Origin: Planctomicrobium piriforme
Lineage (GTDB): Bacteria > Planctomycetota > Planctomycetia > Pirellulales > UBA1268
DNA: 64,000 bases
Reading direction: 5' to 3'
Assembly (NCBI GenBank): GCA_945861585.1
Contig: CAMAVC010000007.1
Coordinates: 1 to 64,000, forward strand
In this document: positions 1 to 64,000 of the stretch, piece by piece
How the letters are laid out: each line of letters opens with the position of its first letter
How positions within the stretch are numbered: position 1 is the first letter of the stretch
Program-made: the position numbers and the translations under genes
Notes under the pieces: generated by a model
What the model was told of the DNA's origin: nothing
Databases searched by the model: none
What the model saw: the letters and a program-made list of their open reading frames with translations, nothing else

Positions 1-290
1 ATTTGACCAGCGGAGCCATCTTCACGCGAACACCCGGCATCGTGCCGCTGTTCGCTTGGCGGGCCTCCGCCCGCTGGTGTTTACCCGGGCCTCCGGCCCT
101 GACGTTCGCGTGTGGGAGCCGAGCTTTGCTCGGCGACCGTAAGCCGGCGCCGACGCCGGGACGGCGGCGACGGCGCGAAATTCGCCAGGCGCAGCGCAGG
201 CAAATCCGAGTGAGCCGGAGCCTGGAGGGCGGAGGCGAACGTCCGGCGAGCGGGATATGGGGAGCCCGAAGCCGGCGCGCATGAATGGAG
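1..290 (+). repeat. Mosaic hairpin repeat, copy A (left edge)
   Basis: This gene-free stretch at the window edge is a chain of short hairpins. Stems seen: 26-32 with 49-55 enclosing 35-39 with 43-47 (loop TCG); 59-64 with 69-74 (loop CTCC); 87-91 with 95-99 (loop TCC); 102-104 with 109-111 (loop TTCG); 118-124 with 128-134 (loop TTT). From about 191 it continues into the second, widespread module (GCAGCGCAGGCAAATCC onward), which recurs near 9100, 15960, 26170, 26380 and 44790. The hairpin cassette appears to interrupt that second module: bases 1-19 match its outer part, and the match resumes near 189. Confidence 0.75.
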
Positions 291-310
291 CCGGGCACTC
301 GGGCAGAACG

Positions 311-1870
311 TTAGCCGCAGAGGGGCAGTGCGCGGGTGAGGCGGGCGAGCGATTGCTCGCGGCCGAGGATCGCGAGGCAATCGTAGAGGCCCGGGCCGAC
401 CGTCTTGCCCGTGATCGCCACGCGGATCGGGTGGATGAGGTCGCCGATCTTGAGCCCGGCCGCTTCGACGAGCGCCTTGCAGGCCGCTTCGAGCTCCGCC
501 GGGGCAAAGGGCTCGACGCGGCCGAGCACCGTGATCGCCTGCTCGAGCAAGGCCCGCACGCCGGGCTTCGCGAGCCGCTGCTTCACCGCGGCCTCGTCCA
601 GCGGCGGCTCTGCGACCAGAAAAAAGTCGGCGTAGCCGAGGATGTCGCCGGCCACCTTGAGCCGTTCGCCCGAGGCTTCGATCACGCGCCGCACCGTCGC
701 GACGGCGTCGGCCCCCGGCGGGTCGGCGAGAAGCTTCGCCTTCGTGAGAAACGGCAGCATCAGCGCGAGTTTGTCGTCGATGGTGAGCTGCCCCATGTAG
801 TGGTCCTGCACGGCCCACAGTTTCTTGGGGTCGAAGCTCGCCGGCGACGAGTTGATCCGCTCGAGCGTGAAGTGTTGCACGAGCTCGTCGCGCGAGAAGA
901 ACTCCGTCTTGTCGTCGAGCGACCAGCCGAGCAGGGCCATGTAGTTGTCGATTGCCCACGGCAGGTAGCCGACTTCGCGGTAGAAGTCGACGATCACGGG
1001 ATTGAACGTGTCGGCCTCGGCGGCGAGGCCGATCCGCTCCGCGATCTTCTGCCCGTGGTCCATCACCTGCTTGAAGTCGTGGTTCTTGAGGTACTGGGCG
1101 AGCTTCCGCTTCGAGAGCTTCGTGCGGCTGCCCGGCTCGGCCACGAGCGGGAGATGGGCGTAGGCTGGCAGCGGGTAGCCCAGCGACATCGCGATGAACG
1201 CCTGCCGCGGCGTGTTCGAGAGATGCTCCTCGGCGCGGATCACGTGCGTGATCGCGAAGTCGTGATCGTCGACGACGCTCGCGAGGTGGTAGAGGCAGGA
1301 GCCGTCGGCCCGCTGGATGACGTGGTCCTGCTCCCGTTCCCACGCGAACTCCACACGCCCGCGGACCGCGTCGTCGATCACGAGCGACCCTTCGCGCGGC
1401 ATCTTCAGGCGGACCACGCTCGTGCGGCCCTCCGCTGCAAACCGGGCCGCCGCGGCGTCGTCGAAGGCGGCGAAGCGCCGGCTGTAGAGAAACGGTCTGC
1501 CCGCAGCCTGCGCGGCCTTGCGCTCCTCGTCGAGCTCCTCCGGCCTGGCGAAGTCGCGGTAGGCATGGCCGGAGGCGACGAGGCGCTCCGCAGCCGCCTT
1601 GTGGCCCGCGGCTCGCTGCGACTGGAAATACGGCGCGTGGGGGCCGCCGACGCCCGGGCCCTCGTCCCAGTCGATGCCGAGCCAACGGAGCCCATCGAGG
1701 ATGGGCTGCAGGGCCTCGTCGACATTCCGCTCCGCGTCGGTGTCGTCGATCCGCAGGATGAAGGCGCCGCCGTGTCGGCGGGCGAAGAGCCAGTTGAAGA
1801 GCGCCGTGCGGACGCCACCGATGTGGAGATAGCCGGTGGGGCTCGGAGCGAACCGGGTGCGGACGGTCAT
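311..1870 (-). CDS. gltX: Glutamyl-tRNA synthetase
   Basis: Class I aminoacyl-tRNA synthetase of 519 residues that charges tRNA-Glu (or tRNA-Glu and tRNA-Gln in organisms using the indirect amidation route) in the cytoplasm. The N-terminus reads [16 protein letters not shown], with the HIGH-type ATP motif as HIGG at residues 16-19. The KMSKS-type loop is KLSKR at 251-255. The length and full C-terminal anticodon-binding half match the bacterial family. It lies 31 bases downstream of the membrane-protein gene on the same strand, so the two may be cotranscribed. A tRNA-Gln(CTG) gene in this window cannot decide whether the enzyme is discriminating. Confidence 0.95.
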
Positions 1871-1901
1871 GAGGCGAAGCGGTCGGAGGAAGGGGAGCGG
1901 C

Positions 1902-2978
1902 TCACGCCACCCGGTTCATCCGGGCCAGCTTTTTGAGACGCTTGCGCTCGGCTTTCGAGAGGTGTCGCGTGTCACGATCCTCGTCGGCGTCCGAGCCGTC
2001 AGTGTAGCCGGTCGCTTCGCACGTGTCGGAGCCCCAGTCGGGCGACTCCTGCGGCTCGTCGTCCTGGTCGGCAGCCTGCTTGATCGGGAGGGGCCGCGCG
2101 GTTGCAGCCTGCGGCTTCGGCGCGGCCGCCTTGGCTTCGCCGCGCACTTCGCGAATCACCGACCGCGCCGCCACGAGCATCGCAATCGCGAGCAGGCCGC
2201 TGCCTGCCGCCCAAGCCGCGGGGGCCACGCCCGGATGCACGCCCTGCAACGCACTGAACCATGCCGCCGCCGCCGACACACCCCATGCCATGAGGCCGCT
2301 CGCGAGCCAGAGGGCCGTGGCGGCTCGTTCATGCAGCGGGAGAACGGCCCACAGCGACACGCCGCCAAGGAGCGTGGCCGCGATCGCCACCCACCAGCCC
2401 GAGCCGGCCGGACCGAAAGCCACGCCCGTGGCTTCCGTCATGAAGGTGCCGACGACCCGGCCAACTGGCGTCTGAGCCGAGCACGAGGCGGCGACGAACA
2501 GGCCTGCCAGCCAGCCCCAGGCACGATACCGGCCCGCGAAGTCGTCGCGTCGATGCCGGCGCATGAACCGCACGACCAGCGCCACGGCCGCCGCCACCAT
2601 CAGCAGCGCCTGGGAGAGCCAGCCCGCGAGCGACAGCATCGAGCTGGCATCGAAGCACGCCGCAGCCGCTGCGACCGTCCGCGCGAAACGCGGCCCGGCC
2701 GCCCGGCCGAGCGCCGAAAACGTGGGCGCGTGAAGCCCGGGGGCCACGACCGCCGCGATGGCGACGGCGATGCCGACTGCCCAAGCCGCGAGACGACCAA
2801 GATGGGTCGGCAGAAGCGTCGCCACGGCCGGCTGACGCTCAGGAAGCGCCACGGGGTCGTATTCGGCCGGGGTGCGCGCCGCGGCCGCCCGGCCGCCGGA
2901 TGGCGATGCGGTGTCTCGAGACCAGACCATGAGCAGCCGCCGACGCTGTCCGCGCCGCTGGCTTCCCGGCAGTGCCAT
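1902..2978 (-). CDS. Six-helix membrane protein with acidic tail, unknown function
   Basis: A 358-residue protein I do not recognise. It has about six hydrophobic segments, for example [36 protein letters not shown] and [19 protein letters not shown]. They are followed by a charged tail of about 75 residues: an acidic stretch ([25 protein letters not shown]) and a basic end, [17 protein letters not shown] chose the ATG at 2978 because AAGGA lies upstream at a loose distance. A later ATG at 2930 and an upstream extension are possible. It is divergent from sodA and upstream of gltX. The tail suggests a cytoplasmic nucleic-acid or ribosome contact, which is inference only. Confidence 0.6.
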
Positions 2979-3158
2979 GAAAGTGCCCCGGATCCTTCCC
3001 TGGATCCATCCCGACGAGTACCCGGCCCGGCGGTGGCCGCAGCGGCATCCTGCCGGCGGACCCACTGCCCTGGAGGGAGGTTCGACCGGCGGCGGCGTGC
3101 AGATTCAGCGGGCGGCTGCCAGAACGGGCAACGCGCACGCGCGTTATCGTCGGCACGG

Positions 3159-3186
3159 TCGACGGCCCGTTCGCCGGCCCTACAAT
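3159..3186 (+). promoter_or_regulatory. Candidate sigma-70 promoter of the superoxide dismutase gene
   Basis: TCGACG (3159-3164), a 16-base spacer and TACAAT (3181-3186) match four and five of six consensus bases. The start codon lies 65 bases beyond, leaving a leader of roughly 55 bases. This is pattern-based only. Confidence 0.4.
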
Positions 3187-3251
3187 CGTCAACCGCAGTC
3201 GGGTCGTCTGCCCCGACCGATTCTGTCCGAACGTCCTTGGAGATGACCCTC

Positions 3252-3863
3252 ATGGCTTACACACTGCCTCCCCTGCCCTACGCCTTCGACGCGCTCGAGC
3301 CGTTCATCGACGCGCGGACGATGGAGATCCATCACGACAAGCACCATGCCGCGTATGTGACGAACGTCAACAAGGCGCTCGAGGGCAACGCGCTCGGCGA
3401 CCTCCCCGTGGAGAAACTGATCGCCGATCTCGAGAAGGTGCCCGAGACGATCCGCACCGTGGTGCGCAACAACGGCGGGGGCCATGCCAATCACACGATG
3501 TTTTGGGAGACGATCGGCAAGGGCAAGGGCGGCGAGCCCGCCGGCCATCTCGCCGAGGCGATCCGGAGCGTGTTCGGCGGCTTCGACAAGTTCAAGGAGT
3601 TGTTCACCGATGCCGCCATGAAGCGGTTCGGCAGCGGATGGGCCTGGCTGTCGGTCGACCCCACGGGCAAATTGCTGGTGGAGAGCACGGCCAATCAGGA
3701 CAGCCCGATCATGCACGGCAACACGCCGGTCCTCGGCGTCGACGTCTGGGAGCACGCCTACTACCTGCTCTATCAAAACCGCCGGGCCGACTACGTGAAC
3801 GCTTTTTACAACGTGATCGATTGGGACGCCGTTTCCAAGCGGTTCGCGGTCGCGAAGAAGTAG
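3252..3863 (+). CDS. sodA: Superoxide dismutase, manganese type
   Basis: A 203-residue cytoplasmic enzyme converting superoxide to oxygen and hydrogen peroxide. The metal ligands sit where the Fe/Mn family has them: His27 (MEIHHDKHH), His81 ([11 protein letters not shown]), Asp164 and His168 ([10 protein letters not shown]). The pattern GGHxNH with STANQDSP favours manganese, although Fe and cambialistic members can look alike. GGAG at 3239-3242 is nine bases before the ATG at 3252, so this start is preferred over the in-frame ATG at 3243. The gene appears to be single: it has its own promoter candidate and a strong terminator. Confidence 0.93.
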
Positions 3864-3892
3864 CCGCCCTTCTTCTCCAGGTTGCCCACTCG

Positions 3893-3929
3893 CCGGCGCG
3901 TGCCCCTGGCACGCGCCGGTTTTTCTTTT
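3893..3929 (+). terminator. Rho-independent terminator after sodA
   Basis: A perfect 12-base-pair stem (3893-3904 with 3908-3919) closes a three-base loop and is followed at once by TTTTTCTTTT (3920-3929). It lies 30 bases after the sodA stop and is the clearest terminator in the window. Confidence 0.93.
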
Positions 3930-4047
3930 CAGACCCTGCTGGCGTTGACGGCACGTCGACTGCCCGCCTATTCCCCTGCCATCGACGGGGCCGCAGGGCG
4001 GTCGGTCCGCGTCGACGTCCGATCTGCACCGTCCGGAGAATTTCCCC

Positions 4048-5115
4048 ATGGGCACGCCCATCCTGCGCATCAGAGACCTGCATCGCCATGCCGCCGGGCG
4101 GCCACTGATTGCGGTGGCCGTGATGGCCGTCGCCTGCGGGGCGATCGCGTCGACGGGATGCCGCAGCGGTGCCACGGCGATGTCAACGCCGTCGTGGTGG
4201 TCGCTAGGCGGATCGAAGACGTCCGATGCTGAAAAACTCGCCACCGCGCCTCCCTTCGAAGGCAGCATCAAGAAGCCCTCGGAATCGGCCGCTCCCTACC
4301 CGACCACGACCACGCCCAACGGCTATGCGGTGGCCGACACGGCCGCCGGGCAGCCGAATCAGCCGGTCGCACCGCCGGCGCTCGCGGCGACTGAGCCCGC
4401 CGCGATCACCTACGGCAGCCCGCCGGCGCCGGCCGCCATGGCGGTGGCCGCAGCGACCACCGCCGTCACCGCCCCGCCGCCCCAGCAAGCCGCGCCGTCC
4501 ATCGCCCCGCAGGTCGGGCCCTACGCGCCGCTCGCGGGTGGCCCCCCTGCGCCGTCGATGGCGGCCGTGCCGGCGACACCCTTCAGCGCCGCGGCCGCGC
4601 CACCGGCGGCGACGTCCGGCGCCTTCCCGGCCACCGCCGGCTACGAACCGGCACCGGCCGGCAGCGCGGCCGATTCCTCTCGCTTTGCCGCGCCGCCCGC
4701 CGCGAGCCCTGCTCCCCAGAGTCTGGCTTCCCCGCAGGGGGTCGATCCGCTTTCGGCGGCGTCGCGCTATGCAAGCGTCCCGGGCAGCCGGTTTGGGGGC
4801 GCGAGCTTCGGCAGTTCTCCACCGCCGCTCGAGCCTGCGATGTCGGCCATGCCGAGCGCTGCAGCGCTCCCGGCGGCCGCTCCGCCGCTCTCGGCCGCTC
4901 CGCCGCCGCTGCCCGCCACCCCGGCGCTTCCCGGAGCCCCGCCGCCTCCTGCGGCGCCCATGACCCCGCCCCCGCGGCGGCCCGACCCGGGCTACCGTCC
5001 GGCCGGCACGTCGAGCTATCGCCCGACCCGCGCGATTCTCGTCGAGGCCGCGCCGGCGGCGCCATCGGCCGTGCGCACGGCATCGTTCGAGACGCCGGCG
5101 CCAGCCGCACCGTAG
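4048..5115 (+). CDS. Proline/alanine-rich putative lipoprotein
   Basis: A 355-residue protein of low complexity. The N-terminus has a hydrophobic segment, RPLIAVAVMAVACGAIASTGC, ending in a lipobox-like STGC, so it is probably a lipoprotein anchored outside the cytoplasmic membrane. After about residue 90 it is almost entirely Ala, Pro and Ser, including runs such as APPPPAAPM. No enzymatic domain is visible. Such long Pro/Ala regions often act as spacers through the cell envelope. That role is inferred from composition, not seen. The gene stands alone between the sodA terminator and the next gene, with no clear ribosome-binding site. Confidence 0.6.
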   Translation: MGTPILRIRDLHRHAAGRPLIAVAVMAVACGAIASTGCRSGATAMSTPSWWSLGGSKTSDAEKLATAPPFEGSIKKPSESAAPYPTTTTPNGYAVADTAAGQPNQPVAPPALAATEPAAITYGSPPAPAAMAVAAATTAVTAPPPQQAAPSIAPQVGPYAPLAGGPPAPSMAAVPATPFSAAAAPPAATSGAFPATAGYEPAPAGSAADSSRFAAPPAASPAPQSLASPQGVDPLSAASRYASVPGSRFGGASFGSSPPPLEPAMSAMPSAAALPAAAPPLSAAPPPLPATPALPGAPPPPAAPMTPPPRRPDPGYRPAGTSSYRPTRAILVEAAPAAPSAVRTASFETPAPAAP

Positions 5116-5170
5116 CCCACTCGGTCCGTCCACGACGTCTCCTGCGAGCGGGCTGGTACGATGCGTTGTG

Positions 5171-6226
5171 ATGCCTGCCGCGCCCCCACATTTCGTCGCT
5201 CGGCTGTGCGTTGCGGCGATCGTCGCAGCGGCCATCGACAGGAGTCCTCTCCACGCCGCCGATCGAACCCCGGTCGGACTGCACGTCGAACACCGCGGCG
5301 CGGTGTCACTGCCCGACGAGGTGTCGGCTGCCGACGACCCATCGCTTCGGCTCACGGGTCTGAGCGGCGTGACGTGGCTGGGGGGTGATCGCTACGTCGC
5401 GGTCTTGGACAACAGTGCCAGCCTGATCCGCTTTCGGCTCGAAATCGCCCCGGATGGCACGCCGCGGTCGGCATCGGCCTTCGAGGCGATCACCGTCGCC
5501 GAGCGACACGACTACGAGGACGTCGCGCCTCGTCTGGATGGGGTGCCTGCCGTCTTTCTGTGCGAGGAGGAGACGCCCGCGATCCGCGTCTTTCGCCTCG
5601 ACGACGGCGCGGCAGACGGCACCATCCCGCTGCCCGCGGTGGCGCGGTCGCGGCGCGTCAATCGCGGCCCCGAGTCACTCGCACTCGATCCCGATGGGGC
5701 TCATTTGTGGACGGCCAACGAAGAGGCGCTCGTTCCCGACGGCAGCCCGGCGGCGGCCGGGGTCGGGACGGTCGTGCGGCTGATGCGGCTGCCGCTCCGG
5801 ACAGGAAGCCCGCCGCTCCAGGTCGCCTACCGGGTCGATCCCCCCCACGACTTCGTGCCCGTGTTTGCGGGGCCCACGCTCTCCGGGGTCGTGGCGCTCG
5901 TCGCCCTCGGGCACGGTCGGCTGCTCGTGCTCGAACGCAGCGGCGGGCCGGGGCTGCCTCCCTTCGAGAGCCGCCTCTATACGGTCGACACGTCGGCTGC
6001 CGCCGACGTGTCCGGCATCGGGAGCGATCTGGCCGGCATGCCCGACCGGCTCGTCGGCAAGACGCTCGTCTGGTCGGGGGCGTTGGGGCTGAATCTGGAG
6101 GGGCTGTGTCTGGGGCCGAAGCTCGACGCTAGCCGGAGAGCGCTTCTCGGCATCTCCGACAACGGCGGCCTTGCCACGCCAACGCAGGTCGTGGGCTTCG
6201 AACTGACGGCCGTCACCAGCCCATGA
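5171..6226 (+). CDS. Secreted phytase-like / esterase-like beta-propeller protein
   Basis: A 351-residue exported protein: the signal peptide is about residues 1-30, ending PLHAAD. The body resembles the phytase-like domain family, with GLSGVTWLGGDRYVAVLDN near the start, PESLALDPDGAHLWTANEE in the middle and LNLEGLCLGPKLD...LGISDNGG at the end. The repeated short blades suggest a beta-propeller. The substrate cannot be told. A GTG at 5168 immediately precedes the chosen ATG. TACGAT at 5157-5162 is only 8 bases before the ATG, so the message may be leaderless. Its last 14 bases overlap the 3' end of the convergent gene. Confidence 0.7.
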   Translation: MPAAPPHFVARLCVAAIVAAAIDRSPLHAADRTPVGLHVEHRGAVSLPDEVSAADDPSLRLTGLSGVTWLGGDRYVAVLDNSASLIRFRLEIAPDGTPRSASAFEAITVAERHDYEDVAPRLDGVPAVFLCEEETPAIRVFRLDDGAADGTIPLPAVARSRRVNRGPESLALDPDGAHLWTANEEALVPDGSPAAAGVGTVVRLMRLPLRTGSPPLQVAYRVDPPHDFVPVFAGPTLSGVVALVALGHGRLLVLERSGGPGLPPFESRLYTVDTSAAADVSGIGSDLAGMPDRLVGKTLVWSGALGLNLEGLCLGPKLDASRRALLGISDNGGLATPTQVVGFELTAVTSP

Positions 6227-6539
6227 CCATGTTCGATTCGATCACCTTGCGGGCCCGCTCGAGATCGTCGCCGGTTTCGTGCATGTAAAGCCGGATCGCG
6301 TGGAGCTTGTCGCCCGACGCTTTCGCCAGGCACTCGCGGGCAGTGTGGCAGGGGTTGGCACGCGACGAATTCAGCCCAAGCGCCGACTTGGAGATCACCC
6401 AGGAGTCGCGCGGGCGGCGCACCATGCGCACCACCTGCTCGCCAGGGTAGGCGTCTTCGACGACCGCGGCTGCAGCCTGCTCATCAGCCGCCCACGAAAT
6501 GATGATGTGGGCGCTGGTCTCGATCTCGAACAGCGGCAT
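6213..6539 (-). CDS. Small conserved-looking protein, unknown function
   Basis: A 108-residue soluble protein starting MPLFEIETSAHIIISWAADE and ending ERARKVIESNMVMGW. I do not recognise a domain. The composition is mixed alpha/beta with no signal peptide or membrane helix. A strong ribosome-binding site (GGAGG, eight bases upstream of the ATG) supports it as a real gene. Its 3' end overlaps the convergent phytase-like gene by 14 bases, so the two transcripts are antisense at their ends. Confidence 0.7.
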   Translation of the reverse strand: MPLFEIETSAHIIISWAADEQAAAAVVEDAYPGEQVVRMVRRPRDSWVISKSALGLNSSRANPCHTARECLAKASGDKLHAIRLYMHETGDDLERARKVIESNMVMGW

Positions 6540-6705
6540 GATGCGGCCTCCACGGGATTGAGACCTTACGCCAGTGGCTGCGGCGCGTCAATTGTGGGGC
6601 CGAGGTGCGCGTGGCTACGATGATGGCGGAGCTATGATGATCAGGATGGCGGTGCGATGGCGACGCCATTTCCGCCCATCAAGTGCGCGGTGAAAGGGTG
6701 TCCGC

Positions 6706-7626
6706 ATGCGGTACGATCGCGATGGATTTCCCGTTCCGCCGGGTTTCGAGCCGATGCCCGCGACGCCGGATCGCGATGGCTCGGCACCCCGCCGTGGCCG
6801 TTCGTGGCCCGCGTGGAAGCGGCTCGTGCTGCTCGGTCTCGTGGCCGGCGTGCTGCTGCCGGCGATCGTGCTGCCGGAAGCAGCGCCCCTCGTGCGGCAG
6901 CTCGTGGTCGGCTGGTCGCTCGAGCGGGCCGCGGCCTGCGAGGCGCGCGACGACGTGCGGGGTGCCGTGGTCGAAGTGGGGCGGGCGCTCCGCTGGCATG
7001 GTGTCGACGCGGAGCTGTTGTGCCTGAGGGCGATGCTCCGACTCGAGGATCGTGACGCCCCCGGCGCTCTCGACGACGCCGAAGCGGCGGCCGCGGCCGC
7101 GCCGTTGTCTCCGCAGCCTCTCCGGGTTCGGGCGCTCGCGCGGGTCGTGCTCGGCGATGCCGATGCCGCCCTGGCCGATGCCTCGCAGGTGGTGTCGCTG
7201 GCCACACCGGGCGATGCCGACGCCCTCAACTTCCGGGCCTACGTGCGGGCGCTCGTGGCCCGCGAAGTGCCCGAGGCGCTCGCGGATGTCGAGGCCGCGA
7301 TCGTGGCCGTCGGCGAGGCCCCGCCCGAACTGCTCGACACGAGGGGCTACATCCTGTTTCTCGCCGGCCGCACCCAGGAGGCGATCGACCAGCTCAATCT
7401 CGCGATCGACGGCATGCAGCAGCAACGCCGCCAGCTCACGCTGCTGGCCGGTCGCATGGATCGTGACGAACTGGCCCGCCGGCTTCGGACGTTCGACCAC
7501 GGCCTGGCAGTGATGCTCCATCACCGCGCCCAGGCCTGCGAGAAGGCCGGCCTGGTCGAGCAGGCGAAGCAGGACTTCGAACTGGCGAAGAAAAAAGGCT
7601 TCGATCCCTCGCGTGGGATCATGTGA
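6706..7626 (+). CDS. Membrane-anchored TPR-like protein
   Basis: A 306-residue protein with a basic N-terminus, one membrane helix at about residues 41-60 (RLVLLGLVAGVLLPAIVL), and a helical region rich in Ala, Leu, Arg and Asp that reads as tetratricopeptide-type helix pairs, for example GYILFLAGRTQEAIDQLNLA and GLVEQAKQDFELAKKKG. TPR domains hold partner proteins, so this is probably a membrane-tethered scaffold. The partner is unknown. GAAAGGG lies about eight bases upstream of the ATG. No operon partner is visible: tRNA-Asp follows 102 bases later. Confidence 0.7.
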   Translation: MRYDRDGFPVPPGFEPMPATPDRDGSAPRRGRSWPAWKRLVLLGLVAGVLLPAIVLPEAAPLVRQLVVGWSLERAAACEARDDVRGAVVEVGRALRWHGVDAELLCLRAMLRLEDRDAPGALDDAEAAAAAAPLSPQPLRVRALARVVLGDADAALADASQVVSLATPGDADALNFRAYVRALVAREVPEALADVEAAIVAVGEAPPELLDTRGYILFLAGRTQEAIDQLNLAIDGMQQQRRQLTLLAGRMDRDELARRLRTFDHGLAVMLHHRAQACEKAGLVEQAKQDFELAKKKGFDPSRGIM

Positions 7627-7728
7627 AGCGGCGAATTCCCACCGCTCTTCCGGCGCGGAGCGGCCGCGGTATACTTCGGAGCACGCGAGGCTTTCGTCCC
7701 GGCGACTTCCATCTGATGGCGGTCATAC

Positions 7729-7802
7729 GGGGGTGTAGCTCAGTTGGTTAGAGCGCCAGCCTGTCACGTTGGAGGCCGCGGGTTCGAGTCCCGTCACCCT
7801 CG
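7729..7802 (+). tRNA. tRNA-Asp (anticodon GTC)
   Basis: A 74-base cloverleaf. The acceptor is GGGGGTG (7729-7735) with CACCCTC (7795-7801), one G-U pair included. The anticodon stem CCAGC/GTTGG holds loop CTGTCAC, with the anticodon GTC at 7763-7765. The T arm is GCGGG-TTCGAGT-CCCGT. The discriminator is G and CCA is not encoded. TATACT at 7670-7675 could be the -10 box. The SDR gene starts 45 bases downstream, so a tRNA-mRNA cotranscript is likely. Confidence 0.96.
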
Positions 7803-7846
7803 CTTGTTTGCCCGCGTTCCGTTTCCCCTCCGCCCTCTCGCTCCGG

Positions 7847-8656
7847 ATGCCGGTGCGTCGAACTGCCGTCATCACGGGTGCGGCAAGCGGCCTGGGAGCG
7901 GCCCTCACCCGGCTGCTCGCCGCTGAAGGCTGGAGCCTGGCCCTCGTCGATCTTCCCGAATCGGCGGCCATGCTCGAACGCGTCGCGCCCGCATCGTCCG
8001 GAGGGGCGTCCACGGCGCTCGTGGCCCCATTCGACGTCCGCGACGCTGCCGGCTGGCAGGCGCTCCACGACCGCGCGCGGGCCGCTTGGCCGGCGCTCGA
8101 CCTGCTCGTGAACGCCGCCGGCGTCGGAGCCACCGGCGAAGTCGGCCAGCTGCCCGACGCGCAGTGGCGCAGGGTGATCGACACGAATCTGGTCGGCACG
8201 GCCCTGGGCTGCGAGACCTTTCTGCCGTGGCTGCGCGAGCACCCCTCTGGCGCACGCGTCGTAAACGTGGCTTCGATCTCGGGCCTGCTCGGCATTCCCT
8301 CGATGGCCGCCTATTCGGCGAGCAAGGCCGGTGTGATCGCGCTCTCCGAATCGATCGCGGCCGAATCTCCCGCCGGCCGGCCCGGCGTCACGATCGTGTG
8401 CCCCGGCTTCTTCCGCTCCGGGCTCCTCGACACCTGGCACTTCACCGCCGACCGCGAGGCCCACGAGGCCCGCCGCCGCATGGACGCGACACCGCTCGAC
8501 TCCGCCGCCCTTGCGCATCGCATCCGCCGCGCGATCGATCGCGACGAGCGCTACGTGGTCGAAGGCTTCCAGGCCCGCTGCCTGTGGCGGCTCAAGCGTC
8601 TCGCGCCGCGTCTCTCGACGGCGCTCTTACGGCGCGTCTATCGCCGGCTGGGGTGA
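7847..8656 (+). CDS. Short-chain dehydrogenase/reductase (SDR)
   Basis: A 269-residue NAD(P)-dependent oxidoreductase of the classical SDR fold. It shows the cofactor motif TGAASGLG near the N-terminus, the structural motif NAAG (LVNAAGVGATG), the catalytic serine in NVASISG and the active-site YSASK. The substrate cannot be predicted. The ATG at 7847 is chosen because translation from further upstream would start inside tRNA-Asp. With no obvious promoter between them, it is probably read through from the tRNA. The repeat region begins just after its stop. Confidence 0.9.
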   Translation: MPVRRTAVITGAASGLGAALTRLLAAEGWSLALVDLPESAAMLERVAPASSGGASTALVAPFDVRDAAGWQALHDRARAAWPALDLLVNAAGVGATGEVGQLPDAQWRRVIDTNLVGTALGCETFLPWLREHPSGARVVNVASISGLLGIPSMAAYSASKAGVIALSESIAAESPAGRPGVTIVCPGFFRSGLLDTWHFTADREAHEARRRMDATPLDSAALAHRIRRAIDRDERYVVEGFQARCLWRLKRLAPRLSTALLRRVYRRLG

Positions 8657-8680
8657 GGCGTTGCCCGTGCCGATCTGCAA

Positions 8681-9234
8681 GTGCGCCGGCTCGGGGTTAC
8701 CCCGTACCATCTCGCCGGACGCTCGCTGCGGGCTGGCTGTCGCGCCGTCGCCGCCGTCCCGGCGTCGTCTCCGGCTTACAGTCGCCGGGCAAAGCCCGGC
8801 TCCCACGCCTTCGGCGTCAGGGCCGGAAGCCCGGGTGAACACCGGCCGACGGAGGTCGGCCAAGGGAAAATGGCAGGACGCCATGTTTCCCGTGAAGTGG
8901 CCCAGATACGCCGGCTCAACGGTAGGGGTAACCCCTCGCCTCCCCGTCTGGAAGCCCGAGGCGTGAGCCGAAGGGAATACGCGTCGTGTTTCGCCACCGG
9001 GGCATCCTCTCGGCTTACGCCTCGGGCTTTCGTTGAAGAGGCTTCGGGCTCCCCGTGTCCCGCTCGCCGGCGTATGTGACGAGCGAAGCCATGGATGGCG
9101 CAGCGCAGGCAAATCCGAGTGAGCCGGAGCCTGGAGGGCGGAGGCGAACGTCCGGCGACGGGACATGGGGAGCCTGAAGCCGGCGCGCGCCCAACGAGGC
9201 GAACGTCCTGCGAGGCGGTATGGGGCAACCCCGA
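8681..9234. repeat. Mosaic hairpin repeat, copy B (composite)
   Basis: This gene-free stretch is made of repeat modules. Its left half has the outer frame (GCCGGCTCGGGGTTACCCCG near 8687; AGGGGTAACCCCT near 8927). Inside is an inverted copy of the copy-A hairpin cassette: stems 8784-8790/8794-8800 (loop AAA), 8805-8809/8813-8817, 8820-8823/8829-8832, 8844-8850/8855-8861 and 8864-8869/8886-8891 enclosing 8870-8874/8880-8884. The right half (about 9070-9195) is a forward copy of the GCGCAGGCAAATCC module. There is no coding signal. Confidence 0.75.
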
Positions 9235-10377
9235 TCACGCCAGCTCATCCAGCCAGGCGCGGATTTCGTTTTCGTATTCGCTCGCCAGGCCGCCCACGAT
9301 CAGTTGGCGGTGGAAGCTCGCCGCGCCCCCCTTGAGGAGGTCGGCGTCTTCGGCGCTCGGGAAGCGCTTGGCCGGATCGGCGGCGATCATGCCCCGGCAG
9401 AAGTTCATCAGGAGCTCGTTGCAGGTGACGTCGGCCGGCAGGAGTTGGGGGAGGCGCTGGCCGAGCGACCGCTTGGCTTCGAGGAGGTCGCGGTAGGACT
9501 GGAGGCCGCTGAACGGGGGCTGGCCCGAGAGCATCTCGATGAGCACGTAGCCGAGGCTCGCGAGGTCGGAGCGGGGGGAATTCTCCTTGCCTTCGAGCAC
9601 CTCGGGGGCCGCGTACGACGGCGTGCAGGTGCGGTTGGCCGGCATGTCGTCGAGCGCGAGTGCGGAGCCGATGTCGATGATCTTCGCGTTGCCCGTGCGC
9701 TTCACCATGATGTTCGAGGTCTTGATGTCGCCGTGGACGATGCCGTCGCGGTGGAGGGCGGCGAGGGCCGCGAGGCATTCCCGCACGATCGCGATCGCCA
9801 CGCCCGGCTTGAGCCGCGACTGCTGCGGGCCCGCCGTCACGATCACGTTGTTGAGGTATTTCCAGCGGTCGTCGCTCACGCTCTGACGGGTGCGGTCGAG
9901 GAGTTCCGGAGCCAGCAGCCGCGAGAGGTCGTAGCCGTCGATCCACTCCATCTCCATGATTCGGATGCGCCGCTGCTCGACGAAGTTTTGCACGTCGAGA
10001 AGGTTGTCGTGCTGGATCTGGGCCACGCGCGACGAAACCTGGGCGATCCGCTCCATCGCCTCGTCGTAGAGGGCTTCGGTTTCGTAGCGTTCCGGAGAGA
10101 AGATTTTGAGGGCCACGGGGAGCGTGAAGCCGTCGGAGCCGCGCCGGGTGGTGAGGAACACGATCCCCTGCCCGCCCGCCCCCAAACGCCGGCCAAGGTT
10201 GTGGTATTCGGTCCAGTTGAGCCTGCCGCCCGCCACGATATCACCGTAGCGGGCGAGCAGTTCCTCGGGGCAGCGGCTGCCCACTTCGCCCGACACGGAG
10301 ATCGTGGGCCGACCCTCCTGATAGAGCGTGGTCGACATCGAGTGGCCGCGGTCGTCGTCGTGGTCGGAGGCGTTCAC
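9235..10377 (-). CDS. Serine/threonine protein kinase, non-RD, atypical DFG
   Basis: A 380-residue Hanks-type kinase with no membrane helix. The glycine loop is GAGGQG (about 67-71), the ATP lysine is Lys91 (VALKIF), the catalytic loop HGDIKTSN is at 215-222, the metal-binding DIG at 235-237, and the activation segment ends SYAAPEVLEG. The usual HRD is HGD and DFG is DIG: Asp and Lys are kept, so activity is likely but not regulated in the RD manner. The GTG start overlaps the stop of the upstream dehydrogenase gene (GTGA), so translation is probably coupled. The partner dehydrogenase or a metabolite-linked target may be its substrate (inference). Confidence 0.85.
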   Translation of the reverse strand: MNASDHDDDRGHSMSTTLYQEGRPTISVSGEVGSRCPEELLARYGDIVAGGRLNWTEYHNLGRRLGAGGQGIVFLTTRRGSDGFTLPVALKIFSPERYETEALYDEAMERIAQVSSRVAQIQHDNLLDVQNFVEQRRIRIMEMEWIDGYDLSRLLAPELLDRTRQSVSDDRWKYLNNVIVTAGPQQSRLKPGVAIAIVRECLAALAALHRDGIVHGDIKTSNIMVKRTGNAKIIDIGSALALDDMPANRTCTPSYAAPEVLEGKENSPRSDLASLGYVLIEMLSGQPPFSGLQSYRDLLEAKRSLGQRLPQLLPADVTCNELLMNFCRGMIAADPAKRFPSAEDADLLKGGAASFHRQLIVGGLASEYENEIRAWLDELA

Positions 10378-11369
10378 GGGTGCTCGTCGGAGGGGCCGGT
10401 GGGCGGCTCGGGAAAACCAAGCCGCTTGTCGACGAGGTTTTCCAGCGACCTCCCCGACAGGTATCGAGAAAGATTATCGCAGAAAAAATCGGTCATTGCA
10501 TCGATCCGGTTCGCGGCCTGGCCGCCGACGTGCGGCGTGATCACGAGCCGTGGGGCTGCCCAGAGCCGGCTCGACGGTGCGGGCGGTTCCTCCGGAGTGA
10601 CGTCGATTCCCGCCGAATCGAGGTGGCCGCTCTCGAGCGCGTCGACGAGCGCGTCTTCGACGACGAGCGGGCCGCGGGCCAGATTCACGAGAATCGCACC
10701 CGGCTTCAGGCGGGCGATCGCGGCCGCGTCGATCATGCCGCGAGTGCGGTCGGTGAGTGGTGCGCAGAGGATCAGGATGTCGGCCTCGGGGAGGAGGTCG
10801 TCGAGCGTCTCGGGCCCGCCGAGGAACTCCACAGCCGCGGGCTTTCTCACAGGAAACCAGTCGGTGGCCAGGATCCGCACCCGGAAGGGAGCGAGCACTT
10901 CGACGAGCCGGCGGCCGTTGCCACCGAGGCCCACGATCACGACCGTGGCCCGGGTGAGATCGCGGGTGGGCCGGCGGACGAATTCGCGCCGGGCCTGCTG
11001 CTCGAGAAAGAGGGGGATTCGCCGCGTGCACGCGGTGACGAGGGCCAGCGTGTGTTCGGCGACCTGATCGGCGAGCACGCCCGACGCGCTCGTGACCGTG
11101 ATCGACGAGTCGACGACGCTCGGCACGAGACAGTGATCGAGGCCGGCAGCCGACGACTGGATCCAGCGCAGCCGGCCGGCCGCCACGACCTCCGGCCAAG
11201 GCACCGGCACTTTCGGGTGGCCGCAGAAGATGTCGGCCCCGGGAAGCTCCGCCGCGACCCGCTCCTGGCCGGCATCCACGATCGTGGCCGTCGGCGCGGA
11301 GGCCTGGATTTGGGCGACGTGCCGCGGCTCGACGGGGTAGCAGAGAACGATGCGGGGGCTGGAAGTCAT
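10374..11369 (-). CDS. D-2-hydroxyacid dehydrogenase family protein
   Basis: A 331-residue NAD-dependent dehydrogenase. It has the nucleotide motif GLGGNG in ATVVIVGLGGNGRRLVEV, the catalytic Arg in VNLARGPLV, Glu in DVTPEEP and His in ITPHVGG, in the order of the family. Relatives reduce 2-keto acids such as glyoxylate, hydroxypyruvate or phosphohydroxypyruvate. No ACT domain is present, so it is not a long-form SerA. The ATG at 11369 (MTSSPRIVLCYPVEPRH) is the natural start; the reading frame stays open upstream but looks non-coding. It overlaps the kinase gene by four bases. Confidence 0.85.
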   Translation of the reverse strand: MTSSPRIVLCYPVEPRHVAQIQASAPTATIVDAGQERVAAELPGADIFCGHPKVPVPWPEVVAAGRLRWIQSSAAGLDHCLVPSVVDSSITVTSASGVLADQVAEHTLALVTACTRRIPLFLEQQARREFVRRPTRDLTRATVVIVGLGGNGRRLVEVLAPFRVRILATDWFPVRKPAAVEFLGGPETLDDLLPEADILILCAPLTDRTRGMIDAAAIARLKPGAILVNLARGPLVVEDALVDALESGHLDSAGIDVTPEEPPAPSSRLWAAPRLVITPHVGGQAANRIDAMTDFFCDNLSRYLSGRSLENLVDKRLGFPEPPTGPSDEHP

Positions 11370-11532
11370 GGACCCGGGTTGTGGCAGGTGGGGGGGCGGT
11401 TTGGCAAGCGTCGGCATCCGATGATCGGGCCGACCGCTGGCGGTTTCAGCCTCGGAGCATAGAATTGAGCGGGCGTGGTCAACGGTCCGAAGGCCGGTGA
11501 TCGCCTCCTCACCATCCCCTGGTGGTGTCTCG

Positions 11533-12462
11533 ATGCGTTCGACGCTTCTCGCCGTAGCAGCCCTTGCCTTCCTCCGCATCGTGGTGGGCCTCCACTTTTT
11601 TCTGGAAGGCATGAGCCATTTGCGGGATCCCGACTGGTCGAGCGCCGGCTTCCGCAGGGCGGCGGTCGGGCCCTTGGCCGAGTTGTATCGCGCCGGACTG
11701 CCGCAAACGGGGGATTGGTCGGCGACGCTCGGTGCCCGCGATCAGCGATCGGCCGCAGAGGCTGGGGACGCCTGGAAGGCCTCGGTCGTCGCCGGCTGGG
11801 GAAAGCTCCTTGCGGACCGAGGGCGGGTCGTGCCCCTCGATGCGCCGCGGGCCGCCGAGGCGAAGAAACTCCTCGAGACGGCGGGCGGCGAACTCGACGC
11901 CTACGTGGCGGGTCTGGCAGACGACCTCGGAAGTTACCGGCTGGAGATCGCACGGCTCGATGAGATGCTGCGATCGCCCGCCTCCCGGCAGGTGCCGTTT
12001 GCCCGCGACCGCGTGGCCAAAAAGCAAAAGGAACTCGCCGGCCAGGCTGCGGGGTGGATGAAGGACGCCGCGGCGATCGGCGCGAAGCTCGTCGCCGGGT
12101 GGGACGAGCAGCTGTCGGCCGCCGAACGGCTACGGGCTGCCGATGCTGCGGGGCCGGCCGCGCTTTGGAAGGCCGACCGGTTCGTGAGCTGGTCGCTCGT
12201 CACGATCGGGGCCTGTCTCGTGCTCGGCCTGTGTGTGAAATTCAACGCCGTGGGCGGTGCCTGTTTCCTGGGGAGCGTGCTCGCATCGCAGCCGTTCTGG
12301 GTGCCTGGGGCCCAGGCCACATACGACCAGTGGGTCGAGCTCGCCGCGCTCCTCGCGATCGCGGCCCTCCCCGTCGGCGGTTGGAGCGGCCTCGACTACT
12401 TTTTGAAATCCTGGTGCCCGCTGTCGCGCTGCTGCGATGGCGCGCCATCCACGAACTCGTGA
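11533..12462 (+). CDS. DoxX-family membrane protein with large internal insert
   Basis: A 309-residue membrane protein. The first helix (STLLAVAALAFLRIVVGLHF) carries the GxxFxxxG-like HFFLEGMSH of DoxX-type proteins. About 170 soluble residues follow, then three helices at the C-terminus (FVSWSLVTIGACLVLGLCVK, GGACFLGSVLASQPF, WVELAALLAIAALPVGGW). The insert, rich in Ala, Arg and Lys, is larger than in typical DoxX proteins. DoxX proteins take part in respiratory or redox complexes. The next gene is a Gfo/Idh/MocA oxidoreductase, 32 bases on, so a joint redox role is plausible. TAGAAT at 11460-11465 could be the -10 box. Confidence 0.7.
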   Translation: MRSTLLAVAALAFLRIVVGLHFFLEGMSHLRDPDWSSAGFRRAAVGPLAELYRAGLPQTGDWSATLGARDQRSAAEAGDAWKASVVAGWGKLLADRGRVVPLDAPRAAEAKKLLETAGGELDAYVAGLADDLGSYRLEIARLDEMLRSPASRQVPFARDRVAKKQKELAGQAAGWMKDAAAIGAKLVAGWDEQLSAAERLRAADAAGPAALWKADRFVSWSLVTIGACLVLGLCVKFNAVGGACFLGSVLASQPFWVPGAQATYDQWVELAALLAIAALPVGGWSGLDYFLKSWCPLSRCCDGAPSTNS

Positions 12463-12494
12463 ATCCAGCCTGACGAACGGCACGGAGTGCAGCG

Positions 12495-14177
12495 ATGAAT
12501 CTCAGCGAAGCGCAGAAGTGGGTCGGCAAGGAGAATTTCGCCGATGCGATCGCCGTCACGCGGCGTGATTTCCTCACCGGCACCGTCGCGGCCGGCATCG
12601 CCACCGGTGCGGGGCTCGGCTCGATCTATTTCGGCTACGGCAAGAGCGTGGGCAGCCCGCTCCGCATCGGCGTGGTCGGCACCGGCGACGAAGGGAGCGT
12701 GCTCCTCGGCGCTCACAACCCCGACTACCTCAATGTCGTCGCGATCGCCGACATCCGCCCCTACAACATCTATCGGGCGTTCCACGGCGACGCCTCGAGT
12801 GCCAGTGCCAACACCGCGCGGCCGGGCCTGATGGCGAAGTACAAGTGGGCCACCGAAGACGAGGCCCGCAAGAAGGTGAAGGTCTACGGGGCCTACGAAG
12901 AACTGCTCGCCGACAAGAACGTCGAGGCGGTGGTCATCGCCCTGCCCCTGCATCTGCACGCCGAGGCCGCGATCAAGGCGATGCGGGCCGGGAAGCACGT
13001 GCTCACCGAAAAGCTCATGGGGCACAGCATCCACGAGTGCAAGGAGATGGGCCGCGTCGCCCGCGAGACGGGGAAGATTCTCGCCACCGGTCATCAGCGG
13101 CACTACAGCATCCTCTATGACAATGCCGTGCACACCATCGGCACGGCCAAGCTTCTCGGCGACCTCCATTCGATCCGGGCCCAGTGGCATCGTGGCAATC
13201 TGCCGGGCAACGATTCCTGGAAGCCGCCGATGCCCGACGACGAGTCGTTCGCCAAGAAGCTCGCCGGCTGGAAGAAGGATCTGGCCACCGCCAAGCCTTC
13301 CGACATCGACGCCCTCACGAAGCGGATCGCCCAGATCGAGGCTCAGATCGAAGACAAAGTGGTGGATGCGGCGAAGTACGGCTACACGTCGATGACGCTC
13401 GCCGACGGCTCCACGCGGACGCCCCTGCAAGAATTGATCCGCTGGCGGCTCTGGAACCGCACGGGCGGCGGCCTGATGGCCGAGCTCGGCAGCCATCAGC
13501 TCGACGCGGCCGGGATCTTCGTGTCGGCGATGCACGGCCCCGGCAAGAAGGTGAAGCCGCTCACGGTGACGGCCGTCGGCAACCGGAGCATCTTCCCGGC
13601 CGACCGCGAGATCGACGACCACGTGTACTGCATGTATGAGTACCCCGCCCCGGGCTACGACGAAGACAAAAACAAGAAGATCGTGGTCACCTACTCCTCG
13701 ATCAACGGCAACGGCTTCGGCGACTACGGCGAGGTCGTGATGGGCACGAAGGGCACGCTCGTGCTCGAGCGCGAGCAGGAAGTGATGCTCTACAAGGGCG
13801 GCGCGAAGGACACCCGCGTGACCGTGGCCAAGGCGAAGGATGGCACTCCCACGCTCGATACCACCGAAAGCGGCGGTGGTGGCGGGGCGGTGGCCGGCAA
13901 GCCGGGCAGCGACGGGGCCCCACCCTCCCGCGGCTACACTGAGGAGATGGAGCACTGGGCCTGGTGCATCCGCAACCCTTCGCCTGAGAATCAGCCGCGG
14001 TGCAAGCCGGAAGTGGCGATCGCCGACGCCGTGATCGCGCTCGTGAGCAACGTGGCCCTGGCAAACCCCGACACGCAGCCCCGGATCACGTTCAAGCCCG
14101 AGTGGTTCGACATCGCGAGCGACGACACGCCCGAAGGCGTGAAGCCCGACGTCGCCCGCGACCGCTATAAAATTTGA
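12495..14177 (+). CDS. Exported Gfo/Idh/MocA-family oxidoreductase
   Basis: A 560-residue protein with a twin-arginine-like leader (TRRDFLTGTVAAGIATGAG, residues 22-40) and then a Rossmann domain starting LRIGVVGTGDEG. The segment KHVLTEKLMGHS takes the place of the usual EKP motif, and HQRHYSILYDNAV follows. The C-terminal half has the long insertions common in planctomycete homologues and a Gly-rich linker (GGGGGAVAGKPG). The family oxidises or reduces sugars with NAD(P). If exported by Tat, it would be folded with its cofactor first. GGAG sits eight bases before the ATG. It probably forms an operon with the DoxX gene. Confidence 0.85.
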   Translation: MNLSEAQKWVGKENFADAIAVTRRDFLTGTVAAGIATGAGLGSIYFGYGKSVGSPLRIGVVGTGDEGSVLLGAHNPDYLNVVAIADIRPYNIYRAFHGDASSASANTARPGLMAKYKWATEDEARKKVKVYGAYEELLADKNVEAVVIALPLHLHAEAAIKAMRAGKHVLTEKLMGHSIHECKEMGRVARETGKILATGHQRHYSILYDNAVHTIGTAKLLGDLHSIRAQWHRGNLPGNDSWKPPMPDDESFAKKLAGWKKDLATAKPSDIDALTKRIAQIEAQIEDKVVDAAKYGYTSMTLADGSTRTPLQELIRWRLWNRTGGGLMAELGSHQLDAAGIFVSAMHGPGKKVKPLTVTAVGNRSIFPADREIDDHVYCMYEYPAPGYDEDKNKKIVVTYSSINGNGFGDYGEVVMGTKGTLVLEREQEVMLYKGGAKDTRVTVAKAKDGTPTLDTTESGGGGGAVAGKPGSDGAPPSRGYTEEMEHWAWCIRNPSPENQPRCKPEVAIADAVIALVSNVALANPDTQPRITFKPEWFDIASDDTPEGVKPDVARDRYKI

Positions 14178-14318
14178 CTAGACAGTTTTCGCGGACCGAC
14201 CATACTAAGGGAAGGGCCGCAAGGCCTCCCACCCACCCCGCCGGCGATTCTGGACGTCGGCGACCAATTCCACCGGACCTACCGCTGGCGGCGGCAGGCC
14301 TCGTTGAGGAGTTCGTCG

Positions 14319-15710
14319 ATGCATCAACGTTCCAGGGTTTCGCGACCTCGTGTGTCGTGGGCGAATGTCGCCGCGTCGGCTGCGAGTTGGGCGCTGTCCA
14401 TCTTTACGACGGCGTGTCTGGTGGCCGTGGGCTGGTTTGGCCACGCGACACACTGGTCATTCGGCTTGGGAGGGCACTCGGGCGGGCATCACGACCCAGC
14501 CGCAGGCCATGGCGCGCCGCCTGATGCGGAGGCGGCGGGTTCCGCGGCTACCACGGCGGACGGCACGGTCCAGTTTCGCTCCCAGGAGGCGCTCGATCGC
14601 ACCGGCATCGAGGTGCAGTCGGTCGAGCAGCGGCCGATGGTGAGCGAGCTCGTCGTCAACGGTGTGGTCGCGTACGACGAGCGGCGGATCGCACAGCTTT
14701 CGACGAGGGTGCCGGGCAGCATCTGGCGGGTGGAGAAGCGGCTCGGCGACCACGTCCATCGAGGCGATGTGTTGCTCGTGATCGACAGCCAGGACGTCGG
14801 GCAGCTGAAGGCCGAGTTTCTCAATGCCCTCGTCGTGCACGAGTCCCGGCGCGAGCAGCTCACCATTCTGGAAGAGGTCAAGAGTGCGGTGATGGGGCGG
14901 CAATTGCGCGAGGCGCGGGCCGCGCTCCGCGAAGCCCGCAACCATCTCGTCAACTCCGAGCAGTCGCTCGTGAATCTTGGCTTCGACATCTCGATCGCCG
15001 ACTTCGAACAGCTCGACGACGATGCCCGGGCGGCGAAGATTCGGACGCTCGGGCTGCCGCCCACGTTCACCGCCGCCCTGCCGGGGGATCGCCTGACGTC
15101 GAATCTGCTCCCGCTGTACTCCCCCTTCGACGGGATCGTCGTGGGGCGCGAGGCGGTGATCGGCGAGGTGATCGAGGCCGCCAAGCCGATCTTCGAGGTC
15201 GCCGACGTGTCCACGATGCTCCTCGTGCTGAACGTCAGCAAGGAGGACGCCGGGAAGGTGGCCATCGGGCAGCGGGTGAAGTTCCGCCCGGACGGCTCGA
15301 GCGAGGAATACGCGAGCACGATCACCTGGATCAGTACGGAGGTGAATGAAGAGACCCGCACGCTGCAGGTCCGGGCCGAGGTTCAGAACGACGCCGAGCC
15401 GCTCGCGGCCACCCGCGGGCTCCGTGCCAATACGTACGGTGCCGGCCGGATCGAGGTCGACCGTCGCGGCACGGCCGTGGTGGTGCCGCGGCAGAGCGTG
15501 CAGTGGGACGGCAGCCGGTGGGTGGTGTTCGTGCCGAGCGGCGAGGCCGCGTTCATGGCCCGGCCCGTACAGCCCGGTGTGCAGGAGGGCGACTTCGTGG
15601 AGATCATCGACGCCGCCGATGGCCAGCCGCTCACGCACGTCGTCGCCGCGGGAAGCCACGTGCTGAAGAGCCAGATCCTGCTCGAGCGCATGGAGCGCGG
15701 CGAGCTGTGA
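14319..15710 (+). CDS. RND efflux periplasmic adaptor (membrane fusion protein)
   Basis: A 463-residue adaptor of the CzcB/CusB type linking an inner-membrane pump to an outer-membrane channel. It has an N-terminal membrane anchor (about 20-40), a periplasmic stretch rich in histidine (six His between residues 42 and 64: GHATHW, GGHSGGHH, AGHG), lipoyl-like halves (LSTRVPGSIWRVEKRLGDHV and LYSPFDGIVVGREAVIGEVI) flanking a helical hairpin, and a beta-barrel. The His cluster suggests a metal substrate. GAGGAG is eight bases upstream of the ATG, so this start is preferred over TTG at 14304. The pump gene follows after 362 bases of repeat. No outer-membrane partner is in the window. Confidence 0.85.
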   Translation: MHQRSRVSRPRVSWANVAASAASWALSIFTTACLVAVGWFGHATHWSFGLGGHSGGHHDPAAGHGAPPDAEAAGSAATTADGTVQFRSQEALDRTGIEVQSVEQRPMVSELVVNGVVAYDERRIAQLSTRVPGSIWRVEKRLGDHVHRGDVLLVIDSQDVGQLKAEFLNALVVHESRREQLTILEEVKSAVMGRQLREARAALREARNHLVNSEQSLVNLGFDISIADFEQLDDDARAAKIRTLGLPPTFTAALPGDRLTSNLLPLYSPFDGIVVGREAVIGEVIEAAKPIFEVADVSTMLLVLNVSKEDAGKVAIGQRVKFRPDGSSEEYASTITWISTEVNEETRTLQVRAEVQNDAEPLAATRGLRANTYGAGRIEVDRRGTAVVVPRQSVQWDGSRWVVFVPSGEAAFMARPVQPGVQEGDFVEIIDAADGQPLTHVVAAGSHVLKSQILLERMERGEL

Positions 15711-15721
15711 TCGCCACCCCG

Positions 15722-16035
15722 CCCGTAGGACAGGCTTCAGCCTGTCATGCTGTCTTCACGGGAAGGCTCGGCATCGTGCCGACCTTCCCTTGGCCGACCT
15801 CCGTCGACTGGTGCCTACCCGGCCCTCCGGGCCTGGCCCGTCAAGTAGGACAGGCTTCAGCCTGTCGTGCCTCACTCGCCCAATCCGGCTCGGGACTGCC
15901 CATGCCCCATCGCCGGACGTTCGCTTCAGCCATCCTGGCTTTCGCTCACTCGGATTTGCCTGCGCTGCGCCATCCATGGCTTCGCTGGTCAAATACGCCG
16001 GCTCACGGGGCACGGGCAGCCCCTCACCTCCCTGT
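15722..16035. repeat. Mosaic hairpin repeat, copy C, between adaptor and pump genes
   Basis: This stretch separates the two efflux genes. It holds two copies of the palindrome GACAGGCTTCAGCCTGTC (15729-15746 and 15849-15866). Between them is the hairpin cassette: 15760-15766/15783-15789 enclosing 15769-15773/15777-15781, then 15792-15798/15803-15809 and 15821-15825/15829-15833. The second module follows in reverse orientation (about 15909-16021). It includes the hairpin AGCCA-TCC-TGGCT, whose stem differs on both sides from the GCCCA-TCC-TGGGC of copies D and E. Confidence 0.75.
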
Positions 16036-16072
16036 ACATCCTCGCCTCCCCGTTTGAGGTGGGACATCGCTC

Positions 16073-19165
<3,093 letters not shown>

Positions 19166-19209
19166 CGCGCCCAAGCCGGTGCACGCACGTTGACGCTTTG
19201 ACGTGAGAA

Positions 19210-20301
19210 TCACCCGATATCGAGGATGCGGGGCAGCGGCGTGTCGGTGGGGAGGCCGAGGATCTCGCGGAGGCGGGTGAGGTCGGCATCGTCGAGCGGT
19301 ACGAAGACGACCGGATCCTGGCAGAGTTCGTGATCGACGAGGCGGTAGGTGACCGTGCCGTCGCGGTCGACGGCGGTCGCGCGGCCGTAGCCGTACATCA
19401 TGTTGTCGACCTTCTCGAAGAAGTCGCGGAGCGTGATCCGGGCCGGCCGCGGCCGGCGGACGTAAAAGAGCTCGATCACGTCGCGCCAGAAGTGGGGGAC
19501 GAACTTTTCGCCGAAGTCGGCGTGGCCGACGCAGTCGCGATTCGTACCGGCGATCAGGTAGGGGAGCGACACGAGGGGGAGCCGCCGTTCACTGCTGCCC
19601 CGTTTGAGCGCGGCGGCGAGATTGAGCGAGAAGTCGGCGCTGTAGCAGTCGTCGAATACGAGGACGAGGTGGCCGAGGTCGACGCCGGGCCTGGCGCCAC
19701 GGCGGCTGGCCGCGCCGTCGAGCAGGGCCGCGGCGAGCCGCTCGACTGGGATCGCGTAGCTCTGGATCTGCGTCGGCAGGCCGTGGCCGAGCACGACGAT
19801 CGTCGTCGGGTTCATCGAGGCGGCCGCGCCCGATACGGCAGTGAGAAAGTCGGCCGCGACCGATCTGATCGTCTCGCCGGGTTCGTCCTTCTTGAAGATC
19901 GTGGCCGTCGTGCCGTAGGCCGTGGCAAGTGCCGTGATCTCCTTGGGGTCGAGGCCCCGGTCGGGGTCGAGCAGGCCGATCAGTGGGCGGTCGGCAGTGA
20001 TGACTGGAACGTCGGCCGCGGCGGTGCGCTGTTCGTCGATGAACCGGGCGAGTGTCGTGAGCAGGTCGGCCTGCTCGTCGCGGGTTCGCGATGCCAGCTG
20101 GTCGGCGTGCTCGCAGGCCAGGTGGAAGAGCGACGGTTCGAGCTGCCTGTAGTGCTTGGGTGTGATTCCCAGCCTCTCGGCCACGAGGGGTGAGAGTTCG
20201 CGTGCGAAGGCGTCGAGCGACGGGGGAAGCCCCGGCTCTGCAGCGAGCGCAGAAGACACCGCGATGACGGCGAGCAACAGGGGCCGGAGGGCGTGGGGCA
20301 T
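19210..20301 (-). CDS. Secreted caspase-fold (C14-like) putative peptidase
   Basis: A 363-residue protein with a signal peptide (LRPLLLAVIAVSSALAAEPG, cleaved near residue 21). The central part resembles caspase/metacaspase-like domains: a hydrophobic strand ends in His173 (TTIVVLGHGLPTQ) and the next core strand ends in Cys219 (HLVLVFDDCYSADFS), the order and context of the family's His-Cys dyad. An acidic residue before the Cys (FDDC) also fits. A helical N-terminal region of about 80 residues and a C-terminal extension flank it. Substrate and role are unknown. The start is the ATG at 20301, divergent from the imuA promoter, 102 bases away. Confidence 0.65.
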   Translation of the reverse strand: MPHALRPLLLAVIAVSSALAAEPGLPPSLDAFARELSPLVAERLGITPKHYRQLEPSLFHLACEHADQLASRTRDEQADLLTTLARFIDEQRTAAADVPVITADRPLIGLLDPDRGLDPKEITALATAYGTTATIFKKDEPGETIRSVAADFLTAVSGAAASMNPTTIVVLGHGLPTQIQSYAIPVERLAAALLDGAASRRGARPGVDLGHLVLVFDDCYSADFSLNLAAALKRGSSERRLPLVSLPYLIAGTNRDCVGHADFGEKFVPHFWRDVIELFYVRRPRPARITLRDFFEKVDNMMYGYGRATAVDRDGTVTYRLVDHELCQDPVVFVPLDDADLTRLREILGLPTDTPLPRILDIG

Positions 20302-20340
20302 GTGAGAAGCATAGGCCGGCGCCCGGGGTGCGCCTCCTGC

Positions 20341-20368
20341 TTGACGGCCGGGCTGCCGATCGTATAGT
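20341..20368 (+). promoter_or_regulatory. Promoter of the imuA-imuB-dnaE2 operon
   Basis: TTGACG (20341-20346), a 16-base spacer and TATAGT (20363-20368) form the best sigma-70-like promoter in the window. It starts 36-63 bases before the imuA start and overlaps the operator candidate. Confidence 0.7.
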
Positions 20369-20382
20369 GTACGCACGTATAC
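20367..20382 (+). promoter_or_regulatory. Candidate LexA-type operator on the imuA promoter
   Basis: GTGTACGCACGTATAC is an imperfect palindrome of two GTRTAC half-sites separated by four bases (five of six positions symmetric). It overlaps the end of the -10 box and the expected transcription start, the right place to block RNA polymerase. ImuA-ImuB-DnaE2 cassettes are usually LexA-controlled. I do not claim this matches a published planctomycete LexA motif. Confidence 0.5.
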
Positions 20383-20403
20383 AACCAGTATGGAGGCGTG
20401 GCC

Positions 20404-21183
20404 GTGGTGACGGGTGGGCTGCTCGAAACGATGGTGCAGGCGGGCGATTTCGTCGGTTTTTCGGCCGGCTGGCACCGGGGCGACGTGGTGCCGACCGGCT
20501 TCGCGCCGCTCGATCGGCTCCTGCCGGCCGGTGGCGTCCGGCGCGGCAGCCTCGTCGAGTGGCTCTCGGGCGGTGAGGCGTCGGGCGCGGCCGCGCTCGC
20601 CTGCGCGGTGGCGTGCCGGCTGGCCGGGGAGGCGGATCGTGCCGGTGACATGCCGTCCACCATCGTCGTTGTCGATCGTACGGGGCGGTTTTATCCACCG
20701 GCGGTGCTGGGCTGGTTTGAGCGGGCGCGGGTTGCCGGGCGGCCTGCCCCCCGGCTCGTCGTGGCGCGGCCGGCCCACGATGCCGACGAGGTGTGGGCGA
20801 TCGATCAGGCGCTCCGCTGCCGCGGCGTGGCGGCCGTCGTGGCATGGCCAGCCCGCATCCACTCCACGGCCATGCGGCGGTGGCAGTTGGCGGCGCGAGC
20901 GAGCCTTGCGGTGGGCATGTTCATGCGGCCACTCGCGGCCCAGCGTGAGCCGAGCTGGGCGGAGGCGCGCATCGTCGTGACGGCGCGGCCGGGAGGGAGC
21001 CTGGCCGCGCGCCGTCTGCGGCTCGCGCTTGCAGGCGGGCCGTGGGCGGGCGAGGCGCAGTTGCAGGAACGGTCGGTCGAGATTGGCCTCGATCTGGCAT
21101 GTGGCGGTGAGGCGATTCTCCCGCCCGAGGCAGCCGCACCGCGTGTTCACGAACGGGAGCGGGTCGCATGCCGCGCATCATGA
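20404..21183 (+). CDS. imuA: ImuA, RecA-like component of the SOS mutasome
   Basis: A 259-residue protein of the ImuA/SulA-like RecA-fold family. The visible parts are VPTGFAPLDRLLPAGGVRRGSLVEW, where RecA relatives hold their ATP loop (here SGGEASGAAA), and a core strand STIVVVDRTGRFYPPAV. It helps ImuB and DnaE2 copy damaged DNA. GGAGG at 20392-20396 favours GTG 20404 (seven bases) over GTG 20398. Its end overlaps imuB by 16 bases, indicating coupled translation. The operon has a strong promoter overlapped by an operator-like palindrome. Confidence 0.8.
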   Translation: MVTGGLLETMVQAGDFVGFSAGWHRGDVVPTGFAPLDRLLPAGGVRRGSLVEWLSGGEASGAAALACAVACRLAGEADRAGDMPSTIVVVDRTGRFYPPAVLGWFERARVAGRPAPRLVVARPAHDADEVWAIDQALRCRGVAAVVAWPARIHSTAMRRWQLAARASLAVGMFMRPLAAQREPSWAEARIVVTARPGGSLAARRLRLALAGGPWAGEAQLQERSVEIGLDLACGGEAILPPEAAAPRVHERERVACRAS

Positions 21184-22847
21184 CGATCTGGCTGCCGCGG
21201 TGGCCCGTGCAACGTCGGCTCGGCGAGCGGCCAGAGCTGCGCGCGGTGCCGGTATTCGTCTGCCGCCGAGAGCGCCGCGGGGTGATGACGATCGTGTCGT
21301 GGGCCTGGGCGCTGCCACCGCGGCTGGAATCGCCTCGCAGCAGGCGTTCATCGGCGCCGCGCATTCCGCCGGGCATGTCTCTGGCCGAGGGGATGGCCGT
21401 GCTCGCGCTCGCGCATGGGTCGCGTGCCTGCCACATGGCCGAAGTCGATTCCGACGATCCGGCCGCCGATCGGGCGGCGCTCGAGCGCCTGGCGCGGCAG
21501 TGTCGACGATTCGCTCCGATCGTGGCCCTCGAAGACGCCGAGCGGCCCGAATGCATCCATCTCGACGTCACGGGCACGGCAGGCTTCTTCGGTGGCGAAG
21601 CGTCACTCGTGCGCACGGCCGCATGGACACTCGCTGCGCATGGCATCCATGCCCGTGTGGCCATCGCCGACACGCCGGGGGCGTCGTGGGCAGCCGCCCA
21701 CCATGCCGAGCGGCTCGGCCAGCCCCATGCCCCGCCGTTTCATCGTCGGCGCCGGTTCGTCGTCGTGTCGCCCGGTGAGCAGGCCACGGCCTTGGCGGCG
21801 CTGCCTGCGGCGGCGCTCCGCCTCGAGGCAGATGTGCTCACCATCCTCGGTGAGGTGGGCATCGATTCGATCGGTGGCGTGCTCAAGCTGTCGCGCAACA
21901 GCCTCGCTGCGCGGTTCCCGCCGACGCTTGCGATCAGGCTGTCGCAGTTCACCGGCAGCCGGGCCGAGCCGCTCATGCCCACGTTCGGGGAAGCCTTGCC
22001 GCAGGCGGCGCATGCCTGTGACGTCCCGGTGTCGCTCCGGGAGATGGATGCGGATTCGATCGCGGCCGTGCTCGAGCGTCTCGTCGGGCAGTGCATGGCG
22101 GAGCTCATGGCCCGCGGGCAAGGGATCACCGCGCTCCAGGTACGGTTCGAGCCGTATGCGGGCGTCGGTGACCGGGGAACCTGCCCTCCCGTCGTGATCG
22201 ACGTCGGGCTCTACCGTCCGACGGTCGCCGTGCGGCACGTGGTCGAGCTCGTGCGGCTGCGCATGGCTCGCGTGCGCATGCCACGAGAGATCGAAGGGAT
22301 CGCCGTGGAGGTGGTGGCGGCCGCCCCGGCGCTCTGCCGGCAGCGCACGCTCTTTTCTGGTGCGAGCTCTGGTGCGAGCGAGTCGGCGGCGGCGGAAGTG
22401 GGAATGTTGTTCGACCGGCTCGCCGGCCGACTCGGCGCGAAGGCGGTGGTCGAGCCCCATCTCGTGCGCGACGCACAGCCCGAGCATGCGTGGATGGGCA
22501 TGCCGCCGGCTGGCGGAGCATCCCGTGCGTCGGCGACACAAACGCGGCTTGCCGCGCCGGCGGAGCGCCGGCCGAGCTGGCTCTTCCCGCGGCCCGTGGT
22601 GCTCGACGTGGTGGCGGTGGTATCCGCCGCGACGGATGCCGGCCGGCCACCCGTACGGTTTCGGCACGGTGGCCAGGTGCACGATGTGGCCGCGGCCCAC
22701 GGGCCGGAACGAATCGAGACAGCCTGGTGGCGCGGGCCGATCGTGCGGCGCGACTACTACGTGGTCGAGACGCAGACGGGGGGGCGGTTTTGGATCTTTC
22801 GGCGGCTGAAAGATGGGGGCTGGTTTCTGCATGGCGTGTTTGCCTGA
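21168..22847 (+). CDS. imuB: ImuB, inactive Y-family polymerase-like mutasome hub
   Basis: A 559-residue DNA polymerase Y-family protein. The N-terminus MTIWLPRWPVQRRLGERPEL is typical of ImuB and lacks the catalytic acidic residue found there in active Y-family enzymes, so it should act as an adaptor linking the sliding clamp, ImuA and DnaE2. A helix-hairpin-helix-like region (LTILGEVGIDSIGGVLKLSR) lies mid-protein. The C-terminal 100 residues end RRDYYVVETQTGGRFWIFRR, a conserved tail of the family. It overlaps imuA by 16 bases and lies 26 bases before dnaE2. Confidence 0.88.
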   Translation: MPRIMTIWLPRWPVQRRLGERPELRAVPVFVCRRERRGVMTIVSWAWALPPRLESPRSRRSSAPRIPPGMSLAEGMAVLALAHGSRACHMAEVDSDDPAADRAALERLARQCRRFAPIVALEDAERPECIHLDVTGTAGFFGGEASLVRTAAWTLAAHGIHARVAIADTPGASWAAAHHAERLGQPHAPPFHRRRRFVVVSPGEQATALAALPAAALRLEADVLTILGEVGIDSIGGVLKLSRNSLAARFPPTLAIRLSQFTGSRAEPLMPTFGEALPQAAHACDVPVSLREMDADSIAAVLERLVGQCMAELMARGQGITALQVRFEPYAGVGDRGTCPPVVIDVGLYRPTVAVRHVVELVRLRMARVRMPREIEGIAVEVVAAAPALCRQRTLFSGASSGASESAAAEVGMLFDRLAGRLGAKAVVEPHLVRDAQPEHAWMGMPPAGGASRASATQTRLAAPAERRPSWLFPRPVVLDVVAVVSAATDAGRPPVRFRHGGQVHDVAAAHGPERIETAWWRGPIVRRDYYVVETQTGGRFWIFRRLKDGGWFLHGVFA

Positions 22848-22873
22848 CGTGTGGGCCCGAAGAGGAGGAAGCG

Positions 22874-25800
22874 ATGGCTGGAACAGGGGGTGATCGGATG
22901 GAACCGCGTTATACCGAGCTTCATTGCACGAGCAATTTTTCGTTTCTGCGCGGAGCATCGCATCCGGACGAGCTCGTGCAGACAGCCGCAGCCCTCGGCT
23001 ACGACGCCCTGGCAATCACCGACCGTGGCACCCTCAGCGGTATCGTGCGGGCGCACGGTGCCGCGAAGCAGGCGGGGCTGAAGCTCATCGTCGGGGCGCA
23101 TCTCGAGCCCTGCGATGCGGCGCCGCTCGTCGTCTGGGCCGCCGACCGGACGGGCTATGCGAATCTCTGCCGGCTGCTCACCCGCGGCTCTGCGCGGGCT
23201 GCAGAGGAAGGTGGCGAGGGCCCGGAGGGGCGGTGTGTGCTCACCTTCGACGACATCGCGGCTCATGCGGGCGGCCTCTTGGCAGGCATGCCGTTGGCGA
23301 TGCTCGCGGAGCCGCTCGAGCACCTCGCCCACTGGCGGAGCGTGTTCGACGACCGGCTCTGGGCGCTCGCCGAGGTGGCGCTCGAGGGCGACGACGACGA
23401 TCGCCTGCGGGAGTTCGCCCGCCTGGCTCAGCTGGCTGGCGTGCCCGTGGCGGCGGCCGGCGACGTGCGCTATCACGAGCGGGCCCGGCTGGCGCTGGCC
23501 GACGTGCTCACGGCCGTGCGGCTCGGAGGCACGGTGGATGCGATTCGCGGCGAGCTCCTCACGAATGGCGAGCGGCATCTGCACGAACGCCGGCGAATCG
23601 CCGAGCGGTTTCGCGCCCTGCCCGGAGCCCTCGAACGCACCGTCGAGATCGCTGGGCGGTGCACGTTCTCGCTCGACGAACTGCAGTATGAATACCCCGA
23701 GGCAAACGTGCCGGCCGGCCGCTCGGCTCGGGAGCATCTGGCCCACCTTGCCTGGAAGGGAGCCGCACAGCGCTATCCCGACGGGATTCCCGAGAAGGTT
23801 CGCGAGCTCGTGGCCCATGAGCTCGCGCTCGTCGCCGAGCTCGGCTATGAGGCCTACTTCCTCACCGTGTTCGACATCGTGCGGTTCGCCCGCCGCCGCG
23901 GCATTCTGTGCCAGGGCCGGGGGTCGGCGGCCAATTCGGCAGTCTGCTATTGCCTGGGCATCACGTCGGTCGATCCGGCGCGCATGAACGTGCTGTTCGA
24001 GCGGTTTGTGAGCCGTGAGCGGCGCGAGGCCCCCGACATCGACATCGATTTCGAGCACGACCGCCGCGAAGAGGTGATCCAATACATCTACAGCACCTAC
24101 GGTCGCACCCGTGCGGCGATGACTGCCGAGGTGATCTCGTATCGCCTGCGTTCGGCCGTCCGCGACGTCGCCAAAGCGCTGGGTTTTTCGCTCGATCGGG
24201 TCGATCACCTCGCTGAAGCGATCGATGTGGGGGATGGGGTGGAAGACCTGCCGACGCGGCTGGCCGAGGCGGGGCTCGACCCGACGAGCCCCGCGTGCAC
24301 GCATCTCACGGCGCTCGTCGGCCAGGTCATCGGCTTTCCCCGCCACCTCGGGCAGCACGTGGGGGGCATGGTGATGACCCGGGGCGAACTGTGTGACCTC
24401 GTGCCGATCCAGCCGGCCACGATGGAAGGCCGCACGATCGTGCAATGGGACAAGAACGACCTCGACGAACTGGGCATTCTGAAAGTCGATTGCCTCGCCC
24501 TCGGCATGCTGTCGGCGATCCACCGGGCGTTCGACCTCGTGGCCGAGGCCGGGGGGCCGCAACTCACGCTGGCGACGGTGCCGGCGGAAGACCCGGCCGT
24601 TTACGAGATGATCTCCCGCGCCGATACGGTGGGCGTGTTTCAGATCGAGAGTCGGGCGCAGATGAGCATGCTGCCCCGGCTCAAGCCGCGGTGCTTCTAC
24701 GACCTCGTGATCGAGGTGGCGATCGTGCGGCCGGGGCCGATCCAGGGCGACATGGTGCATCCCTATCTGCGCCGGCGGGCGGGCGAAGACCCCGTCATCT
24801 ATCCCAACGACGCGATCCGCGAGGTGCTCGAGAAGACGCTCGGCGTGCCGCTCTTTCAGGAGCAGGCGATGCGGCTGGCGGTGGTGGCGGCCGGCTTCAC
24901 GCCGGGCGAGGCCGATCAATTGCGGCGGGCGATGGGGGCCTGGCGACGGCCGGGGCTGATCGAGGAGTTTCGGCAGAAGCTCATCAATGGCATGCTCGCG
25001 CGGGGCCTGTCGCAGCAGTTCGCCGAGCAGGTGTTCGGGCAGATTCGGGGCTTCGGCGAATACGGCTTTCCCGAATCCCATGCCGCAAGTTTTGCCTTGC
25101 TCGTCTATGTGTCGGCCTGGCTCAAGTGCCATCATCCGGCCGCCTTCACTGCCGCGCTCCTGGGCAGCCAGCCGATGGGGTTCTACGCCCCTGCCCAGCT
25201 TGTGCGTGATGCCAAGGCGCATGGCGTGAGAGTGTTGCCGGCCGACGTCAACTCGAGCTGCTGGCATGCCACGCTCGAAGGCCGGCTGAAAGCCGGCCAT
25301 GAGAGACAGCCGGCGATTCGGCTGGGCCTCGAGCAGGTGTATGGCCTGAGCGAGGCGGTGGCCTCGAGGATCGAAGCGGCCCGTCGCGAGGGGGCCTTCC
25401 GGCTGCCACGCGAGCTCGCCCGCCGCGCCGGGCTCGATCGCGACGCGCTGTTGCATCTGGCTCGGGCGGGGGCGCTCGCCTCGCTCGGCCTCGATCGGCG
25501 GCGGGCGGTGTGGGAGGCGATGCAGTGGCTGGAGCGGCCGGCAGCCCGGCCGCTCTTCGCAGAGCTCGACGACGACGATGACGAAAGCGACGGCGACCTG
25601 CTGCCAGTGCTCGCACCCGAGGAAGAGGTGGTGGCCGACTACCGCACCGCCGGCCTGTCGCTCGCCGGCCATCCGCTGCAGTTCGACCGCGACTGGCTCG
25701 CCGCTCGCAGCGTGGCGACCACTGCCGAGGTGGCCGGGCTGCCAGAGGGCCGCCGTGTGGCCGTGGCTGGCATCGTGCTCACGCGGCAGCGGCCCGCGAC

Positions 25801-26050
25801 CGCGAAGGGGATGATTTTTCTCACGATCGAAGACGAAACCGGCGCTGCCAACATCGTCGTCCATCCGCGCGTGTGGGAGGCAGCCGACCTCGCCGCCCGC
25901 CGCGCCGCTGTGCTCGTGGTGCACGGCCGGATCCAGCGGCGCGGCGCAGTGGTGCACGTGGTGAGCACGCGGCTCGAATCGGCCGCCACCCTCCGCCCCG
26001 AAACCTCTCCCGCCACCGCCCTGCCCCGCATGTCCCGCGATTTCTGCTGA
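22874..26050 (+). CDS. dnaE2: Error-prone DNA polymerase III alpha-like DnaE2
   Basis: A 1058-residue C-family polymerase, the length of DnaE2 rather than the roughly 1150 residues of replicative DnaE. It has an N-terminal PHP domain (ELHCTSNFSFLRGASHPDEL, ALAITDRGTLSGIVRAH), a polymerase core with the catalytic Asp residues in APDIDIDFEHDRR, and an OB-fold near the C-terminus (VAVAGIVLTRQRPATAKGM). With ImuA and ImuB it performs mutagenic lesion bypass. GGAGG five bases before the ATG at 22874 decides the start. It is the last gene of the cassette; a repeat region follows. Confidence 0.93.
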   Translation: MAGTGGDRMEPRYTELHCTSNFSFLRGASHPDELVQTAAALGYDALAITDRGTLSGIVRAHGAAKQAGLKLIVGAHLEPCDAAPLVVWAADRTGYANLCRLLTRGSARAAEEGGEGPEGRCVLTFDDIAAHAGGLLAGMPLAMLAEPLEHLAHWRSVFDDRLWALAEVALEGDDDDRLREFARLAQLAGVPVAAAGDVRYHERARLALADVLTAVRLGGTVDAIRGELLTNGERHLHERRRIAERFRALPGALERTVEIAGRCTFSLDELQYEYPEANVPAGRSAREHLAHLAWKGAAQRYPDGIPEKVRELVAHELALVAELGYEAYFLTVFDIVRFARRRGILCQGRGSAANSAVCYCLGITSVDPARMNVLFERFVSRERREAPDIDIDFEHDRREEVIQYIYSTYGRTRAAMTAEVISYRLRSAVRDVAKALGFSLDRVDHLAEAIDVGDGVEDLPTRLAEAGLDPTSPACTHLTALVGQVIGFPRHLGQHVGGMVMTRGELCDLVPIQPATMEGRTIVQWDKNDLDELGILKVDCLALGMLSAIHRAFDLVAEAGGPQLTLATVPAEDPAVYEMISRADTVGVFQIESRAQMSMLPRLKPRCFYDLVIEVAIVRPGPIQGDMVHPYLRRRAGEDPVIYPNDAIREVLEKTLGVPLFQEQAMRLAVVAAGFTPGEADQLRRAMGAWRRPGLIEEFRQKLINGMLARGLSQQFAEQVFGQIRGFGEYGFPESHAASFALLVYVSAWLKCHHPAAFTAALLGSQPMGFYAPAQLVRDAKAHGVRVLPADVNSSCWHATLEGRLKAGHERQPAIRLGLEQVYGLSEAVASRIEAARREGAFRLPRELARRAGLDRDALLHLARAGALASLGLDRRRAVWEAMQWLERPAARPLFAELDDDDDESDGDLLPVLAPEEEVVADYRTAGLSLAGHPLQFDRDWLAARSVATTAEVAGLPEGRRVAVAGIVLTRQRPATAKGMIFLTIEDETGAANIVVHPRVWEAADLAARRAAVLVVHGRIQRRGAVVHVVSTRLESAATLRPETSPATALPRMSRDFC

Positions 26051-26095
26051 ATCGCAGAGCAGCGCATAACGACTCGCACACGGAGCCGGAGAAGT

Positions 26096-26458
26096 GCGCC
26101 GGCTGCGGGCCACCCGATCCCCCTCGCCGGACGTTCACTGCGCCCATCCTGGGCTCCGTTTACTCGGATGTGCCTGCGCTGCGCCATCCATGGCTCCGCT
26201 GGTCACAGACGCCGGCTCAAGGGACACGGGTGGCCCGCAGCCTCCTCGATTCGGTCGTGTTGAGAGTTCGGGGTTCGTGGGATTGCTGAGGCGCCTACGA
26301 GTTGGGGAGGCGAGGGGTTGCCCCTGCCGTCGAGACGGCGTATTTGACCAGCGCAGGCAGGATGCCGGAGCGCAGGCAAATCCGAGTGAGCCGGAGCCTG
26401 GAGGGCGGAGGCGAACGTCCGGTGAGACGGTACGGGGTAACCCCGAGCCGGCGCACTT
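26096..26458. repeat. Mosaic hairpin repeat, copy D (inverted pair)
   Basis: Two arms in opposite orientation fill the gap between dnaE2 and purC: about 26096-26245 (reverse orientation) and 26335-26458 (forward), separated by about 90 bases. Both contain the GCAGGCAAATCC / GGATGTGCCTGCG core. The left arm has hairpins GCCCA-TCC-TGGGC and GCCAT-CC-ATGGC; the right arm has CGGGG-TAA-CCCCG. An inverted pair of this size looks like a miniature element, but no target duplication or transposase is evident. The left arm sits 45 bases after the dnaE2 stop. Confidence 0.72.
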
Positions 26459-26513
26459 CGCTGGCTCCGATTGCGGGTGGTTATCGAGTGCGCGACCGCG
26501 TACAACACGCTGC

Positions 26514-27410
26514 ATGCAAGACGCCGTCGTCGAAACGAATCTGGGCATCGGTACGCTCTATCGCGGCAAGGTCCGCGACTGCTATCGACTCGCCGACACG
26601 ATGCTCATCGTGAGCACCGATCGGATCAGCGCGTTTGACTGGATCCTGCCGACGCCGATTCCCGGCAAAGGGCAGGTGTTGACGGCGATCTCGGCGTTTT
26701 GGTTCGACTGGCTCGCCCGTGGGCCGCGTCCGGTGGCCCACCATCTGCTCACCACCGACGTCGATGCGATGGGGCTCCCGGCGAGCGTCGATCGCGGCCC
26801 GCTCCGCGGCCGGTCGATGCTCGTGCGGCAGGCCGAGGTGATCCCGTTCGAGTGCGTGGTGCGCGGCTGGCTCGCAGGATCGGGGCTTGCCGAATATCGC
26901 CGGAGCGGCACCGTGTGCGGCGTGCCGCTGCCCGCCGGCCTGACGGCCGGCAGCCGGCTGCCGGAGCCGATCTTCACGCCCGCCACGAAGGCCGCGAGCG
27001 GCCACGATGAAAACGTGAGCTTCGACGTGATGGCGGCAGCCATCAGCGCCGAGCTGGCAGCGACGCTCCGCGCCCGCAGTCTCGATGTCTACACGCGGGG
27101 CGCAGAACATGCGGCGACGCGGGGGATCGTGCTGGCCGACACGAAGTTCGAGTGGGGCCGCACGGCCGATGGCGAGCTCCTGCTCGTGGACGAGGTGCTG
27201 ACGCCCGACAGTTCGCGATTTTGGCCCGCCGCGGCGATCGCACCCGGCCGCGTGCCCGACTCGTTCGACAAGCAGTTCGTGCGCGATTGGCTCGAGCGGA
27301 GCGGCTGGGACAAGGCCAGCCCGCCCCCTGCCCTGCCCGCCGAGGTGGTGGCGAAGACGCGGGAGAAGTATTTCGAGGCCTGCCGGCTCCTGACCGGAAA
27401 AACCCCGTGA
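26514..27410 (+). CDS. purC: Phosphoribosylaminoimidazole-succinocarboxamide synthase
   Basis: A 298-residue SAICAR synthetase, which joins aspartate to CAIR with ATP in purine synthesis. It has the family pattern: YRGKVRDCYRL at the nucleotide site, VSTDRISAFDWILPTPIPGKG, VRGWLAGSGLAEYRRSGTVCG and DTKFEWG near the C-terminus. The length fits the yeast-like/large bacterial form (about 300 residues). The ATG at 26514 matches family N-termini. TACAAC at 26501-26506 lies seven bases before the ATG with no ribosome-binding site, so it may be leaderless. The frame stays open through the repeat upstream, but that part is not coding. Confidence 0.95.
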   Translation: MQDAVVETNLGIGTLYRGKVRDCYRLADTMLIVSTDRISAFDWILPTPIPGKGQVLTAISAFWFDWLARGPRPVAHHLLTTDVDAMGLPASVDRGPLRGRSMLVRQAEVIPFECVVRGWLAGSGLAEYRRSGTVCGVPLPAGLTAGSRLPEPIFTPATKAASGHDENVSFDVMAAAISAELAATLRARSLDVYTRGAEHAATRGIVLADTKFEWGRTADGELLLVDEVLTPDSSRFWPAAAIAPGRVPDSFDKQFVRDWLERSGWDKASPPPALPAEVVAKTREKYFEACRLLTGKTP

Positions 27411-27450
27411 GGCGGCCGAGAGGAAGTGGCCTAGGGGAGCGGGTTTTTTC
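27397..27450 (+). terminator. Probable terminator after purC
   Basis: GAAAAACCC (27397-27405) pairs with GGGTTTTTTC (27441-27450), and an inner GGCC/GGCC and CCCC/GGGG extend the stem imperfectly. The T-run is part of the stem, so it could act on both strands. The purC stop lies inside it. Confidence 0.45.
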
Positions 27451-27509
27451 GAACTAGAATCGGGGCGTTCCGCCCGTCATCCGCTTGTCTTCCCCCTCTC
27501 GCTCATTCC

Positions 27510-28649
27510 ATGCTGCGTTACTGGACCGCCGGAGAATCACACGGCCCGGCCCTTGTCGCCCTCGTCGACGGCTTTCCCGCCGGACTGGCAGTCGATGTGG
27601 CGAAGATCGATGCCGAGCTCGTGCGCCGTCAGGGAGGCTATGGCCGCGGCGGCAGGCAGCGGATCGAGACGGACGCCGTCACGTTTTTGTCGGGGCTGTG
27701 GCGGGGTGTCACGCTCGGCAGCCCGCTTGCGTTGCAGGTGGTCAACAAAGACGCGAAGCTCGAAAAACTCGACGATGTCGATCGGCCCAGGCCTGGCCAC
27801 GCCGACCTGCCGGGGGCGATCAAGCACCTCGGCGGGGTGCGGGCCGTGCTGGAGCGGGCGAGTGCCCGTGAAACAGCCGCCCGGGTGGCGGCGGGCGGCC
27901 TCGCCCGACAGCTCCTCGCGGTCTTCGGTATCGACGTCGCCGGCTGGGTGACGGAGCTGGGTGACGTGCGGCTCGGCGATCGTTCGGGCACGCTCGACGA
28001 ACTGCGCGCGCTCCGCGACACGAGTGCCATCTATTCACTCCATCCCGAACGTGATGCCGAGGTGACGGCGCTGATCGACCGCGTCGGCAAGGAGGGCGAC
28101 ACGCTCGGTGGCGTGGTCGAAGTGCGGGTCGATGGTCTGCCGATCGGCCTCGGCACGCACGCGCAGTGGGATCGGAAGCTCGACGGCCGGCTCGCCCAGG
28201 CGGTGATGGCGGTGCAGGCGATCAAGGGCGTGGAGATCGGCCTGGGGTTCGAGGCGGCCCGTCGCCGCGGCTCGCAGGTGCACGACGCGATCCACTACTC
28301 GGCGGAAGACCGCGCCGGCCCCACGCTCGGATTCACGCGGCCCACGAACAATGCCGGCGGCCTCGAGGCCGGGATGACCAACGGCCAGCCGCTCGTGATC
28401 CGGGCCGCCATGAAGCCGATCAGCACGTTGCGGAAGCCGCTTGGGTCGGTGAACCTGCGGACGAAGCAGCCGGAAGAGGCGGCCTACGAGCGCAGCGACG
28501 TGTGTGCGGTGAGCGCGGCCAGTGTGATCGTGGAAAACGTGGTGGCCTTCGAGGTGGCGGCGGCGGTCGTCGACAAGTTCGGTGGCGACAGCGTTGAAGA
28601 GATGCAGGCACGGGTTCGGCTGTATCACGATCTCGCCCGGGCCCGCTGA
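27510..28649 (+). CDS. aroC: Chorismate synthase
   Basis: A 379-residue FMN-dependent enzyme making chorismate from EPSP, the last step of the shikimate pathway. The N-terminus LRYWTAGESHGPALVAL, the block RRQGGYGRGGRQRIETD and the C-terminal KPISTLRKPLGSVNL with RSDVCAVSAASVIVENVVA are the family signatures, and the length is normal. TAGAAT at 27455-27460 is a -10 candidate about 50 bases upstream. The other shikimate genes present (aroDE, aroK) are 10 kb away, so the pathway is not one operon. The following gene has its own ribosome-binding site 32 bases later. Confidence 0.96.
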   Translation: MLRYWTAGESHGPALVALVDGFPAGLAVDVAKIDAELVRRQGGYGRGGRQRIETDAVTFLSGLWRGVTLGSPLALQVVNKDAKLEKLDDVDRPRPGHADLPGAIKHLGGVRAVLERASARETAARVAAGGLARQLLAVFGIDVAGWVTELGDVRLGDRSGTLDELRALRDTSAIYSLHPERDAEVTALIDRVGKEGDTLGGVVEVRVDGLPIGLGTHAQWDRKLDGRLAQAVMAVQAIKGVEIGLGFEAARRRGSQVHDAIHYSAEDRAGPTLGFTRPTNNAGGLEAGMTNGQPLVIRAAMKPISTLRKPLGSVNLRTKQPEEAAYERSDVCAVSAASVIVENVVAFEVAAAVVDKFGGDSVEEMQARVRLYHDLARAR

Positions 28650-28681
28650 CGCGGAGCCTGGAAATCCGGAGGTGAACAAGG

Positions 28682-29896
28682 ATGTTCATCGAGCAGTCCG
28701 CGGACCGGAGACGTACCGTGCGCACGCTGTTCGTGCTGGCGGGTGTGGTGCCCTGCGCCGCGCTCGCGACGATCGCGTGGTGGTGGCACTCGAGCGGCCA
28801 CGTGGATGCCGTCGCGCGGGCGTCGGCGGTGCATCTCGGCCTGCCGGTCGCGGTGCGTGCGGTTGGCCATCCCCGCCCGGGTGTGCTCCGGCTCACGCAC
28901 GTGACTCTCGGCGCCGCGGCCGATGACGACGCGGTGCGCGTGCCGCACGTCGAGGTGGAGCGGGCGGTCGGTGAGGTGCGCGTGCGGGTGCCCCGGCTCG
29001 AGTGTTCGCCGGAGGCGGTGCGCACGCTGGCTGGCATCGCCGGCGAATGGCTGCTGCGGCCGACACGATTTCCTGATGCATGGGTCGTCGACGTCGGCAA
29101 CGTGGCCTGGCTGCCCGTGGCTGGCGTGCACGACGCCGCATCGGACGGATGGCACGTCGAGTGTGTGGCCGTCGATGATCACCGCGCCGTGCGCTGTCGT
29201 CGTGAGCCCTCCTCGGCCGACGAAGCGAGGGTGCGGGTGGGCCCCGAGGGACTCGCCGTCGAGGGCACTGTCGCAGAGGCGGTTCCGCTGGCGATCCTCG
29301 CGGCGCTCGTGCCCGGCTTTTCCGGATGGGCCGACATGGCCGGTGACCAGGCGCTTGTGAGCGGCCGTATCGATGCCGTGTCGAATGCGGAAGGGTGGTC
29401 GGGCACCGCGGCGGGCACGGTCGAGCATGCCGCGCTCGGCAGTGTGCTGGCCGCAGGTGGCGGGGCGGTCCAAGGAGAGGCGATGATCACCGTCAACAGC
29501 CTGCGATTTGCCGCCGGCCGACTCGTCGCCTGCGACATGCTCGTGTCCGCGTCGGCAGGGACGCTCCCTCAGCGGGTGCTCGACGGCCTCGTCAGCAGCT
29601 TCGGGTGCCGTCCAGGGCCGGCCTATCGCTCGATCGGTGGTGATTCGGTGCGGCGGTTCGACCGGCTCGCTTGCCGGCTCGTGATCGACGACGCTGGCCT
29701 GCGCATGCGCTCAGCCGAGGGGGGCGAGCAGGCGATCCTCGCGGTCCAGGGGTTGAGCATCCTCGACGAACCCGTGGCTGCCGTGCCCATGACGAGGCTC
29801 GCCTGGTTTTTCTCGCCGGACGGCCGGCCGGCGGTGCCGGCCACGCCGACGAGCGTCTGGCTGATGTCCGTGCTTCCCGATGCCGGCAGCTTTTGA
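28682..29896 (+). CDS. Single-pass membrane protein, unknown function
   Basis: A 404-residue protein with one N-terminal membrane helix (RTLFVLAGVVPCAALATIAWWW, residues 14-35) and a long extracytoplasmic beta-rich part. Phrases such as VDAVARASAVHLGLPVAV...LRLTHVTLGAAADDDAVRVPHVEVE and later GTVEHAALGSVLAAGGGAVQGEAMITVNSLRFAAGR resemble the repeating strands of AsmA/TamB-type envelope proteins, but I cannot assign it. GGAGG lies nine bases upstream of the ATG. It is 32 bases from aroC and probably cotranscribed with it. Confidence 0.6.
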   Translation: MFIEQSADRRRTVRTLFVLAGVVPCAALATIAWWWHSSGHVDAVARASAVHLGLPVAVRAVGHPRPGVLRLTHVTLGAAADDDAVRVPHVEVERAVGEVRVRVPRLECSPEAVRTLAGIAGEWLLRPTRFPDAWVVDVGNVAWLPVAGVHDAASDGWHVECVAVDDHRAVRCRREPSSADEARVRVGPEGLAVEGTVAEAVPLAILAALVPGFSGWADMAGDQALVSGRIDAVSNAEGWSGTAAGTVEHAALGSVLAAGGGAVQGEAMITVNSLRFAAGRLVACDMLVSASAGTLPQRVLDGLVSSFGCRPGPAYRSIGGDSVRRFDRLACRLVIDDAGLRMRSAEGGEQAILAVQGLSILDEPVAAVPMTRLAWFFSPDGRPAVPATPTSVWLMSVLPDAGSF

Positions 29897-30022
29897 CGCA
29901 TTCTTGACACAGGTGAGACCGGTTGCTGACGGGTGGAGGCTGGCAGATTTGCCGAAAAACGTCAGAGTATCGACATGAGCGTCCGATGTTCGCGACGTTC
30001 CGGCCTTCAGGAGAGGAACCTC

Positions 30023-31024
30023 ATGGCAACCGTGCCCATGCCGTGCGATCTGCTCGATTCCGACGCCGGCCCCGACGTCAGCGCGGCTGCTCCGTTGCAG
30101 AGGCATGAGAAAGAGCCGCGGCGCGACGGACGAGCCCACGCGGGCAGCGGCTGGGCCGACATCGACTGGCCCGTCGCCATCTGGATCGGTGGAATTCATC
30201 TGGCGGCACTGGCCGCACCCTTTTGCTTCACCTGGTCGGGGCTCGCAATCTGCCTGGCGCTGTACTACATCTCCGGCAGTCTCGGCGTCTGCCTGGGCTA
30301 CCATCGGCTGCTCACGCATGGCAGTTTTTCCACATGGCGGCCCGTGAAGGTGTTCTTCGCGTTCCTGGGGGGCATCTCCGGCGAGGGGTCAGCGATCGAC
30401 TGGGTGGCGAACCACCGCAAGCATCACGCCTTCAGCGATCAGGAGGGAGATCCGCACACGCCCCGCGAAGGTGGCTGGTGGGCTCACATGACCTGGCTGT
30501 TTCGCAAGCACACGGCCGCCGAGTTGGCAGCCCACGTGAGCCGCTGGGCGCCGGACCTCGCCCGCGATCCGGCGATCCTCGCCCTCCACAAGACATTCAT
30601 TCTCTGGCACGTGCTCGCTGGTGCCGTCCTGCTCGGCCTGGGGTGGTCGCTCTACGGACCGGCCACCGGAGTGTCGTGGCTCGTGTGGGGCCTGGCGGTG
30701 CGGATGGTGATCGTGTTTCACGTCACGTGGCTCGTAAACTCCGCCTCCCACATGTGGGGTTACCGCAACTACGAGACCACCGACGACTCCCGGAACCTGT
30801 GGTGGGTCGGCCTGCTCGCCTTCGGCGAGGGGTGGCACAACAATCACCACGCGTTTCAGCGGATGGCGAAGCACGGCCACAAGTGGTGGGAGGTCGACGT
30901 CACCTACTGGGCGATCCTGGCGATGGAGCGACTGGGGCTGGCCTGGAATGTCGTCCACCACCCGCCGGGTGGGCGCCGCACCGGTGCCGCAATCGCGGTC
31001 CAGGGTGCCGACGGCGATGGCTGA
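30023..31024 (+). CDS. Membrane fatty acid (acyl-CoA type) desaturase
   Basis: A 333-residue integral-membrane di-iron enzyme inserting a cis double bond into acyl chains. The three histidine boxes are present and spaced as in the stearoyl-CoA/delta-9 group: HRLLTH, HRKHH and HNNHH. Helices flank them (LAICLALYYISGSLGVCLGY, VSWLVWGLAVRMVIVFHV). The first 60 residues are an unstructured, charged extension. AGGAGAGGAA just upstream fixes the ATG at 30023. Electron donors are not encoded nearby. It should adjust membrane fluidity. Confidence 0.92.
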   Translation: MATVPMPCDLLDSDAGPDVSAAAPLQRHEKEPRRDGRAHAGSGWADIDWPVAIWIGGIHLAALAAPFCFTWSGLAICLALYYISGSLGVCLGYHRLLTHGSFSTWRPVKVFFAFLGGISGEGSAIDWVANHRKHHAFSDQEGDPHTPREGGWWAHMTWLFRKHTAAELAAHVSRWAPDLARDPAILALHKTFILWHVLAGAVLLGLGWSLYGPATGVSWLVWGLAVRMVIVFHVTWLVNSASHMWGYRNYETTDDSRNLWWVGLLAFGEGWHNNHHAFQRMAKHGHKWWEVDVTYWAILAMERLGLAWNVVHHPPGGRRTGAAIAVQGADGDG

Positions 31025-31071
31025 AGGGGCGGCTGAATTCCGCCCGCAGCGGGTGATCCAACGGGCCGCTG

Positions 31072-31099
31072 TTGCAGCGGAAGGGCCGTTCGGTACACT
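31072..31099 (+). promoter_or_regulatory. Candidate promoter of rpsO
   Basis: TTGCAG (31072-31077), a 16-base spacer and TACACT (31094-31099). Transcription would begin near 31106, giving an rpsO leader of about 155 bases that contains the hairpins described next. Confidence 0.5.
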
Positions 31100-31140
31100 C
31101 GTGGCCTCGAGCCGATCAGGGCAATCTGGTCGCTCGAACC

Positions 31141-31249
31141 CACGCGGCAGGCGTGCCGGTCGACATGCGTGCGGGTGCATTGGGCACCTGCGGATACCGG
31201 CCAGTGCAGGTGCCCGCTGACCCAAGTAGGGTCGTCCCATGACGGGGCG
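31141..31249 (+). promoter_or_regulatory. Structured rpsO leader, probable S15 autoregulatory RNA
   Basis: Four hairpins lie between the promoter and the rpsO start. They are CACGC/GCGTG (31141-31145 with 31151-31155); a perfect ten-pair stem GGGCACCTGC/GCAGGTGCCC (31182-31191 with 31206-31215, 14-base loop); GACCC/GGGTC (31219-31223 with 31229-31233); and CGTCCC/GGGGCG (31233-31238 with 31244-31249, one G-U), ending 12 bases before the ATG. Free S15 represses its own mRNA through varied leader structures in other bacteria, so this is the expected place for such an element. Binding is inferred. Confidence 0.55.
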
Positions 31250-31261
31250 AAACAACGGCTG

Positions 31262-31528
31262 ATGCTGACGAAAGATCGCAAGAAAGAACTGATCGGTAGT
31301 TACCGTCGCGGCACCGCCGACACGGGGTCTGCGGAGGTGCAGATCGCCCTTCTCTCGGGCAGGATTTCGCACCTCACGGATCACTTCAAGAAGCACTCGA
31401 AGGACCACGCGAGCCGTCGCGGCCTGCTCATGATGGTGAGCCGGCGTCGCCGGCTTCTCGACTACCTGAAGCGCATCGCGCCGCAGCGGTATCTCGACGT
31501 GATCAAGCGGTTGGAGATCCGCAAGTAG
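31262..31528 (+). CDS. rpsO: 30S ribosomal protein S15
   Basis: An 88-residue primary 16S rRNA-binding protein that nucleates the platform of the small subunit. It carries the family features [37 protein letters not shown] and [12 protein letters not shown]. The ATG at 31262 ([14 protein letters not shown]) gives the standard length. It precedes pnp by 239 bases, the same rpsO-pnp order as in many bacteria. Its leader is strongly structured. Confidence 0.97.
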
Positions 31529-31767
31529 TGACCCGCTCTCTCCTTCGCCTTGGCGGGCGGGGAGATCGCCGGTTGAAGGCCCGCCGGGCCGGGAGCAGAT
31601 CCCGCCGGCCGGACACCGGGCCCGAAGCGGTTGTGGGCACGAGGGCCGCGTCGCTGCCGCTGTCGCCAAGGTAAACCGCCAAGACAAACATTGTGGCTAT
31701 TGGATTTTTATGAAGGCTGGTCCGACCCGCTGAGGTCGGCCATGAAGGGAAGAAAGAGAAACAAATC

Positions 31768-33900
31768 ATGAAGGTACGAGTTGAACGCACGATCGGCGAC
31801 CATGTGCTCGCCATGGAAACGGGCCTCCTCGCCAAGCAGGCCGCCGGCAGTGTGCTGGTGAGCTACGGCGACACGACGGTGCTCGTGGCCGCCGCCACCG
31901 GCGCTCCGCGGCCTGGCATCGACTTTTTTCCGCTCACCTGCGACTACCGCGAGCGTGCCGCTGCAGCCGGCAAGTTTCCGGGTGGCTTCCTCAAGCGTGA
32001 GGGTCGGCCCACGATGAAGGAGACGCTCACGAGCCGCCTGATGGATCGGCCGATTCGGCCGCTCTTCCCCGACGGCTTTTTCGACGAAGTGCAGATCCAG
32101 GCGTCGGTGCTGTCGAGCGACAAGCAAAACGACGGCGACGTGCTCGCGATGAACGGTGCTTCGGCGGCGCTCTGTATTTCGCCGCTGCCCTTCCGGGGCC
32201 CGCTCGGCAGCGTGCGGCTGGCGCAGGTCGACGGCCGCTTCATTCCGTTCCCCACGCAGGACCAGCTCGAGGAGAGCGACCTCGATCTCGTGATCTCCGG
32301 CAGCGAGACCGCTGTGCTCATGATCGAGGGCTTCGCCCGCGAGATGCCCGAAGACCGCATGCTCGAGGCGATCGCCGAGGCGCACCGCTACGTCCGTGAG
32401 ATCTGCGCGATGCAGCACGAGCTCGTGCAAAAGGCCGGGAAGCCGAAGAAGGAATACGTGCTCGCCGACTACACGCACCTCCGCGACCGGCTGACCCGCG
32501 ACTACCTCGGCGACTTGAAGGCCGCCAAGGCGATCGAGGGCAAGCAGGATCGCGGTCAGGCCGTGAAGGCCCTCCGCGAGCGGGCCAAGGCCGCCGTGGT
32601 GCCTGGCGAGCCCGCTCCGGGCAAGGCAGGCGACGCCGGCGGCGTGAGCGACGGCGACTTCGCGCACGTCTGGCACGCTCTCGAGGAGCGGGCCGTCCGC
32701 GAGCTGATCCTCGAGGGTCGCCGTCCCGATGGCCGCGACTACGGCACGCTTCGCCAGATCTCCTGCGAGGTCGATCTGCTGCCGCGGGTGCACGGTTCGG
32801 CCATGTTCCAGCGGGGCGAGACGCAGGCCCTGGTCACGATCACGCTCGGCACCGGCAAGGACGAGCAGCGGGTCGATGGCCTGATCGACGAGTATTCGAA
32901 GAAATTCATGCTCGACTACTACTTCCCCTCGTTCTCCGTGGGCGAGGTGCGGCCGATCCGTGGTCCGGGCCGGCGCGAAATCGGCCACGGTGCGCTCGCC
33001 GAGCGCAGCGTGAAGCCGGTGTTGCCCGAGCCCGACACCTTTCCCTACACGATCCGCGTGATCTCCGACATCCTCGAATCGAACGGCTCGAGTTCGATGG
33101 CGAGCGTCTGTGGCGCCACTCTCGGCCTGATGGCCGCAGGCGTGCCGATCACCAACCCCGTGGCCGGCATCTCGGTGGGCCTCGTCAAGCAGTCCGAGGA
33201 CAAGTGGGTGCTGCTCACCGACATCATCGGTGACGAAGATCACTACGGCGACATGGACTTCAAGATCGCCGGATCGCAAAACGGCATCACCGGCATCCAA
33301 CTCGATCTCAAGATCGACGGCATCTCGGTGGCGATCATCGAGGCCACGCTGCGGCAGTCACGCGAGGCGCGGCTCGAGATCCTGCGATCGATGCTGTCGG
33401 CGATCCGTCGTCCGCGTGCGGAAATCTCCCCCTGGGCGCCGCGCCTGCTGCGGACGCAGATCAATCCCGAGAAGATCGGCCTGCTCATCGGCCCCGGCGG
33501 CAAGACGATTCGTGCGATCCAGGAGTCGACCGGCGCCAGCATCGAGGTCGAGGACGACGGCACCGTGACGGTGGCCAGCCACGACGCCGAGGGGGCGATG
33601 GCGGCCATGGGCAAGATCGAGGCGCTCACGGCCTCGATCCAAGTGGGCCGGATCTACGAAGGCCGGGTCACGAGCATCAAGGATTTCGGGGCCTTCGTCG
33701 AGCTCGTGCCGGGCAAGGACGGCCTCTGCCACGTCAGCGAGCTCTCCGACGATTTCGTGAAGAGCGTGGCCGACTTTTGCAAGGTCGGCGACGTGATGCG
33801 GGTCAAGGTGATCGCGGTCGACGATCAAGACCGCGTCAAGCTCAGCCGCAAGGTCGCGATGCGGGAAATGGCAGAGAACGGCGGCGGCAACCCGTCGTAA
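31768..33900 (+). CDS. pnp: Polyribonucleotide nucleotidyltransferase (PNPase)
   Basis: A 710-residue phosphate-dependent 3'-5' exoribonuclease, a trimer and a partner of RNA degradosomes. It has two RNase PH domains (the second with the catalytic [14 protein letters not shown]), then a KH domain ([16 protein letters not shown]) and an S1 domain ([20 protein letters not shown]). The 239-base gap from rpsO contains further inverted repeats, among them CCGACC/GGTCGG just before the start region. That is compatible with the leader-hairpin autocontrol known for pnp elsewhere (inference). The upstream AAGGGAAGAAAGAG stretch is purine-rich. Confidence 0.97.
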
Positions 33901-33939
33901 CGGAGCGGGCTTCATCCTTCCCCCGGGGCTCGGTCGGCC

Positions 33940-34695
33940 ATGTCGTCGGATGACGAGTCGGCCCGCTCGCGGGCGGAGACGTATGCGGAGTTTGCGGAGC
34001 TCGTGGGTGCCCTGGCCCATGAAATCCGCAATCCGCTCTCCACGATCCGGCTCAACATGGAACTCCTCGCGGAGGACTTCGAGAGCACCGATCACGACTC
34101 GCCGACGAAGCAGCGCGACCGGCGGGCGAAGGCGAAGATCGAGCTCGTGCGGCATGAATGCGACCGGCTTCAGAAGCTGCTCGGCGATTTCCTTGACTTC
34201 GCCCGCCAGGAGAAACTGTCGATCGAGCCAGGAAGCCTCAATGCCGAGCTGGAGCAGCTGCTCGACTTCTACGGGCCCCAGGCTCGGGATGCCGGCGTGG
34301 AGGTGGTGCGGTACCTCGATCCGGAGCTGCCAAACGTGCGGCTCGATCGGGAGACGTTTCGGTCGGCGGTGCTGAACCTCCTCATCAACGCCGTGCAGGC
34401 GATGGAGGGCGGCGGCCAACTCGTGGTGCGGACACGGCCGAAGGGGCTCGGGGTCGTGCTCGAAATGATCGACACTGGCCCCGGCATGGACGAGGAGACG
34501 CTCGCGAAGGTCTTCCGGGCGTTCTACACGACCAAGCAGGGAGGCTCGGGGCTGGGGCTGCCCACCGCACGGAAGATCATCGAGGCGCACGGTGGCACGA
34601 TCGACATCGAGAGCACGCCGGGCCGCGGCACGAAGGTCACGATTTGGCTCCCGGCGCCGCCCCGGCTTCCGACCGTCGGCCCGCCGACGCGGTAG
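33940..34695 (+). CDS. Soluble sensor histidine kinase, NtrB-like
   Basis: A 251-residue kinase with no membrane helix or separate sensor domain. It starts almost directly with the dimerisation/phosphoacceptor box (His27 in [11 protein letters not shown]), followed by the ATP-binding N box ([10 protein letters not shown]), [14 protein letters not shown] and GSGLGL. The next gene, 49 bases on, is a sigma-54 response regulator, so the two should form a two-component pair. The signal probably comes from a partner protein, since only about 20 residues precede the His box. Confidence 0.9.
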
Positions 34696-34707
34696 CAGCC
34701 GCGGAAC

Positions 34708-34737
34708 TGGACGGGCACAGGCGTCGCTTCGTACGAT
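34708..34737 (+). promoter_or_regulatory. Candidate promoter for the response regulator, leaderless
   Basis: TGGACG (34708-34713), an 18-base spacer and TACGAT (34732-34737). The -10 box ends seven bases before the ATG at 34745, so transcription would begin at or next to the start codon. Confidence 0.4.
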
Positions 34738-34744
34738 CGTTCGC

Positions 34745-36166
<1,422 letters not shown>

Positions 36167-36189
36167 AAGGTGCAGCAGTCGCGGCGCGC

Positions 36190-37962
36190 ATGGGAAGGAT
36201 CCACATACTCCCCGTTTCGGTCGTCAATCGGATCGCCGCCGGCGAGGTCGTCGAGCGGCCGGCCAGCGTCGTGAAGGAACTGCTGGAGAACGCCCTCGAC
36301 GCGAAGCCCGGGCGGATCGACGTCACGCTCGACGAGGGCGGCGTCGGGCTCGTGCGGGTCGTCGACGACGGCTGCGGCATCGAGCCGGAAGATCTGCCCT
36401 TGGCCGTGTCGCCGCACGCCACGAGCAAGCTGCGCGTCGCCGAGGATCTCGAGCGGATCTCGACGCTCGGCTTCCGCGGCGAGGCCCTCGCCTCGGTGGG
36501 TGAAGTCGCGCGGCTCGTGATCCGGTCGCGGCCCGTCGGGGCCGAGGCCGGGGCCGAGATCGAGGTCGACAACGGCCAGGCAGGCGGCGTCGCCCCGCGG
36601 GGGATGCCCGTCGGCACGACCGTCGAGGTGCATCAGTTGTTCGCCAAGGTGCCGGCCCGGCGGGCGTTCCTACGGGCCGCTGCCACCGAGTGGTCGCATG
36701 CATCCGAGGCCTTCGTGCGGACGGCGCTCGCGAATCCTGGCGTCGCGATGAGCCTCTCCCACAACGGCCGCCGCATCCACGAGCTGCAGGCCACGGACTC
36801 CTGGCGCGGCCGGATCGGCGGGCTGTTCGGCCAGAAGCTCGCCGACCGCCTGCTCGAGGTCGAGGGACGCGACGGCGAAGTAGCGGTGCGTGGATTCGTC
36901 GGCCGCCCCGACGACGACATGGCCAGCGGCCGCCTCCAGCACCTGTTCGTCGCAGGCCGGCCCTTTCGTGATCGGTCGATCCTGCACGCCGTCCAGGAGG
37001 CCTACCGGGGCCTGTTGCTTTCGGGTCGCCAGCCGATCGTCTTTCTCGAGATCGAGCTGCCGCCCGAGATGGTCGATGTCAACGTGCATCCTGCCAAGAT
37101 GGAGGTGCGGTTTCGAGATCCCGCGCGTCTCTACCGGCTCGTGCTGTCGACACTCCGGGCGAAATTTCTCGCGTGCGATCTCTCGGCGCGGCTCGATCCG
37201 CCTGTGCCGGCCGGGTGGGCTGGCCGCGGTCCTGCGCCCCTGCCCTTCGCCGGCGGCGGGGCGTCGTTCGCGCCGTTTCCGACGCCGCTCGGCGGAACAG
37301 CGGGCGGCGGTCAGGGCCAGGCGATCCTGCCGCACGCCGCGCCCCCTCCGCCGCCCTGGGAAGACGTATCACCGGCCTCGGGCTTCCAGCCTGCGCACGT
37401 CGAGATGGCGGTTCAGATGCACGATCGCTACATCGTCGTCGAGAGTGAGGCTGGCATCGAAGTGATCGATCAGCACGCCCTCCACGAGCGTGTGCTGTAT
37501 GAGCGGCTGCGCGAGTCGGTGGCGGCCGGCGCGCTCGAGGTCCAGCAGTTGCTCGTGCCTGAGACCGTGGATCTGTCGCCACCCGAACTGGAGCTGGTGT
37601 CGGAGCATGCCGAGGCCCTGGGCCGCGCGGGCATGCGGGTGGCGCCCTTCGGGGGTGCCACCGTCGTGGTGAATTCGAAGCCGGCGCTCGCAGGCAAGGT
37701 GCCCGCGGCCGTGCTCGTGCGCGAGGTGCTCGGCCGGCTCGCCGCCTCGGCCACTTCCACCGGCATGCTCGTCGACGAGATCCTCCACGGCCTCGCCTGC
37801 AAGGCCGCCGTCAAAGCCGGCGACCCGCTGTCGCAGGCGGAGGTCGATGCGCTCGTTCGCGAGCGGCGGAGCGTGCCGGATTCGCACCACTGTCCCCACG
37901 GGCGTCCCACGTCGCTCACGCTGTCGAGGCTGGAGCTCGATCGGCAGTTCCGTCGTACCTGA
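36190..37962 (+). CDS. mutL: DNA mismatch repair protein MutL (endonuclease type)
   Basis: A 590-residue protein with an N-terminal GHKL ATPase (VKELLENALDA, DDGCGI, ATSKL, GFRGEALAS) and a C-terminal dimerisation domain joined by a Pro/Gly-rich linker. The C-terminal DQHALHERVLYE matches DQHA(x)2E(x)4E, the metal site of nicking MutL proteins, and ACKAAVKAG and CPHGRP complete the set. It should therefore cut the new strand itself without MutH. I chose ATG 36190. GTG 36163, overlapping the regulator's stop as GTGA and with AAGGA upstream, would add nine residues and is also plausible. Confidence 0.95.
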   Translation: MGRIHILPVSVVNRIAAGEVVERPASVVKELLENALDAKPGRIDVTLDEGGVGLVRVVDDGCGIEPEDLPLAVSPHATSKLRVAEDLERISTLGFRGEALASVGEVARLVIRSRPVGAEAGAEIEVDNGQAGGVAPRGMPVGTTVEVHQLFAKVPARRAFLRAAATEWSHASEAFVRTALANPGVAMSLSHNGRRIHELQATDSWRGRIGGLFGQKLADRLLEVEGRDGEVAVRGFVGRPDDDMASGRLQHLFVAGRPFRDRSILHAVQEAYRGLLLSGRQPIVFLEIELPPEMVDVNVHPAKMEVRFRDPARLYRLVLSTLRAKFLACDLSARLDPPVPAGWAGRGPAPLPFAGGGASFAPFPTPLGGTAGGGQGQAILPHAAPPPPPWEDVSPASGFQPAHVEMAVQMHDRYIVVESEAGIEVIDQHALHERVLYERLRESVAAGALEVQQLLVPETVDLSPPELELVSEHAEALGRAGMRVAPFGGATVVVNSKPALAGKVPAAVLVREVLGRLAASATSTGMLVDEILHGLACKAAVKAGDPLSQAEVDALVRERRSVPDSHHCPHGRPTSLTLSRLELDRQFRRT

Positions 37963-38000
37963 GTCGCTGTGTGCGGTCCGTGGCCCAACTGGAGAACATG

Positions 38001-39494
38001 ATGATCTGCGTGAGCATCGGGCGTGGTCGCCATCGGCACGTGATCGCCGAGCATCGGCACCTGGCCGAGCAAGGCATCCGGCTGGTGGAGCTACGGCTCG
38101 ATTACATCCAGGGCAACGTGCAGGTGAAGCGGCTTCTCCAGGAGCGTCCCTGCCCGGTGATCGTCACCTGCCGGCGTGTCGTGGATGGGGGCAGGTGGGA
38201 GGGGTCGGAGGAGGAGCGGCTGCTCGTGCTCCGCACGGCGATCGTCGAGGGAGCCGAATACGTCGACCTCGAGGATGACATCGCCGCCAAGGTGCCCCGG
38301 TACGGGTCGACGAAACGAATCGTCAGCCACCACGACTTCCACAAGACGCCGCCCGACCTGGCGGCCCTCCACAAGCGACTCGCGGGCTTGGACGCCGATA
38401 TCGTCAAGATCGCAACGATGGCGAACCACCCGACCGACAACCTGCGGATGCTGGAGATGGTGCGGGCGAGCAAGGTGCCGACCGTGGGCGTCTGCATGGG
38501 CGACATCGGCATGCCGACCAGGGTGCTGGCCGGCCGGGTCGGTGCGCCGTTCACGTTCGCCACGTTTCATGACGACCGCGTCCTCGCGCCCGGGCAGATT
38601 GGCTGGCGGCAGATGCGCGATGTCTACCGCTATGATGCGATCGGGCCCAAGACGCGGGTGTACGGCGTGGTGGCCGATCCGGTGGCGCACAGCCTGAGCC
38701 CAGTGGTTCACAATGCCGCGCTCGCCGCAGCAGGGATCGACGCCGTGTACCTGCCCTTTCGGGTGCCGGCCGAACAAATCGGAGAGTTTCTCTCGGGTGC
38801 CGGCCGGTGGCCGCTGGCCGGCCTGAGCGTGACGATCCCGCACAAGGAGACGGTGCTTCCCCTGACGACGCTGCAAGACGACCTCGTCAAGGCCATCGGG
38901 GCCGCCAACACGCTCACCTTCAAGCCGGCGGGCGTATCCGCCTCCAACACCGATGCCACGGCGGCGGTCGAGAGCCTGGAGGCGGCCATTCGCGAGCAGG
39001 ACTCGACAGCCGAAGGCCTGGGGGTGAAGACGACGCTCGTGCTCGGTGCGGGCGGCGCGGCGCGGGCCGTGGCGTTCGCGTTGCGTCGCCGTGGTGTCGA
39101 CGTGACCGTGGCGTCGCGCACGCTCGAGCGCGCCAAGAAGATCGCCGCCGAGGTGGGCTGCAAGGCCATCGACTGGGCTGCCCGCTACCGGCTTCCCTAC
39201 GACTGCCTCGTCAATGCGACTCCCGTCGGCATGCACCCCAACGTCGATGAGACGCCCTTTGACAAGGAGCACCTGCGGTCGTACATGATCGTCTTCGACA
39301 CGGTCTATAATCCTGAAAACACCCTCCTGGTGAAGGAAGCCCGATCGCTCGGCTGCCGGATCGTGACGGGCGTCGACATGTTCGTGCGGCAGGCCGCCAT
39401 CCAATTTCGGCTCTGGCACGATCGTGAGCCCCCTCAGGACGTGATGCGCGACGCGCTCAAGCGGGCCACTGCTTCAGCCAAACAGCCGGCGTAG
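38001..39494 (+). CDS. aroDE: Fused 3-dehydroquinate dehydratase - shikimate dehydrogenase
   Basis: A 497-residue bifunctional enzyme for steps 3 and 4 of the shikimate pathway. Residues 1 to about 215 are a type I dehydroquinase barrel (VELRLDYI, KRIVSHHDFHKTP, IVKIATMANHPTDN with the Schiff-base Lys). Residues about 220-497 are shikimate dehydrogenase: GVVADPVAHSLSPVVHNAA, GLSVTIPHKE with the catalytic Lys, ASNTDATAA, the NADP loop VLGAGGAARAVAFAL and NATPVGMHPN. GGAG six bases upstream favours the second of two adjacent ATGs. The same fusion is known in plants and some bacteria. The aroK gene follows eight bases later. Confidence 0.94.
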   Translation: MICVSIGRGRHRHVIAEHRHLAEQGIRLVELRLDYIQGNVQVKRLLQERPCPVIVTCRRVVDGGRWEGSEEERLLVLRTAIVEGAEYVDLEDDIAAKVPRYGSTKRIVSHHDFHKTPPDLAALHKRLAGLDADIVKIATMANHPTDNLRMLEMVRASKVPTVGVCMGDIGMPTRVLAGRVGAPFTFATFHDDRVLAPGQIGWRQMRDVYRYDAIGPKTRVYGVVADPVAHSLSPVVHNAALAAAGIDAVYLPFRVPAEQIGEFLSGAGRWPLAGLSVTIPHKETVLPLTTLQDDLVKAIGAANTLTFKPAGVSASNTDATAAVESLEAAIREQDSTAEGLGVKTTLVLGAGGAARAVAFALRRRGVDVTVASRTLERAKKIAAEVGCKAIDWAARYRLPYDCLVNATPVGMHPNVDETPFDKEHLRSYMIVFDTVYNPENTLLVKEARSLGCRIVTGVDMFVRQAAIQFRLWHDREPPQDVMRDALKRATASAKQPA

Positions 39495-39502
39495 GGTTCA
39501 GC

Positions 39503-40054
39503 ATGCCGATCGCCACACTCATCGGGTATCGCGGCACCGGCAAATCGACGGTGGCGCGCCTGCTCGCCTCCCGCCGCGCGGCCTCCTGGATCGACGCCGA
39601 TGCGGTGCTCGAGGAGCGGCTCGGGTGCACGATCGCCACGCTCGTGCGCGACCGCGGTGAAGGAGCATTTCGGGATGCCGAGGCGGACGTGCTGGCGAGT
39701 CTTCTGGCGACGTTCCACGGCGTGCTGGCCACCGGCGGTGGCGTCGTCATTCGCGACGCGAATCGACGGCTTCTCGCCGAACTTGGCCGACCGATCGTCT
39801 GGCTGACGGCGCCGGCGGCCACGATCCGTCAGCGGCTCGCGGCCGATCCATCCACGCTCGACCGCAGGCCGGCTCTGCAGGGCACCGACGCCCTCGCGGA
39901 GGTCGATGTGGCGCTGCAGGTGCGAGAGCCGCTCTATGCGGCGTGCGCCGACTGGGCGATCGATACGTCCGACAGATCGCCGGCCGAGGTGGCGGAGCGG
40001 ATCGCAGCCTGGCTCGAGGGCCCGGGTGTCGGGGTCGGCGGGGGCACGCCGTGA
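39503..40054 (+). CDS. aroK: Shikimate kinase
   Basis: A 183-residue P-loop kinase phosphorylating shikimate at the 3-hydroxyl. It has Walker A GYRGTGKST (8-16), the shikimate-binding Asp in SWIDADAVLEERLG, Arg in EGAFRDAEADVL and TGGGVVIRDANRRLL, and a lid region with RRPALQG. It sits directly behind aroDE, so three consecutive shikimate activities are made together. The last base of its TGA is the first base of the next ATG. Confidence 0.93.
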   Translation: MPIATLIGYRGTGKSTVARLLASRRAASWIDADAVLEERLGCTIATLVRDRGEGAFRDAEADVLASLLATFHGVLATGGGVVIRDANRRLLAELGRPIVWLTAPAATIRQRLAADPSTLDRRPALQGTDALAEVDVALQVREPLYAACADWAIDTSDRSPAEVAERIAAWLEGPGVGVGGGTP

Positions 40055-41172
40055 TGCATGCGATGATGCTCACGTGGATGCACGGGCCCGCAGGCGGCCT
40101 GGCGGCTCTCGTGACCGGCGCCGTTCTCGGGCATCTGCTCTGCCGGGCCGTTGCCGAATGGTTTCGGATCACCGGCGACGCGCCCGTCAAAACGGGAACG
40201 CGGACGCTCGTGACGATGGCCGCGGCAGTGGGGGCCGCCGGGCTGTGGTGGTGGGAAATCATCGCCCGGGGGCAAGTGTCCGCGGTCAGCCTGGCCAGCC
40301 TGCCGCAGACCGAGTTCGTCCTTCGCTCCATTGCCCACCTCGTCCTCTTCTGGCTGCTGGCCGCGGCGACCTGGATCGACTTCCGCCAGCGGGTGATCCC
40401 CGACTGGATCACGCTCCCGGGAACGCTCACAGGCCTGGCTGCGGCGTGGGCCTGGCCCCGGATCCTGCTCCCGGTGGCGGTGGAGGTGCCCAGATCTTTC
40501 GCTGCTCCCGTCATGCAGGCCGACGTGCTCGGCTGGTACGGAGGCCTCGAGGCAGCGACAGGCGGGGCGTTCACGGCAGCGCCTCATGTGGCAGGGCTCG
40601 CGCTCGCCGCAGCAATCTTCGCGGCGTGGTGGCTGGTGTGCACCGAGCCGGCCCCTGACGATGGAGCCCGCTGGCGTGCTCCGCGAACCCTTCTCATCCT
40701 CGTCGGGCTGTGCCTGGTGACGGCCGCCTGGTGGCTCGGCACCGAACGATTCGATGGCCTCCTCAGCGCGCTTGTCGGGCTGGCCGTTTCGGGAGGCCTC
40801 GTCTGGACGACCAGGGCCGGTGCGTCGTATGCCCTTGGCAAGGAGGCCATGGGCCTCGGTGATGTGACATTGATGGCGATGGCGGGCGCCTGGCTCGGAT
40901 GGCAGGCGTGCGTGCTCACGTTTTTCCTGGCCGCGTTCATCGGCCTTGGCCACGGCGTCGCCCAGTTTCTCCGACACCGGGAGAACGAACTGCCCTTCGG
41001 CCCGAGCCTGTGCCTCGCGATGGTGCTCGTGGTCGTCGCATGGCGACCGCTCTGGCGAGCCACGGCCGTGCACTTCGAGCAGCCGGGCCAATTGGCGTTG
41101 GTGATCGCGGCGGTCGTCGTCCTGACCGCCGTGACCCTGTCGGTCTGGCAGTTTTTTCGCCGATCCTGCTGA
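40054..41172 (+). CDS. Prepilin-peptidase-like (A24) membrane protease with long insert
   Basis: A 372-residue polytopic membrane protein. It contains the two catalytic aspartates of type IV prepilin peptidases: Asp109 in ATWIDFRQRVIPDWITLPG and Asp270 in GKEAMGLGDVTLMAMAG. They are about 160 residues apart, against roughly 60 in typical members, because of an inserted region with extra helices and a soluble loop. The N-terminal cysteine/methylase part of classical enzymes is missing. It should trim prepilin-type leaders of pseudopilins or similar proteins. The start overlaps the aroK stop by one base (TGATG). Confidence 0.78.
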   Translation: MHAMMLTWMHGPAGGLAALVTGAVLGHLLCRAVAEWFRITGDAPVKTGTRTLVTMAAAVGAAGLWWWEIIARGQVSAVSLASLPQTEFVLRSIAHLVLFWLLAAATWIDFRQRVIPDWITLPGTLTGLAAAWAWPRILLPVAVEVPRSFAAPVMQADVLGWYGGLEAATGGAFTAAPHVAGLALAAAIFAAWWLVCTEPAPDDGARWRAPRTLLILVGLCLVTAAWWLGTERFDGLLSALVGLAVSGGLVWTTRAGASYALGKEAMGLGDVTLMAMAGAWLGWQACVLTFFLAAFIGLGHGVAQFLRHRENELPFGPSLCLAMVLVVVAWRPLWRATAVHFEQPGQLALVIAAVVVLTAVTLSVWQFFRRSC

Positions 41173-41256
41173 TGTTTCGGGCCGCGTGAAGGCCTTGTCC
41201 GGACCGCCCCGAGTCCCTAGGATCCCGGCCTTCCCGAGCGGCTCGGAGCTGGATGC

Positions 41257-42123
41257 ATGGTGAATGGACGGAGTCTGACCACCGGCCTGGCCGTGTTCGT
41301 GGCGGTCGCTTCGTGCCTCACCGGCTGCACGCAGAATCCCTTCCGGCAGTCCCCGGCGCCCGTGCAGCCTGGTGTCGCGCAGCCCCCGGGCGTGGCTGCC
41401 TTCGCTCCGACAGCGTCGGTCCCCGCCGCTCCGTCGTTCGTCGATGCCGATCCGCGGCAGCTCGAGGCGGGCCTGGCCCGGAGCCGCCAGGAGGCACAGG
41501 TGATGCAGGATGAAATCACGGCGCTGCGTGACCAGCTCGCAAGCACATCCACCCAGTTGGCTCAGGTCCGTGCCGTGGGGCCGCAATCGCCGCCGGCGGC
41601 CCCCGCGTCCCCGCCCGGCACGATGACGCCGACTGCCATGCAGTCGGCGATGACGACGCTCGCACTGACAGGTGTCGAGAAGCGCACGGATGGCGGTGTC
41701 GTGCGGATCGAGATCCCGGCCGACACGTTGTTCGAGTCTGGCGGTGCCAACCTGATGCCCGCCGGCACGGCGCTCCTGACCCAGATTTCGGACGAGGTCG
41801 AGCGGGTCTATCCTGGCCACTTTCTCGGCATCGAGGGGCACACCGATACCGAGCCGCTCAAGAATGCATCATGGGGATCGCAGCACCAGTTGAGCGTCGC
41901 TCGCGCGTCGGCAGTGTTCGACTTTCTCACCAGTCGCACGTCGCTGAAGCAAGGCCAACTGTTCCTCGTCGCCCACGGCCCGAACCACCCGGTGGTGTCG
42001 AACGCCACGGCGGCAGGCCGGGCCCGCAACCGGCGGATCGAGCTGGTCATCTATCCAGAGCGATCCGGGGCCGACGGTCCGGCGGCCGCGCATCCGGCTG
42101 CCGCAGCCACCGGTGGCGGCTGA
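41257..42123 (+). CDS. OmpA/MotB-domain lipoprotein
   Basis: A 288-residue lipoprotein: signal TGLAVFVAVASCLTGC with the lipid-attachment Cys24, a Pro-rich linker, a short coiled coil (about 68-106: LEAGLARSRQEAQVMQDEIT), a second linker, and a C-terminal peptidoglycan-binding OmpA domain (about 150-272, with GIEGHTDTEP and RARNRRIELVI). It should tie the envelope to peptidoglycan, as Pal-type proteins do. There are no tol genes nearby, so it need not be Pal itself. Linker and coil length suggest it spans a gap between membrane and wall. Confidence 0.87.
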   Translation: MVNGRSLTTGLAVFVAVASCLTGCTQNPFRQSPAPVQPGVAQPPGVAAFAPTASVPAAPSFVDADPRQLEAGLARSRQEAQVMQDEITALRDQLASTSTQLAQVRAVGPQSPPAAPASPPGTMTPTAMQSAMTTLALTGVEKRTDGGVVRIEIPADTLFESGGANLMPAGTALLTQISDEVERVYPGHFLGIEGHTDTEPLKNASWGSQHQLSVARASAVFDFLTSRTSLKQGQLFLVAHGPNHPVVSNATAAGRARNRRIELVIYPERSGADGPAAAHPAAAATGGG

Positions 42124-42147
42124 CGTCGTTGCCGCTACACTCGCGGC

Positions 42148-42750
42148 ATGGTGACCATCGTCGATTACGGCAGCGGCAATCTCCGTAGCGTGCAAAAGGC
42201 CTGCGAGCGGCTGGGTGTGGCCGCGATCATCACGGACGACCCAAACCGCGTGGCAGACGCCGACCGGCTGATTCTGCCCGGCGTGGGTGCCTTCAGCGAC
42301 GCGATGCGGGAATTGCATGCCAGGGGGCTCGTCGAGCCCATCATCGCCCACCTGCGGGCCGATCGTCCCTTCTTCGGCATCTGCATGGGGCTGCAGTTGC
42401 TCTTCGAGACCGGCCTCGAGGGCGGGCGACATGCCGGTCTGGGCGTGCTGGCGGGAGACGTCGTCCGCTTCGATCTTCCGGCCGGCATGAAAGTGCCGCA
42501 CATGGGCTGGAACACGGTCGCCTGGACCGGTGAGTGTGAGATGCCGACCGCCGGGCGGGCGGACGACTACTTCTATTTCGTGCACGCCTACCACGCACGT
42601 CCGTCTGACGCGTCGATCGTCGCGGCGACGACCGACTACGGCGGCCCTTTCTGCTCGGCGGTGCGGCGCGGTCGTCTGTTCGCCACCCAATTTCATCCTG
42701 AGAAGAGCCAGGCGGCTGGCCTCAGGCTCCTTGCTTCCTACCTGGCGTGA
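42148..42750 (+). CDS. hisH: Imidazole glycerol phosphate synthase, glutaminase subunit
   Basis: A 200-residue class I glutamine amidotransferase that feeds ammonia to HisF in histidine synthesis. It has VDYGSGNLRSVQKA at the start, the oxyanion PGVGAF, the nucleophile in GICMGLQLLFE, and the His-Glu of the triad in ATQFHPEKSQ. TACACT at 42136-42141 ends six bases before the ATG with no ribosome-binding site, so it may be leaderless. hisA follows after 22 bases; hisF is not in the window. Confidence 0.96.
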   Translation: MVTIVDYGSGNLRSVQKACERLGVAAIITDDPNRVADADRLILPGVGAFSDAMRELHARGLVEPIIAHLRADRPFFGICMGLQLLFETGLEGGRHAGLGVLAGDVVRFDLPAGMKVPHMGWNTVAWTGECEMPTAGRADDYFYFVHAYHARPSDASIVAATTDYGGPFCSAVRRGRLFATQFHPEKSQAAGLRLLASYLA

Positions 42751-42772
42751 TGCCCTCCGGAGACTGTCGGCG

Positions 42773-43498
42773 ATGGAACTCTGGCCAGCGATCGATCTGC
42801 GGGGCGGGAAATGCGTGAGGCTTCTCCAGGGTGACTATGCCCGGGAGACGGTCTTCGGCGACGATCCTCTCGCGATGGCGCGGCAGTTCGTCGCCGCGGG
42901 AGCGCGGCGGCTGCACATCGTCGACCTCGACGGCGCCAAGGCCGGTGAGCCCGTGCAGATCGATCTGATCGAGCGGATGGCGAAGGCCGCCGGCGTGCCC
43001 TGCCAGGTGGGCGGCGGCATTCGTTCACTCGACACCGCGCGACGCTATGCCGCGGCGGGTGTTGCCCGCATCGTCGTCGGCAGCATCGCGATCGAGCAGC
43101 CAGCGCTGCTCGAGACCATGGCGACCGCCTTGCCCGGCAGGATCGTGCTGGGGCTCGATGCCCGTGATGGCAACGTCGCCGTGCGGGGCTGGGTGGAGAC
43201 GAGCCGGCTCACGGCGCTCGAGGTGGCCCGGCGGTCGGAGCACCTGCCGTTGGCCGCCCTCGTCTACACCGACATCGCGACCGATGGCACGCTGGGTGGC
43301 CCCAACCTGGCGGCGCTCGACGAGATGATCCGCGGCGTGAAGCTGCCGGTCGTCGCTTCCGGGGGCATCGCGGAGGCAGATGACCTCACGCGCGTGGCAG
43401 GGATCGGTGCCGCAGGCTGCATCGTGGGGCGGGCACTCTACGACGGGGGGCTCTCGCTCGCCGCCGCCGCGGCCGCCTGCGGCGAGGGCCCCGCCTGA
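42773..43498 (+). CDS. hisA: ProFAR isomerase HisA
   Basis: A 241-residue TIM-barrel isomerase for the fourth step of histidine synthesis. Signatures: the catalytic Asp in [34 protein letters not shown], the second catalytic Asp in [15 protein letters not shown], and [11 protein letters not shown]. The closely related PriA or TrpF activities cannot be excluded by eye, but the N-terminal LRGGKCVRL fits HisA. CGGAG lies ten bases upstream of the ATG. It is in one operon with hisH. Confidence 0.95.
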
Positions 43499-43515
43499 AG
43501 CCAGCCGTCCGGATC

Positions 43516-43539
43516 CGGCAGACTTCGCCCGTTCTGCCG
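43516..43539 (+). terminator. Weak terminator-like hairpin after hisA
   Basis: CGGCAGA (43516-43522) pairs perfectly with TCTGCCG (43533-43539) around a ten-base loop, 18 bases after the hisA stop. No T-run follows, so it may only stabilise the 3' end. Confidence 0.3.
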
Positions 43540-43638
43540 AGACCTCCAGGGTCGGGCTGCGGAGCGGAAAAACCCCGAGGATCACTCAATTTTTCCCGCG
43601 TCCGAGGCCGACCGTACGGATGGCGTTCCGGGGCATCG

Positions 43639-43689
43639 ACAGGGCGGACGCCGCCCTGTGTTGCTGGCGGCGGAGCCCGATCCTACGAT
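43639..43689 (+). promoter_or_regulatory. Hairpin and promoter in front of cysE
   Basis: A perfect nine-pair stem ACAGGGCGG/CCGCCCTGT (43639-43647 with 43651-43659) ends one base before TTGCTG (43661-43666). After a 17-base spacer comes TACGAT (43684-43689), eight bases before the ATG at 43698. The spacing is ideal and implies a leaderless cysE mRNA. The hairpin may insulate it from hisA transcription. Confidence 0.5.
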
Positions 43690-43697
43690 CCAATCTC

Positions 43698-44699
43698 ATG
43701 GCCACAGACGTCCGTCTCAAGGAGCAGTTGCCCGAGCTCACCCGACGGATCGTGGAGACCTACCAGGCGGTCCCCACGATCCACTATCTCGGTCACTGCC
43801 CGCTCCCGAACTACGAGTCGATCATCGCGGCTTGCGAGGATCTGAAGGAGATTCTCTATCCCGGCTATCGGCGCCGGGAGAATCTCCACCTCGGCAACGT
43901 CACCTACCATGTGGGTGATCTCATCGACGGGCTGCATGACAAGCTCACCACGCAGATCGGCCGGGCGCTCCGGCACAGTGTCGCCGCGCAGCATGCGGCG
44001 GCCGAGCACGGTGTCGAGCCCCCTGCCCTGTCCGACGCCGTGCAGCACTGCACCGAGGAGGCCGACTTCGAAGCCCTCGGACAGGCCAAGGCGGTCGAAT
44101 TCCTCGAACGCATCCCCGACCTCCGCCGGGTGCTCGCCACCGACGTCCAAGCTGCCTACGATGGCGATCCGGCCGTGCGGACGCTCGACGAGGTGATCTT
44201 CTGCTACCCCGGCCTGGAGGCCGTGACGATCCACCGCCTGGCCCACCTCCTGCACGCGCTCGAGGTGCCGCTCATCCCCCGGATGATGGCCGAATGGGCC
44301 CACGCTCGCACCGGCATCGACATCCATCCCGGCGCCACGATCGGCGACCACTTCTTCATCGATCACGGCACGGGCGTCGTCATCGGCGAGACCTGCGAGA
44401 TCGGCAGCCGAGTGAAGCTCTACCAGGGCGTCACGCTCGGCGCACTCTCCTTCCAGACCGACGGCGACGGCAACCTCGTCCGCGGCACGAAGCGGCATCC
44501 GACCATCGAAGACCGTGTGGTGATCTACGCCAACGCCACCGTCCTTGGCGGCTCGACGCGCATCGGCCACGACTCCGTGGTCGGCTCCAACGTCTGGCTC
44601 ACCCGCTCGATCGACCCGCACACCACGGTCGTCCTCGAACGGCCAAAGCTCCGGATGCGCGGCGAAGCCCCGAGCCCGGAAGCGGACTACCAGATCTAG
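43698..44699 (+). CDS. cysE: Serine O-acetyltransferase, long (EpsC-like) form
   Basis: A 333-residue enzyme acetylating serine with acetyl-CoA, the first step of cysteine synthesis. The C-terminal half is a left-handed parallel beta-helix of hexapeptide repeats ([31 protein letters not shown], written here for residues about 215-245), including the catalytic His in FIDHG. The N-terminal helical domain is long (about 190 residues), as in the EpsC-type group. The gene stands alone with its own promoter. No cysK is in view. Confidence 0.92.
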
Positions 44700-44714
44700 C
44701 GCGGGTGTCGTCAG

Positions 44715-45098
44715 TACGCGTGCGCCGGCTCGGGGTTACCCCGTACCGTCTCGCCGGACGTTCGCTGCGCCCATCCTGGGCTTCACTCACTCGGATGTGC
44801 CTGCGCTCCGGCATCCATGCCTGCGCTGGTCACATACGCCGTCTCAACGGCAGGGGTAACCCCTCGCCTCTCGTTCTCGAAGGCGCTTGGAACTTTCGGC
44901 GGAGACGGTCGGTGGGCACGCGCAGAAGAAGGGAGTCCTTGAGGACTATGGGCGTCCGATCAAAACCCACGAGTTGTGGACTCTCAAGACGACCGGATTC
45001 GAGCATGCCTACCGCCGGCTCCGAATCCGGGCAATTAACTGCCGCCCTGCCGTCCGGCGACGGGATACGGGGAGCCCGAAGCCGGCGCGTCCAACGTC
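44715..45098. repeat. Mosaic hairpin repeat, copy E, with unrelated centre
   Basis: The left part (about 44721-44870) is a full reverse-orientation module: CGGGG-TTA-CCCCG, GCCCA-TCC-TGGGC, and AGGGGT-A-ACCCCT at the end. The right part (about 45047-45092) is the terminal fragment of a forward copy (GTCCGGCGACGGGATACGGG...). Between them, 44875-45040, is sequence not seen elsewhere in the window, with hairpins AGTCC/GGACT (44934-44938 with 44943-44947) and a bulged 12-pair stem (44993-45004 with 45018-45030). It separates convergent genes. No coding signal. Confidence 0.7.
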
Positions 45099-45100
45099 TC

Positions 45101-46366
45101 CTACCGTGGCTCGGTGCTCATCACCTGGCCGTCGATCACGACGCCGGTGCAGTGCGTCGTGTATTCGAAGGGGTCGCCGTCGAAGATCGCGATGTCGGCG
45201 TCCTTGCCCACTTCGAGCGAACCGACCCGATCGGCCACGCCGATGATTTTCGCCGCGTCGATCGTGATCGCGGCCAGGGCTTGGGGGAACGACAGGCCGT
45301 GGGCCGCGGCGAGGCCGGCCTCGAAGAGCACGACACGGGTCTTGGGCACGTACGACTCGTAGCCGCTCTGGAGAGCGATGGGGATGCCGGCCTTCGCGAG
45401 CGTCGCAGCGGTCTCGAAGCTCAGGTTTTCGGTTTCGCCGCCGCCGCCGGCACGTCGCATCGTGGGGTGCACGATCACGGGCACCCCTGCCGCCTTGATC
45501 TGGTCGGCGAGCAGGTAGGCCTCGGCAGCCGAGTCGAGCACGACGCGGAGCTGGAATTCGTCGGCGATCCTGAGGGCCGAGGCGATGTCGGTGGCCCGGT
45601 CGGCCGTGACGAGGAGCGGCCAGTCGCGGGCGAGCACGTTCCCGAGCGCTTCGAGCCGGAGGTCGGGGTCGGGGCGTTTCGATTCGTCGGCGAGCTGCCG
45701 TTTACGGGCGTACTCACGGGCTTTTACGAATTCCGCCCGCAGCATCGCCACCGCCTTGCTGCGGGTGCCGGGCGATTTCGTGTCGGCGCCGTCGCCCGTG
45801 GCCCGGGCCGAGTCGCCGAGCGTGGCGGCCACCATCGCCACGGGCCGGAGCACGGCTGCGTCGGCCGTGGTGCCGGCAAGCTTCACCACCATGGTCTGGC
45901 CTGCCACGAGCGCCCCCGGAGCGTGGCCGGTGTGGATCGTCGTGACGCCGAAGCCCCGGAGCCACTCGATGAGCCGCTCCTGCGGGTTGTAGGCGTCGAT
46001 CGCGCGCAATTCGGGCTGGATCGCCTCGACAGGGTCGAGCTGGTCTTGGTCTTGCGGCTGATTGAGATAGCCACTCAGGCCGACGACGCTGTGTGCGTCC
46101 ACCAGGCCGGGCGTCACGATGGCTCCGCGCAGTTCCCGTGCGTGTGGTGGGATCGGTGTCGTGGCGGCAGCACCGACGGCACGGATTTTCCCTCCCTCGA
46201 TCACCACCACGCCGGCGGCGATCGCGGGGCCGGCCATCGTGTGCACCACGTCGCCGCGCACCACGAGCGTCTCGCCGCCGTGGCAGAGGCTCGCCCACGC
46301 CAGACACACGCCGCCGGCAGCGGCAGCCAGATGTCCGAGGTGGATTTCGCGACGGCCACTGCTCAT
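45101..46366 (-). CDS. Amidohydrolase-fold protein lacking metal ligands
   Basis: A 421-residue exported protein of the imidazolonepropionase-like amidohydrolase superfamily: signal helix GHLAAAAGGVCLAWASLC, then GAIVTPGLVDAHSVVG and a typical C-terminus, IGSLEVGKDADIAIFDGDP. Compared with its upstream partner, the metal-binding positions are gone: HSH is HSV, HHHCHRADD is LLVTADRATD, VLHH is VLDS and IHTDDP is ALQSGYES. It is therefore probably a pseudoenzyme. Its ATG overlaps the partner's stop (ATGA), so the two are made together and may form a hetero-complex. Confidence 0.8.
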   Translation of the reverse strand: MSSGRREIHLGHLAAAAGGVCLAWASLCHGGETLVVRGDVVHTMAGPAIAAGVVVIEGGKIRAVGAAATTPIPPHARELRGAIVTPGLVDAHSVVGLSGYLNQPQDQDQLDPVEAIQPELRAIDAYNPQERLIEWLRGFGVTTIHTGHAPGALVAGQTMVVKLAGTTADAAVLRPVAMVAATLGDSARATGDGADTKSPGTRSKAVAMLRAEFVKAREYARKRQLADESKRPDPDLRLEALGNVLARDWPLLVTADRATDIASALRIADEFQLRVVLDSAAEAYLLADQIKAAGVPVIVHPTMRRAGGGGETENLSFETAATLAKAGIPIALQSGYESYVPKTRVVLFEAGLAAAHGLSFPQALAAITIDAAKIIGVADRVGSLEVGKDADIAIFDGDPFEYTTHCTGVVIDGQVMSTEPR

Positions 46367-47691
46367 CGCATCGCCCCCACCTTCGTCGGCCCGTTGCAGC
46401 ACGATTCGGCCCGCTGGTCGCGGCTGGCGCCGAATCCGCCCACGGCAAACAGACGGTCTTCGGGATCGTCGCGGTCGAACACCTTTTGGCCCTGCACGTA
46501 GGTCTGCAGCACCTTCGTGTGCGTGCTCAACGGGTCGCCCGAAAGCACGACGAGATCAGCGTCTTTGCCGACCTCGAGCGAGCCGATCCGGTCGTGCAGG
46601 CCGAGCATCTTCGCGCCGGCGAGCGTGAGGGCTTCGAGGGCCTTGCCGCGGGTCATGCCGGCCCGCACGGCGAGGGCCGCGGTGCGCAGGAACAGGCGCG
46701 AGTCGGTGACCGGGTCGTCGGTATGGATCGCGCAGGGCACGCCCGCCTCCTCGAGGACGGCGCCGGTGACGAGCGAGAAATCGGCCGCCTCGATCTTTCC
46801 TCCCGGGCTGTCGAGCACGATCACGGAGCAGCCGACACCGGCCCGTGCGATCTCGGGGGCCACCTTCCAGGCTTCGCTCACGTGGTGCAGCACGGCTTCG
46901 AACCCGAATTCCTCGCGCAGACGCAGGACCGTGATGATGTCGTCGGCGCGGTGGCAGTGGTGGTGCACGATCTTCCGTTTCTCGAGGACATCGACGAGGG
47001 CCTCGAGTTCGAGGTCACGATCGGGGAGCTTCTCGGTGTCGCCCCCTGCCTTGGCGAGCTTGTCCCGATACGCGATCGCCTTGACGAATTTCTGCCGGAC
47101 GATGGCAGCCGCCTTGCCGCGGGTGCCCGGAAACGGCGGGTCGCGCTGCGAGTTCGTGCCGTTGGCCATCTTGAGGCCGCCGAGCGGACGGCCGCCGGCA
47201 TCGCGGTAGAGGATGTCGTCGATCGTGGCGGCCTTGCGGAGTTTCACGTACACCGTTTGTCCGCTCGCGAGGTGGCCGGAGCCGGGCATGATGTTGAGCG
47301 TCGTCAGGCCGCCGGCAAGGCACTTGCGGAATCCCACGTCGTGCACGTTGATCGAGTCGAGGATGCGGACGTCGGGCTGCACGGGGCCGCTCGCATCACC
47401 CCCCTGCCCGCCACCGACGTGGCTGTGCGTATCGACGAGCCCCGGCATGATCACGAGACCGCCCGCGTCGACCCGCGTGGCGTCGGCCGGGATGGAGACC
47501 GCATCCACCGGGCCCACCGCGGCGATCGTGCCGCCGCGGATCAAGAGCGTGCCGGCTGCGATCTCTGGCTGTCCGACCGGGATCAGGCGGGCACCGACGA
47601 ATGCGGTGCAGGGGTCGGCTGCTCGCGCCGTGAAGGCGGGAACGCAGGCGAAAGCAACAGCGAGACCGATGGCCCAGAGTGTTTGCACCAC
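46363..47691 (-). CDS. Exported amidohydrolase, active-site residues intact
   Basis: About 442 residues: a signal peptide (LWAIGLAVAFACVPAFTARA), then the metal-dependent amidohydrolase barrel. The HxH motif is in PGLVDTHSHVGGG, further His ligands are in KIVHHHCHRADDI and AVLHHVSEAW, and the acidic residue is in AIHTDDPVTDSR. The C-terminus is IGSLEVGKDADLVVLSGDP. Family members hydrolyse cyclic amides or dipeptides; the substrate is not predictable. The start is a GTG at 47691 or 47688, since upstream codons overlap atpC. It follows atpC by only four bases, so it may be expressed from the ATP synthase transcript. Confidence 0.87.
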   Translation of the reverse strand: MVQTLWAIGLAVAFACVPAFTARAADPCTAFVGARLIPVGQPEIAAGTLLIRGGTIAAVGPVDAVSIPADATRVDAGGLVIMPGLVDTHSHVGGGQGGDASGPVQPDVRILDSINVHDVGFRKCLAGGLTTLNIMPGSGHLASGQTVYVKLRKAATIDDILYRDAGGRPLGGLKMANGTNSQRDPPFPGTRGKAAAIVRQKFVKAIAYRDKLAKAGGDTEKLPDRDLELEALVDVLEKRKIVHHHCHRADDIITVLRLREEFGFEAVLHHVSEAWKVAPEIARAGVGCSVIVLDSPGGKIEAADFSLVTGAVLEEAGVPCAIHTDDPVTDSRLFLRTAALAVRAGMTRGKALEALTLAGAKMLGLHDRIGSLEVGKDADLVVLSGDPLSTHTKVLQTYVQGQKVFDRDDPEDRLFAVGGFGASRDQRAESCCNGPTKVGAMR

Positions 47692-47695
47692 CGAA

Positions 47696-48127
47696 TTATC
47701 GGCGGGCCTCGGCGGCCCGCACAAGTGCCCGGGCAGTCTGGACGGCTCGCAGCTTCGCATCGATCGCCTCGTCGCCGGCAGCCACTTCGCCGGAAGCCTT
47801 CGCGAGATCGGCCCGGGCGGCGGCCACATCGACCTTCTCCACGGGCAACGCTCGCTGCGTGATCACCGTGACCTGGTCGTGCGCCACCTCCACGAAGCCG
47901 CCCTCGACGAACAGCCGGCGGTCCGCATCGGCAGGCCCGCCCTGCTCTCCCACGATCCGCACCTCACCGGCGCCGAGACGGCCGATGAACGGGGAGTGGC
48001 CGTGGGATACCCCCCGCAGCCCGTCGAACAGTGGCAGCATGACCGAGCGGGCCTGGGTATCGAGGCTCGTCTGCTCGGGCGTGACGATCACGCAGCGCAC
48101 CGTGTCGGACTGTTTCTGATTTGCCAT
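47696..48127 (-). CDS. atpC: ATP synthase subunit epsilon
   Basis: A 143-residue central-stalk subunit. The N-terminal beta-sandwich is visible: CVIVTPEQTSLDTQARSVMLPLFDGLRGVSHGHSPFIGRLGAGEVRI, written here for residues about 11-57. VEGGFVEVAHDQVTVITQRA follows, then a shorter helical C-terminus (AAARADLAKASGEVAAGDEAI). The N-terminal domain is slightly atypical (LFDGLRGVSHGHSP in place of the usual PG..G.LGILPGHAP) but clearly homologous. The start is the ATG at 48127, 26 bases from the atpD stop. Confidence 0.92.
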   Translation of the reverse strand: MANQKQSDTVRCVIVTPEQTSLDTQARSVMLPLFDGLRGVSHGHSPFIGRLGAGEVRIVGEQGGPADADRRLFVEGGFVEVAHDQVTVITQRALPVEKVDVAAARADLAKASGEVAAGDEAIDAKLRAVQTARALVRAAEARR

Positions 48128-48153
48128 GGGTGGTTCCGTCGACGTCGTGAGGC

Positions 48154-49614
<1,461 letters not shown>

Positions 49615-49686
49615 TCAAAGTTTGAGTGTTTTGACGCGCGTGGTTCGATGTGCCGGGGAATGGGGGCTGCCGCGGTGTTGATCGAG

Positions 49687-50568
49687 CTATTTTTTCAGGG
49701 CTTCGACGCCCCCAAGGATCTCCATGATCTCACCGGTAATCTGGCTTTGTCTGGCTCGGTTGTACTGCCGCGACAGGCTCTTGATCAGGCCGCCGGCGTT
49801 CTCCGTGGCGGCCTTCATCGCCACCATCCGGGCCACCTGCTCGCTCACGGCCGCATCCAGAAAGCACTTGAAGAGCCGCGACAAAAAGCTCGCCGGCAAA
49901 ATCTCTTCGAGGATGCTCGCCGCCGAGGGATAGAAGTCGTAGTCGTCGGACGCCAGCGTCGCGGCGGCCGTGGTGGCCGTGGCCTGCGGCGGCGCCAGAG
50001 GCAGGAGCGTCTCGGTGACGGCCTGCTGGCGGGCGATCGAGTCGAACTTCGTGTACACCACGTCGAGCCGGTCGATATCGCCCGCGGAATACGCCTCCAA
50101 GTAGGCCCGCCCGATCGGCGCCACGGCGGCGAACTCCGGCTTGTCTTCGAACGTCGTGTACGGCTCGGCGATCTCGACGCCACGGAATTTGAGCGCCGAA
50201 ATGCCCCGCTTGCCCGACACGCTCACGTGGGCCGGCACCTGCTCGCTCTTCCACTGCCCGAGCAGGGCGACGCCCTGGCGGACGACGTTGGAGTTGTACC
50301 CGCCGCAGAGGCCGCGGTTGCCGCTGAGCACGAGCACCGCCGTCCGCTTTGTCGGACGGATCTCGAGCAGCGGGTGGGCCACGTCGGCGCCCACGCTTGC
50401 GATGTTGCCGAGGATCTTCGCCAGATGCTTGGTGTAGTCGCGGGCAGCCACCGACCGGTCCATCGCTTTCTTGAAGCGGGCGGTGGCGATCAGTTCCATT
50501 GTGCGCGTGATCTTCCGGATGTTCCTCACGGATTTCCGGCGGCGATCGAGTGCCCTGGCTTTTGCCAT
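49687..50568 (-). CDS. atpG: ATP synthase subunit gamma
   Basis: A 293-residue rotor shaft. The N-terminal helix AKARALDRRRKSVRNIRKIT, the motif VLVLSGNRGLCGGYN and the C-terminal helix ATENAGGLIKSLSRQYNRAR, ending QITGEIMEILGGVEALKK, are canonical. The middle has an insert around ETLLPLAPPQATATTAAATL, a low-complexity loop before the C-terminal helix. ATG 50568 gives the family start; the longer frame upstream overlaps the atpA end and is not used. Confidence 0.96.
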   Translation of the reverse strand: MAKARALDRRRKSVRNIRKITRTMELIATARFKKAMDRSVAARDYTKHLAKILGNIASVGADVAHPLLEIRPTKRTAVLVLSGNRGLCGGYNSNVVRQGVALLGQWKSEQVPAHVSVSGKRGISALKFRGVEIAEPYTTFEDKPEFAAVAPIGRAYLEAYSAGDIDRLDVVYTKFDSIARQQAVTETLLPLAPPQATATTAAATLASDDYDFYPSAASILEEILPASFLSRLFKCFLDAAVSEQVARMVAMKAATENAGGLIKSLSRQYNRARQSQITGEIMEILGGVEALKK

Positions 50569-50605
50569 CGTGTGCGACCTACGGCGTGGGGGTGTGGATC
50601 CTTGC

Positions 50606-52137
<1,532 letters not shown>

Positions 52138-52150
<13 letters not shown>

Positions 52151-52767
52151 GTGTACTCCCCGTTTTGGATGGCGTGGATGTTTCGCTGCTGGAGGCAACC
52201 GCTGAGCCTGGTCAGGCTCGTGGCCACCGACTGGTCGTAGATGGTGTCGCCGATGCGGACGACGAGGCCGCCGATGATGGTGGGATCGACGACGAATGAC
52301 GGCTTCAAGCGGGCCGAGAGCCCCTTCTCGACGTCGGCCACGATCCGCGCCTGCTCCTCGGCACCGAGGGCGACCGCCGTCGTGAGCGTCGCCTGCTGCC
52401 GGCCTGCCCGCTCGTCGGCGAGGCGTTCCGCGGCGGCTACGACCAGCGACAAAATGCCGAGGCGTCCGTGACGGGCGAGCACGTGGAGGGCGTTGACCGT
52501 GGTGGGCACCAAGCGTCCTTTGCCCAGCTTGTCGATCAGCGCCGCCTTCTGCTCAGCCGGAATCTTCGGAGACGCGAACACCGCCCGGGCCTCGGGCACC
52601 TTCGGCAGCACATCGCGGGCGAGGGCCGCAAGTTCCGCAAGCACGGTGTCGGTGCACTTCGCCGTGTCGGCCGCCTCGAGAATCGCCTGCGCGTAGACCT
52701 TGGCCACGCGGTCGGCCGCGATGTCGACGTGAGCGGCTTCGCTTTCGTGAGTGCTGGATCGGGACAT
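52138..52767 (-). CDS. atpH: ATP synthase subunit delta
   Basis: A 209-residue peripheral-stalk subunit (OSCP type). The helical N-terminal domain is [17 protein letters not shown] and onward. The C-terminal signature reads [39 protein letters not shown] (nucleotides about 52195-52310), where [10 protein letters not shown] is diagnostic. It is slightly longer than the usual 180 residues because of N- and C-terminal extensions. It overlaps atpA by 13 bases and follows atpF by 32. Confidence 0.93.
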
Positions 52768-52799
52768 GAAACCTTCGGTCTGCGGGGTCGGGAGACGGC

Positions 52800-53444
52800 T
52801 CAGTTCACGCTCGGGCGGCTGGAGAGGCTGGCGACCGACTCCCGCACCAGCCGGGCCTGGTCGTCGTTGCCCAGTTTGTCGCGGAGAAACTTCCCGGCCA
52901 CCTCGACGGCCAGCCGGCCCGCCTTCTCGGCGATCTGCGACAGTGCGTCATCTTTGGCCAACTGGATCTCGTGCTTCGCCCGGGCTTTCTCGTCGTCAGC
53001 CGCCTTGCGGGCTTCGGCGACGATCGCCTGGCGGGTGTTGTCGGCGTCGCGGCGGGCTTCTTCGAGCATGCCGCGAACCTCCTCGGAGGCTTCGGCCAGC
53101 CGCCGCTCGTACGACGCCAGCATCCGCCGCGCCTCTTCGTTGGAGGCCTTCGTCTCGGCGATCTGCCGGAGGATTCCTTCCTCCCGTTTTTCGAGCCCCT
53201 GCATGATCGGCTTCCAGGCGAACTTCGTGAGCAGGCCGAGCAGGCCGAGGAACACCGCAAACGACCACACGGCCAGATCGGTCTGGAACCACGCCGGGCT
53301 CTCGAAGTCTTTCTGGCTCACCCCCGCCGGGGCGTTATGGCCGATTTCCGGACCGTGGCCGTGCGCGTCGCTGGCCGATGCGGCACCGGCGGGCAGGAGC
53401 GCCACAGCCAGGCACAGAGCTCGAAGACAGGCGGTCGTGTTCAT
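52800..53444 (-). CDS. atpF: ATP synthase subunit b with signal-peptide-like N-terminus
   Basis: A 214-residue peripheral stalk. An N-terminal hydrophobic leader (ACLRALCLAVALLPAGAASAS, likely cleaved near residue 24) precedes a His-containing spacer (DAHGHGPEIGHN). Then comes the true membrane anchor (DLAVWSFAVFLGLLGLLTKF, about 54-74) and a long charged helix (AWKPIMQGLEKREEGILRQI onward), the dimeric stalk. Most bacterial b subunits have no leader, so the N-terminus probably ends outside. GGAG six bases upstream fixes the ATG at 53444. Confidence 0.92.
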   Translation of the reverse strand: MNTTACLRALCLAVALLPAGAASASDAHGHGPEIGHNAPAGVSQKDFESPAWFQTDLAVWSFAVFLGLLGLLTKFAWKPIMQGLEKREEGILRQIAETKASNEEARRMLASYERRLAEASEEVRGMLEEARRDADNTRQAIVAEARKAADDEKARAKHEIQLAKDDALSQIAEKAGRLAVEVAGKFLRDKLGNDDQARLVRESVASLSSRPSVN

Positions 53445-53619
53445 GGGAGACTCCGCGGGCGAGACGATGTCGGAAGAATCGGGGACTGGTGCCGGAAACG
53501 TCGGTTTCCCGGTAAATCGACGCTTCATCGCCGTGGGAAGACGGGGTGCGGACACCGCACCCAGTCTTCTCGACGGATCACCAGCCGGCCGGACGAGGTC
53601 CGCTCCAGCCGGTCAAGAC

Positions 53620-53937
53620 TCAGGCCTTCTGCGAGCAGATGAACAGCGCGTAAAAGGTGAAGCCTTCGATGAGGGCCGCCGCGATGATCATCGCGGTCTG
53701 GATGCTGCCCGCCACTTCCGGCTGACGCGACATCCCTTCGTAGGCGGCCGACGCCAGCTTGCTGATGCCGTAGGCGGCGCCGATGACCACGAGGCCCACG
53801 CTGAAGGCCGACGTGAGGTCGATCAGCGAGCGGCCGGCGGCTTCTTGGGCGCTGGCCACGTCGGCGCAGAAGAAAGCGACGGCGACGGCGGCAACGGTGA
53901 CGAGCGAGCGGGTCGAGAACAGGGATCGGATCATCAC
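53620..53937 (-). CDS. atpE: ATP synthase subunit c with signal-peptide-like N-terminus
   Basis: A 105-residue proteolipid forming the rotor ring. Residues 1-30 look like a cleavable signal (LVTVAAVAVAFFCADVASA). Two helices follow, with the loop RQPE (71-74) and the proton-binding Glu91 in IIAAALIEGFTFYALF. The Gln and Ser/Thr positions of sodium-type rings are not present (Ile and Gly there), so proton coupling is expected. GGAG is nine bases before GTG 53937 and twelve before ATG 53934. The GTG is given here, but either could be used. Confidence 0.93.
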   Translation of the reverse strand: MMIRSLFSTRSLVTVAAVAVAFFCADVASAQEAAGRSLIDLTSAFSVGLVVIGAAYGISKLASAAYEGMSRQPEVAGSIQTAMIIAAALIEGFTFYALFICSQKA

Positions 53938-54027
53938 TGGATCAAGCTCCTTGAAATACGAGGGACCGAACGGGTGTCCGGAGGGAAACGGAAAATCGAA
54001 ACGAAGTCGGATGCGATGGCGGCAAGC

Positions 54028-55083
54028 CTAATGCTGGTGTACCGCCGCGCCAATGAAGAGTGCGGAAAGAAAGGTGAAAATGTAGGCCTGGAGGAACGCG
54101 ACGAAGAGTTCGAGCACGCTGAACAGCGTGCTGCTCACGACGCTGATGCCGGTGACGGTGGCCCACAGCCCCATCGAATAGGTGGCCGCCGCCGAAATCA
54201 GCCCCATGATGCCGAGCAGCACGAGGTGGCCGGCCACCATGTTGGCCAGGAGCCGGACCGCGAGGATCAGGTGCTTGATGCACAGGCCCAGCATCTCGAT
54301 CGCGAAGATCATCGGCTTGAGAAGAATCGCCAGCGGCAGCGGCAGATCCATCGAGGGCACCTGGTTCTTGAAAAACCCGAAGAAGCCAAACTTCAGCATG
54401 CCGGCCACGATCACGCTCAGGAACGTGACTCCGGCCAGCGCGAGCGTGACCGAGAACGACGCCGTGGGCGAGCCGGCCCAGGGCAGCATGCCGAGCAGGT
54501 TGCAGCCCAACACGAAGAAGAAGAGTGTGAGCAACAGGGGTACGAAACGGTCGCCGTCGTGCACCTCACGATGGACATGCACCGCCGGGCCGCCGGCGCC
54601 CGCGAGGGCGACGTCGCCGTGCCCGTGGTGAGCATGCTCGTCGTGGGCGCCGTGGTCTCCATGGCCGTGGTCGTGGCTGTCGATCGCCGGCCGCGCGATC
54701 TGGTCGCGCACGAAGAGGATCATCGCCTCGAACAGGTTCGCGAACGCGCCCCTTGCCGGCTCGCCGGACTGGAGTCGCTTCGCGAGCCGGCTGAAGAGCA
54801 ACAGCAGCACAGCCCCCAGCAGCAGTTCGAGCAGCATGTATTTGGAGATGCAGAAGCCGCTCTTTTTTTCGTACAGGCTGTCGAGCGTGCCGAACGGCTG
54901 CGGGATCAGGATCTTGCCGTCCATCGCCTGGTTGAACTCGGCGACGTCCGTGATGTCGGGGCGGGGTTCCCGGAGGAACGCGGGCACGTCGTCGAGCGAC
55001 CGCCAGCCTTGGCGCCAAAACGCCTTGGGGACCTCGAAGTAGTACGCGTCCTTGAGGTGGTAGATCGGGTTGTGGTCGGACAT
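54028..55083 (-). CDS. atpB: ATP synthase subunit a with His-rich insert
   Basis: A 351-residue stator membrane subunit, about 80 residues longer than E. coli's. The essential Arg is in HLILAVRLLANMVAGH, and the helices with ELFVAFLQAYIFTFLSALFI close the channel. Between the first helix and the rest lies an insert with nine histidines in residues 137-155 (SHDHGHGDHGAHDEHAHHG), and three more soon after. It looks like a metal-binding or pH-buffering loop, probably on the outer face; both are inference. It lies 85 bases from the AtpI-like gene. Confidence 0.95.
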   Translation of the reverse strand: MSDHNPIYHLKDAYYFEVPKAFWRQGWRSLDDVPAFLREPRPDITDVAEFNQAMDGKILIPQPFGTLDSLYEKKSGFCISKYMLLELLLGAVLLLLFSRLAKRLQSGEPARGAFANLFEAMILFVRDQIARPAIDSHDHGHGDHGAHDEHAHHGHGDVALAGAGGPAVHVHREVHDGDRFVPLLLTLFFFVLGCNLLGMLPWAGSPTASFSVTLALAGVTFLSVIVAGMLKFGFFGFFKNQVPSMDLPLPLAILLKPMIFAIEMLGLCIKHLILAVRLLANMVAGHLVLLGIMGLISAAATYSMGLWATVTGISVVSSTLFSVLELFVAFLQAYIFTFLSALFIGAAVHQH

Positions 55084-55168
55084 CGCGAAAATCGTTCCTC
55101 ACGGACCTGCGCGGGGGCCGATCGGCCGCCCTCGAGCCGCCGAGTGTGCGGGATCGGCACGCGCGCCG

Positions 55169-55597
55169 TCAATTCGCGTCGGTGCCGCCGCGGCGCCGGG
55201 CCCCTGCCCGCCCACGTATGATCATTCGAATCACTTCGGCCGCAAGCGCGGCCAGATAAAAAACGACGAGAAATTCTCCGGCGCCCGCATCCGCCAGCGC
55301 CCGCCCGCCCGTCTGCAGCCACGCCAGGGCCACGAGCGCGGGCGCGAGCCGCAGGCTCGTCGCTGCCAGAGGCGCGGTCACGCGGCCTGCGGGGCTCGTC
55401 GAGCGAACCTGGCCGACGGCCCAGGCCGCCGCACATCCCAGGCCGCAGACGCCGGCCGCAAAGGCCACTGCCCGGCCCCGGCCGGGAGTCGCCGGGCTCG
55501 CGACGACCGCCACGACCGCGAGGACGGCCACCACCGCCAACGGCACGCCGATCCCTGCCGCCGCAGAGCCTTCAGGTGCCTGACGGATTTCGTTCAT
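55169..55597 (-). CDS. Four-helix membrane protein in the atp operon, AtpI-like
   Basis: A 142-residue protein with four hydrophobic segments (GVPLAVVAVLAVVAVVASP, AVAFAAGVCGLGCAAAWAVG, LRLAPALVALAWLQTGG, FLVVFYLAALAAEVIRMII) and a basic tail. Sequence similarity to AtpI is weak by eye. Size, four helices and position between atpZ and atpB match the AtpI/UncI role of helping assemble the c-ring. Its ATG overlaps the stop of atpZ as ATGA, so the two are coupled. Confidence 0.65.
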   Translation of the reverse strand: MNEIRQAPEGSAAAGIGVPLAVVAVLAVVAVVASPATPGRGRAVAFAAGVCGLGCAAAWAVGQVRSTSPAGRVTAPLAATSLRLAPALVALAWLQTGGRALADAGAGEFLVVFYLAALAAEVIRMIIRGRAGARRRGGTDAN

Positions 55598-55818
55598 CGT
55601 GTGCGCCGGCCTGGGCCGCCCCTCAAGCGAGCGAGGATGGCGATCGCCACGGCGAACCCGGCGACCAAGCCCACCGGCCCGAGCCATGTCGTCGCGAGCC
55701 TGGTGTCGAGCCAGGTGCCCAGGACCCCCGGGAGAAACATCGTCAGGCCGATCGCGATGATGCGGGCAGCCCAGCCCATCGCCTCGCCGATCGAAGACTC
55801 CTCTGGTCGCTGGCCCAT
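55594..55818 (-). CDS. atpZ: AtpZ/AtpI-family small membrane protein
   Basis: A 74-residue protein with two helices: GEAMGWAARIIAIGLTMFLPGVLGTWLD (about residues 11-38), then LGPVGLVAGFAVAIAILARL. The motif GTWLDTRLATTWLGPVGLVAGF is typical of the small AtpZ-like proteins at the head of F-type ATP synthase operons. It has been linked to ion uptake or assembly of the membrane sector. It is the first gene of the operon here, 92 bases from the divergent corA. Confidence 0.8.
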   Translation of the reverse strand: MGQRPEESSIGEAMGWAARIIAIGLTMFLPGVLGTWLDTRLATTWLGPVGLVAGFAVAIAILARLRGGPGRRTR

Positions 55819-55909
55819 GCCGCGAGAATACCTCGCGTCGCGGCTTTTCGCCGGGGGTCCGTGCGGCGTTCGACCCCGGCCCGCCCGGGCCGGTATCGTT
55901 GAGGGCAGT

Positions 55910-57004
55910 ATGGCCACTCGCAAACACCGCCGCCGCCGCCGTCGGGTCCCTCGGCATGGCGCTGCTCCCCTGCCGGCCGACGCCCTGCCCTCCGGCCAGC
56001 CCACCGTGCTGCGGCTCGTGGCGTGCGACGGGTCGACGACGGAGGAATCCACGGTGGTCGCGCCCCAGGAGCTGACGATCGCCCGGGAGAAGTGGCCCGT
56101 CGTCTGGCTCGATGTCGATGGCTTCGGCGATGCCGCGCTGATTCGGGCCGTCGGCCAGGTGTTCGAGATCGGTGACCTCGCCCTCGAGGACGCGGTCACC
56201 CCGGACGAGCGGCCCAAGGTGGAGGTCTTCGGCCACCAGGTGCTGATCGCCGTGCGGATGGCCCGCTTCGACGGCGAGGCGATCGTCACCGATCCGATGG
56301 CGATCTTTTTGGGCGACCGCTACGTGATCACGTTTCACGATCGCACCGTGCCCGACGGGTTCGCCAGCGTGCGCGAGCGAATTCGCAACGGCCGCACACG
56401 GCTCGGGCAGCTCGGGGCCGACCACCTCTGCGCGATGCTCCTCGACGCCGTGATCGACGGCTATTTTCCGGTGCTCGAGCAGTTCGGCGACCGTCTCGAA
56501 ACGATCGAGGAGGAGGCGCTCGACAACCCGACCCGAGACCTGCTCGGGCGGATCCACGATGTGCGGACCGATCTCATGGCCCTGCGCCGCGCGCTCTGGC
56601 CGACCCGCGACGTGCTCCATGCCCTGGGCCGGGAGTCAACGGCCTTCGTGGGCGATCACGCCCGGCAGCACTTCCGCGACAGCTACGACCACACGATGGA
56701 ACTGCTCGACCTCACCGAGGGCTACCGCGAGATCGGCAGCGATCTCCGCGACATCTACCTGGCGAGCATCAACAACCGCATGAACGACGTGATGAAGGTG
56801 CTCACCGTGATCGCCACCGTCTTCATGCCGCTGACGTTCATCACCGGCTACTACGGCATGAACTTCGACACGAACTCCCCGTGGAACATGCCGCTGCTCA
56901 CGTTTCGCTATGGCTCGCTCGTGGCGCTCTCGATCATGGCGGCGACGACGATCGGCATGGTCGTGTTTTTCTGGCGCCGCGGCTGGCTCCGCCGTTGGCA
57001 TTAG
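55910..57004 (+). CDS. corA: CorA-type magnesium/cobalt transporter
   Basis: A 364-residue pentameric channel for Mg2+ (or Co2+/Ni2+). The N-terminus is strongly basic (RKHRRRRRRVPRH). The cytoplasmic funnel includes VWLDVDGFGD and LEDAVTPDERPKVEVFGHQ, and the long stalk helix is LEQFGDRLETIEEEAL. Two C-terminal helices carry the signature YGMNF in FITGYYGMNFDTNSPWNMP. GAGG is five to six bases upstream of the ATG at 55910. The basic end is unusual and may contact membrane lipids. It converges with the cyclase gene, only three bases between the stops. Confidence 0.93.
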   Translation: MATRKHRRRRRRVPRHGAAPLPADALPSGQPTVLRLVACDGSTTEESTVVAPQELTIAREKWPVVWLDVDGFGDAALIRAVGQVFEIGDLALEDAVTPDERPKVEVFGHQVLIAVRMARFDGEAIVTDPMAIFLGDRYVITFHDRTVPDGFASVRERIRNGRTRLGQLGADHLCAMLLDAVIDGYFPVLEQFGDRLETIEEEALDNPTRDLLGRIHDVRTDLMALRRALWPTRDVLHALGRESTAFVGDHARQHFRDSYDHTMELLDLTEGYREIGSDLRDIYLASINNRMNDVMKVLTVIATVFMPLTFITGYYGMNFDTNSPWNMPLLTFRYGSLVALSIMAATTIGMVVFFWRRGWLRRWH

Positions 57005-57007
57005 GGT

Positions 57008-58090
57008 TCACGCGCGGCCAAGGAGGAAATATGTGCGCAGCGTGCCCTTGCCCTTCACGGGGATTTCGCCGCGGTCGGCGAAGCGGAAGGCGTCGCCGAG
57101 GAGATCGCGGGTGGCCTGTGAGACGTGAATCCGCGAGGGCTCGCCGTGCGACTCCATACGGCTCGCGAGGTTCACCGTGTCGCCCCACAGGTCGTAGCTG
57201 AACTTGTGGCGGCCGATCACTCCGGCGGCGACGGGCCCCGAGTGGACGCCGATGCGGAGTTCCATGGCGAGGCCGCGGGCGCGCATCACGCCGCGAAATG
57301 CCTCCTGCATGCCGAGGGCCATGGCTGCCACCGCTTCGGCATGGTCGTCTCGCGGCACCGGCAGCCCGGCGACGGCCATGTAGGCGTCGCCGATCGTCTT
57401 GATCTTTTCCACGCCGTGGGCCCGGGCGAGGTGGTCGAACGTGGAGAATATCTCGTCGAGGATCGCCACCAGGTGTCGGGCATCGACGTGCTGGGAAAAC
57501 TCCGTGAAGCCCGCGAGGTCAGCGAACAGCACGGTCACGCAGGCGAAGCTTTCCGCGATCGAGGCCTCGCCGTTCTTGAGCCGTTCGGCCACTTTTTCGG
57601 GCAGGATATTGAGGAGCAGCCGCTCCGATTTCTCCTGCTCGCGCCTGAGGTCGGCGAGCGATCGCTCCAGGGCCTCGAAGGCGGCGTTCCGCTCGAGGAG
57701 CCGCTGATAGGCGTCGGAGTGCACCCGGATGCGGGCGATGAGTTCGACCGGGTCGGGCAGCTTCACGAGGTAGTCGTTGGCGCCGGCGTCGAGGAGCTGG
57801 GCCTTCACCACGGCCTCTTCCTTGGCCGAGAGCACGATCACCGGCACCTGTGCCGTGGCAGCGACCGAGCGAAACCGCCGCACCATGTCGAGGCCGTCGA
57901 TTCCCGGCATCACGAGATCCTGCAGGATCAGCGTGGGCCGGAAGGCCGCAGCCGAATCCATGGCCGCGTCGGCGTCGCGGCAGAACTCGAAAGCGACGTC
58001 CGGCTGGTCGGCGAGCATACGCCGCACCGCCTCGCCGATCATTGCCTGATCGTCAACAAGCAGGACGCGGTGCCGGGCAGCGTCAGCCAT
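57008..58090 (-). CDS. Response-regulator class III adenylate/guanylate cyclase
   Basis: A 360-residue soluble protein: a receiver domain (about 5-125; RVLLVDDQAMIGE, phosphoacceptor Asp in LILQDLVMPG, Lys in VIVLSAKEE), a short coiled coil (EALERSLADLRREQEKSERL), and a class III cyclase domain (about 170-355). The cyclase has metal-binding Asp in FADLAGFTEF and KTIGDAYMAVAGLP, and the transition-state Asn/Arg in DTVNLASRME. EKIKTIGD and SYDLWGD carry Lys and Asp at the adenine-recognition sites, favouring cAMP. The kinase that phosphorylates it is not adjacent. ATG 58090 is the family start. Confidence 0.88.
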   Translation of the reverse strand: MADAARHRVLLVDDQAMIGEAVRRMLADQPDVAFEFCRDADAAMDSAAAFRPTLILQDLVMPGIDGLDMVRRFRSVAATAQVPVIVLSAKEEAVVKAQLLDAGANDYLVKLPDPVELIARIRVHSDAYQRLLERNAAFEALERSLADLRREQEKSERLLLNILPEKVAERLKNGEASIAESFACVTVLFADLAGFTEFSQHVDARHLVAILDEIFSTFDHLARAHGVEKIKTIGDAYMAVAGLPVPRDDHAEAVAAMALGMQEAFRGVMRARGLAMELRIGVHSGPVAAGVIGRHKFSYDLWGDTVNLASRMESHGEPSRIHVSQATRDLLGDAFRFADRGEIPVKGKGTLRTYFLLGRA

Positions 58091-58100
58091 TGGAACACAA

Positions 58101-58225
58101 GGGAGAAACACCCGGCACATGAGGGCCGAGGAGGTGGCCTCGGGACTGCGAGGCAAGCCCCCCGGCGCGTGAGGGCGTTTGAAACGGCCTCAGGAACGCA
58201 AGGCAAGCCCCCCGGCGCGTGAGGG
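58101..58225. repeat. Two and a half tandem 50-base repeats
   Basis: Units start at 58101, 58151 and 58201. Bases 58151-58175 and 58201-58225 are identical (25 bases, containing CCCCCCGGCGCGTGAGGG). The first unit is a diverged copy in phase (CCCGGCACATGAGGG). The second half of each unit can fold: CCGAGG/CCTCGG in unit 1, CGTTT/AAACG in unit 2. They lie between tRNA-Gln and the cyclase start, within the cyclase 5' region. Confidence 0.8.
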
Positions 58226-58232
58226 ATAAAAA

Positions 58233-58303
58233 CTGGGGAACTAGGATTCGAACCTAGACTAACTGGTTCAGAGCCAGTCGTGCTACCGTTACACCATTCC
58301 CCA
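58233..58303 (-). tRNA. tRNA-Gln (anticodon CTG)
   Basis: A 71-base cloverleaf on the minus strand. The acceptor is TGGGGAA (58303-58297) with TTCCCCA (58240-58234) and discriminator G (58233). The anticodon stem ACTGG/CCAGT has loop CTCTGAA; the anticodon CTG is at 58271-58269. The T arm is CTAGG-TTCGAAT-CCTAG. CCA is not encoded. It reads CAG codons, common in this GC-rich genome. Confidence 0.96.
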
Positions 58304-58618
58304 AAATCGTGGCTCGCAGCCGCGATTCCGGCGTCGCGGTCGCGCCGTCGAGGGGTGACCTTCGAGCGGGCCGTGAGCTGCGATGCTCCGCGAGCGTACC
58401 TGCTCCCCTGCCCCCGGGCAATCGTGGTCGCGGAGCCTGCCGGTCGCGCGTGACGCCGCAAGCTGCGGGAACGCCGCGGGCTCTGGCTGCGGGCGGCAGA
58501 GTCAGCCCAGAGGCCCGGTCCAGACCGCCGGGCCGCTGGTGCAAGCCCCTGCAACGGCAGGCCGATACCGCCTCCAGAGGTCGACGGTCACAACTACGTT
58601 TGAGTCAGGAGCATGTCG

Positions 58619-58885
58619 ATGAGTTTCTTCCAGTGGGTTCGCGAGGGGGTGCGTCAGGCCGTGGTGCTGGGGCTGGCGGATGCCGTCGAAGACGTCGGCA
58701 CGCGGATGCGCGGCGAGGATCTCGGTCCGGCGCTCGCCCAGTCGCTCCGCGAGCGGCTCGCCGTCGCCCCGGCCGACTCGGCTCACGCGGCCGTGCTCGA
58801 GTCGTCACCCGCGGCCGGAGCCCCGCGGCGGCGGCTCGGACGATCGCTCGACGGCGTGCGCGATCCGCTGCGGAAGGCGGCGTGA
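58619..58885 (+). CDS. Small protein of unknown function
   Basis: An 88-residue protein, MSFFQWVREGVRQAVVLGLA onward. The first half forms an amphipathic/hydrophobic helix; the rest is rich in Ala, Arg and Pro, ending LDGVRDPLRKAA. There is no known domain. AGGAG (58607-58611) is seven bases before the ATG at 58619, so this start is preferred over 58613. It converges with the Anbu gene, the two separated by a palindromic repeat. Whether it belongs to the Anbu system is unclear. Confidence 0.6.
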   Translation: MSFFQWVREGVRQAVVLGLADAVEDVGTRMRGEDLGPALAQSLRERLAVAPADSAHAAVLESSPAAGAPRRRLGRSLDGVRDPLRKAA

Positions 58886-58887
58886 GG

Positions 58888-58913
58888 TCGTGACAGGCTG
58901 AAGCCTGTCCTAC
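58888..58913 (-). repeat. REP-like palindrome, third copy
   Basis: GACAGGCTGAAGCCTGTC (58892-58909) with CCTAC following is the reverse complement of the GTAGG-plus-palindrome units at 15729 and 15849. It lies between two converging genes, the usual place for such hairpins, and may mark their 3' ends. Confidence 0.8.
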
Positions 58914-58925
58914 GCTGCTCCCGCG

Positions 58926-59687
58926 CTACGTCGCGGGGCCCAGGTCGGTGCCGGCCGGCGGCGGCCCGAAGTCGATCTGCGGCAGCAGCCCGACGGCCCG
59001 GCGGAGCTCGCGTTCCCAGTTGGAGCGGATCTCCAAGAGGTCGGGGTCCGACGTCGAGAGCCGTCGGTAGCGCCGCACGGCGAGGTCGTCGTTCGCATAC
59101 ACGAGCAGATCGATCGGGGGCCCCACCGCCACGTTCGACCGCATCGTCGAATCGAGCGAAATGATCGCGTATTTCACCGCCTGTTCGAGCGTGGTCTCAC
59201 CGAAGCGGATGCCGCGGTCGAGGATCGGCCGCCCGTATTTCGCCTCGCCAATCTGGAGAAAGGGCGACGAGCGGGTGCAACGCAGTGGATTGCCCTGCGC
59301 GTAGATCATGTAGAGCTGCGGCTCCTCGCCCTTGATCTGCCCCCCCACGAGCAGGTTGACCGCGAAGCTGATGTGGTCGCGCTCCATGTACTCGCGGTCG
59401 AGCGCGGCCACATCGCGCACCTGCGTGCCCACGCACCGGGCGGCGTCGTAAAACGTGGCGGCCTTGGCGAGCCCCTGGCCGGCGTGAAAATCCTGCTCCA
59501 GCCGCGTCATGATCGACTGCGTGAGCGACAGGCTGCCGCTGGAGAGGATCGTGAACATCCGCTCGCCGTGCGTCACGAAGGTGTGCATCTTGCGACACAC
59601 GTCGACCTGGTCGATGCCCGAGTTCGTGCGGGAATCGGAGGCCATCACGAGGCCCTGGTGGGTGCGGATACCGACGCAATACGTCAT
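58926..59687 (-). CDS. Anbu, ancestral proteasome-like peptidase
   Basis: A 253-residue Ntn-hydrolase of the Anbu group, related to proteasome beta subunits and HslV. It starts [22 protein letters not shown]: Thr2 is the expected nucleophile once Met is removed, with Asp18 and Lys33 (CRKMH) as partners. The family blocks [44 protein letters not shown] and [13 protein letters not shown] are all present. Anbu assembles into an open helical ring. GGAG eight bases upstream fixes the start. Divergent 207 bases away is an ATP-grasp / alpha-E / transglutaminase operon, the usual partner set. Confidence 0.9.
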
Positions 59688-59812
59688 CGCGATCTCCAGA
59701 AAATGCCGTCGCGGCGCGCGACTTGCACTACGATGCCGGACGAGAGCCGCAGACTAGCCGTTGCGGCCCTTTCGTCAAGGAAAAGGCGGGTTTTCGAATC
59801 CAACGCAGCGTC

Positions 59813-59837
59813 AGGGTGCCGCCGTGCGCGGCACCCT
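59813..59837 (+). promoter_or_regulatory. Hairpin in the leader of the ATP-grasp operon
   Basis: AGGGTGCCGC (59813-59822) pairs perfectly over ten bases with GCGGCACCCT (59828-59837) around a five-base loop, 57 bases before the ATP-grasp start. No T-run follows, so it is not a terminator; it could control the operon's leader. TACGAT at 59729-59734 is a possible -10 box. Confidence 0.4.
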
Positions 59838-59894
59838 CTGCCTGGTATTCGCGCATTTCCCGGCGACGGTGACGCGCGGAAGGCGGCGGTGACG

Positions 59895-61391
59895 ATGCAG
59901 AATTCCACGATGGCGGGCAGGTCGGGCCCGGCGGCGGCCGATGCGGTGGCCTTGCTCGGCGACTACGAGCTGGGGCTCGCCTACGACGAGATGGTCGATC
60001 GCGACGGCGGCCCGCGGCCGCACTACGGGCCGCTGCACGGCCGCCTGCGGACGACGAGCCCCGACGATTTCCGCCGCCGCAAGGCGATGACGGATCTCTC
60101 GATGCAGCAGGACGGCGTCGGCTTCACGGTGTATCGCGCCGAGGAGGGCATCGAGCGGGTCTGGCCGATGGATCCCGTGCCGCGGATCATCCCCGCCGCC
60201 GAATGGCGCCGGGTCGAATCGGGGCTGATCCAGCGGATCAACGCCCTCAATCTCTTCCTGTGGGACGTCTATCACGAGCAGCACATCCTGCGCGACGGCG
60301 TCGTGCCCGCCCGGCTCGTGCTCCAGGGCAGCTCGTTCCGCCGCGAGTTCGTCGGCGTCAACGTGCCGCGGCGGATCTACATCCACATCTGCGGCTCCGA
60401 TCTGATTCGGGCCGCCGACGGCGAATACCTCGTGCTCGAAGACAACGCCCGCACGCCGTCGGGCGTGAGCTACATGCTCCAGAACCGGCAGGTGCTCAAG
60501 CGGGTGTTTCCCGCGCTCTTCAACGCGTACGACGTGCTGCCCAACGACGACTACCCGGCCGCCCTGCTCGACGTGCTGCAGTACATCGCGCCGGAGTCGG
60601 CTGCCCAGCCCACGGCCGTGCTCCTGAGCCCGGGCATGTACAACTCGGCCTACTTCGAACACAGCTTTTTGGCCCAGCGCATGGGCATCGAGCTCGTGGA
60701 AGGCCGCGACCTGCTCGTGGACGGCAACCGCGTCTTCATGCGCACGACCCGTGGCCGGCAGCGGGTGGACGTGATCTACCGCCGCATCGACGACGACTTC
60801 CTCGACCCGCTCACCTTCCGCCCCGACAGCGCCCTCGGCGTGCCGGGGCTCGTGAACGCCTACCGCTCGGGCACCGTGGCGCTCGCCAACAGCATCGGCA
60901 CGGGCATCGCCGACGACAAAGGCGTGTATCCCTTCGTGCCCGACATGATTCGCTACTACCTCAAGCAAGAGCCGCTGCTCAACAACGTCGAAACCTTCCG
61001 GCCGGAGATTCCGGCCCAGCGCAGCCACGTGCTCGCGAATCTGGAGCACCTCGTGGTGAAGCGGGTGAACGAGTCGGGCGGCTACGGGATGCTCGTGGGC
61101 CCCGCCTCCACGAAAGAGCAGCGCGAGGAGTTTCGGCGGGCCATCCAGGCCAACCCGCGCGACTTCATCGCCCAGCCCACGATCCAGCTGTCCACGCACC
61201 CCACGTTCGTCGATGGCCGGCTGGAGGGGCGGCACGTCGATCTGCGGCCGTTCATCCTCTGCGGTGAGCGGGTCACCGTCACGCCGGGCGGGCTCACGCG
61301 GGTGGCGCTGCCGAAGGGCAGTCTCGTGGTCAACAGCTCCCAGGGGGGCGGCAGCAAAGACACGTGGGTGCTCGCGGAGGAGCGGGCATGA
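59895..61391 (+). CDS. Circularly permuted ATP-grasp protein
   Basis: A 498-residue enzyme of the circularly permuted ATP-grasp type 2 family (formerly DUF404/DUF407), thought to join an amine to a carboxylate with ATP. Blocks seen: [73 protein letters not shown] (nucleotides about 60390-60490), [12 protein letters not shown], and near the end [14 protein letters not shown] and [21 protein letters not shown], carrying nucleotide and metal ligands. It heads an operon with alpha-E and transglutaminase genes. The ATG 59910 is an alternative start. Confidence 0.88.
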
Positions 61392-61407
61392 GCCGCCGAG
61401 GTGGAGC

Positions 61408-62358
61408 ATGTTGAGCCGGGTCGCCGACGCGCTCTTTTGGATGAGCCGGTATCTCGAACGCGCCGACCATCTGTCGCGGGCGGTGGATGTCACATTTCAT
61501 CTCGATCTCGACCTCCACGGTGTGCTGGCGAACCCCGTCGAACTGGAGTGGAACGCCCTGCTGAGCCTGCTTCGGCAGCCCCCGCCCCCCATGGCCGCCG
61601 GCGAGCAGCCTGTCGTCGCCGTGCAGCGCTGGCTGCTCCTCGACACGGCGAATCCGGGCAGCGTGATGGCCTGCGTCAACCGCTCCCGCAACAACGCCCG
61701 CAGCATCCGCGGCTCGATCAGCCCGTCGATGTGGCGCGAGCTCAACAAGCTCCATTGGCGGCTCGCCGATCCGCAGCTCCAGGGCCGCGTCGCCGAGTCG
61801 CCCCACGATTTCTGCCAGGAGGCCCAGCTCGGCGTGCTCCTGTTTCACGGCGTCTGCGAGGCCACACTCACGCACGACGAGGGCTGGCACTTCATCCAGC
61901 TCGGCCGTTACCTCGAACGGGCCGACAAGATCCTGCGGGTGCTCGACTCGAAGTTCAACCTGCTGGAGCGGGGCGACGGCGTCGATCTGCCGATCCGAGC
62001 CCTCCAGTGGGGCGCGGTGCTCAAGAATTGCGCGGCCTACGAGGCCTACCAGCGGCTCTACATCAGCCGCGTGGAGCCGGAGCGGGTGGTGGAGTTCCTC
62101 CTCGTGAACCCCGACTTTCCCCACTCGGTGCGGTTTTGTCTGTCGCGGATCATGCACTCGCTCACCGAGATCAGCGGCCGGCTGCCGGAGCGGTGCAGCG
62201 ACGACGTGGTGCGCACCGTGGGCCGTCTCCTCAACGACCTCGTCTACCTCGACGGCCACGCGCTCGACGGCGAGCGGCTGCACGCCTTCCTCGGCGACGC
62301 CCTCGTCCGCACAGCGCGGATCGGCCACCACCTCCACGAACAATACGCGCTGCAGTAG
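61408..62358 (+). CDS. Alpha-E domain protein (DUF403)
   Basis: A 316-residue all-helical protein: LSRVADALFWMSRYLERADH at the start, NPGSVMACVNRSRNNARSIRG and GWHFIQLGRYLERADKILRVLD. Each of the two LFWMSRYLERAD / HFIQLGRYLERAD helices repeats the signature of the alpha-E family. Its biochemical role is not established. It is almost always encoded beside circularly permuted ATP-grasp and transglutaminase genes and is proposed to act with them in a peptide-modifying or peptide-making system. It lies 16 bases after the ATP-grasp stop. Confidence 0.9.
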   Translation: MLSRVADALFWMSRYLERADHLSRAVDVTFHLDLDLHGVLANPVELEWNALLSLLRQPPPPMAAGEQPVVAVQRWLLLDTANPGSVMACVNRSRNNARSIRGSISPSMWRELNKLHWRLADPQLQGRVAESPHDFCQEAQLGVLLFHGVCEATLTHDEGWHFIQLGRYLERADKILRVLDSKFNLLERGDGVDLPIRALQWGAVLKNCAAYEAYQRLYISRVEPERVVEFLLVNPDFPHSVRFCLSRIMHSLTEISGRLPERCSDDVVRTVGRLLNDLVYLDGHALDGERLHAFLGDALVRTARIGHHLHEQYALQ

Positions 62359-62385
62359 CCAGCCAGGCCCGGGAAGGTCCCACCG

Positions 62386-63339
62386 ATGATCCTCGAGATC
62401 CAGCACGAGACGACGATGGAGTATTCGCAGCCGGTGAGCGAGTGGCAGTGCGAGTTGCGCATGGAGCCGATGAGCGACGGCGGGCAGCGGTGCCATTCAT
62501 TTCAGATCACGCTCGGCCAGCCGGTGTCGATCACGAAGTATCTCGACGGCTTCGGCAATCGCGTGCATCATTTCAATCTGCTCAAGCCGCCCACGCGGCT
62601 GCGGATCCTCGCGGCGAGCGTCGTCGAGACGGAAGACGCGTCGGTGGGGCCGATCGCGAGCCAGGTGGAATTTCCCGAGGGGGTTCCGGCCGACGCTTGG
62701 CAGCTGCCGCTCGAGGCGCTCGACTACCTGCCCCTGCGTGGTCCCGTGCAGCACACGCCGCTCCTCGAGCCGCATCTCGAGCAGCTGCGGCCGGTCACGC
62801 GGGCCCGGGTAGGGATGTGGGTCTGCCAGGTCGCGGAGCACATCCGCAGCCGCTTCGTCTATGCCCGCGACGTGACGTCGGCGACCTCGCCGATCGACCA
62901 TCTGCTGGCTTGCGGCAAGGGCGTGTGCCAGGACTTTACGCATCTCATGATCGCGATCCTGCGGTCGAACGGCGTGCCCGCCCGCTACGTCAGCGGCTAC
63001 ATCCATCGACCCAACAAGGAGTCACAGAGCCATGCCTGGTGTGAGGTCTGGCTGCCTGACATGGGCTGGACCGGCTTCGATCCCACGAACGGCTGCCCGG
63101 TGAATCACGACTTCGTGAAGACGGCCGTGGGCCGCGACTTCTTCGACGTGCCGCCCAACAAGGGCGTGTATCGGGGCGCGGGCGACGAGCGCATCGAGGT
63201 GCGTGTGGCCACCCGCACGCTCGACCGTCTGCCGTCGCTTTCCTGGCACGATCAGCTCGCTCCGCTCGACGTTCCGGTACACTCCGTCCTCCGCACCGTG
63301 CCGTCGAACGACGACGACATCGACATCCAGCAGCAGTAG
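62386..63339 (+). CDS. Transglutaminase-like cysteine protease
   Basis: A 317-residue protein. The N-terminal beta domain typical of bacterial transglutaminase-like proteins (ILEIQHETTMEYSQPVSEWQ) precedes a papain-fold core with the triad Cys181 (GKGVCQDFTHL), His216 (SHAWCEVW) and Asp232 (GFDPTNG). There is no signal peptide, so it acts inside the cell. As the third gene of the ATP-grasp operon, it may cleave or transfer the amide product made by the ATP-grasp enzyme. The start ATG is 27 bases after the alpha-E stop. Confidence 0.9.
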   Translation: MILEIQHETTMEYSQPVSEWQCELRMEPMSDGGQRCHSFQITLGQPVSITKYLDGFGNRVHHFNLLKPPTRLRILAASVVETEDASVGPIASQVEFPEGVPADAWQLPLEALDYLPLRGPVQHTPLLEPHLEQLRPVTRARVGMWVCQVAEHIRSRFVYARDVTSATSPIDHLLACGKGVCQDFTHLMIAILRSNGVPARYVSGYIHRPNKESQSHAWCEVWLPDMGWTGFDPTNGCPVNHDFVKTAVGRDFFDVPPNKGVYRGAGDERIEVRVATRTLDRLPSLSWHDQLAPLDVPVHSVLRTVPSNDDDIDIQQQ

Positions 63340-63365
63340 GGGCGGGTGCGCGAGGAGAGGAGACG

Positions 63366-64000
63366 ATGAGACGGATCGACCTGTCCGGGCACGGCATCAC
63401 CGTGGCCGACGTGCGGCGGAATCTCTCGCCGGCCGAGCTCTATGCCGAGGCGATCCGCCTCGAGCCCGACTGTGCGATCGCCGATTCTGGGGCCCTGATC
63501 GCCTACTCCGGCGCGAAGACGGGCCGGTCGCCGCAAGACAAGCGGATCGTGCGGCACCCGGCGAGCGAGCACGACGTCTGGTGGGGGCCGGTGAACGTGG
63601 CGATCGACGACGAGACGTTTCAGATCAACCTGGAGCGGGCGAAAGACTATTTGAACACGCGGCGCATCCTTTACTGCGTCGACGCCTACGCGGGCTGGGA
63701 TCCGGGCCACCGGCTGAAGGTGCGTGTGGTCTGCTCGCGGCCCTACCACGCGCTGTTCATGCACACGATGCTCATTCGGCCGTCGCGCGAGGAGCTGGCG
63801 ACGTTCGGTGAGCCCGACGCCCTGATCTACAACGCCGGCCGCTTCCCCGCCAACCGTCGCATGCACGGGATGACGTCGACGACGAGCATCGATTTGTCGC
63901 TCGAGTCGAAGGAGCTCGTGATTCTCGGCACCGAGTATGCGGGCGAAATGAAGAAGGGCGTCTTCACGATGCTCAACTACTTTGCGCCCAAGCGCAACAT
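63366..64000 (+). CDS. pckA: Phosphoenolpyruvate carboxykinase (ATP), 3' end beyond window
   Basis: The first 211 codons of the gluconeogenic enzyme that turns oxaloacetate and ATP into PEP, CO2 and ADP. Visible family blocks are YSGAKTGRSPQDKRIV (oxaloacetate-binding Arg), YNAGRFPAN, the MTSTTSIDLSLESKELVILGTEYAGEM region (nucleotides about 63870-63950) and KKGVFTMLNYFAP, with the metal-binding Lys. ADP/ATP-type rather than GTP-type. GGAGAGGAGA just before the ATG is one of the strongest ribosome-binding sites here. The window ends before the kinase loop. It probably has no link to the Anbu genes upstream. Confidence 0.93.
   Translation, partial: MRRIDLSGHGITVADVRRNLSPAELYAEAIRLEPDCAIADSGALIAYSGAKTGRSPQDKRIVRHPASEHDVWWGPVNVAIDDETFQINLERAKDYLNTRRILYCVDAYAGWDPGHRLKVRVVCSRPYHALFMHTMLIRPSREELATFGEPDALIYNAGRFPANRRMHGMTSTTSIDLSLESKELVILGTEYAGEMKKGVFTMLNYFAPKRN

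Follow-up and report, generated by a model that had tools for sequence, protein, structure and literature searches.

Among described repeat systems, the nearest to the element reported here are the GTAG REPs with their TnpA_REP (RAYT) proteins, the CGTC REPs, the composite REPINs and BIMEs, and the hairpins of class 3 TnpA_Y1 genes. A GTAG REP is one palindrome of 20–40 bases, and a REPIN pairs one REP with an inverted copy of itself. CT on either side of a single-stranded REP is the cleavage site of the TnpA_REP nucleases from E. coli and Stenotrophomonas; a bulged stem is required by the E. coli enzyme, and the loop is recognised by others (PMC8266576). The locus studied here carries a chain of three hairpins in which a bulged C, fixed loops and CT at both ends match a substrate of the TnpA_REP type. 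The cassette is likely to be a mobile element, and we put a probability of roughly 60% on its being a non-autonomous REP/BIME-like mobile repeat, belonging to one family of Planctomycetota and moved as folded single-stranded DNA by a CT-cutting enzyme.

Within the window (the whole stretch of 64,000 nucleotides that was analysed) the original prediction had seen three copies of a hairpin cassette, and all three were recovered where it placed them. Their core bounds are 19–104 on the plus strand (copy A, 105.1 bits with covariance model R1), 8815–8898 on the minus strand (copy B, 90.5 bits, within a composite repeat) and 15753–15838 on the plus strand (copy C, 98.2 bits, a short form with CTG before it); they are the only core matches in the window at E≤0.01 with this model. 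Thirty-six genomic copies, aligned with MAFFT without structure, define a core of about 86 bases in which the loops and the spacing of the three hairpins are kept while the stems differ among copies, as had been claimed for the first three. Hairpin 1 (26–55 in copy A, plus strand) has seven outer pairs, a bulged C, six inner pairs and the loop TCS; the bulge, which lies in the 5' arm in copy A, is near-universal among copies, and the loop is TCG in copy A and in many others. Hairpin 2 (58–75, plus strand) has seven pairs, including a conserved G-T at its base, and the loop CTCC; hairpin 3 (87–99, plus strand) has five modelled pairs, nearly all G-C, and the loop TCC. The spacer between hairpins 2 and 3 is GGTNNNNACC in the 36-copy alignment and GGTGTTTACC in copy A (76–85, plus strand), its four inner bases being hypervariable among copies. 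An extra GGT/ACC stem in this spacer, 89.6% paired with almost no paired changes, is retained as a possibility only. TTCAC precedes hairpin 1, with CTAG, CTGA, CTG or GGCT further upstream. The hairpins first described thus stand; the bulged C of hairpin 1 had been missed, and three copies were a small sample of about 80–90.

In copies A and B the core is part of a longer composite repeat that includes the fifth hairpin of the original prediction, and copy C is the short form. Read in the sequence, this hairpin is GCCGAGC-TTT-GCTCGGC at 118–134 on the plus strand in copy A, with GGGA before it, and GCCGGGC-TTT-GCCCGGC at 8784–8800 on the minus strand in copy B; copies that carry the longer A/B-type extension have it in common. 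Copy C is bracketed by a separate family of GTAG-tagged REPs, also read in the sequence, with the palindrome GTAGGACAGGCTTCAGCCTGTC upstream (within 15721–15746, plus strand) and a second one downstream (within 15845–15868, plus strand); in genome G003 a hairpin similar to GTAGGACAGGCTTCAGCCTGTC and the element together make up tandem units of 122 bp. All three copies also have another long dispersed repeat, GCAGCGCAGGCAAATCCGAGTGAGCCGGAGCCTGGAGGGCGGAGGCGAACGTCCGGCG, nearby: at about 190–290, at 9098–9192 and, as the reverse complement, at about 15915–15990.

Both sides of the stems had been said to change together, and the larger samples bear this out, with 95–97% pairing and three to four times more double changes than in shuffled controls. 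For the 36 own-genome copies, 95.1% of the cells are paired and 121 are double-change cells, compared with a shuffled mean of 39.7 and at most 17 in slid controls; none of 500 shuffles reached any of the measures. The 75 distinct copies from relatives are 97.0% paired, with 319 double-change cells (83.5 shuffled) and a covariation of 0.450 (0.115 shuffled), although their alignment was fitted to the model and therefore leans to the structure, whereas the own-genome alignment was structure-free. Even at two topoisomerase sites (L194 and L195) whose gene ends are 98.4% identical, hairpin 1 differs by a paired change from A-T to G-C. Template switching in quasipalindromes makes such compensatory changes in one step (PMC8794818). 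Because this process and the spread of whole hairpins as modules would suffice, we regard covariation as evidence of a selected or corrected hairpin and not of RNA as such; the covarying stems are real, and most likely derive from how DNA hairpins are copied, not from a working RNA.

A covariance model over the whole genome had been proposed as a check; it found about 80–90 copies in the own genome (92 matches of R1 at E≤1, about 80 at E<0.001), with stem changes more paired than in shuffles. Of 59 genomes searched, 21 had R1 matches, and all 21 belong to a single family (f1) of Planctomycetota MAGs; in the same search whole genera of that family were without the element. The own genome (G000), G003, G004 and G013 have at least 74–76 matches each, these being lower bounds. 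For many copies a contig end is no more than about 300 bases away (for example on C59, C93, C133, C144, C79 and C111 of the own genome), so that the assembly is probably interrupted by this repeat and the true copy numbers are probably higher. No match was found in the viral contigs, phages and plasmids searched, and a phage or plasmid origin was rejected.

The copies fall into A/B-type composites with further hairpins, composites with the upstream phrase ATTCGGAGCCGGCGGTAGGCATGCTCGAGGGAT, and short solo forms like that at window 15753. Tandem dimers in G000, G003 and G013 share a shortened hairpin 3 (such as ACCCGGCCGGCTG). G003 mixes its hairpins like modules: hairpin 1 comes in two common types and a rarer one, and hairpins 2 and 3 come in two types each. 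It also holds copies with almost identical stems at different locations. Among such nearly identical copies (L140–L159) the four inner bases of the spacer (window 79–82) vary freely, which is puzzling because recent copying should leave them alike. They may be the sole unconstrained part of an older family, or they may be rewritten on copying.

The copies are not scattered at random inside genes, in keeping with what had been expected of the cassette: one of 148 was called in an ORF, and the rest lie between genes. When coding-like ORFs of at least 100 codons were considered, 23 copies had an upstream stop codon at exactly offset -2, and every other offset had three cases or fewer. In these fused copies the last base of the stop is the first base of the element; 15 of the stops are TAG, eight are TGA and none is TAA. 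Many single copies are thus fused in one register, and the 23 are in gene orientation. The remaining copies lie 45 times between convergent genes versus twice between divergent ones and, between co-directional genes, 22 times with and 14 times against the gene direction (p=0.24), all these being approximate counts from gene calls made by a simple base-composition rule.

At two genes the element sits on the same stop codon in several species, with different stems; both genes were named by recognising their translated sequences and not by family search. The stop of topoisomerase VI A is occupied in G000, G012 and G021, and that of diadenylate cyclase in G000 and G003; the latter site is also occupied in G001, holds a truncated form in G013 and is empty in G004, G005 and most other genomes. 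The named relatives of the topoisomerase gene are from uncultured Planctomycetota, several of them labelled Planctomycetaceae or Pirellulales; the element or a truncated form directly follows the stop in most of the closest loci and is missing in others. The protein end DWLD is identical with and without the element, and the stop codon is therefore native to the gene. No exact pair of empty and occupied sites was found, because in the nearest discordant pairs the sequences after the stop codon have diverged too far. That a few stop codons recur across genera may reflect a hot spot, inheritance with homogenisation, or selection; the topoisomerase VI A sites kept over genera could also signal selection for function.

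The junctions are enriched for CT on both sides. Of 54 unique 5' flanks, 28 have CT among the three bases next to the element (background 11%, p=2e-13), and about half are without it; of 61 unique 3' flanks, 17 begin with CT (background 6%, p=8e-8). A Y1_Tnp search of 29 genomes of the family found no Y1 gene that is a consistent partner of the element. Such genes are present in 8 of 14 carriers (own genome included) versus 5 of 15 non-carriers, and are thus not clearly commoner in carriers; none was found in the copy-rich genomes G002–G005. An element copy lies near 2 of 11 Y1 genes, and at both the flanking hairpins of the gene differ from the element; a RAYT partner was rejected on these grounds and for want of clear co-occurrence. 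A reverse transcriptase was likewise rejected as partner: PF00078 occurs in 4 of 30 genomes, of which two carry the element and two do not. Four class-3-like Y1 genes were seen (one in G000, one in G014, two in G022), all flanked by other hairpin families. The one in the own genome (C106; L031, 1–1330) has a YVKECQ motif and is flanked by its own hairpins, AAAGCCCGAGGCGTAAGCCGAGTGGATGCCC, among which an element copy is inserted.

In the mobile-repeat reading, the element would be recognised as a folded single strand through its loops (TCC/TCS), the bulged C of hairpin 1 and short feet that are left unpaired. Its cutting and pasting, or copying, at CT on both sides would be the work of a trans-acting single-strand nuclease, for which a Y1/HUH protein of the TnpA_REP kind is the best guess. 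Since CT followed by AG or GA yields TAG or TGA, such stops would be good landing sites, and insertion there would spare the gene; many single copies may begin on a stop codon for these reasons. A CT-cutting enzyme together with selection against disrupted genes would then give the observed pattern, and the stop codon itself would need to play no part. Pairing in the stems would be kept up by the modular spread of whole hairpins, by correction of one palindrome arm against the other in replication (template switching), and by the loss of broken copies through the enzyme's recognition of the fold. In favour of this reading are the number of dispersed copies and their restriction to one family, their place between genes and away from gene starts, the stop-codon register, the CT enrichment at both junctions, the differing occupation of one stop among species, the GTAG palindromes and the class-3-like Y1 gene of the own genome, and the G-U/A-C symmetry. 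The Y1 results in copy-rich genomes and carriers, the different hairpins around the class-3-like genes, the 5' flanks that have no CT, the want of an exact empty and occupied pair and the occupied topoisomerase VI A sites kept over genera count against it.

The cassette could instead be a functional RNA of mRNA 3' ends, with three hairpins after the stop codon setting transcript ends, stability or ribosome recycling under selection and gene conversion. We think this fairly unlikely, though it would suit the 23 copies that start exactly at stops in gene orientation, the occupation of the same stops across genera, and the strength of the paired stem changes. It would also suit the G-T pair at the base of hairpin 2, which is kept in 138 of 164 copies and is G-U on the gene strand; it is the sole feature that would fit a gene-strand RNA, and may equally be part of a motif TTGG...CTGG. 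G-U should outnumber A-C among mismatches if one strand is selected to fold as RNA; in 154 distinct copies the stems have 16 G-U and 15 A-C, with loop-closing, bulge-adjacent and hairpin-2 base pairs left out of the count. The original prediction had noted a mismatch in copy B that is G-U only in the copy-A orientation, and had hinted at copy-A-strand RNA as the working form; given the family-wide symmetry the first does not carry over to the other copies and the second is not supported, nor is it supported by orientation (no significant preference, 22 versus 14) or by Rfam. Only two tRNAs in the window exceeded the Rfam gathering score, the best match at copy C was a weak 17 bits against a cut-off of 80, and a known RNA family was rejected. 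The suggested transcript-end device found no support at copy C: within 15600–16100 there is no T run after a G+C-rich stem such as marks an intrinsic terminator, and a terminator was rejected. Many composite copies, moreover, lie hundreds of bases from genes, and the element is missing at many orthologous sites, as it is throughout whole genera of the family. What stands of the proposed structured RNA element is a repeated structured element with real paired changes, and not RNA as its working form. The excess between convergent over divergent genes is the REP pattern described in PMC3733652, so a directional RNA is not needed to explain it. A DNA-level, REP-like feature accounts for the fold better than RNA does, and the fold may have a secondary effect in mRNA 3' ends.

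Very doubtful, in our estimate, is the view that the family is inert and decaying and is served by no active enzyme, its spread being old and its paired changes a by-product of template switching. The one-step origin of compensatory changes (PMC8794818), the paired difference already present between L194 and L195 and the want of a consistent transposase agree with it; in G003, however, near-identical stems at different places make the spread look recent, and mutation alone leaves the fixed loops and the bulged C unexplained. A mobile element aimed at stop codons as such (CTAG/CTGA), with many hairpins, a single-strand enzyme outside the Y1 family and a four-base spacer rewritten at each move, is quite unlikely. 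A reservoir of CsrA (RsmA) binding sites is highly improbable: loops 2 and 3 do contain GGA on the reverse strand, and five PF02599 matches in the genome pass the cut-off, but the TCG loop of hairpin 1 destroys GGA in many copies, and the stop-codon register and strand symmetry would be left unexplained. A CsrA sponge was rejected, the loop of hairpin 1 often being without GGA. Five CsrA-like proteins (on C108, C60, C69, C32 and C112; L048–L052) are many for one bacterium.

Here the textbook sign of a functional RNA, compensatory stem changes over many copies, most likely has its origin in the biology of DNA hairpins, which makes the family a clean example and a warning for covariation-based RNA discovery. 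The family has a precise, gene-sparing landing site at stop codons that recurs at the same genes across genera, and it makes the movement of transposase-less REPs directly testable.

Each known system shares part of this picture. By eye, no GTTRRRY box of an integron attC was seen in the element. In REPINs one REP is repeated; in the element, by contrast, the hairpins differ from each other. REPINs and BIMEs are composite hairpin arrays that seem to move as a unit (PMC3116915, PMC2817692), as the element also seems to do. Class 3 TnpA_Y1 hairpins of Planctomycetes and Acidobacteria, from the same phylum as the element, combine atypical secondary structures with high copy number (PMC6006769), and a class-3-like gene lies beside a copy in the own genome, although all four such genes have other hairpins. 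CGTC REPs, as described in PMC3733652, are palindromes without a dedicated transposase, as is the element, in which CGTC or CGCC precedes hairpin 3 when the other strand is read; unlike the element, they are single stems of 8–9 bp, almost always starting with complementary A-T pairs, and they are not known to have a stop-codon register. Hairpin 3, with five modelled and nearly all G-C pairs, does not combine the tag with such a stem, though CGTC/CGCC adjoins it. From the GTAG REPs the element differs in its three different hairpins in fixed order over 86 bases, in having no GTAG at the 5' foot, in keeping its loops while the stems change, and in that no cognate RAYT (Y1) gene flanked by the same palindrome was found. 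With them (PMC8266576, PMC3733652) it shares high-copy intergenic palindromes downstream of genes and avoided at promoters, a bulged stem, CT-enriched junctions at which a TnpA_REP would act, and composite mosaics; some GTAG REPs give a TAG stop to the upstream gene, and the element uses TGA as well as TAG. It is a real, well-structured, family-specific REP-like repeat, unusual in its three-hairpin build and precise in its stop-codon register.

Follow-up and report, generated by a model that had tools for sequence, protein, structure and literature searches.

The LexA box of cyanobacteria is RGTACNNNDGTWCB, or AGTACWNWTGTACT, according to the accessible part of PMC3091678, and that of Gram-positive bacteria is CGAAC-N4-GTTCG (GAAC-N4-GTTC), as given in the accessible parts of PMC3323433 and PMC3091678; the former source also gives the E. 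coli box, CTGT-N8-ACAG. For planctomycete LexA, the accessible text of PMC3108266 says only that it does not recognise the E. coli motif, and that of PMC8565304 counts 17 LexA motifs as reported, with Planctomycetes unmentioned there. We found no planctomycete LexA box in the literature searched, most subscription papers aside. The Verrucomicrobia consensus is reportedly TGTTC-N4-GAACA. Here, we describe a palindrome on the imuA promoter of an uncultured planctomycete; it is very probably the operator (SOS box) by which LexA governs the imuA-imuB-dnaE2 genes. Because the same sequence precedes lexA, recA, ssb and ribonucleotide reductase genes in relatives, the box is most likely the SOS switch of the lineage.

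The operon lies in a stretch of 64,000 nt, analysed as a whole (the window). The imuA promoter (+ strand) has a -35 element, TTGACG (20341-20346), and a -10 element, TATAGT (20363-20368), separated by a 16-nt spacer (20347-20362); TTGAC is equally spaced in the aligned imuA promoters of the family and TATA[CG]T is conserved in relatives. The predicted LexA operator, GTGTACGCACGTATAC (20367-20382, + strand), with the core TGTACGCACGTATA (20368-20381, + strand), covers the last two bases of this -10 element and presumably also the likely transcription start point of imuA. This is the overlap with the core promoter expected of a LexA-regulated (SOS) promoter. The original prediction, that a palindrome overlaps the -10 end of TTGACG-N16-TATAGT, proved exact in its coordinates (20341-20382). 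Read as an inverted repeat, the 16-mer is self-complementary at 6 of 8 base pairs (12 of 16 positions), and GTRTACN4GTRTAC is found without mismatch at one place in the window. A ribosome-binding site, GGAGG (20392-20396, + strand), is also conserved in relatives.

Judged by sequence, the closest designs are the cyanobacterial and Gram-positive boxes, both with five-base half-sites and four bases between them. Like the cyanobacterial box, the predicted operator is a pseudo-palindrome of 14 bp whose GTAC-like half-sites are separated by four bases, found on lexA, recA and ssb among others; unlike it, the outer pair is T...A rather than the A...T of cyanobacteria, TGAAC and TATAC half-sites are also in use, and the cyanobacterial consensus matched 0/43 imuA, 0/50 lexA and 0/36 recA regions. 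With the Gram-positive box it shares the 5-bp half-sites and the four-base spacer, with TGAAC and GTTCA half-sites at lexA, recA and ssb, but GAAC-N4-GTTC itself was present in only 1/43 imuA, 1/50 lexA and 3/36 recA regions. The Verrucomicrobia box has the same architecture and the same outer T...A, yet TGTTC-N4-GAACA matched 1/43 imuA, 0/50 lexA and 1/36 recA regions. The E. coli box is likewise palindromic and lies on the core promoters of SOS genes, although CTGT-N8-ACAG was absent from the imuA promoter, the genome's own lexA and all of the 129 regions compared (43 imuA, 50 lexA and 36 recA). CGAAC-N4-GTTCG and RGTACNNNDGTWCB were also each found in 0/129 regions; CTG-N10-CAG matched 17/129, GAAC-N4-GTTC 5/129, GTTC-N7-GTTC 1/129 and TGTTC-N4-GAACA 2/129 (sums over the table of counts). 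The imuA promoter of the window and the own lexA region gave no match to any of seven other LexA box patterns. By pattern match, the box at the imuA promoter differs, as had been predicted, from both CGAAC-N4-GTTCG and CTG-N10-CAG; its architecture is still Gram-positive/cyanobacterial.

The genes downstream form an ImuA-ImuB-DnaE2 cassette, i.e. three genes in order with a DnaE2-type polymerase, as they had been assigned beforehand. imuA (20404-21183, + strand) likely starts at GTG 20404 (the open reading frame is listed from 20398), which aligns with ATGGTGACG of relatives; its product matches NF033429 at E 1e-23, below the family cut-off. imuB (21168-22847, + strand) overlaps imuA by 16 nt and is assigned by position and a weak IMS match only (E 0.07). 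dnaE2 (22868-26050, + strand; start assumed) encodes an error-prone DNA polymerase III alpha, with a match to NF004225 at 1398 bits, above cut-off. The closest DnaE2 proteins among the named loci are from uncultured Planctomycetota, several of them labelled Planctomycetaceae or Pirellulales; the genome may thus belong to the order Pirellulales. A divergent open reading frame without any Pfam match (19210-20301, - strand) has the imuA intergenic region in common with the operon.

A palindromic matrix was trained on 36 sequences upstream of lexA and recA from other families; imuA and the window's own family were excluded. It reads T[GA][TA]AC-N4-GT[TA][CT]A, with half-site frequencies of T 0.97; G 0.59 or A 0.39; T 0.78 or A 0.18; A 0.92; and C 0.85. 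With this matrix, position 20368 scored best of the 63,987 positions in the window, at 17.83 bits vs 8.89 for the runner-up, and 0/100 dinucleotide shuffles of the window reached its score. Set against this shared core, the half-site GTRTAC of the original prediction turned out slightly too strict, and the outer G and C of the 16-mer are not general. Among imuA boxes, the half-sites carry 1.76 bits per column vs 0.61 for the N4, the rows having been picked by the same matrix. The matrix is ready for use on the SOS regulon of one order of Planctomycetota.

Six promoter sets (imuA, lexA and recA, each for the family and the order) were also searched de novo for palindromes, the spacing being left free between 0 and 10. 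This returned TGTAC-N4-GTACA from the imuA family set (28 sequences) and again from the recA order set (16 genomes of other families), with T[AG]TAC-N4-GTA[CT]A from the lexA order set (20 genomes of other families); the spacing was 4 in all three. The top motif was other than the dyad in 3/6 sets (imuA order, lexA family and recA family): that of the lexA family was an inner GTATA...ATAC repeat, and that of the recA family an unrelated repeat.

To follow the box across genes and relatives, sites were called at 10 bits or more with the trained matrix, and the expectation was taken from shuffled sequences. The genomes covered were 43/47 with a match for imuA, 50/58 for lexA and 36/54 for recA, the remainder being unfetched or at contig ends. 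As the matrix had been trained on the lexA and recA order sets, only the results for imuA and for the family sets count as independent. At imuA, the box was called in 23/28 genomes of the family (shuffled 0.39) and 11/15 of the order (0.21), a total of 34/43. Re-extraction of four imuA genes whose first aligned piece began further upstream raised this to 36/43 by adding two genomes (G020 and G027), with no imuA box found in the other two (G011 and G024); imuA is then without a box in 7/43 genomes, including one (G016) where it runs off the contig. The box preceded lexA in 29/30 genomes of the family (shuffled 0.42) and 18/20 of the order (0.74), 47/50 in total, and recA in 12/20 (0.23) and 16/16 (0.37), 28/36 in total. 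The genome's own lexA carries TGAACAGCCGTATA. A box on lexA itself is as expected for autoregulation, and the proposal of an SOS box for this lineage, with the motif to be sought upstream of lexA or recA, is supported by these sites, by those at ssb and the reductase gene, and by the trained matrix.

The box was present in 28/30 ssb promoters and in 29/29 of the class II ribonucleotide reductase promoters read, one more being off its contig. In 130,771 positions of the 30 reductase loci there were 29 sites of at least 13.5 bits, equal to the number of promoters read. One predicted switch would control ribonucleotide reductase and SSB together with the mutagenic polymerase. The reductase promoters (L301-L330) have a box of the type TATAC-N4-GTATA, and no other target is as constant.

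Beyond the order, the box becomes weaker. It was found at lexA in only 4/9 further genomes of the order, in 9/14 from a different family of the class (1 of them high-scoring), in 0/4 of yet another family of the class and in 0/26 of other classes of the phylum; these counts beyond the first set are of rows with a locus returned, minus those already counted, rather than of all genomes searched.

Exact or near-exact copies were also sought in whole genomes. Allowing at most one mismatch, GTRTACN4GTAYAC gave 16 sites in the 3.67-Mb own genome vs 2 for the reversed control. Exact GTRTACN4GTAYAC occurred at 53 sites in 30/59 related genomes, with 2 for the control pattern (summed over the table). 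On comparison of coordinates, exact sites lay just upstream of imuA in five genomes (G002, G005, G006, G013 and G022); others were just upstream of the class II ribonucleotide reductase gene in six (G036, G044, G048, G050, G051 and G053) and of ssb in one (G017). A count on 80 named DnaE2 loci, up to 4.5 kb upstream of dnaE2, gave scores of at least 10 bits in 31 and at least 12 bits in 23, and was set aside because several matches in distant taxa and proteobacteria look like chance.

Several promoters carry tandem sites. Those of lexA in the family have two boxes, TGAAC-N4-GTATA and GATAC-N4-GT[TC]CA, 18 bases apart, and recA promoters often have two. At imuA, some relatives have a second box 15 bases upstream, reading GGAAC-N4-GTATA or AGTAC-N4-GTATA (L019, L024, L025, L028 and L035); the window copy, CTGCCGATCGTATA (20353-20366, + strand), keeps only the right half, GTATA, and appears to be a decayed second box that has lost its left half. 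Other repeats were seen nearby. In the family lexA loci L047-L076, an inner repeat, GTATAgtaaGATAC, is conserved; it spans the -10 and is flanked by the two boxes. A second conserved inverted repeat, AAATCGcTCGATTT, is downstream of the recA box (family recA loci, e.g. L205, L206 and L211). A TGTTCTTTTGTTCA site next to TTGAAT immediately precedes dnaE2 in Planctomycetes bacterium Pan216 (L130, 4374) and could be a related box of another lineage.

The genome has a single match to LexA_DNA_bind (PF01726). It lies in a protein of 250 residues that also has the S24 domain (PF00717) and scores above the cut-off of TIGR00498, and alignment to solved LexAs places in it the Ser and Lys that serve self-cleavage in E. 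coli LexA. By these domains, TIGR00498 and the alignments, a LexA with DNA-binding and self-cleaving domains is encoded. The accessible part of PMC3091678 lists the self-cleavage Ser and Lys of LexA and gives Ser39, Asn41, Ala42, Glu44 and Glu45 as DNA contacts of the E. coli protein. Compared with the E. coli recognition helix, SPN is kept with GVVC in place of AAEE, the contacts Ala42, Glu44 and Glu45 being replaced by Gly, Val and Cys. The helix SPNGV[VM]CHLKAL is common to most LexAs read in the class, and SPNGVVCHLKALE[RK]KG to 24/30 family LexAs, the other 6 being without a match to this regular expression; most LexAs read from the other classes of the phylum have a different helix. The relatives that are poor in boxes at lexA (4/9, 9/14 and 0/4) have nearly the same recognition helix, which argues against a simple helix-box rule. 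With its box, the lineage adds an example to the question of why LexA recognition sequences differ from phylum to phylum.

Four things can be read from the DNA: the operator-like site, its likeness to the boxes at lexA and recA, its retention in imuA promoters, and a LexA with an autoprotease domain. From these we infer how binding, promoter occlusion, cleavage and induction may proceed. Bound as a dimer, LexA would set a winged helix-turn-helix on each of the half-sites, TGTAC and GTATA with four bases between them; lying over the end of the -10 element and the transcription start, it would keep RNA polymerase out. Once DNA is damaged, RecA bound to single strands would promote the self-cleavage of LexA, and the mutasome genes would then be transcribed.

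The box could instead belong to another repressor having the same regulon, in which case LexA would have its sites elsewhere. The strongest boxes are those of the ribonucleotide reductase gene, which is ruled by NrdR in other bacteria, and among relatives whose recognition helix is nearly identical some are without a strong lexA box; both would fit such a repressor. We consider this improbable nonetheless, since 47/50 genomes have the box on lexA and it also occurs at recA, imuA and ssb, since just one LexA_DNA_bind match exists in the genome, and since in other classes the absence of the box from 26/26 lexA promoters goes mostly with a different recognition helix.

That the palindrome serves mainly the divergent gene (19210-20301), with imuA carrying it by proximity, would be compatible with the start of that reading frame some 65 bases off in the same intergenic region. 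Across relatives, however, the box is fixed relative to the -35 and -10 of imuA and tracks that gene, and we give this explanation hardly any weight. That the palindrome arose by chance, or follows from a TATA-like promoter sequence, might be suspected from the resemblance of the half-site GTATA to a -10 element and from the two-base overlap of the box with the -10; it is made highly implausible by the failure of every window shuffle to reach the score, by the excess of sites over control patterns in whole genomes, by conservation in 36/43 genomes and by the GTACA and GTTCA half-sites downstream of the -10, which are no promoter elements.

The own genome (3.67 Mb in 157 contigs, 94.9% complete) was also scanned for a relaxed form of the box. 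TRWACN4GTWYA occurs at 17 sites vs 4 in the control, including those at imuA, lexA (C52:10235), ssb (PF00436) and the class II reductase gene (PF08471); recA of this genome is truncated by the end of its contig, and the recA box is seen in relatives. Further boxes precede genes for a Y1 transposase, two BrnT-like proteins (their matches below the Pfam cut-off), a ParE-like and an AbiEii-like protein, and three short proteins with an RPFxPF motif. Possibly these are SOS-controlled toxin or mobile genes. A planctomycete SOS regulon of unusual make-up can tentatively be drawn, with a core of lexA, recA, imuA-imuB-dnaE2, ssb and the class II reductase gene and an outer layer of the toxin-like and mobile genes with a box on their promoters (BrnT-like, ParE-like, AbiEii-like, Y1 transposase and short RPFxPF proteins), although we hold this two-layered arrangement to be somewhat doubtful. 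If it were true, DNA damage would switch on mutagenesis together with a toxin or mobile-element programme.

Fifteen own-genome loci were read, with C110:9484 left out. One site (C1:59496) is apparently inside a coding sequence, and in 12/15 loci the box is preceded on one strand, within 34 bases, by TTGAC, TTGCA or TTGCC. The toxin-like, transposase and RPFxPF boxes are at C8:10538, C9:13643, C13:32279, C27:6695, C27:9242, C34:17990, C41:13295 and C43:19454 (L220, L221, L222, L225, L226, L227, L229 and L230), and most of these eight have TTGAC or TTGCA just upstream.
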